A stretch of DNA of 64,000 nucleotides from Catalimonadaceae bacterium JC749 (GTDB lineage: Bacteria > Bacteroidota > Bacteroidia > Cytophagales > Cyclobacteriaceae), in NCBI GenBank assembly GCA_021730635.1, contig JAJNNC010000013.1, positions 1 to 64,000 on the forward strand, read 5' to 3'. How positions within the stretch are numbered: position 1 is the stretch's first letter; the number at the start of each line of letters is the position of its first letter. The notes beneath the pieces were generated by a model. That model did not search any database. It had not been told where the DNA came from and worked only from the letters and a program-made list of their open reading frames with translations. Of this stretch, positions 1 to 64,000 are shown in pieces. Both the position numbers and the translations under genes were made by a program.

Positions 1-117
1 GAGTGTCGTTGATTTATAAGACCGTCGGGAAGTATAATTTAGAGAAAACCTGTGGTGATCCATTTGTGAATAGCCTTGTGAAAAGGTAATTTAGCGAAGC
101 CATAAAGCGATTCGACC

Positions 118-1176
118 TTGCAACGTACTAAGCTTAATCTCAAGAAAATAGCAGAAATGCTCGGTGTATCAGTGACCACTGTGTCCAGGGTGCTGAACGG
201 ACAGGCTGCTCAGTACAGGATCAGTCTGAAGACAGAACAAAAAGTAATGGATTTTGCCCGTAGGCATAATTTTACACCCAATGAGATTGCCCGCAATCTG
301 CGTCTCAGCAAAACAAACACCATTGGTCTGGTGGTACCCGATATTTCTAATCCTTTTTTTGCCAGTATAGCCCGCAGTATTGAAAATGAAGCCCGGCATG
401 AGGGGTATTTCGTCTTTTTATGTGATAGCAAAGATGATACTCCTACCGAAGCCGAACTCATTAAGCTTTTATTACAAAGAAAAGTGGATGGACTGATCTT
501 AGCCCCTGTGGGCCTGGACGCTACACATTTAAATCATTTACAGCAGGAGGGGATACCGGTCGTGTTGATTGATCGCTCCTTACCGGAGGTTTCTTTTCCT
601 GTGGTGGCTTCCGATAATTTTCAGGGAGCCTATGAGGCTGTCACGTATCTGATCAGACATGGACATACCCGCATCGCCTGCCTTCAGGGCATACCAGGCA
701 CCACCACCAATGAAAGCCGCATTATGGGTTACCAGCAGGCATTACAGGAGGCGTCTATCCCTGTCTTAGATCATTATATTGTAGGGCATAGTTATGGGGA
801 AGAGGATGGCTATCAAAGTACACAGCAGCTCTTGAAGATGCATCCAAGGCCTACAGCATTTTTCTGCCTGAGTAACCTGATCTCTTTGGGGGCACTGCGT
901 GCAATTGCCGAACACCAATTGAAGGTACCCGAGGATATTTCCATGATATCTTTCGACGAACAACCCTATGCGGCTTTTCTTTCTACGCCCATGACGACAG
1001 TAGAACAGCATCAGGAAGATATCGGGCGCAAGGCCGTACAACTCCTGTTGCGTTCGTCTCCACCAAACGCCAGTCAGCCCCTCTTGCTGCCTACTCAGCT
1101 CATTCAGCGTAGTTCTGTAAAAAAAATTGAACAGGCGGCTATCGATACCGAGCCTCTTCACCAGGATAAGGCGTAA
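118..1176 (+). CDS. LacI/PurR-family transcriptional regulator
   Basis: DNA-binding repressor or activator that responds to a small ligand, probably a sugar. The N-terminal helix-turn-helix (about residues 7-30, with GVSVTTVSRVLNG) is followed by a hinge (IARNLRLSKT) and a periplasmic-binding-protein-like ligand domain starting at TIGLVVPDISNPFF. The C-terminal FDEQPYAAFLSTPMTTVEQ segment is typical of the family, and 352 residues is normal length. The start codon is TTG at 118: an in-frame TAA lies at 103-105, and the helix-turn-helix begins immediately, so no other start fits. It is a paralogue of the regulator at 51783 but has a different recognition helix. Its target is unknown and may lie to the left of the window. 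Confidence 0.93.
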   Translation: MQRTKLNLKKIAEMLGVSVTTVSRVLNGQAAQYRISLKTEQKVMDFARRHNFTPNEIARNLRLSKTNTIGLVVPDISNPFFASIARSIENEARHEGYFVFLCDSKDDTPTEAELIKLLLQRKVDGLILAPVGLDATHLNHLQQEGIPVVLIDRSLPEVSFPVVASDNFQGAYEAVTYLIRHGHTRIACLQGIPGTTTNESRIMGYQQALQEASIPVLDHYIVGHSYGEEDGYQSTQQLLKMHPRPTAFFCLSNLISLGALRAIAEHQLKVPEDISMISFDEQPYAAFLSTPMTTVEQHQEDIGRKAVQLLLRSSPPNASQPLLLPTQLIQRSSVKKIEQAAIDTEPLHQDKA

Positions 1177-1233
1177 CGAAGGCGTTCTGATGGTTAAACA
1201 TTTACTCATTGATTCACTCTCACATTCAAAAGC

Positions 1234-1608
1234 ATGAAACTCAGAATACAAGACAATAGCATCCGGCTTCGGCTCACCCAGACAGAGGTCAATCATATTG
1301 CGCAGGGCAGGAAAGTGCAATCTGTCGTTTCATTTGGCAGGCACATGCCCACATTTACCTATTCGCTGATTCCGGAGGGGGAAGGTGGTAGCATCTCGGT
1401 AACCTATCATGATCATGAACTGAGGGTGTCTGTTCCCCGAAACGATTCCCAACAATGGAGTACAACGGATCAGGTAGGCATGGAAGAGACAATTGCTCAG
1501 GAAGAGGGACAATCATTGTTTATACTGATAGAAAAAGATTTTCAGTGCCTGCACAAAAGACCCATGGAAGATGAAAGTGATCATTTTCCTAATCCGGCAG
1601 CTTCCTAA
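1234..1608 (+). CDS. Small DUF7009-like protein
   Basis: A 124-residue soluble protein with no signal peptide or membrane segment. The opening (MKLRIQDNSIRLRLTQTEV), the central TDQVGMEE and the ending around IEKDFQCLHKRP...DHFPNP resemble the Bacteroidota family I know as DUF7009; that assignment is from memory. The composition is acidic with alternating beta-type segments. It lies 57 bases after the LacI gene on the same strand, so cotranscription is possible. No function is known to me, and no catalytic motif is visible. Confidence 0.7.
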   Translation: MKLRIQDNSIRLRLTQTEVNHIAQGRKVQSVVSFGRHMPTFTYSLIPEGEGGSISVTYHDHELRVSVPRNDSQQWSTTDQVGMEETIAQEEGQSLFILIEKDFQCLHKRPMEDESDHFPNPAAS

Positions 1609-1842
1609 TTGTATTGTTTTTTGTTCTGTAACCTTTTTGCTAAACTTTAACCCTATGTGGTTTATCTAAAAATTTCCACCTAGCAGCCCAAGGGCACTTG
1701 CTCAGAAACAAGGGATTTACCTCTATTAACCTTACCGGACTTACCTTAAACGTTACTGCTTTTTTGTTGCAAGTTCAGTGGCTATTATTTCACCGTATTT
1801 TATTGCGTGTATGAGGCCACTTTCTCTTGCCGGTCAGAATTT

Positions 1843-3417
1843 CTAATTGTTTTTTATTGCCTGTGGTGGTGAAGGCATTACAAATACATGGGGTTGCGGG
1901 TTGATAGGTTCCAATTTTCTATTGATAAAGGCCGGATGATCTGCTGCAATAAAGGTAGCCCGGAATCCAATAAAGGTCAGCGGCATTGGGGGAATTGGGT
2001 CTCCGTTTGGTTTCCGAATATCGCCACGATACGGATTTAAATACTCCCAAACAATTTCACCTTCTTGGGTAACCTCAAAGAACCGACCTTTAGCTCCTTC
2101 ACAAACGAATGTGTTTCCGTTTTCCATTCGATGGGCCCCAGAAATAAAACTACTCCAAAATGAAATAGTATCCGGTGCTATGTAAGTCCAGACAGGTTTT
2201 TCCGGACCAAAAGGTTTCCCTTTCTCTATCAAATAATTGCCGTTTTCATCTGTAGGAGGAATTATTTCGTAGAGGGCAGAATAATTCATGCTGTCTTTGT
2301 AAGGGATATCGTTATTAAATAAGGTTAGATTTCCTGCCCCAGGCTTTCCTTTCTCAATCCAGCGTATATCATGCTGATGAAATAATTGCTGATCGGTAGA
2401 ATCTCCATGGCGGTAGTTTTCAGGATTTCCCCATCGGTAGAGAAAATCTCCTCCTTTTCCCCAGCGGCCTCCTGTGTGACCTGCTGCCTCTTCCGTGGTG
2501 GTACTGTGATCTATGATGAAGATTTCACTCAAATTAGGAGAGCAAATAGCAATCTGGTCCAGCTCAGCGTTGTACTTGATCGCATTCATATGATAAACGT
2601 CTGATCCCCTATTTTCAAGGGTCTGGTTCCTCCTGGCACTTCCCATTGCTTTCAAGATGTTCAGACTATCTTGTGTAATGGGAGCAGGCAGGGAATCTCC
2701 TACATTAATATCTAATAGTTCAGGGTGATCGGCAGGGTTGCCATAGTTGGCTTTATTGGAATCATAATCCTGTATAAGATGATCCCAGATATGCCATTCC
2801 CAAACAATTTTACCACCCCTTTCGCCCTGCGGTTCAATTTCCACAATTTTATCAGGCCATAGGCCGGCTTTTGGGGTTAGTTCCGGTTTCCTGCCAGCGG
2901 CCATGGCTTCCTCAGCGGTTTTGGCTTCCCAGGCAATGGCAAGAATATTTCCGTTTGGCATCAAAGCGAAATCATGATGGGCATGGTATTCTTCATTAGC
3001 GTATTCAAAGTCCCATAAAATTTTGCTGTCCCATGTGATTTTTTGCAATCTTCCTGATTCTCCACCACCTGCAAATACAGGAAAATCAGGGTCATAGGCA
3101 TTTTGAATAAGCGATCCGTCATTACACAAATAAGCGCCCATCACACCATAATTTCCTTTCCATTGGTGAACTACCTCCCCTTTACGATTGATGAGATAGA
3201 TCAGTGCAGCATTAGGCACTGCAAACATGACGTATCCTTCGGCGAGACCTTCAGTGTGAATGGTCAAACCCCGCGGAATGCCATGTCCAAACATATTTCT
3301 TTTTTGTTGGGGAGTGGCTTGTTTTTGGGGTGTGTCTTTCTTGTCAACCTTAGCCTGGAAGGATGACATTACAAATAAACATACTAATAGACGAAGAAGC
3401 AGGTGTGTTTTTTTCAT
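1843..3417 (-). CDS. Arylsulfotransferase (ASST)-family exported protein
   Basis: Predicted extracytoplasmic enzyme related to arylsulfate sulfotransferases, which move sulfate between phenolic compounds without PAPS. A signal peptide (about residues 1-22, ending SSFQA) is followed by repeated beta-propeller-type strands. Family-like elements are the His-rich HAHHDF near residue 145, HQHDIRW, and the late AHRMENGNTFVCEGAKGRFFEV...GEIVWEY block, which closely follows the ASST pattern. At 524 residues the length suits the family. The ATG overlaps the stop of the upstream MFS gene by four bases (ATGA), so the two are probably translationally coupled. Many Bacteroidota ASST-like proteins have no proven activity, so the substrate, and even sulfate transfer, is uncertain. 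Confidence 0.82.
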   Translation of the reverse strand: MKKTHLLLRLLVCLFVMSSFQAKVDKKDTPQKQATPQQKRNMFGHGIPRGLTIHTEGLAEGYVMFAVPNAALIYLINRKGEVVHQWKGNYGVMGAYLCNDGSLIQNAYDPDFPVFAGGGESGRLQKITWDSKILWDFEYANEEYHAHHDFALMPNGNILAIAWEAKTAEEAMAAGRKPELTPKAGLWPDKIVEIEPQGERGGKIVWEWHIWDHLIQDYDSNKANYGNPADHPELLDINVGDSLPAPITQDSLNILKAMGSARRNQTLENRGSDVYHMNAIKYNAELDQIAICSPNLSEIFIIDHSTTTEEAAGHTGGRWGKGGDFLYRWGNPENYRHGDSTDQQLFHQHDIRWIEKGKPGAGNLTLFNNDIPYKDSMNYSALYEIIPPTDENGNYLIEKGKPFGPEKPVWTYIAPDTISFWSSFISGAHRMENGNTFVCEGAKGRFFEVTQEGEIVWEYLNPYRGDIRKPNGDPIPPMPLTFIGFRATFIAADHPAFINRKLEPINPQPHVFVMPSPPQAIKNN

Positions 3418-4598
3418 GATTGAATTACAGATTTTCTGGTGTTAGATAAATGAAAAAGCAGGAATCCGCCAGATAGCAGGAAAAGAAAGCCGGAGACTAA
3501 CATAAAGGTGGAAGAAAGCGATAGAAGCTTTAATACTGGGAAAATGATAATAGGAGATATGAACTGGCCAAAAAACCAGAATGTGGTAAGCTTTCCGATT
3601 TCCTTTCCCCGGATTTCAGGTGGAGCCATCTTCATGACCCACATATTGGTATTGGGAATCATCAGGCCAATACCCCATCCTGATAACATCATTGCGATAA
3701 CTACTAAGGCATAGGTGTTGGAAACAGAAATACAAACGAATCCTGCGGCCATGAACAGGTATCCGATAGCAAAAACAGAAAGAAAACTAAATCTGTCTTT
3801 GATTTTGGAATAGAAAAAGGATGATATGGCAGAGCATGCTGTACTGATGGCAATAGCAGCGCCTATCCACGAATTCTTTTCGATGCCTATGGCTTTCAGG
3901 TGAAAGGGTATCTGCACAGGAATCAAAAAGAAAATGATCCACATGATCATAGTATTGAGGAACAACCACCATATCACTTGAGGTGCCTTGACATGCTTAG
4001 TCTGATTTCTTTTTTCTACCACTGCTGGCTCATGGAGAAATAGTATACTGGGAGGCAGAACCAGCAGAGAAAATAAGTAAAGAAGGAAAGGGTATCTCCA
4101 ACCGAAATCAGCAAGAATCCCTCCCAAACCAATAAACAGAATGCCAGCCATTGACATAAAAGCAATCTGTATACCCACTAATTTCTGTCGCTCCGTTCCC
4201 TCAAAAAAATCGGCTATCAGCGTAATGACAATTGTCATGGACATGCCCACAGATACGCCGAGCATAGCCCTGGATAGCAGTATATGATAGAGATTATGAA
4301 GGAAATACCCACCTGCTCCTGATACGGCATAGAGTAGCAGCGAGAACCACAAAATTCTCAACCTCCCATGTCGGTCAATCAGGTAGCCTGTGATGGGGGA
4401 AAAAAGGGCAATCATTAAGGCCGGCACAGTCAATATCAATTGAACAAGGAATTTTGCATTTTCAACATCGGAGAATACCATGGCCATCTGAGGCAAGGCA
4501 GGAGAGATGGTAATGACAGACATGATGGTCAGACTACTGACAAGAAGCAGGGTAAGCTTTAATTTCCACTTTTTATTTGCTAGGGATGCTGTTCTCAT
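3414..4598 (-). CDS. MFS transporter
   Basis: Inner-membrane secondary carrier of the major facilitator superfamily with about twelve hydrophobic segments. The loop 2-3 signature is visible as GYLIDRHGRLRILW, and a central charged loop (VVEKRNQTKHVKAP) separates the halves. The reading frame extends upstream to 4661, but that would add a polar 21-residue stretch. I chose the ATG at 4598 (MRTASLANKKWKLK) because it places a short basic tail before the first membrane helix. Its stop overlaps the start of the arylsulfotransferase-like gene (ATGA), suggesting the two act together, for example on the same sulfated or aromatic compound. The substrate cannot be told from sequence. Confidence 0.87.
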   Translation of the reverse strand: MRTASLANKKWKLKLTLLLVSSLTIMSVITISPALPQMAMVFSDVENAKFLVQLILTVPALMIALFSPITGYLIDRHGRLRILWFSLLLYAVSGAGGYFLHNLYHILLSRAMLGVSVGMSMTIVITLIADFFEGTERQKLVGIQIAFMSMAGILFIGLGGILADFGWRYPFLLYLFSLLVLPPSILFLHEPAVVEKRNQTKHVKAPQVIWWLFLNTMIMWIIFFLIPVQIPFHLKAIGIEKNSWIGAAIAISTACSAISSFFYSKIKDRFSFLSVFAIGYLFMAAGFVCISVSNTYALVVIAMMLSGWGIGLMIPNTNMWVMKMAPPEIRGKEIGKLTTFWFFGQFISPIIIFPVLKLLSLSSTFMLVSGFLFLLSGGFLLFHLSNTRKSVIQS

Positions 4599-4811
4599 AC
4601 ATGTTGAATAAATCTTATCATTAGGACAAATACGGTCTAAGTGGAAACGAAGAAAATTCATTTATTAATGGCCAGCTTTCTTCATAGCCTTTAATTACAT
4701 GGCTCTTGTATCGCTGTGCGGCCCCGTTGACTTACGCTCATAGGCGGCTGGCAGCAAACATCTTTTCAGTGTGGTTTTCAGCGAAAAAGCCAAAGCGTCA
4801 GGGCAAATACG

Positions 4812-5492
4812 CTAGACCATATGGCCCTGCATGAGTTCTCCTAACATCTTCTTAAAATTTTCCTTTTTGTTTAAATGAGGAAGGGGTTCATGGGGCTCTG
4901 GCGCACCTAAAAATTGACAAAGCGGTCCCCAGCCTTCACTCACATCGTAAACAAGTAATTTCTCTGCCGGAACAGAGGCTTTAACATCTTCTATATGCTC
5001 ATTAAATATTTTCTCGGCAAAGGCTTTATCCTCGAATCTACCTTGAAAATGATCTTTAAAGATACTTTCTTTGGCAAATTTTACGCACTTAATCACCGAC
5101 CGAAGGCGAGGATTGAAAAGCAGTTTGGACATCATGACTATTTTCTGTGGTACCGTCTGAGGTCCCGCCTGCCAAATAGTGCTGTGTACGCTGGAATACC
5201 AATTTTCAAAAGGCCTCACCGTCAAAATGACTTTTGCGTCAGGATAGCGACGCAGGTGTTCCTTGTACCAAGGATAACTTGGGAAGTCTACAGTGGCCTG
5301 AAAACCCTTGTAGAGTTCTTCCCATTGGGTTGTGCCTGTTGTTTTCAGCGTTAACCAATAATGAAGATTTTCCGGATGTACCAGAAGCTCTTTCATGTGA
5401 TAGGTTTTTACATACCCCAGTCTCTCTAGCGACTCTTTAAGGGTATTTGTACCGGTGCGTGGTAATCCAGCGCCAATAATTTTGATTGACAT
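4812..5492 (-). CDS. PAPS-dependent sulfotransferase family protein (Sulfotransfer_4-like)
   Basis: Predicted cytosolic sulfotransferase using PAPS. The N-terminal phosphosulfate-binding loop is clear (IIGAGLPRTGTNTLKESLERLG), and the 3'-phosphate-binding region is visible as KVILTVRPFENWYSSVHST. The frame opens at 5537, but I chose the ATG at 5492 (MSIKIIGAG) since the family normally begins right at the P-loop strand; this gives 226 residues. It lies 213 bases upstream of the MFS gene on the same strand, heading a set of sulfotransferase, carrier and exported arylsulfotransferase-like protein. The acceptor is unknown. Confidence 0.88.
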   Translation of the reverse strand: MSIKIIGAGLPRTGTNTLKESLERLGYVKTYHMKELLVHPENLHYWLTLKTTGTTQWEELYKGFQATVDFPSYPWYKEHLRRYPDAKVILTVRPFENWYSSVHSTIWQAGPQTVPQKIVMMSKLLFNPRLRSVIKCVKFAKESIFKDHFQGRFEDKAFAEKIFNEHIEDVKASVPAEKLLVYDVSEGWGPLCQFLGAPEPHEPLPHLNKKENFKKMLGELMQGHMV

Positions 5493-5997
5493 TTTTTTCG
5501 CGGTTTTATTTAATGATGTGGATATGATATTATTCAAGTTTCCAGCAAATTTACTTTATTCTCATGCCTAACCCTGCTTCTAAAAAGGGAAAGACTCAAG
5601 TTACAATTGTCCGGAAGTAATGATAAGGTGCGCTGGTTTTCACAAAAGAAAGCTCCCTATTGGGTAATGATACCTATCTAACTGGCATGTATGCTGTTTA
5701 CTCTGCTCATAGTTATTTTCTTGTGATAGATATAGTACCATCTCCTCTAAAGAAGTCTTTAGTTTGATTCTATTCTCATAGTAGGGCAAGCATCATCATA
5801 CAAGTGTATAGCAGCAAGTATCCCACTTCGTCTGCTAAACACAAAAGTTCTTCTAGTTGTCAAAAAGACAATGGCAGAACAAAACCATAAGAAAATTAAC
5901 TAAGTTATAAATATTTACTGCTTGAAAAGCAGCAGGATAGAAAGCAATCAGGCGTAATGTTACCAAATGTAATAGAAATAAATTGATTTTCAACAGC
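5493..5997. other. Gene-poor stretch upstream of the sulfotransferase
   Basis: About 500 AT-rich bases between the sulfotransferase start and the antitoxin relic. It should hold the promoter of the sulfotransferase operon. A short plus-strand frame at 5564-5620 (MPNPASKKGKTQ..., 18 codons) ends in consecutive stops and has no recognisable partner. No RES-type toxin gene or remnant that would match the neighbouring antitoxin relic was recognised on either strand. Confidence 0.5.
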
Positions 5998-6243
5998 TTA
6001 AACGTTACTTTTTTTGAGTAGGATTTCTAATCCTAGTACCAAAGCCAGGGTTTTTTCAGCAATCCTGAGCTTGAATTGATCAGAAGGGGCATAGCCAGGG
6101 GTAATATGCAGCGCTGCGGCTAGCTCCTCAGTGCTGAGCTATATCTCCTGTTGCAAAGCCAGAAGCTGATCCTTTTGGATACCTTCCTTGGACTAGGGAT
6201 TTAAAGAGATTACATCATGAGGGATAGAAAGAAGATCAAGCAT
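5998..6243 (-). pseudogene. Remnant of an Xre/MbcA/ParS (DUF2384)-type antitoxin
   Basis: Read on the minus strand from an ATG at 6243, one continuous frame gives an antitoxin-like C-terminal half. An LSTEELAAALHITPGY segment resembles the Xre helix-turn-helix (usually an LxxEEIAxLLHIS-type sequence). It is followed by FKLRIAEKTLALVLGLEIL, matching the usual SERLLRIAxLYALGLEVF-type helix. Two in-frame TAG stops (6193-6195 and 6139-6141) interrupt it before the final TAA at 5998-6000. No frameshift is needed to see the similarity, so decay by point mutation is the simplest reading. The family normally pairs with a RES-domain NAD-degrading toxin encoded immediately downstream; none is visible here. 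The assignment rests on by-eye pattern similarity. Confidence 0.55.
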
Positions 6244-6546
6244 ATCACTGAATTTAATTTTTCTGTTTATATGCCTGGGAAGTAGGGATCGTTGTGCTAC
6301 TGCCGCTTATAAGTGAGGGAAAGAGAGCGAAACCTGAGAGTATGAAGCAATCTAGTATGGCTGATTAAAGCTATCTCATACTAACTAGCTTACGGTATAC
6401 AATATACCCTCTACACAGTAGACTAAACCCCTCATTGCCGGTATTTGACTACCCTTGGATTCTGCTGAGATTTGCCTCCATCAAAAGAAAAACAACAGCA
6501 CTGTTTTACTGAAAAACAAGAATCCAAAAAATTACCAATTAACAAC

Positions 6547-7797
6547 ATGAAAAACTTATTCCAAACCATTCTGATGATAGCCCTTGTCGTGATGACATTA
6601 GGAAGTTGCCAGCAAGAGAACATTGCACCCAATACCCCTGGAACGGATCAACCTACACCTCCTGGGGAAGAACCTAGTGGTGAAGATCCGACAGGGGAGG
6701 ATCCAGAAAATACCCCATTCACTTCTATTCCTGATGAACTGGTAGGCACCTGGTTTGCCTCTGACAACGAAAACCCCCTTACCATCAACTGGGAAGAAGG
6801 CACCTTTCAAGGGGAGGTAGGCTTCAAAGAATTCAGAACCATGGTATTCACTAAAGATGGAAAAAATGCGGTTGAATATTATGCGGAAGCTTTCGCTTCA
6901 GGCACAAATGTGTTATTCAAAAGAGTGGGAACCCTGGAATATAAAGAGAATCCAAGATCTTTAACCTTTCACGTACAATCTGGTAAAGTACGTGTTTTTA
7001 GCGCTGGCTCTGCAAGTTATCAAGAATCTGATCTTATCAGCGAAGAATGGCCTACTTACTATAGTGTACTCGTTGACCCGGAAGCTACGACCTATAGCTC
7101 TTCTACCAACTATTTAATGGCCAAACGAAGCAATGGAGCTACGGAGTATTCAGTGAAATATACCAAAGTAGAAGACAACATCCCTGATGAAGGAACTCCT
7201 GATCCGGATGACCTATATACTACCCCACCCGCTACAGGAACCTATGTTGAAATAGCTGGCAAATACTATCCTACTGTCAACATTGGGGAGCAGGAGTGGA
7301 TGTCAGTTAATTATGCCGGCACAGGAGGCATGCATGATTCTTCAAAACCTCATTATGGCACTTTCTATAAGTATATGGATTTACAAGAGATTCCTATTCC
7401 GGAGGGCTGGCGCATGCCCACTAAACAGGATTATATTCACCTCTTAAAATCTCAAGGCCTGGTGCTCAACGCTTGGGAATCTACAAATGGAGAAGATCTG
7501 CAGTCTAAAAAGTTGTTGGGCCAGTTGATGGCAACCACTGATTGGCTCAAACAGGATGGTTATGCTACCAACCAATCTGGTTTCAATGCCATGCCATCCA
7601 ATTACAGGGTACAAGACGCTAACCTACACGGAGAAGGGACGAACTGTTACTTGTGGACAGCAGATGTCAACGAAGACGAAGCTCCCATCGTCTTTCAGAT
7701 TATACAGTTGCCCAGCGATACCTATGCTTCCTTTACTACTTTTCCCTTGGGTTATTTCCCACAGCACTTGCCCCTCCGGTTAGTGAAAGATAAGTAA
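6547..7797 (+). CDS. FISUMP-domain lipoprotein
   Basis: Predicted envelope lipoprotein of 416 residues. The signal peptide MKNLFQTILMIALVVMTLGSC ends in a lipobox with the acylated Cys at about residue 21. A Pro/Glu/Gly-rich linker with repeated GEEP/GEDP units follows, as often seen after surface-exported lipoprotein signals. The middle third is a beta-rich domain I do not recognise. From about residue 235 the FISUMP fold is clear: YYPTVNIGEQEWMSVNYAGT, then GWRMPTKQDYIHLL, then SGFNAMPSNYR and a final LPLRLVKDK. The frame is open from 6472, but the ATG at 6547 is the only start that begins a proper signal peptide. No function is established for FISUMP proteins. The gene is isolated. Confidence 0.85.
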   Translation: MKNLFQTILMIALVVMTLGSCQQENIAPNTPGTDQPTPPGEEPSGEDPTGEDPENTPFTSIPDELVGTWFASDNENPLTINWEEGTFQGEVGFKEFRTMVFTKDGKNAVEYYAEAFASGTNVLFKRVGTLEYKENPRSLTFHVQSGKVRVFSAGSASYQESDLISEEWPTYYSVLVDPEATTYSSSTNYLMAKRSNGATEYSVKYTKVEDNIPDEGTPDPDDLYTTPPATGTYVEIAGKYYPTVNIGEQEWMSVNYAGTGGMHDSSKPHYGTFYKYMDLQEIPIPEGWRMPTKQDYIHLLKSQGLVLNAWESTNGEDLQSKKLLGQLMATTDWLKQDGYATNQSGFNAMPSNYRVQDANLHGEGTNCYLWTADVNEDEAPIVFQIIQLPSDTYASFTTFPLGYFPQHLPLRLVKDK

Positions 7798-8492
7798 CGA
7801 TTCAAAAGTTAATTTGCCTGCAAAGGCTGGCGAGATTCTCAGCAGAAGATAATTCTTTTCATGCTGCTGAGAATTTCGCTTTATGAGTAGATTTACAACA
7901 TTGGCAGGTAGAGAGCTTCTTTAGATGTATCAAGCAGTGTTGTGCAACAACACTTATCAGGCGGCCGATGTGATCGTTTTTGGCAATACCTCTCTTGATA
8001 TCATAGCAGCCGTAAAGGGTATGGGCAGTCAAAGATGGTTTGTTTTGCGGAGGTGCGGGCTGGAATGATAGTGGCAACAAAGAAGTGACTGAAAGCTTGT
8101 CCTGTGGATTTTATCATCGAGTATTTTTGCACTACCGTCGATTGGAAGCCCGGCATTGGCACATTGATTTGAGGTGATACACCATAAAACTTTGGTTAAA
8201 GCAGATCAAGCAGTCATATGAAAGTATAAAGCCATACAGGATCGCGATGATCAACTTCTGAAAAACAATTATAACAAGACCCACAAGGGCTTTTATGTAA
8301 ACCAGCCCAGGAATTTTTTCCCAACAGTAGTTAATGATAAATTTCAATGAGTATTGTCAGGCAAACCAGTTGGAAAATAATATATTTGATCTGTATGACT
8401 ATTTTTACTTGTACAAGAATTATTAACACAAGGTTAATCGAATTTGCCTGCCATTTTAATCAATCAAACTTCCAACCAACTACCTTAACATT
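7798..8492. other. Gene-poor stretch with possible transposase debris, upstream of mscL
   Basis: Nearly 700 bases without a convincing gene. On the plus strand, frame 7888-7938 reads VDLQHWQVESFFRCIKQ, which resembles the C-terminal motif of IS4-type transposases (WQVExFFKWIKQ). A second frame around 8112-8258 gives HYRRLEARHWHIDLR then LWLKQIKQSYESIKPY, broken by stops. Both are too short to prove an insertion sequence, and no terminal repeats were found. Closer to mscL there is a 6-bp inverted repeat, ATTAAC (8422-8427) and GTTAAT (8433-8438), that could be a regulatory site. Confidence 0.3.
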
Positions 8493-8903
8493 ATGGGATT
8501 TCTAAAAGATTTTAAAGAGTTTGCCATCAAGGGTAATGTCATTGATCTGGCCGTGGCGGTCATCATCGGTACTGCCTTCGGTAAGATTGTTTCCTCACTG
8601 GTGAATGATATTCTCATGCCTCCTATCGGTCTTTTGTTGGGAGGGGTAGATTTTACCTATCTGAAGTGGATACTCAAGCGAGGAAATGAGGCCGCCGAAG
8701 AGGTGGCTATCCATTATGGTAACTTCATGCAGAATGTCTTAGATTTTATCATCATCGCTTTTTCGGTTTTTCTGGTTGTCAGAATTTACCGGCGGCTGGA
8801 ACGAAAAAAAGAGGAGACACCCGCACCTTCTCCGGTAGCCCCTACCAACGAGGAAAAGCTATTGGCTGAAATCCGTGATCTGCTCAAGGAAAAACCTTTG
8901 TAA
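8493..8903 (+). CDS. mscL: Large-conductance mechanosensitive channel MscL
   Basis: Inner-membrane pore that opens under membrane tension to release solutes during hypo-osmotic shock. All family landmarks are present: the amphipathic N-terminal helix ([23 protein letters not shown]), the Gly/Ala-rich first membrane helix, the loop, the second helix ([18 protein letters not shown]), and a charged C-terminal bundle helix ([14 protein letters not shown]) after a Pro-rich linker. The 136-residue length is typical. It stands alone, and the gene on the other strand converges 19 bases after its stop. Confidence 0.97.
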
Positions 8904-8922
8904 ACAAACGCTACACAGGGCA

Positions 8923-9534
8923 TCATTTGTCGGCTGACAAAGCCTGCCGGATGACGTTGGCCTCTTTTTCTGAAAAAGGAAGTTTCAAGGCGGCTTCCCT
9001 GCCTTTTTCTGACATTTTGTTCCATGTTTTGGCAACAATGTCTGCCAGTTTCTCTTCGGAGTAGTCATGCTGCCGCGCAAAATCAGAGAAATAATATTGT
9101 AAGAACACCAGACAGATTACATCTTCCAGGGTCTGGGTTTCAGGATTACTTTTGAGCTTTTTTTTGTGCAGCAGGAATTGTACCCGTTCAATGATGGCCT
9201 TGTCATAGCCTTCCGCCTGCATAATGGCCGCTGCTTTTTCACCGTGAAATTGCTTCAATTGGGTACGCCATTGCAGGTATCCTTTTCTGTCCATCGGGTA
9301 GGTGTTGCGGGGAACAGTCCATCGTTGAATATGCTGGCATCGGGCAGCCAATTGCAAGGCTTCACTGGCATCGGGCTGAAAAGTAGCCAATGTCCTGGTC
9401 ATTCTGATGGCGTAAAGCAGCTCTTTGGGTACCAGGTTGCCCTCTTCGTCATAATCCTGGTGGGGATCCTGCCGGTTGGCTTCATCGAAAGCAGCCATGG
9501 TGCGTTCAAAACGGTCTTTATTCTGGATGTTCAT
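8923..9534 (-). CDS. DUF4202 family protein
   Basis: A 203-residue, mostly helical soluble protein. The pattern ALQLAARCQHIQRWTVPRNTYP...GYLQWRTQLKQFHGEKAAAIM matches the DUF4202 family. Its conserved His, Arg and Asp/Glu residues, with DVICLVFLQYYFSDF later on, resemble an HD-like helical fold, though no activity is known to me. It is the last gene of the siroheme operon: its start lies inside the preceding siroheme gene (17-base overlap). Such tight overlap argues that it is coexpressed with siroheme synthesis and linked to nitrite or sulfite reduction. That role is inference from context. Confidence 0.88.
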   Translation of the reverse strand: MNIQNKDRFERTMAAFDEANRQDPHQDYDEEGNLVPKELLYAIRMTRTLATFQPDASEALQLAARCQHIQRWTVPRNTYPMDRKGYLQWRTQLKQFHGEKAAAIMQAEGYDKAIIERVQFLLHKKKLKSNPETQTLEDVICLVFLQYYFSDFARQHDYSEEKLADIVAKTWNKMSEKGREAALKLPFSEKEANVIRQALSADK

Positions 9535-10138
9535 TTTTCTCTTTGTTTAACCAGTCAGCTGTGACTTCGTTGAGTTTTTTTACTTTATAGGCAAAATCAC
9601 CTTTGAGTTGATCCCGCACATCCTTTAGATTGTCGAGCAGTCGTTGCACATCGTCTGGTATCGCTTCTTCCAGATATTCTCTGATGCGTTTGGTGAGGGT
9701 AGGGGATTTACCATTACTGGAAATAGCAATCTTCAGATCGCCCTTTTTCACGATAGAACCTAAATAGAAATCACACAAGTCTGGGGTGTCGGCCACATTG
9801 GTCATGATATGCTTTCGGCGGGTTTTTTTCTTGATCTTTTCGTGCAGGGAACGATCGTTGGTCGCCAGAAAGACCAGGTCTTTGCCCCGCAAATCGTGGG
9901 TTTTGAAAGGCCTTTCGATAAGCACTACCTGCGGGTGTTGTTTTGCCAGGTGACGAATGTCCTCCTGTAGAATTTCTTTGGCTACGACCGTGACCCGGGC
10001 TAAAGGACTGTTTTTTAAAATGGCCTGCAATTTTTCCAGGCCTACATAACCCCCGCCCACCACCAGTATGTCCAGTTCATGTAATTTAAAGAAGACCGGA
10101 AATAGCACATTGCCTGTATTGTTTTCTGCTGGATTCAT
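9518..10138 (-). CDS. Precorrin-2 dehydrogenase / sirohydrochlorin ferrochelatase (Met8/CysG N-terminal type)
   Basis: Converts precorrin-2 to sirohydrochlorin with NAD and probably inserts iron to give siroheme, the cofactor of the nitrite reductase encoded divergently. A Rossmann motif near residue 25 (LDILVVGGGYVGLEKLQAIL) is followed by LVFLATNDRSLHEKI and the conserved NVADTPDLCDFYLGSIVKKGDLKIAISSNGKSPTLTKRIRE block. At 206 residues it corresponds to the N-terminal part of CysG standing alone. It overlaps the cobA gene by four bases (ATGA) and the DUF4202 gene by 17 bases, so the three form one tightly coupled minus-strand operon. Confidence 0.94.
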   Translation of the reverse strand: MNPAENNTGNVLFPVFFKLHELDILVVGGGYVGLEKLQAILKNSPLARVTVVAKEILQEDIRHLAKQHPQVVLIERPFKTHDLRGKDLVFLATNDRSLHEKIKKKTRRKHIMTNVADTPDLCDFYLGSIVKKGDLKIAISSNGKSPTLTKRIREYLEEAIPDDVQRLLDNLKDVRDQLKGDFAYKVKKLNEVTADWLNKEKNEHPE

Positions 10139-10908
10139 GCGTTCCTATTCTTTTGATCCTGCCAGTAAGATACTTTTTGTTTGACAAAATCCAAATGTTT
10201 TTCCACAACGCTTCCGATCACGATCACAGCCGGAGAACCGATGGATGCCTTCTGTGCCTGGGTCAGGATATTTTCCAGACGACCTACCACCACTTTTTCA
10301 TGCTGACAGGTGCCATGCTGGATAAGGGCAATGGGTTCTTGACCTCCTCGTTTTTCAAGGAATAGCGTCACGATTTGGGCTAAACTTTTCATCCCCATCA
10401 GGATGACGACAGTGGCAGAAGAACTGGCAGCCAGGGGCATATCCTCAGGCAGCGAGCCGTTTCGGGTAGAGCCGGTTAATATCCAGAAACTCTCACTGGC
10501 CCCTCGATGGGTGAGGGGAATATGCTGCAGAGCGGGTACGGCCAGGGCACTGCTGATACCGGGTACCACATCAACAGCTAAACCATGTTTCAGGGCATAC
10601 TCCTTTTCTTCCTGTCCTCGTCCGAAGATAAAGGGATCCCCTCCTTTGAGTCGTACCACATGGCCGTACGCATGGGCATACTGCACAATCATTCGGTTGA
10701 TCTCTCTTTGCTGGAAAAGGTGTTGTCCGGCACGTTTACCTACGAATATTTTGAGTGCCTCTGCAGGGGCATGGTCCAGCAAACGGGTATTGGCCAAAGC
10801 ATCATACAGCACCACATCGGCTGTGCGTAAGGCTTTTATCCCTTTCAGGGTGATGAGGTCTTCATCGCCTGGGCCGGCTCCTACCAGGGTCAGTAATGGT
10901 TTCTTCAT
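10135..10908 (-). CDS. cobA: Uroporphyrinogen-III C-methyltransferase (SUMT)
   Basis: Methylates uroporphyrinogen III at C2 and C7 using SAM to give precorrin-2, the first committed step to siroheme. Family motifs are LVGAGPGDEDLITLKGIKAL at the N terminus, VLYDALAN, the RLKGGDPFIFGRGQEE loop, VPGISSALAVPALQHIPLTHRG, and the later VVILMGMKSLAQIV. The 257-residue length is that of a stand-alone SUMT. It is the first gene of the siroheme operon and diverges from nirB across a 174-base intergenic region that carries repeated TTACGTAA palindromes. Confidence 0.95.
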   Translation of the reverse strand: MKKPLLTLVGAGPGDEDLITLKGIKALRTADVVLYDALANTRLLDHAPAEALKIFVGKRAGQHLFQQREINRMIVQYAHAYGHVVRLKGGDPFIFGRGQEEKEYALKHGLAVDVVPGISSALAVPALQHIPLTHRGASESFWILTGSTRNGSLPEDMPLAASSSATVVILMGMKSLAQIVTLFLEKRGGQEPIALIQHGTCQHEKVVVGRLENILTQAQKASIGSPAVIVIGSVVEKHLDFVKQKVSYWQDQKNRNA

Positions 10909-11082
10909 AACTATGGTTTGATTCAGTAAGTCACTTAAAAAATTACGTAAAACAAGTGATTTGCAGGTATTTAAGTAAGTCTTTTAGTAAAATTAAATAA
11001 TTTTTTAAGTAAAATTACGTAAATATAAAAATAATTTACTTAATTAGCAGCATAGAAATTTATTCATTTAACAAAATCTTCT
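10909..11082. promoter_or_regulatory. Divergent control region between the siroheme operon and nirBD
   Basis: This AT-rich region must hold the promoters for both cobA (minus) and nirB (plus). It contains two copies of AAATTACGTAAA with a perfect TTACGTAA palindrome at 10943-10950 and 11015-11022. A third palindrome sits just inside nirB at 11140-11147. Several TTAAGTAA/ACTTAA variants lie between them. This arrangement suggests a dimeric regulator controlling both directions, but no experimental site with this consensus is known to me. Confidence 0.5.
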
Positions 11083-13578
11083 ATGAAAAAGGTCGTTGTC
11101 ATCGGAAATGGAATGGTAGGTTACAAATTTTGTGAGAAATTACGTAAACAAGCAGACCAGTCTCACTATTCCATTACTGTATTTGGAGAAGAGCCCCGGC
11201 TGGCCTATGACCGTGTTCATCTGAGTGAATATTTTCTGAATCAGAACGTAGACGCTCTCACCCTGGCTCCTCATCAATGGTATGCGTCAAATCATATTGA
11301 TCTGCATAAGGGTGAACTTGTGGCGCACATCGACAGGAACCAAAAAACAGTGACAACGCACCGGGGCCTTCAGGTTCCCTATGATACCCTGATCATGGCG
11401 ACCGGCTCGAGCCCCTTCATTCCTTCCATTCCAGGGACCGATAAAAAAGGAGTTTTTGTCTATCGCACCATCGAAGACCTGGACGCCATTATCGCTTACG
11501 GGCAAAAAGTAAAAAGTGTGGCGGTGCTGGGGGGTGGTTTGCTGGGGTTGGAAGCCGCGAAAGCAATGTTGGATATGGGACTGGAAACCCATGTGGTAGA
11601 ATTTGCTTCCCGCCTGATGCCTCGTCAGTTGGATGATAGCGGAGCCGCTATCTTACAGGCCAAGATAGAGGAATTAGGAATCCGGGTGCACCTGCTGAAA
11701 AATACACAGGCGATTACCGGTAATGGTAAACTGGATGCCCTCCATTTTGCTGATGATACAAAACTCCCGGTAGACATGCTGGTGATCTCTGCAGGCATAC
11801 GCCCCAGAGACGAACTGGCCAGAGAGTGCCAACTTTCCACTGGCGCTCGAGGGGGTATTGTCGTGAATGATCATATGCAAACTTCCGACCCGGATATCTA
11901 TGCCATCGGAGAGGTAGCCTTACACCGGGAAATGATTTACGGACTGGTAGCACCGGGCTATGATATGGCTGAAGCGGCTGTGCAACATATACTGGGGAAC
12001 GCTGACAAACTATTTCAGGGAAATGACATGTCTACCAAGCTAAAACTCATCGGCATCGATGTGGCTAGTTTTGGAGATGCTTTTTGTACCGATCAACCTC
12101 ATCTACCTATCCTGTATACGGATCATAAAAAAGGCATTTATAAAAGGGTCAATCTTACCAAAGACGGAAAGAAGCTGTTGGGTGGTATGCTGGTGGGAGA
12201 TGCTGAGGCTTACAATATACTGTTACAAACCATGCAAAATGGTCTGGCACTTCCTCCCGACCCGGAAGATCTGGTGTTGGGAGCCAGAGGAGGAGAATCC
12301 CAGGGGATGGGTGTGGAATGTCTGCCGGAGGAAGCACAGATATGTTCCTGTGAAAATGTGAGTAAGGGTGCCATCTGTCAGGCTATACAGGACAAAGGGC
12401 TGAATAGTGTAAAAGAAGTGAAGGCCTGCACAAAAGCCGGTACAGGTTGCGGGGGTTGTATGCCCATGGTTACTGACCTGTTTCATCATACCTTGCAATC
12501 GATGGGGAAAAGGGTGCGTAAAACCTTGTGCGAACACTTTGATTATACCCGTCAGGAACTACTGGATCTGGTGAAGGTAGAAGACATAAAGTCATATGAA
12601 GCACTGTTGGACAGGCATGGTAAAGGAGATGGTTGCGAAATCTGTAAACCCGCTGTGGCTTCTATCCTGGCCAGCCTCTGGAACGAACTCATCACAGCGC
12701 AGGACACCATTCAGGATACCAACGATCGTTATCTGGCCAACATTCAAAAGGGCGGTACTTATTCTGTAGTGCCCCGCGTAGCGGGAGGAGAAATTACACC
12801 GGATAAACTGATTGTGATCGGGCAGGTAGCCAAAAAATATAATCTGTATACCAAGATTACAGGCGGGCAGCGTATCGATCTGTTTGGCGCTCACTTGCAT
12901 GAGTTGCCAGATATATGGGAAGAACTGGTTGCGGCAGGCTTTGAAAGCGGCCATGCCTATGGGAAAGCTTTGAGAACTGTAAAAAGCTGTGTAGGATCTT
13001 CCTGGTGCCGCTATGGTTTACATGATTCTGTTTCCTTTGCCATTGAAATAGAAAACCGTTACAAAGGGCTGCGGGCTCCTCATAAACTGAAGAGCGCTGT
13101 GTCCGGTTGTATCCGCGAATGTGCTGAAGCACAGAGTAAAGACTTTGGCATTATCGCCACAGAAAAAGGATGGAACCTGTATGTAGGAGGCAATGGAGGC
13201 GCAAAACCACAACATGCCCAACTGCTGGCACAGGATGTAGACAAAGAAACCTGTATCCGGTATATAGACCGTTTCCTGATGTTTTACATCAAGACCGCCG
13301 AACCTCTCACACGTACGGCTACCTGGCTCAACAAACTGGAAGGGGGGCTGGCCTACCTGCGCGATGTCGTCGTGAACGATTGTCTGGGCATTGGCGAACA
13401 ACTAGAGCTGGAGATGCAGCAAACCCTGGCGGTATATAGCTGCGAATGGAAAGAAGTGGTGAATAATCCAACCCTGAGAGCCAGGTTCAAACATTTTGTC
13501 AATGGCGAGGAGCCGGATCCTACCGTTCAGTTTGAGACGGTCAGAGAGCAGAAAGTGCCGGTAGGTTGGGGAAAATAG
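11083..13578 (+). CDS. nirB: Assimilatory nitrite reductase [NAD(P)H] large subunit
   Basis: Reduces nitrite to ammonium in the cytosol with electrons from NAD(P)H through FAD, [2Fe-2S] and siroheme-[4Fe-4S] centres. Domains in order: an FAD/NAD-binding reductase (MKKVVVIGNGMVGYKFCEKL and a second Rossmann motif SVAVLGGGLLGLEAAKAM); a BFD-like [2Fe-2S] region with CSCENVSKGAICQAI and CTKAGTGCGGC; a ferredoxin-like half-domain; and the siroheme domain with cysteine pairs in KSCVGSSWCRYG and SGCIRECAEA. The 831 residues are normal length. nirD follows 56 bases later. Transcription diverges from the siroheme genes that supply its cofactor. Confidence 0.97.
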   Translation: MKKVVVIGNGMVGYKFCEKLRKQADQSHYSITVFGEEPRLAYDRVHLSEYFLNQNVDALTLAPHQWYASNHIDLHKGELVAHIDRNQKTVTTHRGLQVPYDTLIMATGSSPFIPSIPGTDKKGVFVYRTIEDLDAIIAYGQKVKSVAVLGGGLLGLEAAKAMLDMGLETHVVEFASRLMPRQLDDSGAAILQAKIEELGIRVHLLKNTQAITGNGKLDALHFADDTKLPVDMLVISAGIRPRDELARECQLSTGARGGIVVNDHMQTSDPDIYAIGEVALHREMIYGLVAPGYDMAEAAVQHILGNADKLFQGNDMSTKLKLIGIDVASFGDAFCTDQPHLPILYTDHKKGIYKRVNLTKDGKKLLGGMLVGDAEAYNILLQTMQNGLALPPDPEDLVLGARGGESQGMGVECLPEEAQICSCENVSKGAICQAIQDKGLNSVKEVKACTKAGTGCGGCMPMVTDLFHHTLQSMGKRVRKTLCEHFDYTRQELLDLVKVEDIKSYEALLDRHGKGDGCEICKPAVASILASLWNELITAQDTIQDTNDRYLANIQKGGTYSVVPRVAGGEITPDKLIVIGQVAKKYNLYTKITGGQRIDLFGAHLHELPDIWEELVAAGFESGHAYGKALRTVKSCVGSSWCRYGLHDSVSFAIEIENRYKGLRAPHKLKSAVSGCIRECAEAQSKDFGIIATEKGWNLYVGGNGGAKPQHAQLLAQDVDKETCIRYIDRFLMFYIKTAEPLTRTATWLNKLEGGLAYLRDVVVNDCLGIGEQLELEMQQTLAVYSCEWKEVVNNPTLRARFKHFVNGEEPDPTVQFETVREQKVPVGWGK

Positions 13579-13634
13579 TAAACAGAGCCAGCAGGCAGCA
13601 TTTTATCAAATTTTCATCCTAAAAAAAAATTTTC

Positions 13635-14009
13635 ATGATTGATATAGCTGACTATAAAACAGTAGCAGAACAAAGCGTCACCACCTGGTTCAAGGCGGCG
13701 CCTGTGAGCGCGTTTCCCGCTAATGGAGGTGCTTGCGTGTTGTACAAAGGAAAACAGATTGCGGTGTTCAATTTCACCCGACGAAATGAGTGGTATGCCT
13801 GCCAGAACTTATGTCCGCATAAAATGCAGATGATTCTGTCTCGGGGGATGATAGGTTCTGAGCAGGGCGTACCCAAAGTAGCCTGTCCCTTTCATAAAAG
13901 AACGTTTTCTTTACAAACCGGAGCTTGCCTGAATGGGGACGAATGTGCCATTGCTACCTATCCGGTGAAGGTGGAAGAGGGATATGTATATATTGGCTTT
14001 GAGGAGTAA
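13635..14009 (+). CDS. nirD: Nitrite reductase small subunit, Rieske-type
   Basis: Partner of NirB in NAD(P)H-dependent nitrite reduction. The fold is that of a Rieske ferredoxin, and both halves of the cluster motif are intact: LCPHKMQ (Cys-x-His) and ACPFHKRTF (Cys-x2-His). This copy can therefore be expected to bind a [2Fe-2S] cluster. At 124 residues it is slightly longer than enterobacterial NirD. It lies directly behind nirB on the same strand, and no other gene follows in the operon. Confidence 0.95.
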   Translation: MIDIADYKTVAEQSVTTWFKAAPVSAFPANGGACVLYKGKQIAVFNFTRRNEWYACQNLCPHKMQMILSRGMIGSEQGVPKVACPFHKRTFSLQTGACLNGDECAIATYPVKVEEGYVYIGFEE

Positions 14010-14063
14010 ACCCAAAGGCTCAGGATCATAAGGGTACTGGTGGTCTCCATACAATTCTATAGC

Positions 14064-14579
14064 TTATTTACGAAAATACAAGAGTACGACGCCGTTAGGA
14101 AATACTGTGTGATGGGTCAGGGTCAGGTTTTCCTGTTTTCGAATGGCGGGGAACAAGGCAATGCCTTCTCCCAGTATCAGCGGAATGCAGGCGATGATAT
14201 ATTCATCGATAAGGCCAGCGTCATGCAGCAAACTGATAATTTCTCCACCGCCCACCAGCCAGATGTCCTGCCCGGGCTGTTCTTTCAGTGTCCTTACAAA
14301 ATCAACCGGTTGTTGACTAATCAGTTGTGCTTCCGGGACAATGGGTTTGGCAGGATCACGGGAAAAAACATAAGTGGATTTTCCCTGATAGTACCATTCG
14401 CCGAAATCCAGACATACCTGATAAGTTTTATAACCCATCAGGATAGTATCCACAGCATCATAAAAAGATTGAAAACCATAATCTTCAGCGGCAGGATCGG
14501 GTAACCAGTCTATGGTGCCATCCTGACGGGCAATCTTTCCATCCAGGCTGGTAGCAATATGAAGTTTTATTTTTCGCAT
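14064..14579 (-). CDS. Dihydrofolate reductase / RibD C-terminal domain protein
   Basis: A 171-residue cytosolic reductase-fold protein of the RibD_C / YwjB-YyaP type. It begins RKIKLHIATSLDGKIARQDGTIDWLPD, contains DTILMGYKTYQVCLDFGEWYYQGKSTYVFSR, and has the NADPH-binding GQDIWLVGGGEIISLLHDAGLIDEYIIACIPLILGEGIALFP segment. Members of this group are widespread and mostly without proven substrate; true folate or riboflavin function is unlikely for a stand-alone copy. It converges on nirD and has no operon partner. Confidence 0.9.
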   Translation of the reverse strand: MRKIKLHIATSLDGKIARQDGTIDWLPDPAAEDYGFQSFYDAVDTILMGYKTYQVCLDFGEWYYQGKSTYVFSRDPAKPIVPEAQLISQQPVDFVRTLKEQPGQDIWLVGGGEIISLLHDAGLIDEYIIACIPLILGEGIALFPAIRKQENLTLTHHTVFPNGVVLLYFRK

Positions 14580-14713
14580 GGCATATCACTTTCTGGCAAG
14601 ATTACAGACTTGATACAAAGAAAAATTGTATAAAATAAACCTTACTGAAATTTCCAACCCTGCTATCTTACCATGAGAATAAAATTAGAAAAAAGTATCG
14701 CAATTGAGATTGG

Positions 14714-15802
14714 CTAACTTTCATAGGGTGTTTTTTTCTCTCCTTCTTCTACTTCCTGATTGGAAACAAAAAGTGTACGGGTAGGGTAAGCAAATTCAAT
14801 CCCCTTTTGTTGAAAAGATTCAAAAATCTTCAGATTAATGGCCTGCTGGATGTCCATGTAGGTATTATAATCAGAGCTCAATACATAGTACACCACTTCG
14901 AAATCCAGGCTGGAATCTCCATAAGCAGCAAAATGAGACCTGTCGAACTGCACATTCTGTTGCTGCTCCACAAACTCTCTTAACATAGCGGGTATTTGTT
15001 GTAGATATTCATAGGAGGTCTGGTAGATGACGCCTATTTTGAAAACCACCCTTCTTCTTTGCATACGCTTATAATTGTGAATGCGGGAAGTGGTCAGGTC
15101 ACTGTTGGAGAAAACCAGTTGCTCACCGGAAAGGCTTTTCACACGGGTGGTTTTAATGCCAATGTAATCCACAACTCCCATCTTACTGTCTATGATGATG
15201 AAGTCGCCGATCTCAAAAGGCTTATCGAAAAAAATCACAAAATAATTGAACAGATCACCCAGGATGTTCTGAGCCGCCAGGGCGATGGCGATACCTCCTA
15301 TGCCAAGTCCGGCGATGATGGCGGTGACGTCTTTTCCCATATTATCCAGCAAAAAGACAATACCGATAACCCAGATGATGATATTGATGATGATCATGAT
15401 CCCACCCAGCTGCTTCACCTTCTCCTCTCCATTTTCCTGCCTGCGCACATAAGAGCGTAACAGCAACAGGATGGTAGCCGACAAAAAGCGTATGATCAGA
15501 AAGGTGATCACCACGGTGGTGGCAATGTCTACAATGCGGGTTAACCTTGCTGACAGAATCAGGTAGTTAATCCCCAGGTAGAGTACGCCAAAATACAAGG
15601 CGGGAACGCCAAAACGCTCTATGCTTCTGATGATGTAATCGTCAATGTTGGTTTCAGATTTTTCAGTCAGTTTCTTAATCCTTCTGACAATGATGTATTT
15701 GAAGGCTCTGACCAGCAAAATGCCAACAACTACGATGCCTAGAGCGATAAGATAGTCCTGTACTGTATTCTGGTAAAAGGTTCTCTCTAAAATTTCATTC
15801 AT
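14714..15802 (-). CDS. MscS-family mechanosensitive ion channel
   Basis: Small-conductance mechanosensitive channel of the inner membrane. About four hydrophobic segments precede the pore helix, which reads GLGIGGIAIALAAQNILGDLFNYFVI and carries the Gly/Ala pattern of TM3. The beta domain follows with FEIGDFIIIDSKMGVVDYIGIKTTRVKSLSGEQLVFSNSDL, the standard MscS consensus. The C terminus is charged. The frame opens at 15859, but I chose the ATG at 15802 (MNEILERTFYQN) since the extra 19 residues look non-native. It diverges from the sensor kinase gene, with 168 bases between the starts. Confidence 0.92.
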   Translation of the reverse strand: MNEILERTFYQNTVQDYLIALGIVVVGILLVRAFKYIIVRRIKKLTEKSETNIDDYIIRSIERFGVPALYFGVLYLGINYLILSARLTRIVDIATTVVITFLIIRFLSATILLLLRSYVRRQENGEEKVKQLGGIMIIINIIIWVIGIVFLLDNMGKDVTAIIAGLGIGGIAIALAAQNILGDLFNYFVIFFDKPFEIGDFIIIDSKMGVVDYIGIKTTRVKSLSGEQLVFSNSDLTTSRIHNYKRMQRRRVVFKIGVIYQTSYEYLQQIPAMLREFVEQQQNVQFDRSHFAAYGDSSLDFEVVYYVLSSDYNTYMDIQQAINLKIFESFQQKGIEFAYPTRTLFVSNQEVEEGEKKTPYES

Positions 15803-15970
15803 CTTTTTATGAGATAGGTTACACCGGACAAAATAATTACAAAATAGTGTACAGGGCAAGTTTTAGGCTTTAACGATCTATGATGCCTGCCATCCTTAGA
15901 AAAGGTTCATTTGAAAAAATGGTAAGAATAAGTAATTTTACGTATTCATTGATTTGGTTATTTCAGCAAG

Positions 15971-17812
15971 ATGGAAACCTCCGTAAAGAGAAAGCATGGT
16001 TTTGAAAGAGTAGGCATTTTATACGTACTGGCCCTGTCCGGTATTGCCATGGCCATTGTTTTAAGTCAGCTCTACATACAACGTTATATCAGAAATCAGG
16101 AGAATGATGCACGGGTGGTCAACCTGGCTGGGCGTCAGCGGATGCTGAGCCAGAAGATCAGCAAGGTAGCCCTGCAACTGGGAACGGCTACGCAGCCGAA
16201 TCTCCGGCAACAGTATGCTCAAGAGTTGGAGGATGCTTTGCTTTTATGGCAGCAATCTCATGAGGGGCTCTTACAGGGAGATACACAACTCGGCATTAGT
16301 GGAGAAAAGAGTGCTACGATAGACTCCATGTATCAGGCGCTGTCACCTTCTTACCAGGCTATGGTGCGCCATGCCAAGGAATTGCTCAATAAATTGGAAA
16401 ATAATCCGGCGATTGACATAGCCTCCCTGCAACCCCACATGGATCAGATATTAAAAAATGAAGGCGTTTTTCTGACAATGATGGATGAGATTGTTTTCCA
16501 GTATGATCATGAGGCCCACGACCGGGTATTGTATCTGGCTACGATAGAACTGATACTGCTGGGAATTTCCCTGACGATTATCCTGTTTGAGCTACTCTTC
16601 ATCTTCCGTCCCACTGCCCGGCATATCAAAAAGACCATGGGAGAGCTGATCAAATCCGAAAAGCTTGCCAAAGAAATGGCACACGAAATAGGGGCCTTAT
16701 ATGGTTCTCTAGAAAATTCCTATCAGGAACTGGCCGCCGTAAATGTGGTGGAAGAACAGCCTATCGTCTATGGTAAAGCCACAAAAACGGGAAATCTGAC
16801 CTATATTTCTGATCATTTTCACGATGTATTGCCCAACGGCAATGCCAGGTCGACTGCCAATTTATTTTCCTGGCTGGAACAGGAGGGCTATGGACACGAA
16901 CAGGTGGAAAATATACAACGATGGGTGGAAGAGGGCAAGCCCTGGACGGGAGAGATCCGGGCTACCTCCGAAGAGGGTGACTTCATCTGGCTGGACATGA
17001 ACATTGTGCCCGCTTTGGACGAACAAGGACAGGTAGAATCCCTCAATGTGATCTGTGCGGATAAAACGGATCGTAAAGAAGCGGAAGCCCGTTCTCATGA
17101 AATCACACGGGAAAAGATAGAGAAAAAGTTAAAAGAGCAGCGTTTCCGTTCTATCCTCATTCTGGAAGGTCAGGAAGAAGAACGGCGGCGTATCTCAAGG
17201 GATATACACGATGGAATAGGACAGCTCCTGACGGCGCTCAAACTGAAAATTGAAGCCGTCAACCTGGCTTCCAACATGCATGAAAGAGAAAACAAGGTAG
17301 GAGAGGCCAAAGCCATGCTGGATCAGGTGATCCGGGAAGTACGAAGAGTCTCTTTCAACCTGAATCCGAGTGCCCTGAGCGATTATGGTCTGGTGCCTGT
17401 CACCAAGCGTTTCTGTGCGGAGGCCAGCCGTCTTTCTGATAAGAAAATCATGTTTGAAAACAGGACAGGGTTTATCAACCGCATGGACAAGAGTGTAGAA
17501 ACCAATCTCTACCGTATCATTCAGGAAGCGGTGAACAATGCCATCAAATATGCGCATGCAGAGGAAATAAAAGTGATTTTCAGCCATAAAGCGCATTATC
17601 TTAATATTGAAATCTCGGATAACGGATCCGGCTTTGATTACCAGAAATATCTGGAAAGGGAAAACATCAATGGCAGTGGTCTAGGGATTGTCAACATGCA
17701 GGAAAGAACCAGTTTTATCAATGGTAATTTTGATATACAATCAGAACCAGGAAAAGGAACGCAGATAAACATACATATACCCATTCATGGAAGAAAAAAT
17801 GGAAACTATTAA
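15971..17812 (+). CDS. NarX-like sensor histidine kinase (PilJ-type sensor, PAS, HisKA_3)
   Basis: Membrane sensor kinase of 613 residues. A first membrane helix (about residues 15-32) is followed by NLAGRQRMLSQKISKVALQLG, the hallmark of the type IV pili/NarX-like N-terminal domain that binds nitrate or nitrite in NarX relatives. A second membrane helix lies near 190-213. A PAS-like domain (about 260-375) precedes the HisKA_3 motif RRISRDIHDGIGQLLTAL with the phospho-acceptor His near residue 415. The ATPase domain shows NLYRIIQEAVNNAIKYAHA, DNGSGFD and GSGLGIVNMQER. Its stop overlaps the response-regulator frame by 26 bases. The location beside nirBD, siroheme genes and mobA makes nitrate/nitrite sensing plausible, but the ligand is inferred. 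Confidence 0.9.
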   Translation: METSVKRKHGFERVGILYVLALSGIAMAIVLSQLYIQRYIRNQENDARVVNLAGRQRMLSQKISKVALQLGTATQPNLRQQYAQELEDALLLWQQSHEGLLQGDTQLGISGEKSATIDSMYQALSPSYQAMVRHAKELLNKLENNPAIDIASLQPHMDQILKNEGVFLTMMDEIVFQYDHEAHDRVLYLATIELILLGISLTIILFELLFIFRPTARHIKKTMGELIKSEKLAKEMAHEIGALYGSLENSYQELAAVNVVEEQPIVYGKATKTGNLTYISDHFHDVLPNGNARSTANLFSWLEQEGYGHEQVENIQRWVEEGKPWTGEIRATSEEGDFIWLDMNIVPALDEQGQVESLNVICADKTDRKEAEARSHEITREKIEKKLKEQRFRSILILEGQEEERRRISRDIHDGIGQLLTALKLKIEAVNLASNMHERENKVGEAKAMLDQVIREVRRVSFNLNPSALSDYGLVPVTKRFCAEASRLSDKKIMFENRTGFINRMDKSVETNLYRIIQEAVNNAIKYAHAEEIKVIFSHKAHYLNIEISDNGSGFDYQKYLERENINGSGLGIVNMQERTSFINGNFDIQSEPGKGTQINIHIPIHGRKNGNY

Positions 17813-18479
17813 AGCCATCTTAGCCGATGATCATGGCGTGGTCCGCAGTGGCATCAGATCGTTGCTGGAAAGTGAAGGCGATATTCAGGTGATCGCAGAA
17901 GCTGATAATGGACAGGAAGCTATTCAGCAGGTCGCAGCACTATCGCCGGATCTGGCCATAGTAGACATACGCATGCCCGTGATGAATGGCCTGGAAGCCA
18001 CACAGCGTATTCGTCAGTCGGCCCCGAATACCAAAGTGCTTATTTTATCAATGCATGATGATGAGGATTATATTTTGCAGTCGGTAGAGTCTGGTGCATC
18101 CGGCTATTTGCTGAAAGGCTCCAGCAAAGAAGAGTTTCTAAGGGCTGTGAGGACGGTTTATGCCGGAGAAAAATACTTCAGTGCGGATGTGTCCAGAGTG
18201 TTTGTCAATAACTACCTCAATACACGGAAACATCAGGTAGCTCCCGCTACTGATCAGCTAGACACTTCCTATGACCTCACTAAAAGGGAGAAACAAATCC
18301 TGCGAATGCTGACAGAAGGCATCAGCAACAAAGATATTGCAGAAAAACTGAATAAGAGTGTGAGAACCATTGAAACGCACCGGTTCAACATCATGAAAAA
18401 ACTAGGTGTGAACAACGTGGTGGAACTACTCAAAAAAGTGGAAGACGACCGCGGATTGAAAGAGTTTTTATATCATTAG
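17787..18479 (+). CDS. NarL/FixJ-family response regulator
   Basis: Two-component DNA-binding response regulator paired with the preceding kinase. The receiver domain has the acidic pair ADD (residues 13-15), phospho-acceptor Asp60 in LAIVDIRMPVMNG, and Lys110 in GYLLKGSSKEE. The LuxR-type helix-turn-helix is clear: DLTKREKQILRMLTEGISNKDIAEKL followed by VRTIETHRFNIMKKLGV. It overlaps the kinase by 26 bases if the first ATG is used; an ATG at 17799 (METIKAIL) is equally possible and gives a 14-base overlap. A strong terminator follows, so kinase and regulator form a two-gene unit. Confidence 0.95.
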   Translation: MEEKMETIKAILADDHGVVRSGIRSLLESEGDIQVIAEADNGQEAIQQVAALSPDLAIVDIRMPVMNGLEATQRIRQSAPNTKVLILSMHDDEDYILQSVESGASGYLLKGSSKEEFLRAVRTVYAGEKYFSADVSRVFVNNYLNTRKHQVAPATDQLDTSYDLTKREKQILRMLTEGISNKDIAEKLNKSVRTIETHRFNIMKKLGVNNVVELLKKVEDDRGLKEFLYH

Positions 18480-18510
18480 ATAAAATTTGTATTTTCAGGG
18501 AGTTTGAGAC

Positions 18511-18548
18511 AGCACATTGACTGGGCAGTGAGCGATGTGCTTTTTTTA
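18511..18548 (+). terminator. Rho-independent terminator after the response regulator
   Basis: The arms AGCACAT (18511-18517) and ATGTGCT (18535-18541) pair perfectly around a 17-base loop that can pair further at TG/CG. A run of T follows at 18541-18547. It lies 32 bases after the regulator stop and ends just upstream of mobA, so mobA should have its own promoter. Confidence 0.8.
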
Positions 18549-18566
18549 TAGCCTTAACAATATAAT

Positions 18567-19172
18567 ATGAAATCAACGCTACATAACCTGATGGCCGTGA
18601 TTTTGAGTGGAGGACAAAGTCGCCGGATGGGGCAGGATAAAGGTTTGATACAAGAACATGGGACCTCTTGGGTTAAGCGTTTACAAAGTAAATTGGCCTA
18701 TCTGGAAATCCCTGTATATGTATCGGTCAACCCGGAGCAAAAAAAAGCTTATCAGAAGCACCTTTCCAGTGCACAACTGATAACAGATGAGCCTTTTGAA
18801 AATTTAAACGGGCCTTTGAAGGGCATCCTTTCTTCCCATCTTGCCTTTCCGGGGCATCATATGCTGTTTTTACCCTGTGACATGGCCTTGTTGGATGCCC
18901 AGGTATTTGACCTTTGGTTAGACTGTTTCAACCAGCATTATCCGAAATATCATGTTTTCGTCAGCAAAACTCCGGATGGTTTACAACCCCTCTGCGGAAT
19001 TTACAGCCGGCGGGGTTTACAGCAGTTAGAGGAACTCTACCAGCAGGGAAGTCTTAAAGATCAAAGCATGCATGGTATTGTAGAAGAAAAACTGAAGAGT
19101 CATATCATGGAAATTCCGAATAGGCTTATTTCCCTTTTTAAAAACTATAACACGCCAGAGGATTTGGAATAG
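18567..19172 (+). CDS. mobA: Molybdenum cofactor guanylyltransferase
   Basis: Transfers GMP from GTP to molybdopterin to make the guanine dinucleotide form of the molybdenum cofactor, needed by DMSO-reductase-type enzymes such as nitrate reductases. The nucleotide-binding motif near the N terminus is intact (MAVILSGGQSRRMGQDKGLI). It is followed by TDEPFENLNGPLKGILSSH and the catalytic-metal motif MLFLPCDMALLD. At 201 residues it has normal length. Placement next to nirBD and a NarX-like system suggests the cofactor serves a nitrate reductase encoded outside this window. Confidence 0.92.
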   Translation: MKSTLHNLMAVILSGGQSRRMGQDKGLIQEHGTSWVKRLQSKLAYLEIPVYVSVNPEQKKAYQKHLSSAQLITDEPFENLNGPLKGILSSHLAFPGHHMLFLPCDMALLDAQVFDLWLDCFNQHYPKYHVFVSKTPDGLQPLCGIYSRRGLQQLEELYQQGSLKDQSMHGIVEEKLKSHIMEIPNRLISLFKNYNTPEDLE

Positions 19173-19298
19173 ACATGGGTTTAGTGCAGCATCCCCTATA
19201 GTCATAACAGCGGATCTTATTCGAATGAAACTTTATTATTATTAGTAGTACAAATTCCTGAAGGATGTGGTCGCTATACCAATTGGACCCACCGTCAG

Positions 19299-20702
19299 TT
19301 ACAGGACAGTGATGACAGAATAGACACCTACCGCTACAATCACGACGGCACTGACCCAGAAACAGATATCATACCAGCGTGAAGGTACCAGCTTTTCAGG
19401 CAAACGCCGGTAGCGGAAATGGTATGCCGCAAACACAACGACGAGTAGCAGGATAGAAGTGACAAAGCCGCCCATCAGAATCATCAATACGGGTAATTTG
19501 ATAAACAGATACAACAGAGACCAGGCAAAGGGAAACACCCAGGCCAGAATGGCAATGCTTTTTTTCCTTACCGCGGGATTATAAAAGTTAATCCACCCTA
19601 ACTGTCCGAAGGCATCCGAAAAGATGCGGGTCCAGCTGGCCAGGGCGGCAAAAAGGGTGGAGAAAAGGACGATCAGGGCACCCCACAGGTACATAGACTT
19701 TGCCCAGGGGCCTAATGTCTCCGTATAAATATAAGACAGGGTTTCTACCATGTCGTATCCTTCCGGCACATGCCCCCGTTCGTGCAGCACCGCTGCACCC
19801 AACAGATAAAAGGCCGCTGTCACGAGGGTGTAGACCACCATAGACAGCAGGGCATCCCAATACATCACAGCAATCCATCCCTTGGCTCTTTGCAACCATT
19901 CCGGACTGTCATCCATAGGGCCGACAAAGCGGGCATAGCCTTTTTCCAGGCACCAATAATTATAGTACATGATCTCATCTCCGCCCACACCGGTGATGCC
20001 GAAGGCAGCAATGGCGACCCCTACAGCCGCTGGCGGCAAACTGAATTGCAACCCACTGGCAATGTCATCCCATTGGATAGCATAACCAGTGTATTGTAAG
20101 AAAAATAGAGAAGCAAAGGTCAGCAGGGTAAACAAACTGATCATCAGAATAGAAAACTTTTCTATGAACTGGTAATAGCCCTTGAAGATAAGCAGGGCCG
20201 CCACCACCGCTGAGATCAGGGTCCAGGCCGTCACGGGCAACCAGGAAAAAGCGATATGCAGGGTCAGGGCTACCCCGCCGATGATACCGCCTACCTGCAA
20301 CAGTTTGAATATCTGAATAAACAGCCAGGACCAGATCGTCCAGTTGGCCTGACCCCAGCGGGGACCCGGCAGCCGGTTGAAGGCAGCCATTACGGTTTCT
20401 CCAGAATAAATAGCATGTTTACCAAATTCCAATTGCAGGGTGACCTTGACCAGGCAACTCACCATAATAACCCAAAAGGTGACAAAACCAGCTTCTGCTC
20501 CCAGGGTAGTGGTGGCAATAAGCTCGCCGGAACCTACAATGGCTGCTGATAAAATAAAGCCGGGACCTAAATTTTTGAGTTTTCCTGTAAAGGTAGTAGG
20601 GGGCTCACAGATAGCTTCCCCCGTGAGCACATAGGGGTTTTCATCCGTAGATACTTTTACTTGTTCAGGCAAGGCAGGTTGTTGGTTAGTAATGATATTC
20701 AA
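19299..20702 (-). CDS. Nramp-like divalent metal transporter lacking the canonical metal motifs
   Basis: Polytopic membrane protein of 467 residues with about eleven hydrophobic helices and the LeuT-type Nramp arrangement. It begins after a polar tail with LKNLGPGFILSAAIVGSGELIATTTLGAEAG, the position of the Nramp first helix. The canonical DPGN there is replaced by a GSGE-type sequence, and the sixth helix reads VAIAAFGITGVGGDEIMYYNYW in place of the usual MPH motif. It therefore belongs to the divergent Nramp-related branch whose substrate need not be manganese or iron. The gene is alone and converges on mobA. Confidence 0.85.
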   Translation of the reverse strand: MNIITNQQPALPEQVKVSTDENPYVLTGEAICEPPTTFTGKLKNLGPGFILSAAIVGSGELIATTTLGAEAGFVTFWVIMVSCLVKVTLQLEFGKHAIYSGETVMAAFNRLPGPRWGQANWTIWSWLFIQIFKLLQVGGIIGGVALTLHIAFSWLPVTAWTLISAVVAALLIFKGYYQFIEKFSILMISLFTLLTFASLFFLQYTGYAIQWDDIASGLQFSLPPAAVGVAIAAFGITGVGGDEIMYYNYWCLEKGYARFVGPMDDSPEWLQRAKGWIAVMYWDALLSMVVYTLVTAAFYLLGAAVLHERGHVPEGYDMVETLSYIYTETLGPWAKSMYLWGALIVLFSTLFAALASWTRIFSDAFGQLGWINFYNPAVRKKSIAILAWVFPFAWSLLYLFIKLPVLMILMGGFVTSILLLVVVFAAYHFRYRRLPEKLVPSRWYDICFWVSAVVIVAVGVYSVITVL

Positions 20703-20779
20703 TGGTCAGTGAGGCAGCTAGGGGAAAGTTGGATATTAGAAGCCCTCCAGGCCACTTCTATCCAACCTACTGGATGATG

Positions 20780-22330
20780 CTACTGGTGTTGCTCCCGGAG
20801 CAGATCATTCACTGTTTTCACAGGATTAAAAGTGATTACCGGTACTTCTACGAAAATGGTATTCCAGTCGGCCATGCTGCCGTTCCAGAGACCCGGTAAC
20901 TCCTGGGCTTTCAAATCTCTGCCATCTTTGGATTTTTTTGTGATGAAACCCGTACTGGGTTCCACATACCGGGGTAGTTCAAATTTTTTGTCTTCATAAT
21001 TTTTCAGGGAGCAGACAATATCCACCGGATTAAAGTGTGTGGCTTCCTGGAATAATTTTTTCTGTTCCGGATTAGCCATATCTACCTGAGCACTTTCGAC
21101 AATCTGTAAAGAAGTGGTGCCATCTTCACTGCTTACCCAGAAGGGGCCGCCACCGGGTTCACCTTCATTTTTGACCATGCCACATACACGGATGGGCCGG
21201 TCCAGCTTTTCAATCAGGAAGGTTACTTTTTCACTGTCTTCCATGGCTGAGAAAACCTGAGGAGAAATGACACAGAGCTGGTTTTCCACAAAGTGCCTGA
21301 TTTCCTCAATTTGTTCGCTGGTAACTTCTTCGGCTTCATCCAGGAATTTCAGATAAGAGAATATTCTATCCTGGTAGCTCAACAGCAATCCGCCCAACAG
21401 CTTTTTATAACGATAGGTTTCTTCTTTCAGCCGGTCGGGCACCACGTTATCTATATTCTTGATAAACACAATATCGGCATCCAGATCATTCAGGTTTTCC
21501 AGCAGAGCGCCATGGCCTCCTGGCCGAAACAGGATGGTGCCATCATCATTCCGGAAGGGTTCGTTTTGCATATCCACTGCGATCATATCGGTGGAAGGTT
21601 TTTGCTCCGAAAAAGTGATGTCATACTGCACGCCATACTTTTGTTCGTAAGCAGGTCTGACAGCCTCTACCAGATGACGGAAAGCTTCCCGATGTTCCGG
21701 AGAAACGGTAAAGTGAATACGCACAATACCGTCTTGGCTACGTCCGTAATGGGCTCCTTCCACCATATGTTCTTCCACAGGCGTCCGGGCTGTATCCCCA
21801 TAGCGGTGAAATTTAAGCAGCCCTTTGGGCAGGTTGCCGTAGTTAAGCCCTTGCTCCAGCAATAAGGTTTCCAACACACTCACATACTGTCGTTGCAAAA
21901 TAGCTTCATGCAGCCCTGCACCTTTGGCCTCATGCTGGCGTTTCAGGTCCTGGTGAAAAGCAAAGTCATTGATATGCTTGAAAAATTGAAAGACAGGTTC
22001 ATATTTCTTATCATTCACAAGTTGGTGATAAGCCTCATCGGTTCCCTGGTAAGACTCCGTAAAGGAGAATAAGTCTTTAAACATACGGCTGGCCGCCCCG
22101 GAAGCCGGTACGAATTTTACCACCGAACGCTGAGGAGCCGTTTGATCATAAGACCGGATGTATTCCTCGATCAGGGGGGCATCTATCCGTAAAATGCCAT
22201 CATTGATGGTAGCAGCCTTCACAATATTCAGGAAAGGAAAGCCTTCTTTGAAATTCTCGATCTGTCGTTCTACGGTTGCTTTATCAATGCCGTGGGATTT
22301 GAGCTGTTGGAGATCTTGGTCTGATAGCAT
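20780..22330 (-). CDS. DUF4301 family protein
   Basis: A 516-residue cytosolic protein that matches the Bacteroidota family DUF4301 from the first residues (MLSDQDLQQLKSHGIDKATVERQIENFKEGFPFLNI). Conserved-looking stretches include VKFVPASGAASRMFKDLF, a nucleotide-sugar-pyrophosphorylase-like loop, and RPGGHGALLENLNDLDADIVFIKNIDNV, which resembles UTP-glucose/GlcNAc uridylyltransferase active-site segments. A nucleotidyltransferase-related fold is therefore plausible, but no activity is known to me. It lies 77 bases upstream of the Nramp-like gene on the same strand. Confidence 0.88.
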   Translation of the reverse strand: MLSDQDLQQLKSHGIDKATVERQIENFKEGFPFLNIVKAATINDGILRIDAPLIEEYIRSYDQTAPQRSVVKFVPASGAASRMFKDLFSFTESYQGTDEAYHQLVNDKKYEPVFQFFKHINDFAFHQDLKRQHEAKGAGLHEAILQRQYVSVLETLLLEQGLNYGNLPKGLLKFHRYGDTARTPVEEHMVEGAHYGRSQDGIVRIHFTVSPEHREAFRHLVEAVRPAYEQKYGVQYDITFSEQKPSTDMIAVDMQNEPFRNDDGTILFRPGGHGALLENLNDLDADIVFIKNIDNVVPDRLKEETYRYKKLLGGLLLSYQDRIFSYLKFLDEAEEVTSEQIEEIRHFVENQLCVISPQVFSAMEDSEKVTFLIEKLDRPIRVCGMVKNEGEPGGGPFWVSSEDGTTSLQIVESAQVDMANPEQKKLFQEATHFNPVDIVCSLKNYEDKKFELPRYVEPSTGFITKKSKDGRDLKAQELPGLWNGSMADWNTIFVEVPVITFNPVKTVNDLLREQHQ

Positions 22331-22436
22331 AGCAAAAAATAAGGGTTAAAAAGTTAGCAAGAATCTGTGAGTTAAAATAAGTAAAAAAATTAAGCAATTA
22401 ATAACAAATGGCTAACAATGATCTTCAAGAAATTGG

Positions 22437-24854
22437 CTACTCATTATTCCCAAAAATGTCTTTCAGCACATCCACCAGCTTTTTCTTCTCTCGTTTACGG
22501 CGTTGTGATTGAGTTTGCGGTTTTCTTACCTCCTCAGTAACCTGCTCCTCATCAGCATTTTCCTCTTCTTTCTCTTTATCTTTTCCCGCAAAGATACGCC
22601 AAAGGAAACCTTTGTCTTCCTCAGGATCCCGGTAAAACTCGCAATCCAGTTTTTCCATCACATCGCGGGAGGGTGGTGGAAATTGGGCATAGGCTACTTT
22701 TCGGAAAAACTTATCCTGATTGACTTTCTGTAAAAAGCGTCCCCAGATAGGAAGAGCCGTGTTGGCACCCTGACCCAGCGACAGCGAACGGAAACGTATT
22801 AAAGGGTTGGCCCCACCCACCCAGGCTCCGGCTACCAGAGCCGGGGTAGCGCCTATGTACCAGCCGTCAGCGTGAGATTGGGTTGTACCGGTCTTTCCAA
22901 TCAGCTCGTTGGTGAGCCCGTAGCGGTAACGGAGGCGCTTGGCAGAGCCGCTATCCACCACACTTTTCATCATTTGTATCATCAGGTCGGCGGTTTGCCG
23001 ATCTAGCGCACGTTCTGCTTCCGGTTTATCGTAAAATTTAAAGAGCGTATTTCCCTGCCTATCGTCAACACGGAGCAAGTATACCGGCTTTACATGCACG
23101 CCATGGTTGACGATGGTGGTATACACGGAAAGCATGTCATACAAGGAGAGTTCAGCTGTACCCAGGGCAATGGAAGGTTCCTGGGGTATTTCGTTCCTGA
23201 TGCCCATGCGTTGGGCCAGGTCGATGACTTTGTCAATTCCAGTTCGCATCATCAGTTCTACCGTCACCGTATTGATAGAATGGGCCAGGGCGCCTTCCAT
23301 AGAATAACTACCCTCATACACGTTTTCTGAATTTCGGGGAGACCATCCATTGTACTCTTCATACGTTTTTTGTTCGTTTGAAATGTATTCGCAGGGTTCC
23401 TCACCATTTTCAATGGCAGCCGCGTATACGATCGGTTTAAAGGTAGAGCCTACCTGTCGGCGGGAAAGCACGTGGTCATACTTAAAATATTTGTGGTTGA
23501 TACCCCCCACCCAGGCTTTGATATGGGCATTGTCAGGCCGTACGGCAAGAAAACCTGCATTCAAAAACATTTGATAGTAGGCAATGGAGTCCATGGGTGA
23601 CATCACCTTTTCCACTTCTCCATCCCAGGTGAAAAGGGTCATAGGAACGGGCTGTTGAAAGACAGCTTGTATTTCTTCTGCTGTCTTACCAGCTGCCACC
23701 AGATGCTGGTAACGTTTAGAACGACGCATAGCCCTTTGTAACACCTCATCCTGTTCGCCCCAGGGTTTCCGCTCTTTCCAATGCTGGAAAAATACTTGCT
23801 GTAATTCCTTCATTTGCTCACTGACAGCCTGTTCTGCATACTGTTGGATTCTGGCATCGAGGGTTGTATAAATTTTCAAACCATCCGTATACAGATTATA
23901 GGTAGAACCGTCCGGTTTAGGATGTTCTTTAAACCAGCGATCCAGTTCACGTCTCAGATGTTCACGGAAGTAGGTGGCCAAGCCATCGTTGTGAGTAACA
24001 TAGTGGTAATCGAGGGTCAGCGGAAGGGCTTGTAAGGAATCTACTTTGTCTTCCGGCAGATAACCATACTTGGCCATCTGACCTAATACTACATTCCGGC
24101 GGCTTTGGGAGCGGTCAGGATACAATCGTGGATTATAAGAGGTCGTAGCTTTTAGCATACCCACCAGTACGGCTGCCTCTTCAGGTTTGATTTGCCTTGC
24201 AGATTTGTTGAAAAATCGTGTGGTAGCCGCTTCTATGCCAAATACATTACCTCCGAAGGGCACCGTATTCAGATAAAGTGTGAGAATTTCATCTTTGGAA
24301 TAATGCTTCTCCAGCCTACGGGCAATAATGGCTTCCTTCACTTTGTTGATCGGTAGACTGAATAAAAAATAATGTTGTCTGGGAAAAAGGTTTTTCGCCA
24401 ACTGCTGGCTCAGGGTACTCCCTCCTCCTGAACTTTCATCCTGTAACAAAATACTTTTCAAAAGGACCCGGGCCAGACTCCTTTTGTCAATACCATCATG
24501 TTGATAAAAGCGAACATCTTCGGTAGCAATCAATGCATCTTTGATGTAGGGTGATATATTCTCGAAAGTAGTATTGGTCCGGTTTTCAATATAATACTTT
24601 CCTATCAGCACACTGTCGTAGGAATATACCTCCGAAGCGTTAAAATTATTGATATGATGCAATTCTTCGTCTGACGGCAATGGACCAAAAAGCCCTGCCC
24701 GGATAGAAAAGAAAAAAAGGATCAGTAAGCCCACCAGGCTCATCATAGCAATCCCTGACCAACGTAGTAGGTCAACCCAGGTGTAATCCCTTTTTCTGAA
24801 TTGTCTTATTTTTCGTTGAAGTCTCTTAAAAAATAGTTGAAGCCCTTTCTTCAT
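22437..24854 (-). CDS. Penicillin-binding protein 1A (bifunctional transglycosylase/transpeptidase)
   Basis: Class A PBP that polymerises and cross-links peptidoglycan in the periplasm, 805 residues. A basic cytosolic tail and a membrane anchor (about 35-52) lead to the GT51 domain with ALIATEDVRFYQHDGID (catalytic Glu) and GGGSTLSQQLAKNLF. The transpeptidase domain has the SxxK motif in RRQVGSTFKPIVYAAA, SxN in AHSINTV and KTG in IGKTGTTQSHADGW. A charged Lys/Glu-rich C-terminal tail follows. All catalytic motifs are intact. It stands as a single gene, 106 bases upstream of the DUF4301 start. Confidence 0.96.
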   Translation of the reverse strand: MKKGLQLFFKRLQRKIRQFRKRDYTWVDLLRWSGIAMMSLVGLLILFFFSIRAGLFGPLPSDEELHHINNFNASEVYSYDSVLIGKYYIENRTNTTFENISPYIKDALIATEDVRFYQHDGIDKRSLARVLLKSILLQDESSGGGSTLSQQLAKNLFPRQHYFLFSLPINKVKEAIIARRLEKHYSKDEILTLYLNTVPFGGNVFGIEAATTRFFNKSARQIKPEEAAVLVGMLKATTSYNPRLYPDRSQSRRNVVLGQMAKYGYLPEDKVDSLQALPLTLDYHYVTHNDGLATYFREHLRRELDRWFKEHPKPDGSTYNLYTDGLKIYTTLDARIQQYAEQAVSEQMKELQQVFFQHWKERKPWGEQDEVLQRAMRRSKRYQHLVAAGKTAEEIQAVFQQPVPMTLFTWDGEVEKVMSPMDSIAYYQMFLNAGFLAVRPDNAHIKAWVGGINHKYFKYDHVLSRRQVGSTFKPIVYAAAIENGEEPCEYISNEQKTYEEYNGWSPRNSENVYEGSYSMEGALAHSINTVTVELMMRTGIDKVIDLAQRMGIRNEIPQEPSIALGTAELSLYDMLSVYTTIVNHGVHVKPVYLLRVDDRQGNTLFKFYDKPEAERALDRQTADLMIQMMKSVVDSGSAKRLRYRYGLTNELIGKTGTTQSHADGWYIGATPALVAGAWVGGANPLIRFRSLSLGQGANTALPIWGRFLQKVNQDKFFRKVAYAQFPPPSRDVMEKLDCEFYRDPEEDKGFLWRIFAGKDKEKEEENADEEQVTEEVRKPQTQSQRRKREKKKLVDVLKDIFGNNE

Positions 24855-25182
24855 GTTTGTATTAAAAGTAACAGTTGATGGTTAGAAGTTTAAATAATTA
24901 CGTTGCCACGACACCTTGAATTGTCTCCCAGCAAGCTAAAAACGCATTGGCGCTGGTAAGGTTAAGTAATTTGCCTGGTAAAACATGAGAAAGTATAACA
25001 AAATTCATTCTACAATGATCAGTGAGCAGAGGGGCTCGGTATTAATTTATCCAGGGTAGAGGAAATGCTGCCAGAAGACAATGGGTCAGGGATGCGGCAA
25101 AGATCTTTCAATCCTTAGAAAATAAAAAAAGGATGGCTTGTCGGAGCAAACCATCCTTTTGTTTACAATACTTCAGTTAAAC
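24855..25182. other. Intergenic region between the metalloprotease and PBP1A genes
   Basis: These 328 bases hold the PBP1A promoter region and the downstream end of the metalloprotease gene, both on the minus strand. The only clear element is the metalloprotease terminator at 25115-25160. No small gene or RNA was recognised. Confidence 0.6.
25115..25160 (-). terminator. Rho-independent terminator of the metalloprotease gene
   Basis: Read on the minus strand, AAAAGGATGG (25160-25151) pairs perfectly with CCATCCTTTT (25136-25127) around a 14-base loop. The T-rich tract TTTTTTTATTTTC follows directly. It begins 23 bases after the metalloprotease stop codon, an ideal position. Confidence 0.88.
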
Positions 25183-27822
25183 TCAGTCAAGCATAATAGG
25201 AGATTCTATAGGCCCCCTGTTTTTCAATGCCTTGTCTATAAGCAAACGAATATGCTCCCTGTGCGCACGGGTAGCAGTATTGCCCGCATTTCTGTTCATC
25301 ATATTGCGAATAGACTTCATGTTATAAATAGCCATAGATTGGGCCACATGAGAGTATCTGGAATGATCCGTATCCATCATCTCAATCAATCTGTCTAGAT
25401 ACTCAATTTGCAGGTTTTGGCGGAAAGAGTTTACATTATCGTACATATCCGCCGCAAAAATAGCTTCGTTCAGATCGGTCATCATAATGGCCAGCGAGTA
25501 CTGATTTCCATACAGTTCAGTGTCGGAAATCCTTTCCATCACATTGTAGTGAAGGAGGTGGGAGAGTACACTTTTTTGGATGCTGAGCACTCGTTCATGA
25601 ATCTGTGGATCTTCATTTCTTCCATAAAAGTCAAATCCACGGCGTTGCGTTTGCAGATATCGGTAGAGTTCGCTGGGTACTGAAAAAGCATCCGGAGCAA
25701 ATACATACCGGCTCAGGGCTTCCATGGCTCGTTTCTGGTCAGTATAAGAAACCGGAGTAAAGGGCTCGGTGGCTCCTTTCTGACCGGCAAAAGACCGGTC
25801 AACATAAACACCGCCAATATATCGGGAAATCGTATTGGCCGCTCTGGCCTGTTGGGTAGTCATCACCAGGTAAGCATTTCGCAGTTCCTGATAGGACTGA
25901 CCAGGGGTCTGGAATTTGGTAAGTAATTCCTTGGAAACCCTTTGGGTAAGTACCAGACGTTTGACAGCAAAAGAAACGGCATCATTCGTCAGGTCATTGA
26001 CATTGACGCGGGGGTCAATCCCTTTTCCCGGGCTACGCATATCGTCTGCATCATTACCAAAAGAAAGGGCAGGTTCCGTGGAACGGGACAGTATAACCTC
26101 TAAGTCATCAGGAGATTCTACTGTCTGGTACCCGTATTCAATTGCCCACAAATCATAGGGACCGGGTTTCGTGGGCCAGTATTGCCCTTGTTTTTTACGA
26201 TTGAGCGAAAAGTTAATTTCAGGATAATCCATCACAGAGCCAATCAATCCGGTCTGTGAAGTCAACACCACATTGTTAATATCTTTGGGATTGTGAAGCT
26301 GGCTGGATTTCATATTGTGGCTCAGACCAAAGGTATGACCCATTTCGTGCAGAATGAGATAATACAGATACTCATTCACCATTTTATTTTCTTCCAGCTT
26401 ATTATCGGAGAATGCCTGAATGGCGGTAGCACCAAATAAATTGCCCATGTACGCTTCTAAACCGGCACTGCAAAAATGATGATTCTGCGGCATCTGTTCT
26501 TCAGACGCCTCTTCCAGGTACATTTCCAGTCCCTCTTTTGCAAAGATCTGCTCACTTCTCAGGTTACTGCTCAAAGAAGCATATTCCAGCATAATATCGG
26601 CTCCCAGAATTTCGCCAGTCCTGGGGTTTACAAAGCTGGGCCCATAACCTCCAAAGGGTGGGCGGGGAGAAGAAGTCCAGCGCAGTACGTTATAACGAAT
26701 ATCACCTGCATCCCAATCAGCGTCGTTTGGTTGTTCTTTGATTTGAATGGCATTGGTAAAACCTGCTTTCTCAAAAGCTTCATTCCAGGTTTCACCGGCT
26801 GCTTTGATAATACTCCTTATTTCAGAGGGCGTCGTATTTTCAATCCAGAAAACGATGGGGTTCACCGGATCAGATAAGGGAGCCAGGGAGTCTTTCTTCT
26901 GCAGGTTCCACCGATGTATCAAGTCGCGGTAAGGGGTGGCACTCATAGAAGTAAGATCCGTGATTTGCGTAGAGAAATAGCCTATCCTCGGATCGTCGAA
27001 TCGAGGTTCAAAAGCATTCTCCGGCACAGCGATCAAACTATGTTGTACCTGTATGCTCACATTACGGGCATCGGCAATGGCATCGCTACCTGGATTGATA
27101 GGGGAGCCATTTTCATAAACATATTCTACAATAATATCTGTATTGGCAGGGTAGTTTTTCAGGGCAAGGTATTTGGTCTTGTCTCTGCTCAACCCTCCTA
27201 GTTTGAAAGCAAAAGGGTTAAATTTTAAAATAGAAGAGGGTTTGATGGTGCCCAATACTTCTTGCAGAAACAATTCATCCGCTTTGATCAAATATTCTCC
27301 GGAAACAGGGTCACTGGCCAGGATCTTTCCACTATACAAAACAGCATGGCTGATATTGGCATCCGCCGCTTTGCTCAGGGCATTGTCAGGATTAAAATAA
27401 TAGTTGGTGTTTTGTTGGACGAATTCCAGTTCATCGAAGTACTTCTCAATTTTGAAAATTTTAGATTCTCTGAACTGTCCACGAAAAGCATTGGCTTCTA
27501 CAGCGCCATTCTCAATGTAATAGAAATGAATAAATTCTTTGTTAATCTGTTCTTCTTTGACTAACATTTTCACGCTTCCATCCGTTGTATCTTGGTACAG
27601 GGTAAAAAGACCTGTGTAGGATTTACAATTGCGGATGGCTTCGTTAATTTTTTGACGACTGTCTTTTGTTACAGGCTGGGCGGCAGCTTTTTCAGCTTTC
27701 TTACGCTCTCTTTTCTTTTTGCTCCAAAATTGGGCCATTCCATCATGGCTTCCCAATAGTAGCAGGCATAACACACACGTCAGCCCCAACTTTAAATGGA
27801 TTCTTCCAGGTAAGTAGGACAT
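25183..27822 (-). CDS. Large zinc-dependent metalloprotease (DUF5117/DUF4953-type)
   Basis: Predicted exported metallopeptidase of 879 residues. A signal peptide with its hydrophobic core at LKLGLTCVLCLLLLGSHDGMA is followed by a basic Lys/Arg-rich segment and a DUF5118/DUF5117-like N-terminal half. The zinc site is the extended metzincin motif HEMGHTFGLSHN, with SVMDYPEINF following as the Met-turn. Further on, the GPYDLWAIEYGY segment is characteristic of the DUF4953 group. Such proteins are common in Bacteroidota, often in several copies, with unproven substrates. The gene is monocistronic, with a strong terminator after its stop. Confidence 0.92.
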   Translation of the reverse strand: MSYLPGRIHLKLGLTCVLCLLLLGSHDGMAQFWSKKKRERKKAEKAAAQPVTKDSRQKINEAIRNCKSYTGLFTLYQDTTDGSVKMLVKEEQINKEFIHFYYIENGAVEANAFRGQFRESKIFKIEKYFDELEFVQQNTNYYFNPDNALSKAADANISHAVLYSGKILASDPVSGEYLIKADELFLQEVLGTIKPSSILKFNPFAFKLGGLSRDKTKYLALKNYPANTDIIVEYVYENGSPINPGSDAIADARNVSIQVQHSLIAVPENAFEPRFDDPRIGYFSTQITDLTSMSATPYRDLIHRWNLQKKDSLAPLSDPVNPIVFWIENTTPSEIRSIIKAAGETWNEAFEKAGFTNAIQIKEQPNDADWDAGDIRYNVLRWTSSPRPPFGGYGPSFVNPRTGEILGADIMLEYASLSSNLRSEQIFAKEGLEMYLEEASEEQMPQNHHFCSAGLEAYMGNLFGATAIQAFSDNKLEENKMVNEYLYYLILHEMGHTFGLSHNMKSSQLHNPKDINNVVLTSQTGLIGSVMDYPEINFSLNRKKQGQYWPTKPGPYDLWAIEYGYQTVESPDDLEVILSRSTEPALSFGNDADDMRSPGKGIDPRVNVNDLTNDAVSFAVKRLVLTQRVSKELLTKFQTPGQSYQELRNAYLVMTTQQARAANTISRYIGGVYVDRSFAGQKGATEPFTPVSYTDQKRAMEALSRYVFAPDAFSVPSELYRYLQTQRRGFDFYGRNEDPQIHERVLSIQKSVLSHLLHYNVMERISDTELYGNQYSLAIMMTDLNEAIFAADMYDNVNSFRQNLQIEYLDRLIEMMDTDHSRYSHVAQSMAIYNMKSIRNMMNRNAGNTATRAHREHIRLLIDKALKNRGPIESPIMLD

Positions 27823-28067
27823 AAATTAATACTAGGTAAGGGGTTAAACTTCAAACAGCATGGAATATATTAATAATTCTGAATTTTAAAGAAATAAATT
27901 TCAGAAAAAGATAAAATTACGTTAGCTGAATGCTTCTTACTGCAAATAGCATTATTCGTTATTTCCCACTCAAATTACGAGCGAAGAGAGGTATTTCATT
28001 TCAAAATACAACGCAAATCTTATGGATGTATGATATTTTAGAAAAAGAAAAATTTTTACTAAATATT

Positions 28068-28799
28068 TCACCGTAGATCCTCATATATTCTCTTCAGGTA
28101 ATGATCCGAAACACCTATAGCCCAAAGCAAGCAAATACTGATCCAGATAACGTGAGCTTTGAAAAAGCCCCATTGAGCTACCCTGCGGTCAGACGATTCA
28201 ACGCGGTGATGGATTTGTTTTATTCTGCCTCTTTTATTGATTTTCAGGCATAGATCAGCTTCTTCCATGATCGTAAGCCGCTCATTGAATCCGCCAGATT
28301 GCCAAAAATCGTTTTTTCTGCAAAACATTACCTGGTCTCCAAAAAGGAGGCGGAGCCCCTTGAAGAAAAACTGATACGGACGATAGATCAGCGGTATATA
28401 ATACGTTTTGATAAAATTGTGAAAAGATATCACCCATCTAATTTTTTGTGGCCCGCGCATGATAGAAGTAAACCCGGCCAGGGCTATTCGGGGATCCGAT
28501 AGGGTTTGACGGATAATGCTGACTAAATCAATAGGTACCAGCGTATCGGCGTGCAGGAAGCACAGAAAATCACCGGTAGCTACTCTGGCCCCCGTATTCA
28601 TCTGTAAGGCTCTTCCAGGCTTTTCTGATTGCAGAATAGTAATAGGATATTGGCTGGCAATAGATAAAGTGTGATCCATACTCCCCCCATCAATTACAAT
28701 GATTTCATAAGCACTTGGGGATAAACGTGTGAGGTGATCCAGGGTGGAGGATAGCATTTTGGCCTCATTAAGGGTGGGAATAATAATGGATAATCTCAT
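28068..28799 (-). CDS. Family 2 glycosyltransferase (TIGR04283-like)
   Basis: Predicted membrane-associated glycosyltransferase with a GT-A fold. It begins MRLSIIIPTLNEAKMLSSTLDHL, has the nucleotide-sugar site IIVIDGGSMDHTLSIA, KPGRALQMNTGARVATGDFLCFLHADT (acidic metal motif) and, late, GGFNERLTIMEEADLCLKINKRGRI. A C-terminal hydrophobic segment may bind the membrane. The arrangement fits the TIGR04283 subgroup. The frame opens at 28832, but the ATG at 28799 starts directly at the first beta strand and is preferred, giving 243 residues. The downstream partner usually found with this subgroup is not present, so its acceptor is open. Confidence 0.9.
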   Translation of the reverse strand: MRLSIIIPTLNEAKMLSSTLDHLTRLSPSAYEIIVIDGGSMDHTLSIASQYPITILQSEKPGRALQMNTGARVATGDFLCFLHADTLVPIDLVSIIRQTLSDPRIALAGFTSIMRGPQKIRWVISFHNFIKTYYIPLIYRPYQFFFKGLRLLFGDQVMFCRKNDFWQSGGFNERLTIMEEADLCLKINKRGRIKQIHHRVESSDRRVAQWGFFKAHVIWISICLLWAIGVSDHYLKRIYEDLR

Positions 28800-28876
28800 A
28801 CTTACTTTTATAGGGTAACTCTTTTTACACAATTTATTCCTTACCCTGTTAGCTTATTAGACAATGTAAACTAACA

Positions 28877-29594
28877 ATGATAAAATTTATTTTTTTCAAT
28901 GCTTTCTTTTTATGTTTCAACATTTCACTTTTTGCACAATCTGTGAGTCAGGATTCATCTATGAAGCAGGTTGATCTAGGTGTAGCGATGGGGAAACAAA
29001 CGATACTGCTCAACCTGGAGTTTGTGCAAAAATTTGGTGTAGCTTTAGAAGGTCAGTGGCTTCTGGGATATGGGCTCCGTTTGGCTTGGATACGGTCTTT
29101 TGATGATCTGGAATATCATACCGCCTCACCCAAAATCAGAACCGGTAAACAGAGGCCAGCCAGTTGGTGGTCTGCGGAGATTCCTTCTCAATTAGATACT
29201 TTTATTACGGAAAAACCCGGGGATTGGGAGTTTAAATTTAGGATTATACACCGCCTATAAGCTGAGTACCCGGTGGGAAACAGGAATCTATGTGGAGCTG
29301 ATAGGGTTTAGCTTTGGAGGTGAGCAAGATGGCCTGTATCAATCTCCTATGAGAGAAAATATTCCACTTACGATGAGTAGCCGGCCAGAAAAATTTAACC
29401 TTTGGTTTGCCTCAAAAGGCACCTATCAGACAGAGTTTTTTTTGAACTACTGGTGGCCGGCTCATCTGGGGCTTAAGGCTGGGTTAGCTCTGTATCATAG
29501 TGTATATGTGACAGACCAGGCATTGAATTTTGACAACCAGAGGTTTAGAAATATGTCGGCTTTCTTTACTTTGGGTCTACAGGTGCGTTGGTAA
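28877..29594 (+). pseudogene. Outer-membrane beta-barrel-like protein split by a frameshift
   Basis: The first frame (28877-29260) has a signal peptide ending SLFAQ and beta-barrel-like strands (GYGLRLAWIRSF). It runs out after PGDWEFKFRIIHRL. The frame one base later continues the same kind of sequence without a stop: GIGSLNLGLYTAYKLSTRWETGIYVELIGFSFGG, ending ...MSAFFTLGLQVRW at 29594 with an aromatic residue typical of outer-membrane barrels. The join lies at the run AAAAACCCGGGG (29211-29222); removing one C or G restores one frame of about 238 residues. It is either a genuine pseudogene or a homopolymer sequencing error. It diverges from the glycosyltransferase gene and its function is unknown. 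Confidence 0.7.
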
Positions 29595-29596
29595 TA

Positions 29597-30442
29597 TTAT
29601 AGTTGCATCGCTCCTTCGGTTTTAAACCTGACCTTAAGACTGTCAATGGGGCTTTCCTCCATTAGAAGTAGGCCCTGTCCGTCAAGGTATACCTTGATCT
29701 CATCTCCTTCTGTCAGTTTATCGAAAAATTCTTTGGCGATAGTGCCGGTTCTGACAGTGATAGGTAGGGTAAAACGGGTATTTTCCCTGGCCTGAATGGA
29801 CACTTTTTTCCACCGCATACCCTCAATGAGTGTGGACTCGTTAAGTTTTACATCAAAAACTAAATTATCGATGGAGAGGTTTCTGGCTGTAGGATTGTCA
29901 ACCATCATATCAACAGCTAGGTCGATGTTTTCAAAACCAAAGCTATTGACCTCTATCTTTTCAATTTCTGTCGTGATCAGTGCTGGTACTGGAATTTTTT
30001 TACTGTTGTTCACGGTAGTTCCTTGCAGTCCCAAGAGTGGAAGTTCATACAGTACAAAAAAGTTGAAATCAAGCCAGGTACTGTCCTGTGCCTGAAGTTC
30101 TTGCAGCTGTGACTTTACTTTTTTATAGTTAATCGTGACAGGAATCTGTAATTGTGTCGTATCATCGATGGTCTTATTGATTTCATGGGCATTACGGACC
30201 AACTCTTCATTGCCCAGAGCGACGGAATATTGTAACTTTCGGAGGTTAAAATCAAAGAAGAATGGATTATTGACCAACATATTGAGCTCAATGTCCACGG
30301 TATCCTGGGCAATGAGTGTGGCATCCAGGGTGACGTTCTCTAGTTTGACAGCATTTCGTACATTGAAGTAAAAGAGCGTCCCCAGACCCACGAGAATCCC
30401 CACAATGATAACCCAGAGGGCCGTTTTTGTTTTCTTTTGCAT
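29597..30442 (-). CDS. LEA type 2 family protein, membrane-anchored
   Basis: A 281-residue protein with one N-terminal membrane anchor (ALWVIIVGILVGLGTLFYFNV), probably uncleaved, facing the periplasm. Two LEA-2-type immunoglobulin-like beta domains follow. The first begins KLENVTLDATLIAQDTVDIELNMLVNNPFFFDFNLRKL, and the second begins KIEVNSFGFENIDLAVDMMVDNPTARNLSIDNLVFDV; the VNNP/VDNP motifs mark each repeat. The frame opens at 30460, but the ATG at 30442 gives the usual basic start (MQKKTKTAL). It converges on the split outer-membrane gene with only two bases between the stops. The role is unknown; the family is linked to lipid or desiccation-type binding. Confidence 0.85.
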   Translation of the reverse strand: MQKKTKTALWVIIVGILVGLGTLFYFNVRNAVKLENVTLDATLIAQDTVDIELNMLVNNPFFFDFNLRKLQYSVALGNEELVRNAHEINKTIDDTTQLQIPVTINYKKVKSQLQELQAQDSTWLDFNFFVLYELPLLGLQGTTVNNSKKIPVPALITTEIEKIEVNSFGFENIDLAVDMMVDNPTARNLSIDNLVFDVKLNESTLIEGMRWKKVSIQARENTRFTLPITVRTGTIAKEFFDKLTEGDEIKVYLDGQGLLLMEESPIDSLKVRFKTEGAMQL

Positions 30443-30542
30443 ATGACTGAATTGTAACAACAGAACGCCTCCGAAAAGGAAGTGTTCAACAATGTCTTCT
30501 GCAAATTTCTTATTTTACGGCTGATCTGGGGAGTATAGTGTT

Positions 30543-30929
30543 TCAGGAAACATTTTCAGGGTGCTTTAGCGCATCTTCCACCTGAAACTGAATAGCACCG
30601 AAGGGTACAGTAATAAAATGAAAATATAGTTGATATTTTTCTTTTTTCTGAATAGGTTCTCTAACGTATATTCGGATGGAATGTCCTATGGGAAATGGAA
30701 GCGGAAAGGTAGGGGAAATCTGGTCGGCCGTGGTCCATTGTTCCGGACCCACTAAAGCCCTGATTTGTGATAAGGGAATGAGCTGGTGGTCTAAACTTAT
30801 CTGAATTATTCCGCTAATGTCAGCGGAGGCTAAACAATTATTGATTGCAAAGCTGAAGCCATCAGATTCTTTTTGTAGACTGCCTGATATATAGAGTTTT
30901 TTTAGCAGCGAGGTTGGAATAAAATGCAT
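30543..30929 (-). CDS. Small conserved-looking protein of unknown function
   Basis: A 128-residue protein without signal peptide, membrane helix or cysteine motif. The opening FIPTSLLKKLYISGSLQKESDGFSFAINNCLASADISGI resembles small archaeal and bacterial proteins that start KFIPxxLLKKLYxKGSLxN, often carried in databases under an unsupported enzyme name. No catalytic residues can be proposed. It lies 100 bases upstream of the LEA-2 gene on the same strand and has a plausible start just after an AT-rich region. Confidence 0.6.
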   Translation of the reverse strand: MHFIPTSLLKKLYISGSLQKESDGFSFAINNCLASADISGIIQISLDHQLIPLSQIRALVGPEQWTTADQISPTFPLPFPIGHSIRIYVREPIQKKEKYQLYFHFITVPFGAIQFQVEDALKHPENVS

Positions 30930-31087
30930 AGCGTTTTCTTTTGTGGTTGTAAGATGGAACCTCTTTAATAAAATAATATTTTGATAATTAAATATTATTA
31001 AGAATTAAGTTTGGTAATATAGCCAACATCTGCAAAATACTATATAAATATCATAAAAATCTATCATTTTATTTATATCCAATCTTT

Positions 31088-32128
31088 ATGAAAAAAATAG
31101 TTCTTGGAGGTGCTTTCCTCTTTGGAATTCTGTCTGTTGTATATATGATGGGGCCTACCCCCCCGGAAACCGAACTGAATGGAGTTCTTCCTGACATGGG
31201 TTCAGATCTGAGGGCACTGGAACAACGCATTGTAGCGGGCGAAAAAGAAAACGCTTTGATCAAACCCGATAATGAAGCCAGGATCATCTGGGCTGATAGT
31301 GCTTTTCAACAAACCCCCTTTAGTATCGTGTATCTTCATGGGTTTGGGGCAAGTCAGGCAGAAGGCGCTCCCTTACATACTTTGCTTGCCAAGAAATATG
31401 GTTGTAATCTATATCTTTCCCGGTTGAAAGAGCAAGGTATTTCCTCCGACAGTGCATTTAAAAGTATGACTGCTGAAAATTACCTGGCCTCTGCCAGAGA
31501 GGCTGTGGCCATTGGCAAAGTGATAGGGGAAAAGGTTATTATTATGGGTACTTCCACCGGAGGGGCTCTAGGATTATATATTACAGCCCATAACCCGGAC
31601 GTGGCAGGTCTGGTTTTGTACTCACCCATCATTGAAGCACGTAATGCCCAGCTAGGCGTATTAACGATGCCCTGGGGGACACACCTGATGGAGTGGGTGG
31701 TGGGCAACGACCACATTGTGGAGGAAAGAGAAGGACTGGATAAACAGTACTGGTCGCGCGTGTATTATATCCAAGGGTATACCGCTTTAAGTGTCCTGGT
31801 TGATCAAACCATGCAGGAAGAAACATTTCAGCAAGTACAATGCCCTGTATTTTTAGGATATTATTATAAAAATGAGGAAGAACAGGATGAAGTGGTGTCT
31901 GTTCCGGCTATGTTGGAAATGTTTGAGCAGTTGGGCACCCCAGCAAGCCTGAAGCGTAAACAGGCATTTCCAGAGGCTGGAGATCATGTGATTGCCTCTT
32001 ATATCCGATCTGAAGCCTGGGAGGATGTCATGCATGCTACAGATAGGTTTCTTTCCGAAGTAATGCATTTACAGCCGGTAAATACAACTGTATCGGATAC
32101 CTTATCGCTGAAACAATCAAAAAAGTAA
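31088..32128 (+). CDS. Alpha/beta hydrolase, membrane-anchored or exported
   Basis: Serine hydrolase of 346 residues. An N-terminal hydrophobic segment (IVLGGAFLFGILSVVYMMG) acts as signal or anchor, so the enzyme works outside the cytosol. The fold is shown by VYLHGFGAS (oxyanion region), the nucleophile elbow IIMGTSTGGALGLY with Ser156, GLVLYSPIIEARN, and a late FPEAGDHVIASY that supplies the catalytic His. It resembles carboxylesterase/lysophospholipase-type members. The gene is a single transcription unit, followed by 541 bases without a gene. Confidence 0.88.
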   Translation: MKKIVLGGAFLFGILSVVYMMGPTPPETELNGVLPDMGSDLRALEQRIVAGEKENALIKPDNEARIIWADSAFQQTPFSIVYLHGFGASQAEGAPLHTLLAKKYGCNLYLSRLKEQGISSDSAFKSMTAENYLASAREAVAIGKVIGEKVIIMGTSTGGALGLYITAHNPDVAGLVLYSPIIEARNAQLGVLTMPWGTHLMEWVVGNDHIVEEREGLDKQYWSRVYYIQGYTALSVLVDQTMQEETFQQVQCPVFLGYYYKNEEEQDEVVSVPAMLEMFEQLGTPASLKRKQAFPEAGDHVIASYIRSEAWEDVMHATDRFLSEVMHLQPVNTTVSDTLSLKQSKK

Positions 32129-32669
32129 ATATTCAATCGGACTTATAGTGCAGGCTGCTCCCTCACCTAGGAGCCTGAAAACTGTTACTTCCTAAGCTAA
32201 ATATAAACTTTTCTCAGAAGATGTGGCCTGGGAAAAATGCTGCGATTTCCTGTTTAGACAATTCTTAACATAAACTTAATATCCTATCTTTTGAAAAGAT
32301 AAATCACCTACAACTGCTTTTATGAAAAATCAGTTATTCAATATCGATGACTCAGCAATTGAGTTATTGTGATATTATTTTCTGCATTCTATTATTTTTT
32401 CATTATTTTGTTTTGGTCAAGCTTTTTGTATTTTATTTCAATATTTAACGATAAAATAAAAGGATATCATCGTTTCACTGGATAGTGTTTTTTAATATTG
32501 CGGCTTAAAAGGTGCCTGCCATAAAAAGTATATTTTTTTAAATATTCTGGGAGGAATGAAAACAAAGTTTTTTGGGCCTTGTAATGTTTATGTACCCATG
32601 AAATATTTGATTTTTAATGGGTTCAGCAAAAGCATGTAAATTACTATTTCCATCTATAAATCTAACACT
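32129..32669. other. AT-rich region upstream of the TonB-dependent receptor
   Basis: Very AT-rich. It holds an imperfect stem (CAGGCTGCTCC/GGAGCCTG, 32151-32177) after the hydrolase stop, without a T tract. It also has a perfect 8-bp inverted repeat TATCTTTT-G-AAAAGATA at 32285-32301 that could be an operator. A 16-codon frame at 32321 (MKNQLFNIDDSAIELL) is probably chance. The promoter of the receptor gene should lie here, but no convincing -33/-7 pair was found. Confidence 0.45.
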
Positions 32670-35360
32670 ATGAGCAAACAATTACTATTTCGAGTTTTGA
32701 ACGGAATAGCCTTTTCCTTATGGACTACCTTGGCTGTGGCGCAAACAGGTGCCCTGACAGGGACCGTTCTGGACGATGATAGCGGAGAACCGTTGATAGG
32801 GGCGAATGCTGTTCTCAAGGAGACTACGACAGGTACAATCACAGGAGTGGATGGCACATTTACGATACAAGACGTACAGGAAGGTAATCAGACAGTAGTC
32901 ATCACTTTTGTAGGATATGTGAGTAAAGAAGTTCCGGTGAAAATAGTGGCGGGTGACACGAAGAATATCGGGAACATTCGCTTAGCTACTGACGCGATGG
33001 GGTTGGATGAAGTAGAAGTGATTGCCTCTCTGGCAGTAGATCGTAAAACTCCTATCGCAGTTTCTACAATCAGGGGAAGAGAAATCGAACAGAAAGTGGG
33101 AAATCAGGAATTTCCTGAAGTGCTTAGGAGTACCCCTTCTGTGTATGTAACCAAACAGGGCGGTGGTTTTGGTGATTCCAGAATCAACGTTCGGGGATTT
33201 GACCAGCGCAACACCGCTGTGATGATCAACGGAATTCCGGTGAATGATATGGAGAACGGCTGGGTGTATTGGTCAAACTGGGCAGGACTTAGTGATGTGA
33301 CCAGCAGTATCCAGGTTCAACGAGGGCTCAGTGCTTCCAAACTGGCCGTATCTTCCGTGGGTGGTACCATCAACATCATCACCAATGCAGCTGAAATGCA
33401 AAAAGGAGGCGCCGTCTCGGCTGCCGTAGGGAATAACGGCTATCAGAAATACGGCCTGGTGTTGTCTACCGGACTGGGTGAAAACGGATGGGCTTTTACT
33501 GTGCAGGGCACACATACCCGGGGAGATGGCTATGCCGATGGTACCCAATTCAGAGGTTGGTCCTACTTTGCTTCCTTAGCCAAAGAATTTAATAATCAAC
33601 ATTCTCTGATGCTTACCGTTTTGGGTGCCCCACAATGGCACAACCAGCGGGAGTATGGCGCTTTTGACGGGGTTACTATTAGTACTATAGAAGAAAAGGG
33701 TATCCGCTATAATCCGCAGTGGGGGCTATTGGATGGTGACGAGTTCTCCTGGAGAAAAAATTTCTATCATAAACCCATCGGTTTCCTGAACCATTACTGG
33801 ACTATTTCTGAGAAAACAGAATTGGCTACTTCTGCTTATGTTTCCCTGGGGAGAGGGGGCGGAACCGGTGATCTGGGAAGAATTAATGGCAGTTTCAGAA
33901 CTTCAAGTACTTTCAAAAATCCGGATGGTTCTAACCGTTTCGAAGACATTGTAGCCTGGAACAGGGGAGACTCTATCGCTGACTTCGGTCCCAGAAACCA
34001 GCCCTGGAGCCAGGGTGGGGGATTTGATGGGCAATATGTAGGGACCAGCAGCAATGGCTTTATCAGAAGGTCCTCTATGAACGAACACAACTGGTTCGGC
34101 ATTCTTTCTAACCTGACCCATCAACTCAACGATCAGCTTACCCTGGTCACAGGAATTGATGCCCGTTATTACAAAGGACTTCACTATCGCCGGGTAGAAG
34201 ATCTGTTAGGGCTGGATGCTTATTTTGACGATGACGATATCAACAATCCGGAACATTATGTAACCGATGAAGGCAGAGTCGAAGGCAATGAAATAGATTA
34301 TAACAACGACGGCCTGGTCAACTGGCTGGGTGTTTTCGGACAGCTGGAATATTCCTATAATGACCTGTCTATGTTTATTTCAGGATCAGCCTCAAACCAG
34401 GGATTCAAAAGAATAGACTATTTCCTGTATGAAGACAGTGATCCGCTGCAAGAGTCCGACTGGGAAAACTTTCTGGGAGGAACGGTCAAAGCTGGGGTCA
34501 ATTACAATCTCAATGACCAGCACAATGTGTTTGTGAATGGTGGATTCTTTTCCCAGCAACCTATCTTCGACAATGTGTTTGTTAATTTTAGCAATGAGGT
34601 GGACCCTGACGTGAAAAATCAAAAAGTGTACGCTTTTGAAGCTGGCTATGGATTCCGAAGCGGTATTCTTTCACTTAATCTGAATGCTTACCATACTCTC
34701 TGGACAGATCGTCAGATTTCAAGAGGTGTGCAGATCAACAACCAGGATGGGACTGTGAATTTTACGGGCATCGGGCAGTTACACCAAGGGCTGGAAATGG
34801 ATTTTGTAGTTTCTCCTATAGACCCCTTGACGATTACCGGTATGGCTTCTCTGGGCAACTGGCGTTATACGGATGACTTCAACGCACAGGTATATGATGT
34901 AGACCAGCAACTGATTGGTACTTCTACCTTGTATATGAATGAGGTGAAAGTGCCTGATGCAGCGCAAACTACCTTTAGCTTGGATGCCAACTATGAAATT
35001 ATCAATGGACTGAGAGTGTATGGTACTTATTACTATGCCAAACGAATCTTTGCAGATTTCAACATTGCCAGTGATGTGTCTTTCCTGACCCCTGGCAACC
35101 AGGCCTGGCAACTGCCTGGCTACAGTCTGGTAGACGGTGGGGTGTCTTACAATTTCAACCTGGGAGATGTGAATCTGACCTGGCGGTTGAATGTGAACAA
35201 TATTTTTGACAATGAATACATTTCAGAGTCTGAAACCAATATCTTATATGATCCGGAAGATCCTGAAGATGTAGAGTATGGCGAGAATGGAAGCATCAAC
35301 AATGTGGCTTACTTCGGATTTGGCCGTACCTGGAATATGGGACTGAAAGTGAATTTCTGA
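32670..35360 (+). CDS. TonB-dependent receptor with carboxypeptidase-regulatory-like domain
   Basis: Outer-membrane gated channel for energy-dependent uptake, 896 residues. A signal peptide (ending LAVAQ) is followed by a CarboxypepD_reg-like beta domain (about 27-115: ALTGTVLDDDSGEPLIGANAVLKETTTGTITGVDGTFTI). The plug follows with EVLRSTPSVYVTKQGGGFGDSRINVRGFDQRNTAVMINGIPVNDMENG, then a 22-strand-type barrel ending in WNMGLKVNF with the terminal aromatic. It lacks a SusD partner, so it is of the general TonB receptor type. The substrate is unknown. A terminator follows within 30 bases of the stop. Confidence 0.93.
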   Translation: MSKQLLFRVLNGIAFSLWTTLAVAQTGALTGTVLDDDSGEPLIGANAVLKETTTGTITGVDGTFTIQDVQEGNQTVVITFVGYVSKEVPVKIVAGDTKNIGNIRLATDAMGLDEVEVIASLAVDRKTPIAVSTIRGREIEQKVGNQEFPEVLRSTPSVYVTKQGGGFGDSRINVRGFDQRNTAVMINGIPVNDMENGWVYWSNWAGLSDVTSSIQVQRGLSASKLAVSSVGGTINIITNAAEMQKGGAVSAAVGNNGYQKYGLVLSTGLGENGWAFTVQGTHTRGDGYADGTQFRGWSYFASLAKEFNNQHSLMLTVLGAPQWHNQREYGAFDGVTISTIEEKGIRYNPQWGLLDGDEFSWRKNFYHKPIGFLNHYWTISEKTELATSAYVSLGRGGGTGDLGRINGSFRTSSTFKNPDGSNRFEDIVAWNRGDSIADFGPRNQPWSQGGGFDGQYVGTSSNGFIRRSSMNEHNWFGILSNLTHQLNDQLTLVTGIDARYYKGLHYRRVEDLLGLDAYFDDDDINNPEHYVTDEGRVEGNEIDYNNDGLVNWLGVFGQLEYSYNDLSMFISGSASNQGFKRIDYFLYEDSDPLQESDWENFLGGTVKAGVNYNLNDQHNVFVNGGFFSQQPIFDNVFVNFSNEVDPDVKNQKVYAFEAGYGFRSGILSLNLNAYHTLWTDRQISRGVQINNQDGTVNFTGIGQLHQGLEMDFVVSPIDPLTITGMASLGNWRYTDDFNAQVYDVDQQLIGTSTLYMNEVKVPDAAQTTFSLDANYEIINGLRVYGTYYYAKRIFADFNIASDVSFLTPGNQAWQLPGYSLVDGGVSYNFNLGDVNLTWRLNVNNIFDNEYISESETNILYDPEDPEDVEYGENGSINNVAYFGFGRTWNMGLKVNF

Positions 35361-35385
35361 TTATTGTCATCGTATAAAGTTGAAG

Positions 35386-35420
35386 AAGGCTGTTGCCATA
35401 GGCGACAGTCTTTCTTGTTT
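35386..35420 (+). terminator. Terminator after the TonB-dependent receptor
   Basis: AAGGCTGTTGCC (35386-35397) pairs over all 12 positions with GGCGACAGTCTT (35401-35412), counting two G-U pairs, around a three-base loop. TTTCTTGTTTT follows. The element ends exactly at the stop codon of the convergent minus-strand gene and may act for both. Confidence 0.75.
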
Positions 35421-35953
35421 TAAGGTTGAGATACATGGCCAGCCTCAAAGACAGCCGTAAACTGAAAGGAGGTCCAGGAGGAGGTCTCAAAGCCAGTGTC
35501 TACCTGCACATTGAGAGATATCTGCCATCGGTTGGCATCCAGCCGCACCCCTTGCAACGATCCCTGGCGAATAGGATAATACTGCCTGGGACAAAAACAC
35601 TGATTGACTAAAGTTGCCTGAACGTCTGCCAGCGCCTCATCGGCAAAAGAAAAGCGATGGACAGTGTCGGGTACCTGAAACACGATAAGCCTGGTCAGTT
35701 CGTCATCTGCGATGGCCGGATTCTCTTTTCTTTGATACCGATATCGAAAGACTAGTTGCTGACCTGGTTTTATTTCAACTCCTTCAATCAGAGAATCGCT
35801 TTGATGGAGCACTAGCTGTGCACCGGGAAAAAAAGTATACTGGCACTGGTTGGGTTCAGGACAGGGATTCATCCTCTCAGGATTATCCTGCCCGCCACAG
35901 GAATAACAACAACCCATCCATCCGACCCATAACATAAAGTAAAATCTTTTCAT
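35420..35953 (-). CDS. Small lipoprotein of unknown function
   Basis: A 177-residue envelope protein. The ATG at 35953 gives a signal sequence MKRFYFMLWVGWMGCCYSC with several cysteines, one of which (probably in CYSCGG) would be lipid-anchored; the longer frame from 36076 lacks a signal at its start. The mature part is beta-rich with further Cys residues in NPCPEPNQC and NQCFCPRQ that could form disulfides. No family was recognised. It converges on the TonB receptor gene and diverges from the phosphoesterase gene. Confidence 0.7.
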   Translation of the reverse strand: MKRFYFMLWVGWMGCCYSCGGQDNPERMNPCPEPNQCQYTFFPGAQLVLHQSDSLIEGVEIKPGQQLVFRYRYQRKENPAIADDELTRLIVFQVPDTVHRFSFADEALADVQATLVNQCFCPRQYYPIRQGSLQGVRLDANRWQISLNVQVDTGFETSSWTSFQFTAVFEAGHVSQP

Positions 35954-36121
35954 ATTTATTAAACGGGTTGATGGGTAGGTTTCATTGTGTAGTATTCCTG
36001 TGGGGCCACAAAGCGAAGGGATCCTCAAGTGTTTTAAATTATTATTAAGTTTTACCCAAGGCATTGTGAAAAGCACAAAACGACTTTAACATTGCAAATG
36101 ACCACACAACCAAAAATCCTC

Positions 36122-37717
36122 ATGAAACAACTATTCGTTGTAAGCTTATTTTTCTTTAGCCAGATGGTTACCCTCCAGGCCCAGACAGTGCGTGGAATCG
36201 TGTTTGATGATATGAATAAGAATGGGAAGAAAGAAAGGAAAGAATCCGGTATCGCCCAGGTGGCTGTCTCTAATGGCACACAGGTAACCCTGACCAATGA
36301 GAACGGGATTTATGAATTGCCGGTAGGAAAAGATAACATCATTTTCATCATCAAGCCTGCGGATTATGCCTTACCATTGGATGACGACAATCTTCCGCAA
36401 TTCTATTATATTCATAAACCGGAAGGAGCGCCAGACCTGTCGTTTGAAACAGTGTCTCCCACCGGAAAGCTTCCCAAATCGGTTGATTTTGCCTTAATAC
36501 CCGCTGAAGAAAATGAAAACTTTACCGCTCTGCTCTTTGGTGACCCTCAGCCTTATACCCAAGAAGAAGTCGCTTTCTTTGCTCAGGGTATTGTGGCTGA
36601 GGTAGAAGCGATTCAAAACATTCCCTTTGGCCTGAGTTTGGGAGACCTGGTGGGCGATGACCTTTCCTTATTCAACCCTTATATTCAGGCAGTGAAAAGA
36701 GTGGGTATTCCCTGGTTCAATCTAATGGGTAATCATGATATGAATTACGATGCGGAGACAGACAGCTTATCCGATGAGACCTATGAAGCGCATTTTGGTC
36801 CTGCCAATTATGCTTTCAATTATGGGAAAGTACACTTCATCATATTAGATGATGTGTTATATCCTGACCCCAGAGATGGGAAAGGCTATTGGGGCGGCTT
36901 CCGCAAAGATCAGTTAGACTTTGTAGAAAACGATCTGAAGCACGTCCCTGAAGACCATTTAGTGGTGTTGGCATTTCATATTCCCATCAGCGAACCCAAA
37001 GAGGGAGACACTTATCGGGATGAAGACCGGCAACGCTTGTTTAACTTGCTGGAAAGATTTCCCCATACCCTTTCCCTCTCGGCACATACGCATTTGCAGA
37101 AACATGATTTTTTCGGTCAGGAGCAGGGGTGGCCTCAATCCAAACCCCATCATCATTACAATGTGGGTACTACCTCAGGCGACTGGTATTCCGGCAGATT
37201 GGATGAGAAGGGAATTCCTGTATCAACCATGAGAGATGGTACGCCCAAAGGGTATGCTTTTCTTCGTTTCAATGGGAATCAATACCAATTTGATTATAAA
37301 GTGGCTGGCAAGCCAGACGATTATAAAATGCAGATATGGACACCCAAGGTAGTGCCTCAAGGAGAAAGAACCTCTGCCCGTATTATTGTCAATTTCTTTC
37401 AGGGGAGTGAAATGGATAGCCTGATGTATAGAGTAGACGACGGAGATTGGCAGGGCATGCAATGGTTAGAAGACTATGATCCTATGTATGTTAAGGGTTT
37501 GTATGACTGGGATGAGGCAGAAGCCCTGACCCCAGGCCGAAGACCTTCCAATCCGGTGCAGACCAAACATTTGTGGCAGGCCAATATTCCTACCGATTTA
37601 GAAACCGGAGAACATAAGATTGAGATCAAAGCGACAGATATGTTTGGCAGAACTTTTACGCAGCAAAGTTCTTATCGTGTGGAAAAAACGGCCACCCAGC
37701 AAAATATCAATGAGTAG
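36122..37717 (+). CDS. Exported calcineurin-type metallophosphoesterase with N- and C-terminal beta domains
   Basis: Predicted periplasmic or secreted phosphoesterase of 531 residues. After a signal peptide (MKQLFVVSLFFFSQMVTLQAQ) comes a MetallophosN-type domain (GIVFDDMNKNGKKERKESGIAQVAVSNG, resembling dockerin/SdrD-like repeats). The dimetal catalytic core carries all expected ligands: FGDPQPY, SLGDLVGDD, LMGNHDMN, LAFHIPI and LSAHTHLQ. A C-terminal MetallophosC-like beta domain ends at the stop. Upstream in-frame TTG (36092) and ATG (36098) were rejected because they would bury the signal peptide. The glycerophosphodiesterase gene follows 238 bases later on the same strand. Confidence 0.9.
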   Translation: MKQLFVVSLFFFSQMVTLQAQTVRGIVFDDMNKNGKKERKESGIAQVAVSNGTQVTLTNENGIYELPVGKDNIIFIIKPADYALPLDDDNLPQFYYIHKPEGAPDLSFETVSPTGKLPKSVDFALIPAEENENFTALLFGDPQPYTQEEVAFFAQGIVAEVEAIQNIPFGLSLGDLVGDDLSLFNPYIQAVKRVGIPWFNLMGNHDMNYDAETDSLSDETYEAHFGPANYAFNYGKVHFIILDDVLYPDPRDGKGYWGGFRKDQLDFVENDLKHVPEDHLVVLAFHIPISEPKEGDTYRDEDRQRLFNLLERFPHTLSLSAHTHLQKHDFFGQEQGWPQSKPHHHYNVGTTSGDWYSGRLDEKGIPVSTMRDGTPKGYAFLRFNGNQYQFDYKVAGKPDDYKMQIWTPKVVPQGERTSARIIVNFFQGSEMDSLMYRVDDGDWQGMQWLEDYDPMYVKGLYDWDEAEALTPGRRPSNPVQTKHLWQANIPTDLETGEHKIEIKATDMFGRTFTQQSSYRVEKTATQQNINE

Positions 37718-37955
37718 GGGGGAGAAATCAGGCATGAAGTAAATTCCTGGTTTAGCAAACCTATGAAACTCACCAGCAATAAGGATGCTTCAAGGCATCT
37801 CCCGTGATAAAATAGCCTCTATGTGCAGGCCAGTGGGAAAATGACTGGAGGTTTCTTTCACAGATATGTCAGCTATGTGCGCAGGGGATATTTATGTTTT
37901 TATTATATTACCCTGTTTACTTGACAGTTCTATTTTAAAAGAAACTGTTTTTCCT

Positions 37956-38843
37956 ATGACTCGACACGCCTGGCTCTGTATCATCTTTGGTCTGTGGGGG
38001 CATTTGGCCTTCTGCCAGCTTCATATTACGCAGGTAGAAAGTCCTCAGGCCTTAAAAGCCCTCTTCAACTATCATAAGAACCAGCTCACCTGGATCAGTG
38101 CCCACCGCGGGGGCTCTTATTTGGGGTATCCGGAAAACTGCATCCCTACTTTTGAAGCGGTATTGAAAGTGACCCCTGCAATCATTGAGTGCGATGTGCG
38201 CATGACGCAGGACAGTGTGCTTATCCTGATGCACGACGAAACGCTGGAGCGAACCACCACGGGAAGAGGAAAAGTGAAGGAGCAAAGCTGGGCCAATTTA
38301 CAGGAGCTACACCTGATTGATCTGGAAGGTTTAAAAACAGATTACCGGATTCCTGCTTTCTCTGAGGTGCTGGATTGGGCAGTAGGAAAAGCCATCCTGA
38401 CTGTAGATGTCAAACAGGAAGTGCCTATAGAGAAAGTAGTGGAAGCTATCGAGGAAGCGGAGGCAGAAGCTTACGCCATTGTCATTACCTATAACCTGGA
38501 AGATGCCAAAAAAGTATATCAGCTGAATCCTGCCCTGATGATTTCTGTAACCATACGAAATGAGGAAGAATGGCAAAGAGCAAAAAATACAGGCATCCCC
38601 CTGGACAATATGATGGCCTTCGTCGGGATCACGGAACCCCCTGCTTCCCTGTATCAAACACTTCACCAGGCAGGATTATACTGTATTTTAGGAACTATGG
38701 GAAATCTGGATCAAATGGCAGTTGCCAGGGGCGATGAGGTATATATTAGACTTATGGAGCAGGGGGCTGATATCTTATCTACGGATAGACCGATAGAAGT
38801 AGCCCCGCTTATAAAAAATAAACTACTGGAACAGAAAGAATAA
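37956..38843 (+). CDS. Glycerophosphodiester phosphodiesterase family protein
   Basis: Hydrolyses glycerophosphodiesters to glycerol-3-phosphate and alcohol, probably in the periplasm. A signal peptide (MTRHAWLCIIFGLWGHLAFCQ) precedes the TIM-barrel core with the metal and catalytic residues ISAHRGGSYLGYPENCIPTF, IIECDVRMTQDSVLILMHDETLERTTTG and LTVDVKQE. The C-terminal ILSTDRPIEV is also typical. The frame is open from 37866, but the ATG at 37956 is the only start that yields a signal sequence. Together with the upstream phosphoesterase it may scavenge phosphate or lipid head groups. Confidence 0.92.
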   Translation: MTRHAWLCIIFGLWGHLAFCQLHITQVESPQALKALFNYHKNQLTWISAHRGGSYLGYPENCIPTFEAVLKVTPAIIECDVRMTQDSVLILMHDETLERTTTGRGKVKEQSWANLQELHLIDLEGLKTDYRIPAFSEVLDWAVGKAILTVDVKQEVPIEKVVEAIEEAEAEAYAIVITYNLEDAKKVYQLNPALMISVTIRNEEEWQRAKNTGIPLDNMMAFVGITEPPASLYQTLHQAGLYCILGTMGNLDQMAVARGDEVYIRLMEQGADILSTDRPIEVAPLIKNKLLEQKE

Positions 38844-38878
38844 TATATAAGACAGGCTGGAAATAGCCCTTTGGATAT

Positions 38879-39301
38879 TTAACCTTTAAATACCAGTTTC
38901 TTTCTGGCCCAGAAATTCCAGATTGTCACAACAATCACAGCTACAATTTTAGCCACACGGTAATCTACAAAAAGATAAGCAACCATACCCCATAAAATAA
39001 ATTGGTTGATGGCCAGGCCCATACTGGCAGTCATAAAAAAAATAAGAACCTCTACGGTAAGTTGGTGTTTGCCTTTTTCAAAAACCCAGTGTCTGCTAAC
39101 AAAATAATTGCATAGATTGGTAATAATAAAGGCAATAGAGTTGGCTATTAAATAGTTGACCTCATAGATTTCTACCAGACATAATAAGGTGGGAAACTCA
39201 ATGCCTACAGAAAGAAAACCTGTGGCTAGGTACCTGGAAAATTGTTTTAGCCAGGTCCTATCTGTGTCTGTATCCGAAGTTAACTTGATTCTCTGTGACA
39301 T
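38879..39301 (-). CDS. GtrA-family membrane protein
   Basis: Small integral membrane protein of 140 residues with four hydrophobic helices: FSRYLATGFLSVGIEFPTLLCLV, NYLIANSIAFIITNLCNYFVSRHWVF, VLIFFMTASMGLAINQFILWGM and AKIVAVIVVTIWNFWARKKLVF. GtrA proteins are thought to help flip undecaprenyl-linked sugars for cell-surface polysaccharides. I chose the ATG at 39301 (MSQRIKLTS) in place of the first frame start at 39376, because the extra hydrophobic stretch is not seen in the family. It converges on the glycerophosphodiesterase gene with 35 bases between. Confidence 0.9.
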   Translation of the reverse strand: MSQRIKLTSDTDTDRTWLKQFSRYLATGFLSVGIEFPTLLCLVEIYEVNYLIANSIAFIITNLCNYFVSRHWVFEKGKHQLTVEVLIFFMTASMGLAINQFILWGMVAYLFVDYRVAKIVAVIVVTIWNFWARKKLVFKG

Positions 39302-39445
39302 TGATTTAGCATTAATTATCGCAATAAATATAATTTTTTTTATAATAAATATTAATAACAGGACAATTGGTGGCAACTTTTTTTCTTTTTTCTTTCCGGA
39401 GAATTATGCTAATTTTCCGATAGGACATTAACCTTACATTGTTTT

Positions 39446-42418
39446 ATGCATTCTTTTTTAGAGGAGGTAGTAGAAAAGGTCGTTGGGAAATTCGGTTCTC
39501 AAATAGAGACTGCCACCGTGGTTTTTCCCAACCGCAGAGCAGGAATTTTCTTCAGGGATGCACTGGCAAAGCGTATCCAAAGTCCCTTGTTTTCTCCCCG
39601 CATTTTAACCTTTGAAGAATTTGTCTATCAGTTATCACCGCTCAAAAATGCTGATTCACTGACTTTGCTCTATACCCTCTATGACGTATTCCAACAGGTG
39701 ACACAGATACGTGAAAGTTTTGATCAGTTTTATCCCTGGGGAGAAATGTTGCTGCACGACTTTGATGAAATCGACAAATGGATGGTACCCGCTAAAGATT
39801 TGTTTACCAATATTCAGGATATCAAAGAGCTGGAGGCCCATTTCGACTATCTGACAGCTGAACAAATCGAAGTCATCACCCGATTCTGGAAAAATTTTAC
39901 CCATACTGCTTCCCAGGATTCTTTATCCAGTGCTAAAGAGCGGTTTATTCGCTTGTGGTCCAGGCTCTATGAGGTATACAACCAGTACCAGCGACACCTG
40001 CAAAAAGCCGGATTTGCTTACCAGGGCATGATTACACGACAGATCGCAACATTTGCGGACCAGCATCGCCTGGAACATTCGTTTTCTCATTTGGTTTTTG
40101 TAGGTTTCAATGCTTTCAGCCGTGCAGAAGAAAAAATTGTAAGCTGGTTTGTCCGGGAGGAAGAAGCCGATATTTTCTGGGATGTGGATGAACACTATGT
40201 AGGGAACAAACAGCAGGAAGCGGGCACTTTTTTTAGAAAATATCAGAGCCATAAAGTCTTCAGAGATACCTTCCCTCAACCATTGCCTTCGCACTTTACC
40301 TTCAGTACGGAGAAAAAAATGAAGCTGATAGCCACCACCCTGGAAGTAGGACAGGCTAAAATGCTGGGAGAAATTCTTGCTAAACTGGCTCAGCAAAAAG
40401 ATTTCAATCCAGAAAAGACGGTGATTGTATTGCCAGACGAACACCTTCTTTTTCCTGTGCTGCATTCTCTGCCCGATGTTATTCGCAGGATAAACGTGAC
40501 CATGGGTTATCCTTTGCGCAAAACACCTTTGTATAGCTTGTTGGAAGATTTGCTACAGTTGCAGGAAGAGAAAAAATATAACATGGCCAAAAAGAGATAC
40601 GAGTTTCACTATACCTCGGTGCTATCCGTGCTCAAACATCCTTATTTGGTGCAGTACCAACCGGAACTCTCCTTCAACAATGTGCAGGACATTACCCGGC
40701 AAAATAAGGTGTATGTCAGCTTGGCTGAACTAAAAGGAGATCATGCCCTGTATCCTCTCATCTTTCAGGGTGTAGAAAATGTCTCCGATATGTTTTCTTA
40801 TCTGCAACAGATTTTACTACAAATCAATGAACTGGTGGAGGAAAATAAAAGTCCGGATCAGGAAGAAGATACGGAGGAAGGGATGGTCCTCCCCAATCTG
40901 GAGCAGGAACTAATTTATCATTTTTACCTTCAGCTGAACCGGTTGAGGATGATTGCTGAAGAACACAGGCTGTCTTTGAGCTTGCCTTTTTTCTCCAGAC
41001 TGTTCAGGCAAGTGGTTTCTTCCATCCGGGTTCCTTTTACCGGAGAACCTCTCAGAGGCTTACAGATCATGGGCGTATTGGAGACTCGTAACCTGGATTT
41101 TGACCATGTTTTTTTCCTGTCTATGAACGAGGGCGTGTTTCCCCCGTCGCTGACAGGTAGCTCCTTTATTCCGGCCAGTCTGCGGAAAGGTTTCGGATTG
41201 CCTACCCAGGATTTTCAGGATGTAGTGTATGCCTATACCTTTTTCCGTTTGTTGCAGCGGGCCAAACAAGTCTATTGTTTTTATAATACGGAAGACCTGC
41301 CGCAACTCAGTGGCGAACCCAGTCGATTTTTATATCAACTCCTTTATGAATCCGAAAGAAGGCCTGACGGTCGGCTTCGTTACCCGCAGGAGCAGGGTAA
41401 TATCATGATTCAACAGCATACCCTGGCTATGCCTGTCCACGCCATTCCAGCTCCCAAACTCAGTATTGCCAAAAGCAAAGAAGTATGGAAAAAGCTTTCC
41501 CAATATGTAGTAGGAGGTGCACAACCCACCATACGCCTGACGCCCTCTGCCTTGAACAGTTATCTGGACTGCCGTCTGAAATTTTACTTTAAATATATTG
41601 CCGGCATGGAGGAGGCAGATGTCTTACAAGCAGAAATTGATCCGACAGTCTTTGGCAACATTTTGCACAGAACGATGGAGATGGTATACCGCAACTACAT
41701 ACAGGAGCATCGCAGCACTGTGATTCATAAGGATGTAATTATATGGATGAAAGGGCAACCCCTGGAAGAGGCAGTGGCCAAGGCTTTCCGTGAGCATTTC
41801 CGGATAGAAGAAGACCAGGGATTTACCTTTGAAGGAAAGAACCTGATCGCCCGGGAAATGATCACCAAAATGGCCATGCGGATATTGACCCTGGATGCCC
41901 AATATGCTCCTTTTGAAATTCTGGGCTTGGAACGGAAAGATTATCACCTGGATTTTTCGGTGAAAGACGAGCAGGGAAAACAATTTACCGTATCGTTGCG
42001 GGGTATTATAGACCGGATCGACAGGAAAGAGAAGGTGGTGAGAGTACTGGATTATAAGACCGGCCGTGACGAAAAAATTGTGAAGGATATAGCTTCTCTG
42101 TTCGATAGGCGCGATCCCAAACGAAGCAAGGCGGCCATGCAGGCTATGTTCTATGCGCTGCTGTACCAGCATACTCAGTACACTGCAGACAGGGTAGTCC
42201 CCGGTCTGGTGAATGCCAGGAATATCTTTGAAGAACCTTTTGATCCTCGCTTTATTATAGACAAGCAGGTTGTCAACGATTTTACAGCTTATGAACAGCC
42301 TTACACTCAGTATCTGAACCAATTGTTGTTGGAGCTATTTGATGAAAACGTTCCTTTCAATCAGACAGATGATCAGGATAAATGTAAATACTGCCCTTAC
42401 GCTGGTATTTGTTTTTAA
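39446..42418 (+). CDS. AddB-like PD-(D/E)XK nuclease with iron-sulfur cysteines
   Basis: A 990-residue protein of the AddB/RexB type, involved in double-strand-break end processing. The N-terminal half is a degenerate helicase fold (TVVFPNRRAGIFFRDALAK; no intact Walker A). ETRNLDFDHVFFLSMNEGVFPP resembles the inactive helicase motif region of AddB. The C-terminal nuclease has FGNILHRTMEM, GIIDRIDRKEKVVRVLDYKTG (catalytic Asp and Lys). One Cys in LNSYLDCRLKFYF plus the closing CKYCPYAGIC forms the four-Cys [4Fe-4S] signature of AddB-type nucleases. No AddA-like helicase gene is adjacent within the window. Confidence 0.88.
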   Translation: MHSFLEEVVEKVVGKFGSQIETATVVFPNRRAGIFFRDALAKRIQSPLFSPRILTFEEFVYQLSPLKNADSLTLLYTLYDVFQQVTQIRESFDQFYPWGEMLLHDFDEIDKWMVPAKDLFTNIQDIKELEAHFDYLTAEQIEVITRFWKNFTHTASQDSLSSAKERFIRLWSRLYEVYNQYQRHLQKAGFAYQGMITRQIATFADQHRLEHSFSHLVFVGFNAFSRAEEKIVSWFVREEEADIFWDVDEHYVGNKQQEAGTFFRKYQSHKVFRDTFPQPLPSHFTFSTEKKMKLIATTLEVGQAKMLGEILAKLAQQKDFNPEKTVIVLPDEHLLFPVLHSLPDVIRRINVTMGYPLRKTPLYSLLEDLLQLQEEKKYNMAKKRYEFHYTSVLSVLKHPYLVQYQPELSFNNVQDITRQNKVYVSLAELKGDHALYPLIFQGVENVSDMFSYLQQILLQINELVEENKSPDQEEDTEEGMVLPNLEQELIYHFYLQLNRLRMIAEEHRLSLSLPFFSRLFRQVVSSIRVPFTGEPLRGLQIMGVLETRNLDFDHVFFLSMNEGVFPPSLTGSSFIPASLRKGFGLPTQDFQDVVYAYTFFRLLQRAKQVYCFYNTEDLPQLSGEPSRFLYQLLYESERRPDGRLRYPQEQGNIMIQQHTLAMPVHAIPAPKLSIAKSKEVWKKLSQYVVGGAQPTIRLTPSALNSYLDCRLKFYFKYIAGMEEADVLQAEIDPTVFGNILHRTMEMVYRNYIQEHRSTVIHKDVIIWMKGQPLEEAVAKAFREHFRIEEDQGFTFEGKNLIAREMITKMAMRILTLDAQYAPFEILGLERKDYHLDFSVKDEQGKQFTVSLRGIIDRIDRKEKVVRVLDYKTGRDEKIVKDIASLFDRRDPKRSKAAMQAMFYALLYQHTQYTADRVVPGLVNARNIFEEPFDPRFIIDKQVVNDFTAYEQPYTQYLNQLLLELFDENVPFNQTDDQDKCKYCPYAGICF

Positions 42419-42556
42419 TAAAAATTACATAGATATCCCGCTTTACAAGACTAATAGCCGGCAGAAAACGTTGCCAATATAATTTGGTTTCTGGAAAATA
42501 GCACTATCTTGAAGGACATTGAATAATGTTGGAATAGACGATTTGTCAAATATTTT

Positions 42557-43741
42557 ATGACCTTTCAAGTAAAGCTTTATGCTTCTTTCTGTTGGCTGGT
42601 CTTTTGGGGGTATCAGGGATCTGCGCAAACCCTGCATGTTTCAGCAGGAGAGCAATTCTTCATCAGTCAGGAATCTGTGGTAGTAGTCAATGGAAATGTG
42701 AATAACCTGGGCATCCTGACGAATGAAGGAAATTTTTCTGTGGGAGGAGATTGGAACAATGCGGGCGTTTACCAGACTACAAAGGGAAGATTCATCTTAC
42801 ATGGGGAAGAGCTTCAACAAATACACCATAACGGACAACCAATAGCGATCCTGCACCTGCAGGGAGCAGGAGAAAAGCAGTTGTCATCCCCATTGCTCTT
42901 AGTGGATAGCTTGGTGTTGCAGGAAGGTATCCTGACCACTTCCTCAGAAGGTTCGCTTACCTTAATGACTACAGCAGGGGTGGCTGGTGGCAATGAGCTT
43001 GCCTATATCAACGGCCCCATGGTCTATCAGGGAACGGGTTACCGCTATTTTCCTGTTGGAAAAAATAATCACTTTCGTCCTATAACTTTGTTAGAAGTGA
43101 AAGGTGCTGATCCTGTCTTGCAGGTAGAAGTGCAGGAGCCCAATGAAAATGCTATTCCCGGTGAAAGGCTGGAAAGTGTTTCTGAGAAAAGGTATTGGGA
43201 AATAAAAACCGTGGAAGGCACTTACGAAGGTTCCTTGATAGCACTGTCCATCGGAGAGGATGAAGGGTTTCGGGACGTAGAAGGCATTATAGTGACAGGA
43301 ACCACGGCTCCCGGTGCTGCTTATACCAATTTAGGACAATCGGATTTGACAGGAAGTGCTCTCTCAGGCACAGTAACCAGCAGGGAAGTTTCTGCATTGC
43401 CCTATGTAGCTTTGGGTATTACCTCTGAATTCTCACTTAAAAATCAGGTCTTGGTACCTTCTGCTTTTGCTCCGGAAGCTCCCGATCCCCAGAACAGAGC
43501 TTTACGGATTTATGCTGTCAATGTACTGCCTGAGCAATTTGTGCTGAAAATATTTGATCGTTGGGGACAAGTGGTCTACCAGACTACCTCGCTGGATGAA
43601 GCACTTCAGCAAGGTTGGAATGGACTGCATCAAAAGACCCATCAGCCTGCTCAGTTTGGTGTATACACCTATTATGTAAACGTGTTGTTTGATAACCAGA
43701 TTCCCAAGGAGCAGACAGGTACCATTACTTTATTCAGGTAA
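42557..43741 (+). CDS. T9SS-exported surface protein with gliding-type (CHU_C, type B) C-terminal sorting domain
   Basis: Predicted type IX secretion substrate, 394 residues. A signal peptide ends at GYQGSAQ. The middle is low-complexity beta structure (NGNVNNLGILTNEGNFSVGGDWNNAGVY) of the kind found in surface adhesins. The C-terminal domain FVLKIFDRWGQVVYQTTS...WNGLHQ...QFGVYTYYVNVLFDN...GTITLFR is the CHU_C/type B sorting signal. The next gene, a PorP/SprF protein, starts at the very next base after the stop; such pairs are typical of T9SS type B substrates with a dedicated outer-membrane partner. Confidence 0.9.
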   Translation: MTFQVKLYASFCWLVFWGYQGSAQTLHVSAGEQFFISQESVVVVNGNVNNLGILTNEGNFSVGGDWNNAGVYQTTKGRFILHGEELQQIHHNGQPIAILHLQGAGEKQLSSPLLLVDSLVLQEGILTTSSEGSLTLMTTAGVAGGNELAYINGPMVYQGTGYRYFPVGKNNHFRPITLLEVKGADPVLQVEVQEPNENAIPGERLESVSEKRYWEIKTVEGTYEGSLIALSIGEDEGFRDVEGIIVTGTTAPGAAYTNLGQSDLTGSALSGTVTSREVSALPYVALGITSEFSLKNQVLVPSAFAPEAPDPQNRALRIYAVNVLPEQFVLKIFDRWGQVVYQTTSLDEALQQGWNGLHQKTHQPAQFGVYTYYVNVLFDNQIPKEQTGTITLFR

Positions 43742-44824
43742 ATGCATAAGAGCGATTACATACCGCAGCCAGGCACGTTTCTTCAGAATCATTTCTTTTG
43801 GAGTTTGATATTTTTGCTGCTCAGCTGTTATGAAATGAAGGCACAAACGCCCCGTTTTTCACAATATGAGGCAGCCCCCCTGATGCTGAACCCAGCCCTG
43901 GCCGGTGCCGTGGAGGATATTTCCTTCAACGTGAATTATCGCATTCAAAGGCTCGGACAGATCAATTACCAGACAGGCTTCTTTTCTGCTGTTCTTCCTC
44001 TTTACCGGCATGGGCAGGAACCGGTACAGATAGGAGGGCTGGCTTTTTCCGCCATCCATGATATGGCCGGAGAAGCCGGTGAAGTCAAAACCCGAGAGGC
44101 ACATCTGACAGCTGCTTACAACCTGCTTATCGATAAGCATCGTATTCATGTGATTACCTTTGGGCTACAAGGCGGATATGCGCAAACCGGCATTGACTTT
44201 GGACAATTATACTGGCCCTCGCAACTGACGTACAACGGATTTGATCTTTCCAAGGTAGTATCGCTGGATCAGTATGAACAAAGCTTTGGTGTATTCAAAG
44301 TGGCAACCGGGGCTTTTTGGCAATATACACCGGCCAATCATCCTTTTCGGGCCAGCCGTTACTTTAGTATTTTCGGAGGTCTTGCCGTAGCACATATCAA
44401 TGAACCAGATTTCTCCGTGATGCAGGGCGCTACCCAGGCGCTACCCAGGTTATTTACCTTTTATGGGGGAAGTGAACACCGTTTGAATAACAGGATCTCT
44501 CTGCGTCCCAGCTTTCTTTTCATGCGCCAGCGACAGCAGAGCCAGTTTAGTCTCGGCACACAGCTTCAACTTGCTCATAGGGTGGATGCTTCTTCACCCT
44601 CAGAGGTGCTAAATTTACAGCTAGGCACCTGGTATCGTTTTTCCGAAGCCATGATCTTTTTGGTCGGGTTGAGCAATCAAACTTTCCAGGCTGCCTTAAG
44701 CTTCGATGCCATTACCAGTCAGGAACGGGCCGCGATTCAACATCAGCAGGCTTTTGAACTTTCTTTGGGCTACCGCTTTTTAAGAAACTTAGAACCAAAA
44801 AAATTTTCAACTCCTCTTTTTTGA
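43742..44824 (+). CDS. PorP/SprF-family type IX secretion membrane protein
   Basis: Outer-membrane barrel-type protein of the PorP/SprF family, which anchors or helps release type B T9SS cargo. A signal peptide ends around CYEMKAQTPRFSQYEAAPLMLNPALAG, the latter being the family hallmark at the mature N terminus. Successive amphipathic strands follow (FNVNYRIQRLGQINYQTGFFS, HRIHVITFGLQGGYAQTGIDFGQLYWPSQ, and so on), with LGYRFLRNLEPKKF near the end. It starts immediately after the cargo gene and runs directly into the OmpA-family gene, so the three are one operon. Confidence 0.93.
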   Translation: MHKSDYIPQPGTFLQNHFFWSLIFLLLSCYEMKAQTPRFSQYEAAPLMLNPALAGAVEDISFNVNYRIQRLGQINYQTGFFSAVLPLYRHGQEPVQIGGLAFSAIHDMAGEAGEVKTREAHLTAAYNLLIDKHRIHVITFGLQGGYAQTGIDFGQLYWPSQLTYNGFDLSKVVSLDQYEQSFGVFKVATGAFWQYTPANHPFRASRYFSIFGGLAVAHINEPDFSVMQGATQALPRLFTFYGGSEHRLNNRISLRPSFLFMRQRQQSQFSLGTQLQLAHRVDASSPSEVLNLQLGTWYRFSEAMIFLVGLSNQTFQAALSFDAITSQERAAIQHQQAFELSLGYRFLRNLEPKKFSTPLF

Positions 44825-44832
44825 AGGTTCCT

Positions 44833-47289
44833 ATGAGGTCAGTGATGCGAAAAGGTATTGTTTGTTTGTTTTTCTGCAACGGAATGATGGGCATGGCGCT
44901 ATCCTGGTATCCCCTGATGGCTCAAACTGGCAACGGGGCCGATCAGTATTTTGCCGCAGATCAGTTTTTCAAGGCCGCAGCCCTGTATGAGCAGCTTTGG
45001 GAACGGGATTCAACCAGGGAGGAAGTGGCATACAGGTTGGGTGAGTGTTACCGCCGTATGTTTTCCTATGAAAAGGCGCAGCAGTGGTATGCGCTGGTGC
45101 AACAGCGGAACCCAGTGGATTTTCCACTCTCCGTTTATTATTACGCCCTGATGCTCAAATATAACGGGCATTTTGAAGAAGCCATCGCAGCCTTCGACCG
45201 GTTTATGCTACAGGGGCCCAAGTCTGGATTTCAAACTTATATTGCTCAGGCTCAGAAAGAAAAACAGGGAAGTTATTTAGCCCTGGTCGAAGAAAATACA
45301 GCTGATTACCAATTCTCCCGTTTGCCTGCTCCGGTGAATACAAACTTTCAGGAGTTTGCGCCTGCTCTGTTGCAAGACGATTCTGTCCTGGTCGTGACCA
45401 CATCGTGGCGGAAGTCAGACAATGGAAAGATCAATAACCGTTTGGGAGAGGGTTTCACAGATCAGCTGATGTGGGAAAAAAGAGAGGGAGCATGGATGGC
45501 TGTCCAGCAAAATGATCATTTTGATGTCACCAACTCCCGATGGAGCGATGGTTCCGGTTGTTTTAATAGCGAAAAAAATAAGTATTATTTTACCAGTTGT
45601 CGTGAAGAGGGCTTTTGTCAGTTGTATGTGTCTGTTCTAAAAAAAGGTTTATGGCAAAAGCCTGTTGTTTTGAATGACAACATTAATGTTCCTGAAACCA
45701 ATGCCAAGCATCCTGCCCTGTCTGCGGGCGGAGATACCTTGTTTTTTGTATCGGACCGTCAGGACGGATACGGTGGCACCGATCTGTGGATGAGTGTAGC
45801 GGTCAGTGGGGAGTCCTGGGGGCCAGCGGTAAACCTGGGCAAGGAGATCAATACCCCGTTCAATGAGATTTCCCCGTACATGTATAGTCAGGAAGGTGTT
45901 TTTGTCTTTGCCTCCGATGGGCATGAAGGGTTGGGAGGTATGGATTTTTACCTGGTAGAAGGATGGCCGGCAAAGAGTTTTCTGATCCAGAATCTTGGGC
46001 AGCCTTTTAACGCCAGCCGCGACGAAGCCTATATGGTATTAGGCAAACAGACGGGGTACCTGTCTTCCAACCGTGAGCAAAGTTTTGATATTTATACCTT
46101 TCGAAAACCACCTGACGTGTCATGGAAGAATTTTCTAACGGGATATTTCCCCAATATGTCAGCCACCTCTCCTGTTGTTGTCTTTCAGGATATAATTACG
46201 GACAGATCAACCCATCTGATGCCGGAAAACAATCATATTCTTTCTGTCATGTCGGGTGATCAGGAAAGCTTGAGCAATGGCAGTACCCGGTTTATCCTGA
46301 GTTCAGACATTGAGGATGTGTTGCTTGACAGGTTTCAAAGGGAGGTGCAGGCAGCCCGACGAAATCAACAGGAGGCCAGTACTATGGACCTGAAACCAGA
46401 AGCTATCTTAATGGTAGATAGTATGAAAACCATGGGTGCATACGGCTATCATATTCTGACATTCAAAACAGACAGTATGGCTAGGACAGAAAAAGGAGCT
46501 ATCAGTGGCAAACTGCTCACAGAAAAAAGCGATAGTATACTGAGTGCCATTACTTTACATCTGCTGACTGCCGACCAGCAATTAGCCAAAATTACAACTA
46601 CCAACGCTCAGGGTGATTTTCGCTTCTCCAATCTAAAGCCTGGATCAGTCTATCATATTTATGTAGAGGCAACCCAGATCCCCCAATCGCTGGATTTTAC
46701 CCTGAAGGAAATAGTATTGCAAACATATGGAGAAGAGATCCGAACATTCTGGTATGAGAATATCTATTTTGATTTTAACCAATCTCATTTGAGAAAAGAA
46801 GCACGGATCGTTTTGGAAGAACTTGCTGATTTATACCATCAACATCCAGCTATTCAGATTGAGATCAATGCATTTACCGACAGTACCGGGAATCCGGAGT
46901 ACAATTTATTGTTAAGCCAGGAAAGGGGACAGTCTGCTTTTGATTTCCTCATGGCGCAGGGCGTTGACCGATCAGCCTTGGTGATCAATGCACAGGGCAT
47001 TTCTACAGCCGTAAGCTCCTCGCACTATTTCGCCAGCCAGCAGCTCAACCGGCGTGTCGCTTTTGAGGTCATGGGTAGGGGTATCCGCTATGAGCCTTTG
47101 TATGAAACGCATATCCTGAAGCCCTCAGTAAGTTTAACTACTGTAGCAGAGACTTTAAAAATGAGTGTGAAAGAAATAAAATCAATCAATGGCCTTTCGC
47201 AGGAAGAAATACAAGCTTTCAAACCCATCCGTGTCAGGAAAACGACCATCGATACGGAATCCCTTTTTTATGATGTTTTAGAGGAATAA
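44833..47289 (+). CDS. PD40/OmpA/LysM envelope protein of the PorE-like type
   Basis: Large periplasmic, peptidoglycan-linked protein that accompanies PorP/SprF genes. After the signal peptide come TPR-like helices (GADQYFAADQFFKAAALYEQL), a WD40/PD40-type propeller (DSVLVVTTSWRKSDNGK; NPFNEISPYMY-like repeats), and a CarboxypepD-like beta domain (SILSAITLHLLTADQQLAKITTTNAQGDF). An OmpA domain follows (NIYFDFNQSHLRKEARIVLEEL...NAFTDSTGNPEYNLLLSQERGQSAFDFL), with Asp/Arg for diaminopimelate binding. A LysM-like tail (VAETLKMSVKEIKSINGLS) closes the chain. Starts are possible at TTG 44821 (TTGA overlap with the previous stop), ATG 44833 or ATG 44845; 44833 was chosen. The role is inferred from T9SS homologues. 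Confidence 0.88.
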   Translation: MRSVMRKGIVCLFFCNGMMGMALSWYPLMAQTGNGADQYFAADQFFKAAALYEQLWERDSTREEVAYRLGECYRRMFSYEKAQQWYALVQQRNPVDFPLSVYYYALMLKYNGHFEEAIAAFDRFMLQGPKSGFQTYIAQAQKEKQGSYLALVEENTADYQFSRLPAPVNTNFQEFAPALLQDDSVLVVTTSWRKSDNGKINNRLGEGFTDQLMWEKREGAWMAVQQNDHFDVTNSRWSDGSGCFNSEKNKYYFTSCREEGFCQLYVSVLKKGLWQKPVVLNDNINVPETNAKHPALSAGGDTLFFVSDRQDGYGGTDLWMSVAVSGESWGPAVNLGKEINTPFNEISPYMYSQEGVFVFASDGHEGLGGMDFYLVEGWPAKSFLIQNLGQPFNASRDEAYMVLGKQTGYLSSNREQSFDIYTFRKPPDVSWKNFLTGYFPNMSATSPVVVFQDIITDRSTHLMPENNHILSVMSGDQESLSNGSTRFILSSDIEDVLLDRFQREVQAARRNQQEASTMDLKPEAILMVDSMKTMGAYGYHILTFKTDSMARTEKGAISGKLLTEKSDSILSAITLHLLTADQQLAKITTTNAQGDFRFSNLKPGSVYHIYVEATQIPQSLDFTLKEIVLQTYGEEIRTFWYENIYFDFNQSHLRKEARIVLEELADLYHQHPAIQIEINAFTDSTGNPEYNLLLSQERGQSAFDFLMAQGVDRSALVINAQGISTAVSSSHYFASQQLNRRVAFEVMGRGIRYEPLYETHILKPSVSLTTVAETLKMSVKEIKSINGLSQEEIQAFKPIRVRKTTIDTESLFYDVLEE

Positions 47290-47340
47290 TGTAATTTGGA
47301 CCATGGGATGCTTCCTGGGATACACACAGACTTTACAATC

Positions 47341-49224
47341 ATGCGGTTATCATTCAAGATGAAAAAGATGATGGGGTGCTGGATACCTTTGTTATGTATG
47401 GGTACGGCGCTGGCACAAAATAATGTAGGGATAGGCACCAGCCAACCTAATCCGAATGCTGTATTAGAACTGGTTTCACCAGGAGACAACCAGGGGTTGC
47501 TGATCCCGAGCATGACTACCTCCCAACGTACAGCCACTTCCTTTGTGGAAAATCTTTCAGAGACCGATAATGGACTATTAGTCTTTGACATGGAGGAGAA
47601 AACTTTTTATTACTGGAGCGACAGTGCCTGGATGCCAATCGGGGGTAATACAGTGGCTGGTGGAGATCTCACAGGGACCTATCCTGACCCTGAGATCAGG
47701 GAGAAAGCCGTCAGTGAAACGAAATTATCTGACAATGCTGTTACCTCAGACAAGATTGCCGATGGCACCATCAGGGAGAATGACTTTTTATCTCCCGGTG
47801 CGGGGAAAGTGTTAACCACTACCGGTTCGGGTCAGGTTTTTTGGGATAACCAATCTATTTTCGGCTTGTCATTTTTAGAACAGGGCAGAGTCTATGTCGG
47901 GAACAGTGGAAACCGGCCGGAGGCCGTAGACCTGAGAGGTATCGGTAATATTCTCGTCGGAAACGGTACCACCGCCGCACCGGTAGCGGTCAACGGGGAT
48001 CTGACCCTTAACAGTGCGGGCAACGCCCAGATTGTACCGGGAGCTGTCGGGGCAGATGAGGTGCAGGATAATAGTTTGACCAACCTGGATATCAATGAAA
48101 CCGCCGCCATAGTAGGGACGAAGATCAATCCGATTTTCGGTGCCCAGAATATTTCAACGACCGGCAATCTGACTGTACAGGACATTGGTGCCAATGGCAA
48201 TGTCAGTATACTGGGCAAAGCCACGGCTGCCATGACCACGGATGCCGATATCGCTACGACCCTTACCACCAAAGGCTATCTGGAAGCAAAAATTGATGCT
48301 GCCTCTCTCAACCTGGAAGAGGGAAACGGTATTGCTGACTTTATGTATAATGGACAAGCAACCGCTACAGTGACTGTTAACAATGGAGCCGGATTGGATT
48401 TTGCGGCTGATGGTGCCCTGCAAATTGCCGATGAAGGCGTCATGGCTGATAAACTGAATGCGGATGTAGCCGGCAGAGGGATGTTAAAAAATACTGGCAG
48501 CGGAGCCCTGGAACTTGACATCGATGGGATTCCTGCGGCAGGAGAAGCAGCCGAAGACGGAGATTTTCTAGCCATATATGATGTGTCTGCTGCTAACATT
48601 TATAAAATCTCCAGGGCTGACTGGCTGAACAATGCCTCCCTGAATGCTGATAATATTACCGGCGGCACGCTGGCCGATACACACCTGCCGGATGCCGGTC
48701 CCGGTGCACAAACCTATACTGCTATTTCTTCCATTGAAATAGATGCAAAAGGGCGGGTGGTTACTGTAGGGGGGACTCCCAGTGATATCCGCCTGAAAAA
48801 AGAAATTGTCCCGCTGTCAGGCGTACTTGCCCAGTTGATGACGTTGCAGGGGTATCATTATCGCTGGAAGGAGCCACAAAAAGATACTACCCTTCAGATC
48901 GGACTCATTGCTCAGGAGTTAGAAAAAGTGTATCCCGAGCTGGTGGCTACCCGGTCTGACCAGTTTAAAAGTGTCAACTATTTGGGGATGATCCCTTTGT
49001 TGCTGGAAGCCATTAAAGAGCAGCAAACTACCATTCAGGCGTTACAGGAGCAAGTCAGTCAACTGAAAGCCGGAGACCGATCACAACAGTTAGAAGAACT
49101 TCAGCAGGAAAACAAAGAGATCAGGGCTGCACTCGATGTGATCAAAGCCGCCCTGGAATTAAAATCTGAGTCAGCTACCAGCGATACACCAACCCAAACG
49201 AAACAAAATGGGGAGCGCCGATAG
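47341..49224 (+). CDS. Tail-fibre-like surface protein with S74 chaperone domain
   Basis: Predicted exported fibre-type protein, 627 residues. A signal peptide (MKKMMGCWIPLLCMGTALAQ, starting at the second Met) precedes NNVGIGTSQPNPNAVLEL, typical of this group. A long low-complexity region rich in Gly, Asn, Asp, Thr and Ala carries many TGNLTVQDIGANGNVSI-type repeats that suggest a trimeric beta-helical shaft. The C terminus is a Peptidase_S74 intramolecular chaperone (SDIRLKKEIVPL, GYHYRWKE, IGLIAQELEKVYPELV, SVNYLGMIPLLLEAIKEQQ), followed by a coiled coil. S74 domains assemble trimers and may self-cleave. It is 51 bases after the OmpA gene; its last 50 bases overlap the convergent barrel gene. 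Confidence 0.88.
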   Translation: MRLSFKMKKMMGCWIPLLCMGTALAQNNVGIGTSQPNPNAVLELVSPGDNQGLLIPSMTTSQRTATSFVENLSETDNGLLVFDMEEKTFYYWSDSAWMPIGGNTVAGGDLTGTYPDPEIREKAVSETKLSDNAVTSDKIADGTIRENDFLSPGAGKVLTTTGSGQVFWDNQSIFGLSFLEQGRVYVGNSGNRPEAVDLRGIGNILVGNGTTAAPVAVNGDLTLNSAGNAQIVPGAVGADEVQDNSLTNLDINETAAIVGTKINPIFGAQNISTTGNLTVQDIGANGNVSILGKATAAMTTDADIATTLTTKGYLEAKIDAASLNLEEGNGIADFMYNGQATATVTVNNGAGLDFAADGALQIADEGVMADKLNADVAGRGMLKNTGSGALELDIDGIPAAGEAAEDGDFLAIYDVSAANIYKISRADWLNNASLNADNITGGTLADTHLPDAGPGAQTYTAISSIEIDAKGRVVTVGGTPSDIRLKKEIVPLSGVLAQLMTLQGYHYRWKEPQKDTTLQIGLIAQELEKVYPELVATRSDQFKSVNYLGMIPLLLEAIKEQQTTIQALQEQVSQLKAGDRSQQLEELQQENKEIRAALDVIKAALELKSESATSDTPTQTKQNGERR

Positions 49225-49807
49225 CAGTTTCCACATTTCCCCCGATATGAGAGGTGAAATAACCCCGAAACCCAAACAGGATTACCTGGAAGGAAGGCTG
49301 GGTTCCTAGGGCATAATTCACATAGTCGGCCAGTTTGTAGGTAGGGTCTTTGGCATTGGTGTCAAAAGACCAGTGGGTGATGCCAAGCCGAATGCCGGAG
49401 TACATTTCTCTCCGTTCAGAACGAAAATAGTGAAAAAGCCCCCTGATCCCCACATTGAGCCGGGTCAGGTCAGTGCGAAAGTTATCAACCTGATCGTTGC
49501 CATTGGGATCTTCATACTCATAATTGCGGTACCTGAGGGTAAAGGCCTGACGGGCCAGCCCAAGCCCTATGCTGAGGTTGTTGGCGATTCTATAGTCATA
49601 AGAGATTTCAAGGGCAGGTGGTGTGGACGTACTAATTTCTGACACTACATTGTATTGATCAACCAGATTGGCAAAAACACCAATCCAGCTCAAACCTCCA
49701 TGAATCCCCACAACCGATCCATTTTCCTGCTGGGCGAAAGAAGGAAAGAAAGCAAAAGATAAAAAAATCAAGGAACACACCTTTCTCATAAACATGCTCT
49801 GTTTCAT
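49175..49807 (-). CDS. Outer-membrane beta-barrel protein
   Basis: A 210-residue barrel of the OmpA/OmpW-like size class. The signal peptide (CSLIFLSFAFFPSFAQ) precedes VVGIHGGLSWIGVFANLVDQ and strands such as NLSIGLGLARQAFTLRYRN, LNVGIRGLFHYF and YSGIRLGITHWSF. The chain ends in FVSFGLVYRW with a terminal aromatic, as required for barrel insertion. The frame opens at 49831; ATGs at 49807 and 49789 both give good signal peptides, and 49807 was chosen. Its 3' end overlaps the convergent S74 gene by 50 bases. The function is unknown. Confidence 0.85.
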   Translation of the reverse strand: MKQSMFMRKVCSLIFLSFAFFPSFAQQENGSVVGIHGGLSWIGVFANLVDQYNVVSEISTSTPPALEISYDYRIANNLSIGLGLARQAFTLRYRNYEYEDPNGNDQVDNFRTDLTRLNVGIRGLFHYFRSERREMYSGIRLGITHWSFDTNAKDPTYKLADYVNYALGTQPSFQVILFGFRGYFTSHIGGNVETAIGAPHFVSFGLVYRW

Positions 49808-49920
49808 AGGTAACCCTGAGTTCGTCCGCAAAGTTTTTACGGGATAGAAAACAGCCAGGAATTATTTCATGTAAATACGTACTCAAGAAATGCATGGGAT
49901 CCATAAGTATTGTTGGAATA

Positions 49921-49939
49921 GCTACAAAAAATTTGTAGC
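49921..49939. promoter_or_regulatory. Perfect inverted repeat just before the DUF1593 gene
   Basis: GCTACAAA (49921-49928) and TTTGTAGC (49932-49939) form a perfect 8-bp inverted repeat with a three-base AAA spacer, nine bases upstream of the start codon. It could be a regulator site or an RNA hairpin masking the ribosome entry region. It differs from the LacI operator found elsewhere in the locus. Confidence 0.45.
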
Positions 49940-49948
49940 ATTATAAAT

Positions 49949-51415
49949 ATGACGAATTACAAAATTAGAAGATGTAATCTTTTAACAACCGGCCTGCTTT
50001 TGCTGTCTTTTTTTTGGGTGCATTCCTTAAAAGCCAATAATAAATACCGTGTCATTATTATGACAGATATGACTCATGATGATGGAAATTCATTAATCAG
50101 GTATTTGTATTATGCACCTCATTTTGATCTGGAAGCGCTGATCATTACGCCGCAGCTCCCTGATTATAATCATGATGATGAGGCTCCCTGGCATAAAGCT
50201 CAGTCTATCCTGGAAGCTTACCAACGAGAGGAGCTTCAGCTGAGAAAACATCATCCTGATTTTCCAACGTATGAAGCTTTGAGGAAGGTGACTAAAAAGG
50301 GCAGAGGCGCTCTTCCTATTATCTGGCTGACCAAAGAGCGTCAATTTTCTGGTAATATTGCCGATAGGAAAGTGGAAAGCTCCTGGGGAGAAATAAAATT
50401 CTCAGACTGGATTGGAGAGGGCAATACGCCTTATGGAGAGCCTAAAGATTCTGGAGGAAGTGACTTTCTACTGACCATTTTCGATAAAAAGGACGATCGA
50501 CCCATTTTTGTACAAATGTGGGGAGGTTCTATTACTTTTGTTCAGGCTTTATACCGCTATCGGGAAAGTCGTGGTCAGGAAAAATTTGAGCAGCTTTTAC
50601 ACAAACTACACATTTTCAACATTCACCTGCAGGATATAACCATTGATTACCTGATCGATCTGGATCAAGTTAAAAGTTTGAACTGCCTGAATATGGGAGA
50701 AACTACCGCTACCTATGAGGGTGAGCGAGTAGCACCCGGATGGTTTCTTTTTGATCATGGACATTTCTGGAAATACATTAAGGTAATGTCTGATAAAGAA
50801 GTAAAAGGGCATGGTCCAATGTCTGACTTATATGACAATGGAGGGGAAGGGGATACGCCCACTTTTCTTTATCTGCTCAGTGCTATGCGGGGGTTGAATA
50901 ATCCTTTAGATCCAACCCAGGGGAGCTGGGGTTCTATGTTTCATCCATTGGATGCGAAATTTCCAAAGAATTATTATGCTACTTGTAAGGTAGAAGAAGA
51001 AGAACTCATTCGTTGGACATCAGCCACATCCAACAGTTTTAAAGCCAGGTTACAGTGGTCGGTAAAAGAACCCAATGCAGTTAATCATGAACCTACAGCC
51101 GTACTCAATGGAGATAGCACTGCTGACATCGTCTACCTGAAGGCCCGACCAGGAGAAAAGGTAACACTGAATGCTTTTGGGTCATCAGATCCTGACGGAG
51201 ATGACATTACTTACCATTGGTTCTACTACCAAAGGGCAAGCAATTACCTTGGAGAAATCAAGTTAACGCAAACCGGAAAGGGAATACAATCCTTCAGCAT
51301 TCCCAAAGATTTAGGTGATTCGGAAATTCATATTGTCTTGGAAGTTAAAGATCAAGGTTCTCCTGCTTTGGTATCTTATAAACGAGTGATCATTTCGAAT
51401 GATCACAAAAAATAA
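49949..51415 (+). CDS. DUF1593 nucleoside-hydrolase-like exported protein
   Basis: Exported protein of 488 residues. The signal peptide (LLTTGLLLLSFFWVHSLKA) leads into a nucleoside-hydrolase-like domain: YRVIIMTDMTHDDGNSLIRYLYYAPHF resembles the Asp-rich calcium-binding start of that fold, with KDDRPIFVQMWGGSITFVQALYRYRE later. From about residue 365 a C-terminal beta domain occurs (EPTAVLNGD...GSSDPDGDDITYHWFYY), of the kind seen with Sde182-type cellulose-binding proteins. Proteins of this family occur in glycan utilisation loci. It precedes the LacI regulator of the locus by 367 bases. The substrate is unproven. Confidence 0.87.
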   Translation: MTNYKIRRCNLLTTGLLLLSFFWVHSLKANNKYRVIIMTDMTHDDGNSLIRYLYYAPHFDLEALIITPQLPDYNHDDEAPWHKAQSILEAYQREELQLRKHHPDFPTYEALRKVTKKGRGALPIIWLTKERQFSGNIADRKVESSWGEIKFSDWIGEGNTPYGEPKDSGGSDFLLTIFDKKDDRPIFVQMWGGSITFVQALYRYRESRGQEKFEQLLHKLHIFNIHLQDITIDYLIDLDQVKSLNCLNMGETTATYEGERVAPGWFLFDHGHFWKYIKVMSDKEVKGHGPMSDLYDNGGEGDTPTFLYLLSAMRGLNNPLDPTQGSWGSMFHPLDAKFPKNYYATCKVEEEELIRWTSATSNSFKARLQWSVKEPNAVNHEPTAVLNGDSTADIVYLKARPGEKVTLNAFGSSDPDGDDITYHWFYYQRASNYLGEIKLTQTGKGIQSFSIPKDLGDSEIHIVLEVKDQGSPALVSYKRVIISNDHKK

Positions 51416-51782
51416 AGTGCCAAGGGTACGAGAATATTCGATAATATATCGTAGGATTCTTTCTTATGGTCAGCGATATAGATCTTTCTGTGAGAATGCT
51501 TTAGGGGGATAGAAAGTCTTATGATAGAATGCATTACTTTATCGGTTCTGTTCTAAATAAACAAATACATTTACCGGTCAGTTAATATTATAAACCACTA
51601 AACTGATGAACTTCCTTCTCCTAGGTAAGCTTAGAAGTGGGAAGATCGTGACGGCCCTCTTGGGAAAAGTGATATAAAATGCTAACTTAAGCAATGTTCA
51701 ACTGACGGGTACGTGACCGCTGATCTTTCATACTCGACAAACGATATCTTATTGTTCCTTACACCATCGATATTATTCTCTC
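51416..51782. other. Region between the DUF1593 gene and the LacI gene
   Basis: These 367 bases hold no gene. The LacI promoter must be here, but no good TTTG/TAnnTTTG pair and no copy of the CTAAACCGATTTAG operator was found. A partial half-site ACTAAACTGAT sits near 51598-51608. Autoregulation by that operator is therefore not supported by sequence. Confidence 0.5.
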
Positions 51783-52841
51783 ATGAAAAAAAAAGCATCC
51801 CTCAATGATGTCGCACAAAAAGTAGGTGTATCCAAGACGTTGGTTTCCCTGGTACTGAATGGCAGATGGCAGGAGGCTAGAATCAGTGAAGAAATGTATA
51901 AGAAAGTGTTGTCTGCCGCTAAGAAACTCAATTACAAACCTAATCAGATGGCTAGGGGATTACGCACGGGCATCTCTCAAACCATCGGATTGTTGGTTGC
52001 TGATATTTCTAATAATTTTTTTTCACAGTTGGGCAGAAAAATAGAAGATGCTGCCGCTACCTATCAGTACCAGGTTATCTTCTGTAGCTTCGATGAAGAC
52101 CCGAAAAGATTCGGAGAACTTATTCAGGTGTTGTTAGACAAACAGGTGGATGGGCTTATTATTTCTCCAGGGGTGAAATGTGAACGTCAGATCAAGAAAT
52201 TACTGCAACAACATATCCCTTTTGTACTGGTAGACCGCTATTTTTCGGGGATCCCTACCAATTCTGTCCGGATTGATAATGCCGGAGGGGCCTACAAAGC
52301 CGTGGAGCATCTGATTCAAATGCAGTACAGGCGCATTGGAATCATTAATTTTCAACCTGGTTTAGAACATATCAAAGAAAGGAAAAGAGGGTATGAGCAG
52401 GCCTTATTGGATGCGGGTTATGCAGTAGACCCCGCTTTAATGAAATGGGTTAGCTTTGACAATGTCAAGCAGGAAGTTCGAAAAGCGATTGATGAGCTTC
52501 TGAGCTTACCCCAAAAGACAGAGGCGATCTTTTTTGTCAATAACCAGGTAGGGCTGATCGGACTGGAATATCTGATCCAGCTAAAGATTCATGTGCCTGA
52601 TGACCTGGCGGTGGTGAGTTTTGATGATCCGGAGGCCTACCGGCTGTGTGCCACGCCCATTACAGCCGTGACACAACCTATTGAATCTCTGGCAGAAAAT
52701 GCTGTCCATCTTTTACTCAAACATATTCAGGATGGTAAACTGGGCGTGGAAAACCCAATCGTTCTGCCGACCGAGCTCATTGTGAGGCGTTCCTCCCTGC
52801 CCAAGCATCATCCCATGCATTCCATACCTCCGGAAGTTTGA
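51783..52841 (+). CDS. LacI/PurR-family regulator of the glycan locus
   Basis: DNA-binding regulator, 352 residues. The helix-turn-helix (ASLNDVAQKVGVSKTLVSLVLNG) is followed by the hinge NQMARGLRTGISQTIGLLVADIS and the sugar-binding-type domain with FDDPEAYRLCATPITAVTQ. It precedes the isomerase gene by 504 bases on the same strand. A LacI-type palindrome, CTAAACCGATTTAG, lies at the isomerase promoter and in reverse complement at the susC promoter, making this protein the obvious candidate to bind both. The central CG and the TTTA/TAAA arms fit the usual LacI-family operator style. The inducer is presumably a sugar released from the imported glycan. Confidence 0.94.
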   Translation: MKKKASLNDVAQKVGVSKTLVSLVLNGRWQEARISEEMYKKVLSAAKKLNYKPNQMARGLRTGISQTIGLLVADISNNFFSQLGRKIEDAAATYQYQVIFCSFDEDPKRFGELIQVLLDKQVDGLIISPGVKCERQIKKLLQQHIPFVLVDRYFSGIPTNSVRIDNAGGAYKAVEHLIQMQYRRIGIINFQPGLEHIKERKRGYEQALLDAGYAVDPALMKWVSFDNVKQEVRKAIDELLSLPQKTEAIFFVNNQVGLIGLEYLIQLKIHVPDDLAVVSFDDPEAYRLCATPITAVTQPIESLAENAVHLLLKHIQDGKLGVENPIVLPTELIVRRSSLPKHHPMHSIPPEV

Positions 52842-52889
52842 CGGTTAATTTTTACAAAATAGTTTGCATAAATAGTATTATCCATTACC

Positions 52890-52916
52890 TTTGCTAAACC
52901 GATTTAGTTATATTTG
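52890..52916 (+). promoter_or_regulatory. Bacteroidota-type promoter of the isomerase operon
   Basis: A TTTG at 52890-52893 and an exact TAnnTTTG element (TATATTTG, 52909-52916) match the -33 and -7 consensus of Bacteroidota sigma factor promoters. The spacing of 15 bases is shorter than the usual 19 or so, so the -33 assignment is weaker than the -7. The LacI-type operator fits exactly between the two elements. Confidence 0.6.
52894..52907. promoter_or_regulatory. LacI-type operator, isomerase promoter copy
   Basis: CTAAACCGATTTAG: a near-perfect palindrome around a central CG, as expected for a LacI-family site. It lies between the -33 and -7 elements, so binding would block RNA polymerase. 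The exact reverse complement of all 14 bases occurs at 58709-58722 before susC, which is very unlikely by chance and marks a shared regulon. Confidence 0.75.
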
Positions 52917-53344
52917 ACACTGACTATACTTTGGTATATCACCTGAAATCCTCGTCTGTGCAAGAGTAGTTGCGACGCGGATCAGATTGGCATGCAAAGC
53001 GTGCCGGGCAAACAAAGGTAAGGCTGTCACGATTTTTTGACAATACAGAAAGATCCTTTAGCTATACCGTTAGTTATCACAGAATATCGCAAAATCCTGA
53101 AGAGGATGGTTTGTATACTGAATACCGGATCACCACCCTATTGCTAAACCTAAAACGCCTCTTATGCAACGTCTCTTCCGAAATATCTCTCACGGTCCTG
53201 TCGTAGGATGGCTCTTCCATGGCCTGCTCTCTGTAAAACGCAGATTAGGCAAACATCAATAATCATGGATAGGCTTGATGACGCATTCATGCATTTGATC
53301 TTCATACTTTTTTATACAGACAGTAGAAGTGCATTGAACAAAAT

Positions 53345-55066
53345 ATGCTACCTATGAAAGCACAATTATTATCTACACAGGTCAAACCGGATACGGGTAA
53401 ACCGGTGATTGGTGTTTTTGCCCCTTGTGATCCCCGCATCGACCCAGATAGCAGAGTACGTAGCCAGAACATTGTCAGAAAAGTGGCAGACAGGCTTGCA
53501 GGAAAGGTAGTGCCAGCGGATGGAGAAGCTGTCACAGTGGTCTATTCCGATATACTGGTAGATGCGGAGTTACAGGCCGACCAGGTGGCACGTCAGTTTA
53601 AAGAGGCTGGGGTCAATATCCTGGTGTGTGCCCCGGATACCTGGTCTTTTCCCCAGCTGACTACCATTTCGCTCCTGAGTCATTTTCCCAAGGATACACC
53701 TATCAACTTCACCACGGGCAACAGTGGCCCCAGACCGGGCGTGGTCTACACCCATGCCACTGCAGGGGCAATCGCTCAGTACGGAGGGTTGGTTCATATC
53801 AATGTGGGGCAATGGCCGGATGAAGGGCAGGAGCCGGAGATGAGTGAGTCTACTGCTACCTCCCTGATCGATTGGTGCTATGCCGCCGTAACCTATCAGG
53901 GATTGAAAGGAAGAAGAATCGTGGTATTTGGTCATGATTCTATGGGGATGGAAACGGCCCTTCCGCATGTGTTGGAAACCCGTACTCAGTTTGGCCTTGA
54001 GATCACCCGGCTGGATATGAAATTACTGGCGGATATGTTGCAAAAGAAAGCCTATGATCCCCATGAACTGGAAGCCTTGCGTGGCTGGCTGGCTTCTTTG
54101 GCAGGTGACCGAATCGAACTCCGAGACCAGCAAAAAGATAGTGACCTGTTGAACCAAAGTTTAGCCCTCTATCTGATTGTAAGAAATCTTTTGAAAGAGC
54201 TGGATGCCGTGGGAGGAGGATTTATGAGTCAGTTGGAATGGGGATCGGATCAGCGGGGTATACCTTTGCCTGTGGCCGATATCATGGAATCACTGTTTAA
54301 TTCTACCTTTGACCACCAGGGTGAGAAACCTGTCATTCCTTTTGCCACCGAGGCAGATGTGCAAGCCCTGTTGACGCAGCTTTTTATGACCTTGCTTTCC
54401 GGAGGAAATCCACCACTTTTTATGGACTTCCGCAAGGTCTGGGAGCCTGAAGATATCAAAGGTCTAGCACAGAAGAACCAGGTTTCCTGGCAGGGGGACG
54501 AACCCTGGCTTCAGAAAGGATTTGTTGATGGCGTCAACTCAGGGTCTGCTTCCTTCAACTGGGCTGCCATGCCAGGCAGTAGGGTAGAGGATATCATGAA
54601 AGGCATTTCTTTCCCAAAGGCGGTTGATTATTTCTTTTATCTGGGCAATTCCGTGCATTTTATCTCTCCCGGAGGAATACAGGGTATCGCGGCCCGTTTG
54701 GCTTATAGTGCATTGTCTGGTATGTTTTCCATGCTTTGGGACGAAGTCCAAACCCTTGCTTTACCAGATGCGTTGGCGCAGGCCGTATGCCAGACGGCCA
54801 ATCCTACCTGGCCGCATACGTTTGTGGTACCCAAATACGCTTCTATGCTGGAATACAAGCAATATGCGCCGGCCAACCATTTTCATATGACCTGGCATCT
54901 GAAACCTAGCCGTCTGCAATACTGGATGGATTTTACCAATGTCTTATCCCTGACGCCCTGGCAAGCCAGACCGAACTTCATTGAAGGCACCGACCGGCCC
55001 CTACCATTGTTGTATTTATTAAATGGGGGAGAGACGGCAACCAAAAAATTAAAACGAGGGAAATAA
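53345..55066 (+). CDS. FucI-like L-fucose/L-arabinose-type sugar isomerase
   Basis: Predicted cytosolic manganese-dependent aldose-ketose isomerase, 573 residues. The N-terminal domain has the FucI-like VIGVFAPCDPRIDPDSRVRSQNIVRKVADRL and domain 2 has GRRIVVFGHDSMGME. In the catalytic region DIMESLFNSTFD and PFATEADVQ align with the FucI segments that carry two metal ligands, giving Glu315 and Asp338 with nearly the family spacing. A third ligand is likely His512 or His514 in ANHFHMTWHL. The fold is therefore active-site competent, but divergence from true FucI leaves the sugar open. It is the first gene of the LacI-controlled operon; the DUF6786 gene follows after seven bases. Confidence 0.85.
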   Translation: MLPMKAQLLSTQVKPDTGKPVIGVFAPCDPRIDPDSRVRSQNIVRKVADRLAGKVVPADGEAVTVVYSDILVDAELQADQVARQFKEAGVNILVCAPDTWSFPQLTTISLLSHFPKDTPINFTTGNSGPRPGVVYTHATAGAIAQYGGLVHINVGQWPDEGQEPEMSESTATSLIDWCYAAVTYQGLKGRRIVVFGHDSMGMETALPHVLETRTQFGLEITRLDMKLLADMLQKKAYDPHELEALRGWLASLAGDRIELRDQQKDSDLLNQSLALYLIVRNLLKELDAVGGGFMSQLEWGSDQRGIPLPVADIMESLFNSTFDHQGEKPVIPFATEADVQALLTQLFMTLLSGGNPPLFMDFRKVWEPEDIKGLAQKNQVSWQGDEPWLQKGFVDGVNSGSASFNWAAMPGSRVEDIMKGISFPKAVDYFFYLGNSVHFISPGGIQGIAARLAYSALSGMFSMLWDEVQTLALPDALAQAVCQTANPTWPHTFVVPKYASMLEYKQYAPANHFHMTWHLKPSRLQYWMDFTNVLSLTPWQARPNFIEGTDRPLPLLYLLNGGETATKKLKRGK

Positions 55067-55073
55067 TAAACGT

Positions 55074-56324
55074 ATGAAACAATTTCGGAAGACAATACAA
55101 CCACTCTTATGGCTGATGGCGATTGCCGCCTGTTCGCCTTCTGCTTCCGACCAGGAAGGTAGCAGGGCCTCACAACAGGAAGGTACTTTTGGCTATGATG
55201 TAGCCTTTGTGCAGCAATATGATCCACAGGCAGTAGTGTTACACTCTCAGGATCAGAAGGCCGGCGTGTTGGTATCTCCCAAATTCCAGGGCAAGGTATT
55301 CACCAGCACCGCTGAAGGAGACGAAGGCTTTAGTTACGGCTGGATCAATTATGACCTTATCGCATCGGAAGAAAAGGTAGCCCATATGAACGGATATGGC
55401 GGAGAAGACAGATTCTGGATAGGCCCGGAAGGAGGACAGTTTTCTGTTTTTTTTAAACCGGGTGTGGAGATGGTCTTTGACAACTGGTATACCCCGGCAG
55501 CCATAGATACCGAACCTTTTGCCTTGACCGCTCAGGATACCCATTCCGTTCAGATGCAGAAAACAATGAGCTTGGAAAATTATTCCGGCCACACCTTTCC
55601 CCTGAGAGTGGATAGAACCATCACTTTATTGTCAGCCGATCAAACGTCAGATATCTTGAATACCAGCTTGCCGGAAGGAATTAATTTTGTGGGGTATGAA
55701 AGCGAAAACAGTATCACCAATACCGGAGACAGTGCCTGGACGCAGGAAACAGGTACGATCTGTATCTGGATTTTAGGGATGTTTCGTCCCTCACCAACGG
55801 CCACCGTGGTGGTACCCTACCAGCAGGGTGACACAGCCTCACTGGGACCGGTTGCCACCACAGATTACTTTGGAGAGATTGACCCTGACAGAATCTCCAT
55901 CAGCGAAGGGGTACTCTACTTCAAAGTAGATGGCAAAAAGCGGGGTAAGATAGGGTTGGCCCAAGGCAGGGCAAAGGAGGTAGCCGGCAGTTACGACGAG
56001 GCCAATCAGGTGCTGACGCTGGTCCATTATTCTGTCCCGGAAGAAAAGAAGCCCTATGTCAATCAGCGTTGGGAGCAACAGGTAGAACCTTTCCAGGGGG
56101 ATGTCATGAATGCCTACAACGATGGACCCCTGGAAGACGGAAGCCAGATGGGGCCTTTCTACGAAATTGAAAGTTCGTCTCCAGCCGCTTTTCTACGGCC
56201 AGGAGAACAGCTTACCCATTACCACAGAACCTTTCATTTCAGCGGAGAGGAAGCCTCATTGGATCAGCTGGCCCAGGCGGTGTTAGGTGTCAGTCTTGAA
56301 GAGATCAAAAACGCTATGGAGTAA
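55074..56324 (+). CDS. DUF6786-like lipoprotein, possible mutarotase-fold protein
   Basis: Envelope lipoprotein of 416 residues. The signal peptide (KTIQPLLWLMAIAAC) has a lipobox Cys at about residue 20. The mature chain is beta-rich. The FQGKVFTSTAEGDEGFSYGWINYDLIASEE start and HMNGYGGEDRFWIGPEGGQFSVFF follow the DUF6786 pattern, and the arrangement recalls galactose-mutarotase-like sandwiches. Conserved Glu, His and Asp residues are present, but no catalytic set is established. It lies seven bases after the isomerase and 121 bases before the GH97 gene. A role in anomer interconversion of the sugar handled by the isomerase is an inference. Confidence 0.78.
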   Translation: MKQFRKTIQPLLWLMAIAACSPSASDQEGSRASQQEGTFGYDVAFVQQYDPQAVVLHSQDQKAGVLVSPKFQGKVFTSTAEGDEGFSYGWINYDLIASEEKVAHMNGYGGEDRFWIGPEGGQFSVFFKPGVEMVFDNWYTPAAIDTEPFALTAQDTHSVQMQKTMSLENYSGHTFPLRVDRTITLLSADQTSDILNTSLPEGINFVGYESENSITNTGDSAWTQETGTICIWILGMFRPSPTATVVVPYQQGDTASLGPVATTDYFGEIDPDRISISEGVLYFKVDGKKRGKIGLAQGRAKEVAGSYDEANQVLTLVHYSVPEEKKPYVNQRWEQQVEPFQGDVMNAYNDGPLEDGSQMGPFYEIESSSPAAFLRPGEQLTHYHRTFHFSGEEASLDQLAQAVLGVSLEEIKNAME

Positions 56325-56445
56325 GGGACACTCAGATTTTATTCGATTTGCCAACCGTTAAATAAGCATCACGTAGCCAAAGAGGGTGGCAATTCCTGGT
56401 GAAGTCCCAAAAAATTAAGTTAATTAGTGTGCAAACAACAACCTG

Positions 56446-58473
56446 ATGCGTGTTTTGATAAATTTGTTTGAGACAGTCTCCATCCTGTACCGGCTAAAAT
56501 CCCAGGTGGCTTTACTGATCCTTATCATGTTGCTGTCTGCCTCCGTGTCCGCACAAAAAAGAATAGTGTTAACATCACCCGATCAAAATCTTATCTTTTC
56601 ACTGAGACTCACCCAGAAAGCACCAGTTTACCAGGTGGTGTTTAAAGGAAAAACCCTGATTGCAGATTCGGAATTGGGCCTTTTATTTCAGGAATCAGGT
56701 CTCTTTCAGGAGAATCTGAAGATGTTGACACCCGTTTATCGTGAGGTGGACGAAACGTATCCGCTGGTGGTAGGAAAGGCAAGCACGGCCAGGGATCACC
56801 ATAAGGAAGTGATGATCCCGCTGGTTGAACGAAATGAAAGGAAGCGTCAGATCAATCTGGTGGTTCGTGCCTTCAACGATGGGGTCGCTTTCCGTTATGA
56901 ATTTCCCGAACAGGCATCATGGAACTCCTACACTTTACTGGATGAAGGGAGTACTTTTCATGTGGCCAGTAATCCGACAGTCCATACCCTTTTCTGGGGC
57001 CATTATACCAACAGCCATGAGGGGTATTATCATACGCTGCCTTACGATGAAGTGAAGGCGGATACCTTGATGGATGTGCCAGCCTTGCTGGTGTATCCCG
57101 GGAACATATACATGGCCATTACCGAAGCTAACTTACGGGATTATGCCGGGATGTATCTCACAAAACAGGAGGGGCGGCTTAGCACTCATCTTTCCCCGCT
57201 ACCCGGACAAACGGAGGTCAAGGTAAAGGCTACCTTACCCCATCGTACTCCCTGGCGTGTGATGATGATCAGCGACCGGATCGGTGCCCTGATAGAGTCT
57301 AACATCCTGACCAGTCTGAATGATCCCAGTGCTATCCAAGATATTTCCTGGATCAAGCCGGGTAAAACCTCCTTCCACTGGTGGAATGGTGACATCACGC
57401 CGGATACTACTTTTGCGCCGGGCGTCAATTTTGAAACCAACAAGTATTATATCGATTTTTGTGCCCGGCATCAGATAGACTATCATGCCGTGATCGGTTA
57501 TGGAGGTTTTGCCTGGTATAAAAGTGATGCCGCCGGCTATGGGGTGGTAGGCCCTGAGACCGATGTGACCAAGCCCGTGCCTAGTTTAGACATGCAAAGA
57601 GTGTGTGATTATGCCAGAGAAAAAGGAGTAGGTATCCATGTATGGGTCCACTGGCAGGCTTTGTATCCCAGGTTGGAAGAAGCTTTTACCCAGTTTGAAG
57701 AATGGGGTATCAAGGGTATGATGGTTGACTTTATGGACCGGGACGATCAGGAAATGGTCAACATCCAGGAAGAGATGCTGCAAAAGGCAGCCGAGCATCA
57801 TTTATACATTCAGTTTCATGGTGCTTTTAAGCCGACCGGCCTGAGTCGTACGTATCCCAATGAGTTTACCCGGGAAGGGGCCCTAAATTATGAGTATAAT
57901 AAGTGGAGTGAAAAACCTGTCAACCCCGATCATGACCTTAAGATTGTGTTTACACGCATGCTAGCAGGGCCTACCGACTATCATTTAGGAGGATTCAGGG
58001 CGGTGCCCGATTCAGCTTTTCAAATCCAGTTTACCCGTCCGCTCATGGGCGGTACCCGTTGCCATATGCTGGCCATGTATGTGGTATTGGAAAGTTATCT
58101 GGCCATGGTGTGCGACTATCCGGAAGCCTATGAGGGTGAACCGGGTTTTGAATTCCTGACACAAGTGCCTACAACCTGGGATGAAACCCGGGTCCCTACT
58201 GCTGAACTGGACCAATATGTGACCATTGCCCGTCGAAAAGGCAGTAGCTGGTATGTGGGCAGTATTAACAATAGGGAAGCCAGAACCATCAAAGTACCCA
58301 TGGATTTTTTACCTCCTGGTACCTATACAGCGGAAATATACACCGATGCACCAGATGTGGATCAATATCCCAATCACCTGAGCAAGAGAACACAGACCGT
58401 GAACCCTTCAGATATTCTCACTTTTACCTTAGCAGCTGGTGGGGGACAGGTGATGCGTTTGGTGAAGCAGTAG
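56446..58473 (+). CDS. Glycoside hydrolase family 97 (retaining-type subgroup)
   Basis: Exported alpha-glycosidase of 675 residues, related to SusB. A signal peptide (VALLILIMLLSASVSAQ) is followed by the GH97 N-terminal beta sandwich (LTSPDQNLIFSLRLTQKAPVYQVVFKGKTL), with RNERKRQINLVVRAFNDGVAFRYEF. The barrel has SFHWWNGDITPD and WGIKGMMVDFMDRDDQEMV, where Asp428 sits at the nucleophile position of the retaining GH97 members, unlike the inverting SusB. NEFTREGALNYEYNKW follows. A C-terminal beta domain ends the chain. Retaining GH97 enzymes studied so far act on alpha-galactosides, so that linkage is a candidate here. Confidence 0.9.
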   Translation: MRVLINLFETVSILYRLKSQVALLILIMLLSASVSAQKRIVLTSPDQNLIFSLRLTQKAPVYQVVFKGKTLIADSELGLLFQESGLFQENLKMLTPVYREVDETYPLVVGKASTARDHHKEVMIPLVERNERKRQINLVVRAFNDGVAFRYEFPEQASWNSYTLLDEGSTFHVASNPTVHTLFWGHYTNSHEGYYHTLPYDEVKADTLMDVPALLVYPGNIYMAITEANLRDYAGMYLTKQEGRLSTHLSPLPGQTEVKVKATLPHRTPWRVMMISDRIGALIESNILTSLNDPSAIQDISWIKPGKTSFHWWNGDITPDTTFAPGVNFETNKYYIDFCARHQIDYHAVIGYGGFAWYKSDAAGYGVVGPETDVTKPVPSLDMQRVCDYAREKGVGIHVWVHWQALYPRLEEAFTQFEEWGIKGMMVDFMDRDDQEMVNIQEEMLQKAAEHHLYIQFHGAFKPTGLSRTYPNEFTREGALNYEYNKWSEKPVNPDHDLKIVFTRMLAGPTDYHLGGFRAVPDSAFQIQFTRPLMGGTRCHMLAMYVVLESYLAMVCDYPEAYEGEPGFEFLTQVPTTWDETRVPTAELDQYVTIARRKGSSWYVGSINNREARTIKVPMDFLPPGTYTAEIYTDAPDVDQYPNHLSKRTQTVNPSDILTFTLAAGGGQVMRLVKQ

Positions 58474-58677
58474 TACATGGTTCCTCTTTACAAATCCAAG
58501 GGGGATGGCCAAAGGATGGAAGACCTCTTTTCCTGGCAATCAATCCTGTAACGGCTTATGAAAGGCATGTTCTTTTTTTTAGTACAGAAAGATACTGTCT
58601 TACAGGCTATAATGAGGTGCAATTTTTCCGAACTACAGAAAGCAGGTAAAAAAACTTTAAAAATTAACGGGAAGTAA

Positions 58678-58708
58678 TTTGATACTTATCAAATTATAGA
58701 TATTTTAG
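58678..58708 (+). promoter_or_regulatory. Promoter of susC
   Basis: TTTG at 58678-58681 and TATTTTAG at 58701-58708 resemble the -33 and -7 elements, the latter with one mismatch to TAnnTTTG. The spacing of 19 bases is the expected one. The operator begins at the next base, placing it over the transcription start. Confidence 0.55.
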
Positions 58709-58722
58709 CTAAATCGGTTTAG
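58709..58722. promoter_or_regulatory. LacI-type operator, susC promoter copy
   Basis: CTAAATCGGTTTAG, the exact reverse complement of the operator at 52894-52907. Its position just downstream of the -7 element would let a bound repressor block transcription initiation of susC and susD. Confidence 0.75.
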
Positions 58723-58888
58723 TAAATGAAATTAACATAAGAGCATATCAATGCTGTATAAACTACGCATCATTCTTTGTTTAAATTGAAAGATTTTTAG
58801 GCTGCTCTTTGATACTTTCAAACATTAGAAAGCTTTTCTACAATCAACAACACCATGCTAAAATATAACAATCTAAATACAACTACTC

Positions 58889-61800
58889 ATGAAACAATCT
58901 TATTTACTAACCTTACAAATCCTTTCCTTTTATGTAGGAGCGGGTTTGTGGCTACCAACGCTGATGATCCCATCGGTGTGGGCCGATCCGTCACCTAACC
59001 CTTTGCTGGAAATTCGCGTCAGTGGCACGGTGAGTGCCCAGACCGATGGGGGTACCCTGCCCGGGGTCAACGTGGTGGTGAAAGGAACTAACAGTGGTAC
59101 CGTGACCGATGTGGATGGCAAATACAGCATCAGTGTACCCAATGAAAGTGACACATTGGTATTTTCATCGGTAGGTTATATGAATCAGGAGATTCCTGTG
59201 AATGGCCGATCCGTGATTGATGTTGTCCTTTCAGAGGATATTCAAAGCCTGGAAGAGGTGGTCGTTACCGGCTATATGGTGCAGAAGAAAGCCGACCTGA
59301 CAGGTGCCGTGGCAGTGGTGTCTTCAGAAGAAATAGAAAAAAACAACTTCGCCAATGTGATGCAGGGCTTACAAGGCCGTGTCCCTGGCGTCTATATCAC
59401 TGCAGATGGAAGTCCTGTGGGTAATGTCAACGTGCAGATACGGGGAATTACCTCTATGCGATCGGCACCGCCACTCATTGTGATCGATGGGCTACCGACC
59501 AATATCAATTTACGGGATATCAATCCCAATGATATTGCTTCCATACAAGTTTTAAAAGATGCAGCCTCGGCCAGTATCTATGGTTCCCGGGCAGCCAGTG
59601 GTGTGATTCTCATTGAAACGAAGTCAGGAAAAGCTGGTGAAACGAAGATCAATTACAATGGCTCCGTGGGCGTGTCCAGCTTCATGAACCGTGTTGAAAT
59701 GATGAATACCCAACAATACGGTCAGGCCATGTGGCAGGCTGCCATTAATGATGGCCTTGATCCTAATTCGGTGACCCAAATTTATTCCTATGACTGGCAC
59801 CGCGATGAAAACGGGATGGCCGTGCTAGACAGAGTGACACCCCGTGAATGGCTGAACGATGAACAAACCATGCCCTCCGCGGATACCGACTGGTTTGATG
59901 CCGGTTCCCAGTTAGGGTTGCAGAACAATCATCAACTTACGCTTTCCAATGGTACGGAAAAAGTTAAAACCTTACTGTCACTCAACTATTATGAAAACCG
60001 GGGAATACAGATCCATACCGGTTTCCGCAGATATTCCTTGCGACTCAACTCTGATTATAGCCTGATCAAAGACCGTTTGTCCATCGGGGAGAATTTTTCT
60101 GTTTCCCATATGAAAATCAATGATCAGAACCATAGCCATTCATTCTTGACCATGCCGCCAATCATTCCCGTTTACACCACCGATGGAGGCTGGGGAGGAA
60201 CAGCTTATAACTTAGGGATGGACGACTATAACAACCCTGTCAGGATGCTGACCCTTGGCAAAGATAATAATACCAAATATCTGAAGGTGCTGGGTAGCAT
60301 GTTTGCCAACCTGAGACTGTTTAAAGATTTGAATTTAAAAACACTCTATGGGGTAGACTATACCTCAGGCTATTACCGGCATATTGACTTTACCTGGGAA
60401 GAAGGAGGGGGCAAAAGAGATATCAATAGTGGCGTCATTGGAGACCAGTTTCATACCATCAATACGACCTGGACCAATACCCTGAACTACGGATTGGATA
60501 TCGGAAATCATGAACTTGATTTTCTGGCGGGCATGGAGATGGTACAATTCGTCACAGAAAACCTGCGTGGTTTCCGTCGGGATATAGAGCTGGAAAATTA
60601 TGATTATGCTTATTTAAGTGCGGCCACCGGGAACCAGGAAGTGAGTGGTACAGGCGATGAGTTTTCACTGTTGTCTTACTTTTCCAAGTTCAACTATGTC
60701 TTTAACTCCAAATACCTGCTTTCTGCTACCTTGCGCTACGACGGTTCTTCTAAATTCGGCCAGAACAATCAGTTTGGTTTTTTTCCGGCGGTCTCAGCCG
60801 GATGGCGATTGAGTGATGAAAACTTCCTGGCAGGGAATGACATCATCTCAGATTTGAAATTGAGAGCCAGCTGGGGGATGAATGGGAACTCTAATATACC
60901 TACCAACGCGTTGGTAAACATCTATGATGCGGATTACAGCAGCACCGGATACGGACTGGCCGGCAATGAAACCGGTACACTCTACTCGGGCTACCGCCGT
61001 AGACATATCGGTAACAACAGCCTGAAATGGGAGACTACCCGTCAGACCGACATAGGTGTTGATTTTGGATTACTGGGCGGAAGCCTGTCCGGTTCTATCG
61101 ATTATTTCTTTAAATATACAGACGGGATGTTGTATGAACCCCCGTATCTGGCTGCCATCGGGGAAGGAGGATATCAATGGATCAATGCAGCTAACATGAC
61201 AAACAAAGGTATTGAACTGATCCTGTCGTATGCCAGCAACCTCAGCAATGAATTTACTTACAGCCTTACCGGTAATATCAGCTCCTACAGAAACCGTATC
61301 GATGATCTTCCGGAATCTGTGAAGTTCACTTATGGCGGGAACGGACTGGATGATAATATTTTAGGAAGACCGCTGAATTCTTTCTATGGTTTCATAGCCG
61401 ATGGGCTGTTTGAATCCCAGGAAGAAGTGAATAACTCCCCGGAACAACCCGGGAAAGGTTTGGGTAGAATCCGTTACAAAGATTTGGATAACGACGGACG
61501 CATCACCTGGGAACATGACCGTACCTGGATCGGAGTGAGAGATCCTGATTTTACCTACGGTCTCAACGTTGAAGCACGTTACAGAGGATTTGATTTCAAT
61601 ATGTTCTGGCAGGGTGTTGCGGGCAATACAGTCAGAAACGACTGGAAGACCTACAGCGATTTCTGGAATGTTTGGACACAGAGTGGATTCAACCATGCTA
61701 CCCGCCTCTTGGATGCCTGGTCACCGGCAAATCCTGACTCTGACATTCCGGCCTTGTCTATGATCAATCAGAATGATGAGCGGCGGCTGTCTACCTACTT

Positions 61801-62092
61801 CATGGAATCCGGGTCTTATCTGAAGCTCAGATACATCGAGCTGGGCTATAATTTACCTGGTGCCCTAATGGAGAAATTAGGAATGCAGCAGTTTCGCATT
61901 TATGTAAATGCGCAAAACATTGTGAATCTAAAAAAATGGTGGGGGGATAATGCATTTACAGGGATAGATCCTGAAAATCCTTCTAAAATCGATCCCCAGA
62001 ATCCGGATGTAAATCCAAATGCAATTAGAGAATATTATAGTCCTTATGTGATGCCCCAGATGTTTAAAACAGGGGTGAATGTAACCTTTTAA
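58889..62092 (+). CDS. SusC/RagA-family TonB-linked outer membrane protein
   Basis: Outer-membrane importer for oligosaccharides, 1067 residues. After the signal sequence comes the CarboxypepD_reg-like domain (VSGTVSAQTDGGTLPGVNVVVKGTNSGTVTDVDGKYSI). The signature SLEEVVVTGYMVQKKADLTGAV is followed by the plug with MQGLQGRVPGVYITADGSPVGNVNVQIRGITSM and ASASIYGSRAASGVILIETKSGK, then the barrel ending MFKTGVNVTF. The SusD partner begins 18 bases after the stop at its preferred start. Its promoter carries the LacI-type operator shared with the isomerase operon, so import and metabolism are probably induced together. Confidence 0.96.
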   Translation: MKQSYLLTLQILSFYVGAGLWLPTLMIPSVWADPSPNPLLEIRVSGTVSAQTDGGTLPGVNVVVKGTNSGTVTDVDGKYSISVPNESDTLVFSSVGYMNQEIPVNGRSVIDVVLSEDIQSLEEVVVTGYMVQKKADLTGAVAVVSSEEIEKNNFANVMQGLQGRVPGVYITADGSPVGNVNVQIRGITSMRSAPPLIVIDGLPTNINLRDINPNDIASIQVLKDAASASIYGSRAASGVILIETKSGKAGETKINYNGSVGVSSFMNRVEMMNTQQYGQAMWQAAINDGLDPNSVTQIYSYDWHRDENGMAVLDRVTPREWLNDEQTMPSADTDWFDAGSQLGLQNNHQLTLSNGTEKVKTLLSLNYYENRGIQIHTGFRRYSLRLNSDYSLIKDRLSIGENFSVSHMKINDQNHSHSFLTMPPIIPVYTTDGGWGGTAYNLGMDDYNNPVRMLTLGKDNNTKYLKVLGSMFANLRLFKDLNLKTLYGVDYTSGYYRHIDFTWEEGGGKRDINSGVIGDQFHTINTTWTNTLNYGLDIGNHELDFLAGMEMVQFVTENLRGFRRDIELENYDYAYLSAATGNQEVSGTGDEFSLLSYFSKFNYVFNSKYLLSATLRYDGSSKFGQNNQFGFFPAVSAGWRLSDENFLAGNDIISDLKLRASWGMNGNSNIPTNALVNIYDADYSSTGYGLAGNETGTLYSGYRRRHIGNNSLKWETTRQTDIGVDFGLLGGSLSGSIDYFFKYTDGMLYEPPYLAAIGEGGYQWINAANMTNKGIELILSYASNLSNEFTYSLTGNISSYRNRIDDLPESVKFTYGGNGLDDNILGRPLNSFYGFIADGLFESQEEVNNSPEQPGKGLGRIRYKDLDNDGRITWEHDRTWIGVRDPDFTYGLNVEARYRGFDFNMFWQGVAGNTVRNDWKTYSDFWNVWTQSGFNHATRLLDAWSPANPDSDIPALSMINQNDERRLSTYFMESGSYLKLRYIELGYNLPGALMEKLGMQQFRIYVNAQNIVNLKKWWGDNAFTGIDPENPSKIDPQNPDVNPNAIREYYSPYVMPQMFKTGVNVTF

Positions 62093-62110
62093 TATTGATC
62101 AGTGATTCCT

Positions 62111-63841
62111 ATGAAAAAGATTATTCATTATATTATACTAACCCTTCTGATCATTGTGAACAACAATTGCCAGGAGGTACTGGAAGTAAACCCGAAAGGG
62201 GTGCTTACCGAAGAACAATTGGCCGGACCTGACTATGTGGATGGTTTTGTCAATGCCGCCTATGCCTTTATGCCCCGCGCGCATGCTTTTGATACCATGA
62301 ACCCCTGGATTGCCAGTTTCCGTTCGGACGATGCCTATAAAGGTGGAGGTGGTTTAGATGACCAGACACCCTGGTACCAGATGGAAGTGTTTTCTCTGGT
62401 CAATGCCAATGTGGGCAACAACGATGGGGTTTGGTATAGCGGTTATCAAGGCATATCCCGGGTCAATACAGCCATCAATGCCATCAATAGGGTAGAAGAA
62501 GGAGAATATCCTGTGAAGACCCAGCGGCTGGCAGAAATGCGTTTTCTCAGAGGCTGGATTCACTTTAATCTGAAAAGAAGGTTTAAGTGGATTCCCTACA
62601 TCACGGAAGAGGACACGCCGGAAGATATCACTGAAATTTCCAACCATCCGGCAGAGGCTGCTAATGACCTGGGGCTCTGGCAAAAAATTTATGATGATTT
62701 CAAATTTGCTGCCGACAACCTGCCCGAAGTGCAGGAAGAAAAAGGAAGAGCTTCCAGGTTTGCTGCCGTAGCCTATATGGTAAAAACGCTGCTCTGGATG
62801 GCCTACGAACAGGACGACAGGCACCAGGTGGTGAACATCAATACGGAAAGATTGACAGAAGCGCTGACCCTGAGCGATCAGATAATCAACAGTGGCTTGT
62901 TCAGCCTGGCTCCTGATATTGCGCAGAACTTCATGTTAGAATATGATAATGCCTCTCCTGAATCCTTGTGGGAGTTGCAGTTTACCATTGATGACGGCAC
63001 CTCCCGTGGCAATCTGAACGAAGGCAACGGACTTACCGCCCCCTGGTGGAATCCTTACTTCAGCTGCTGCGACTTTCACAAAGCCAGTTATAACATGGTG
63101 AATGCCTTTAAGGTAGATGCCAACGGATTGCCAGAGTTTGAGACTTTCAATGATGAAGAAATCACGGATAAAGAGACTTATTTCAATAGCAATACCTGGG
63201 ACCCCAGACTGAACCATACCGTAGCGATTCCAGGGTATCCCTGGAAATACCAGACGGTATTGTATGATAGCGGCGGGTCCAGACAACCGGCTACCTATGG
63301 TTACATGCACTCCATGAAAGAGAATGTGCGTACCGATAGCCCCGGTCTGTTTGATGCTTTCTGGATGTTCAATTCTAAAAATCAGATTGAAGTACGCTAT
63401 GCGGAAGTATTGCTTTGGAAAGCAGAAATACTCATTCAGCTTGGCCGCCACATGGAGGCGCTGCCGCTGATCAATCAGATCAGGGAAAGGGCTGCCAACA
63501 GTACAGAAAAATTGAAGTTTCCGGACGGCAGCCCCTTGTTGAATTACCAGGTGGAACCTTATGTTGACGGTGTCAATTGTACCTGGGACCGGGATTTTGC
63601 ATGGAATGCTTTGATGTGGGAAAACCGGTTGGAAATGGCTATGGAAGGTCGACGTTTCTATGACCTGGTTCGGTGGGGCATTGCCGGTGAAGTGATGAAC
63701 GAATATTTTGCAAAGGAAAGCCAGCGGCGACAGTGGCTGGAAGTGGCTCGTTTTACCCCCGGAAGAGATGAATATCTACCCATTCCACAGGCACAGATCA
63801 ACTGGTCGCAAGGCGTGTATCAACAGAACCCTGGTTATTAA
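62111..63841 (+). CDS. RagB/SusD-family nutrient-binding lipoprotein
   Basis: Surface lipoprotein that caps SusC and captures the glycan, 576 residues. The signal peptide (KIIHYIILTLLIIVNNNC) ends with the acylated Cys at about residue 19, followed by QEVLEVNPKGVLTEEQL, the usual SusD start. TPR-type helices follow (RLAEMRFLRGWIHFNLKRRF), and the C-terminal RagB region shows IRERAAN, ENRLEMAMEGRRFYDLVRWGIAGEVM and YLPIPQAQI. The frame opens with GTG at 62102; the ATG at 62111 gives a better signal peptide. Confidence 0.95.
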   Translation: MKKIIHYIILTLLIIVNNNCQEVLEVNPKGVLTEEQLAGPDYVDGFVNAAYAFMPRAHAFDTMNPWIASFRSDDAYKGGGGLDDQTPWYQMEVFSLVNANVGNNDGVWYSGYQGISRVNTAINAINRVEEGEYPVKTQRLAEMRFLRGWIHFNLKRRFKWIPYITEEDTPEDITEISNHPAEAANDLGLWQKIYDDFKFAADNLPEVQEEKGRASRFAAVAYMVKTLLWMAYEQDDRHQVVNINTERLTEALTLSDQIINSGLFSLAPDIAQNFMLEYDNASPESLWELQFTIDDGTSRGNLNEGNGLTAPWWNPYFSCCDFHKASYNMVNAFKVDANGLPEFETFNDEEITDKETYFNSNTWDPRLNHTVAIPGYPWKYQTVLYDSGGSRQPATYGYMHSMKENVRTDSPGLFDAFWMFNSKNQIEVRYAEVLLWKAEILIQLGRHMEALPLINQIRERAANSTEKLKFPDGSPLLNYQVEPYVDGVNCTWDRDFAWNALMWENRLEMAMEGRRFYDLVRWGIAGEVMNEYFAKESQRRQWLEVARFTPGRDEYLPIPQAQINWSQGVYQQNPGY

Positions 63842-63865
63842 TGTAAATGCTAAAGAAGACAACCC

Positions 63866-64000
63866 ATGAAAAAATATATAGTATATCTTTCCATGATAAG
63901 CCTGTTGTATTGTACGGGCTGTTATAAAGATGAAATCATTGATGCAAAACCGGGCGAGCCCATTGATCCTGTTACCAACCTCAGTTATACGATTGCGGGT
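63866..64000 (+). CDS. Lipoprotein of the glycan locus (partial, runs off the window)
   Basis: Only the first 45 codons are present. They show a lipoprotein signal (MKKYIVYLSMISLLYCTGC) with Cys near residue 19, then an acidic linker and PVTNLSYTIAG, which could begin a fibronectin-III-like or SusE-type domain. It starts 24 bases after the SusD stop, the usual place for a surface glycan-binding protein. The rest lies outside the window. Confidence 0.7.
   Translation, partial: MKKYIVYLSMISLLYCTGCYKDEIIDAKPGEPIDPVTNLSYTIAG

Follow-up and report, generated by a model that had tools for sequence, protein, structure and literature searches.

A glycan locus adjoining a LacI-family gene

We analyzed a 64 kb stretch of DNA (hereafter the window), toward the end of which a LacI-family gene is followed on the same strand by genes for glycan import and breakdown. 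The open reading frame at 51783..52841 (+) encodes a protein of 352 amino acids, and Pfam confirms that it belongs to the LacI family, as the initial annotation had it: the product has both an N-terminal LacI helix-turn-helix domain (PF00356, 8.2e-13) and a C-terminal periplasmic-binding-protein-like domain (PF13377, Peripla_BP_3, 6.2e-28). Among solved structures, CcpA, PurR and the ribose repressor match it over almost its whole length, and alignment gives VSKTLVSLV as its recognition helix and NQMARGL as its hinge.

Downstream, all on the + strand, lies a gene for an L-fucose/D-arabinose isomerase-like protein (53345..55066; PF07881, 2.2e-37, and PF07882), whose nearest solved structures are a D-arabinose isomerase (3a9r, 1e-24) and L-fucose isomerases. 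A DUF6786 gene (55074..56324; PF20583, 9.5e-170) begins 7 bases after it, followed by a GH97 glycoside hydrolase gene (56446..58473; Pfam), for which the nearest NCBIfam model, a retaining alpha-galactosidase, scores below cut-off. These are followed by susC-1, encoding a SusC/RagA TonB-dependent transporter (58889..62092; TIGR04056, 3.2e-252; Pfam), and susD-1 (62102..63841; PF07980, 1.7e-31). Past the window, the contig carries a GH116 gene, a gene for a 695-amino acid protein with no Pfam match, a second pair (susC-2/susD-2) and a weak GH127-like match; then come a divergent group that includes an ABC-transporter ATPase and, after it, a second GH116 gene. With two susCD pairs, GH97, two GH116 genes and the weak GH127-like match, the region has the composition of a polysaccharide-utilization locus. 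SusC/SusD, together with the relatives, points to a bacterium of the Bacteroidota.

We scanned 18 open reading frames between 49949 and 85831 against Pfam, the LacI gene included, and found no gene for a SusR, hybrid two-component (HTCS) or ECF regulator among them; the 17 others contained no other DNA-binding regulator. The STN domain was absent from the Pfam results of both SusC-1 and SusC-2. Given no other regulator domain in this region and no STN domain in either SusC, the LacI-family protein is the only local candidate regulator that we found.

Two near-palindromic sites and their distribution

The initial annotation had pointed to a 14-base site at each of two promoters, and a motif search found both where it had placed them. 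Operator 1, CTAAACCGATTTAG (52894..52907), begins 52 bases 3' of the lacI stop codon, and operator 2, CTAAATCGGTTTAG (58709..58722), is its exact reverse complement; neither is assigned a strand. Allowing 0 to 2 mismatches to CTAAACCGATTTAG, these two are the only occurrences in the 64 kb window, each matching on both strands, while at up to 3 mismatches there are 8 matches where shuffling leads one to expect 5.75. The motif is palindromic except for one base pair on either side of its central CG. The initial annotation had also stressed that the two sites stand in opposite orientation; they are indeed exact reverse complements, but because the motif is nearly palindromic a dimer would see both alike, and the orientation carries little information.

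We performed a genome-wide pattern search with CTAAANCGNTTTAG and found exact matches at four places in the 8,001,652 bases of the genome, all within 28.1 kb on contig C5 (52894, 58709, 70357 and 80992), against 1 for a reversed control pattern. All four fall between open reading frames of at least 150 amino acids and all have the CG center; by eye, they may also share a longer palindrome (TWR...YWA). They precede the isomerase-DUF6786-GH97, susCD-1, susCD-2 and GH116 operons of the one glycan locus, at 437, 166, 205 and 271 bases from the start codons of the isomerase gene, susC-1, susC-2 and the GH116 gene, respectively; the last two sites lie beyond the window, and the one at 80992 also precedes the divergent ABC gene. 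Four exact copies in one locus, compared with a single match of the reversed control, place the pair in the window beyond chance. The initial annotation had named many copies scattered through the genome outside promoters as the outcome that would speak against its model, and the genome-wide search did not find this pattern: every exact copy precedes an operon of this locus.

With one mismatch allowed, CTAAAYCGRTTTAG occurs at 7 places in the genome, 4 of which are in this locus, two of them exact and two one mismatch away. Two of the remaining three were taken as chance: C9 42091, 3' of a gene that by eye is aroA-like, and C12 332687, which is just 5' of a PfkB-like kinase gene (also named by eye) and has no central CG. 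The third, C56 441851, lies 3' of a LacI paralogue.

Across the class, exact CTAAANCGNTTTAG was present in 46 of 395 genomes, with this genome the highest at 4 and the next highest at 3. A class-wide excess was looked for in the 395 genomes and not found; the reversed control was, by eye, the commoner of the two, so most copies elsewhere are probably chance. This may apply to two exact sites that lie away from lacI, one in G102, 455 bases 5' of a susC open reading frame, and one in G016, 75 bases past a gene that is AraC-like by eye. The class-wide frequency, about 0.14 per genome (54 in the other 394 genomes) and by eye no higher than that of the reversed control, would also fit the view that the repeat in the window is itself chance, or an element with no role in transcription control, mRNA structure for instance. 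We consider this extremely improbable. The rough chance of four random sites clustering so closely, 4/4 within 28 kb of 8.0 Mb, is ~3e-7; all four lie 5' of genes belonging to a single locus, and in other genomes the site is again found next to LacI genes. As for mRNA structure, folding of the leader after site 1 was unremarkable (z -0.87), and an Rfam search of 52700-53500 gave no match.

Candidate promoters at the sites

Bacteroidota promoters have the consensus elements TTTG, near -33, and TAnnTTTG, at -7 (PMC7366714), and in a flavobacterium the -7 box is placed at -12 to -5 (PMC9723704). We scored both elements together over 10 bases, either freely or in a constrained version that keeps the -7 box within -3 to +4 of the operator. 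Before the isomerase operon, a candidate -33 element TTTG (52863..52866, +) stands 19 bases before a candidate -7 element TACCTTTG (TAnnTTTG; 52886..52893, +), and operator 1 begins at the next base. This composite scores 10/10, the top of 651 positions scanned between the start codon and a point 200 bases 5' of the operator. Before susC-1, the candidate elements TTTG (58678..58681, +) and TATTTTAG (58701..58708, +) score 9/10, the top of 380 positions, and operator 2 likewise begins at the next base; the earlier placement of operator 2 directly after the -7 element coincides with the best match over the upstream region. For operator 1, the initial annotation had placed the site between the -33 and -7 elements, a layout that takes TATATTTG (52909-52916) as the -7 element with TTAC 20 bases upstream. 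That pair scores 8/10, and since the best match ends just before operator 1, this placement is probably wrong.

The constrained scores for operators 1 to 4 were 10, 9, 7 and 8, values reached by 0.03%, 0.33%, 17% and 3.8% of local intergenic positions, respectively, with a combined P of ~9e-6 for the four scores against local intergenic sequence handled alike. In the unconstrained scan, the match abutting the operator was the single best at operators 1 and 2, was tied with another position at operator 4, and was beaten at three positions at operator 3. From these matches, a layout in which the operator abuts the promoter is well supported at the two window promoters; it is possible, with weak support, at operators 3 and 4.

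As the operator directly follows the best -7 match at the window promoters, it would cover approximately -4 to +10. This position bears on whether the LacI-family protein, if these are its operators, might be an activator, or act in both ways, and not simply repress. Other modes of action do occur in the LacI family, which gives the idea a precedent, but immediately after the best -7 match, over the transcription start, is the usual place for a repressor; even the alternative promoter of the initial annotation, with site 1 between -33 and -7, would be a repressing arrangement. We therefore regard activation or action in both ways as very unlikely and keep to repression as the preferred reading.

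Fit between the LacI-family protein and the site

In the LacI family, hinge Leu and Ala go with a central CG, and Arg at AA-20 prefers G at NT-6, according to the available part of PMC2978694. Here the hinge Ala and Leu do accompany a central CG in the operators; AA-20 is Leu and NT-6 is T, with no G, so the site is consistent with these rules. Operators of the family are as a rule even palindromes centered on CG (PMC4052901), and CTAAACCGATTTAG is such an even palindromic operator close to lacI, with the same site beside some related LacI genes. We found no operator 5' of lacI itself, the best match in 51417-51782 having 4 mismatches. Autoregulation is usual and not required: 72% of the LacI regulators surveyed in PMC4052901 are autoregulated.

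Isomerase relatives in other genomes

Relatives of the isomerase (69-84% identical) were present in 11 other genomes among the 196 family genomes searched, with DUF6786 nearby in 4 of the 11. None of these 11 loci, in fetched stretches of 11-20 kb each, contained a LacI gene or a site with up to one mismatch. The genus mate G025 is a case in point, with an isomerase 84% and a DUF6786 protein 71% identical and neither LacI gene nor site. That both are missing together at the 11 loci indicates that the site is not intrinsic to the isomerase promoter. In G016, an exact site does lie on the isomerase's contig, ~22 kb away, and a same-helix LacI gene is on a different contig; for G016, the absence of the site applies to no more than the fetched stretch.

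Recurrence of the site beside related LacI genes

Footprinting of the orthologous locus failed, as G025 has neither the LacI gene nor the site, and the site was therefore tested through LacI genes with a like recognition helix. We searched 395 class genomes for VSKTLVS[LM]V, independently of the site. Helices of this class have Lys-Thr at two specificity positions, with Leu or Met replacing the usual Arg. In the genome under study the pattern matched once, at 51783-52841 (other matches of that search, L054-L056, were left out). The class search gave 17 matches: G224, G288, G912 and G622 were excluded since their DNA does not encode SKTLVS, and the window and 12 others were taken forward, of which the fetched G702, G684, G584 and G640 contained no LacI match. 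This left 9 LacI genes including that of the window, with an exact site within 400 bases in 3/9 and a site with up to one mismatch in 6/9.

We extended these 9 with genes from two MAG relatives and four family genomes to a set of 15; five loci came from the MAG-relative search, of which L028-L030 were covered for sites. Within 400 bases, an exact site was found at 5/15 (window, L028, L029, G703 and G610), and a site with up to one mismatch at 8/15, adding G850, G840 and G707, the last without the central CG. When the same flanks were shuffled 300 times with composition kept, 0 to 0.3% of the shuffles matched as well for each of these eight. At L028 and L029 the site lies ~50 bases 5' of lacI, and the proteins are just 42-43% identical to the LacI-family protein of the window. 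The other 7 of the 15 had no site with up to one mismatch within 400 bases, the closest having 2 mismatches in G681 and G729, 3 in G032 and G102, and 4 in G016, G079 and G619.

Starting from the site instead, we found a LacI gene no more than 450 bases away at 6 of the 54 exact sites in the other 394 genomes; the six come from five genomes, two of them with the helix VSKTLVSLV. In this search many sites came with just 1.5 kb of context per side, and gene names given by eye reflect N-terminal sequence only. Exact sites also adjoin LacI genes of other helices, in G326, G220 and G216; in G326 (helix SKTAVSLV) an exact site stands on either side of lacI.

As a comparison, we took 14 similar LacI genes with other helices and found a site with up to one mismatch at 2/14 and an exact site at 1/14. 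Leaving out the window's own gene, the helix effect is 7/14 versus 2/14 with up to one mismatch (Fisher P 0.05) and 4/14 versus 1/14 for exact sites (P 0.16); adding one paralogue from the same genome to the other-helix set gives 2/15 (P 0.04). This comparison excludes G216, G220 and G314, which had entered through their site; the genome's own paralogues L050-L052 were not counted, and L049 (4 mismatches) stands outside the 14 genes. Because other-helix LacI genes also have such a site in 2/14, specificity of the helix as such is only borderline. Some other-helix loci have visibly different sites, such as CTTAATCGATTAGG and CCAAAACGATTTGG.

The link that the initial annotation drew between the site and the adjacent LacI gene thus gains from the like-helix genes that adjoin the same site elsewhere, albeit with 7/15 lacking it, and on this comparative evidence the LacI-family protein encoded at 51783-52841 is likely the binder of the site. 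A different factor might bind instead, for example the LacI paralogue on C56 (43% identical, helix VSTALVSYV), or the sites might be shared between paralogues. The C56 gene is followed by CTTAATCGATTTAG, one mismatch off, in a similar lacI-site-operon arrangement. Against its being the binder here, CTTAATCGATTAGG also occurs at this paralogue, and the loci of several of its relatives contain sites of the CTTAAT type, in which the third base is T and not A; some of these are ~5 kb away. Moreover, there is no exact CTAAANCGNTTTAG near it, and the C5 locus has a LacI gene of its own. We judge binding by another factor, or such sharing, to be very unlikely, and retain the neighboring LacI-family protein as the probable binder.

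Proposed regulation of the locus

Taken together, these sequence comparisons make it quite likely that the product of the LacI-family gene at 51783-52841 serves the glycan locus as a dedicated local repressor, acting through CTAAANCGNTTTAG at four promoters and released by an intracellular sugar; binding, repression as opposed to activation, and the inducing sugar are the parts that we infer. A LacI dimer would bind the palindrome at all four promoters, two in the window (isomerase-DUF6786-GH97 and susC-1/susD-1) and two beyond it (susC-2, site 70357; GH116 gene, site 80992). Bound repressor would block initiation at the window promoters. An intracellular sugar from the imported glycan would free the repressor, so that import and breakdown would be switched on together. 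The suggestion in the initial annotation of one repressor over both import and metabolism agrees with this model, which would widen it from two promoters to four.

We also considered what other loci with the site contain. Genes suggesting use of N-glycans were present in 5 of the 8 site-bearing loci scanned elsewhere: L028 (GH92, GH29 and GH20), L029 (GH92), G326 (GH38), G840 (a PNGase F-like protein) and G703 (a sialidase-like protein that has the BNR neuraminidase N-terminal domain). The other three were G610, with a lectin domain and an MFS transporter, G850, with no Pfam match, and G102, with a susCD pair. The locus in the window differs from those five in having GH97 and GH116 rather than N-glycan-type genes. 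Tentatively, and with rather less confidence than not, LacI proteins with VSKTLVS[LM]V and the near variant SKTAVSLV may form a distinct Bacteroidota class that reads CTAAANCGNTTTAG, mostly beside genes resembling those of N-glycan degraders, and that would here have been recruited for a locus with two susCD pairs and no SusR, HTCS or sigma-factor control.

If the proposed repression holds, it would be a further example of a polysaccharide-utilization locus run by a one-component LacI repressor, where control by SusR, hybrid two-component systems or sigma factors has mostly been described. The case would pair a recognition helix outside the well-studied TVSR group with a candidate operator. 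The regulon would be compact, with one repressor, one 14-base site, four promoters and one locus, and a LacI switch that is native to promoters of the Bacteroidota type could be put to use as a genetic tool.

Comparison with known systems

A literature search, mostly of papers outside subscription, turned up neither this motif nor a locus with two susCD pairs run by a LacI protein. Related systems are described in the available portions of several papers, to which the following comparisons are limited. The closest general likeness is to the LacI/GalR local repressors of sugar catabolism (PMC4052901), which have the LacI helix-turn-helix and sugar-binding domain, an even CG-centered palindrome and local control of carbohydrate genes in common with the system proposed here; they are mostly autoregulated, unlike the lacI of the window, which has no operator of its own. 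The recognition helix of the window's protein falls outside the TVSR group of PMC2978694.

Within Bacteroidota, four LacI regulators, KdgR, UxaR, UxmR and UxuR, have been predicted in Bacteroides thetaiotaomicron and assigned to uronate use, and the regulons of KdgR and UxmR extend to a small number of proteins located in the periplasm or outside the cell (PMC3878776). They are likewise LacI proteins predicted by comparative genomics; whereas they are assigned to uronate use, the sites here stand before two susCD pairs and several genes for glycoside hydrolases. LacI-family control of TonB-dependent glycan uptake is already on record: LacI or HTCS control is reported for beta-1,4-xylan TonB-dependent systems in B. 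ovatus, P. bryantii and Xanthomonas campestris (PMC12125979), in a passage that leaves the pairing of regulator and species unspecified.

The Bacteroides regulons of ManR (GntR family) and AraR (NrtR family) include SusC/SusD systems (PMC3878776, PMC4666351). As proposed for the locus here, outer-membrane import and intracellular metabolism are in these cases governed jointly by a regulator other than SusR, HTCS or ECF, though the DNA-binding families differ. HTCS regulators also act on several of the AraR targets; in the scanned locus there is no sign of such control.

Classical control of Bacteroides Sus systems is by SusR-like regulators, by hybrid two-component systems or by ECF sigma/anti-sigma factors (PMC3878776). 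The targets, susCD and glycoside hydrolase genes, are shared with the locus described here. SusR activates from the membrane and has its sensor in the periplasm (PMC3878776), whereas the window locus has a short CG-centered palindrome and a LacI-family protein. The view that a repressor-run sus locus would be a variation on the classical scheme is right in that it differs from the SusR, HTCS and ECF control described; it is less unusual than the initial annotation implied, as LacI, GntR and NrtR regulons have been predicted (PMC3878776, PMC4666351). Judged from sequence, the locus probably forms a local regulon under a LacI repressor, which is a fairly ordinary form of gene control.

Genomic neighborhood of the LacI gene, its candidate operator and the isomerase

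Immediately upstream of the lacI gene lies a gene for an Sde182 nucleoside-hydrolase-like protein (49949-51415). The isomerase operon has a presumed leader of about 440 bases (52908-53344), which contains the hairpin GGCATGC...GCGTGCC; the overall structure of this leader was not unusual, and searching it against Rfam gave no match.

On another contig of the same genome, C56, the locus around 441851-442992 (L010 and L048) includes a LacI paralogue gene with the recognition helix VSTALVSYV, 43% identical to the LacI of the window. The sequences CTTAATCGATTAGG and CTTAATCGATTTAG come after this gene, followed by an enolase-superfamily-like gene and then SusC/SusD-like genes, all named by eye. 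This is a lacI-site-operon order resembling that of the window, with a related site.

In loci from other genomes (L028, L029, L091, L136 and L139), the gene types adjoining the same 14-base site are GH92, GH29, GH20, GH38, PNGase F-like and sialidase-like, and these neighbors resemble N-glycan degraders. In genomes G032 and G102 (L035 and L037), the gene for a LacI with the same helix is convergent with a DUF6786-like gene, assigned by eye, a pairing that echoes the LacI-DUF6786 link of the window. DUF6786 is also found near the isomerase relative in genomes G016, G090 and G158 (L166, L167 and L168), where that relative is flanked by MFS-permease-like and FGGY-kinase-like genes, as read by eye from their N-termini; this gene set may represent an isomerase-kinase sugar pathway.
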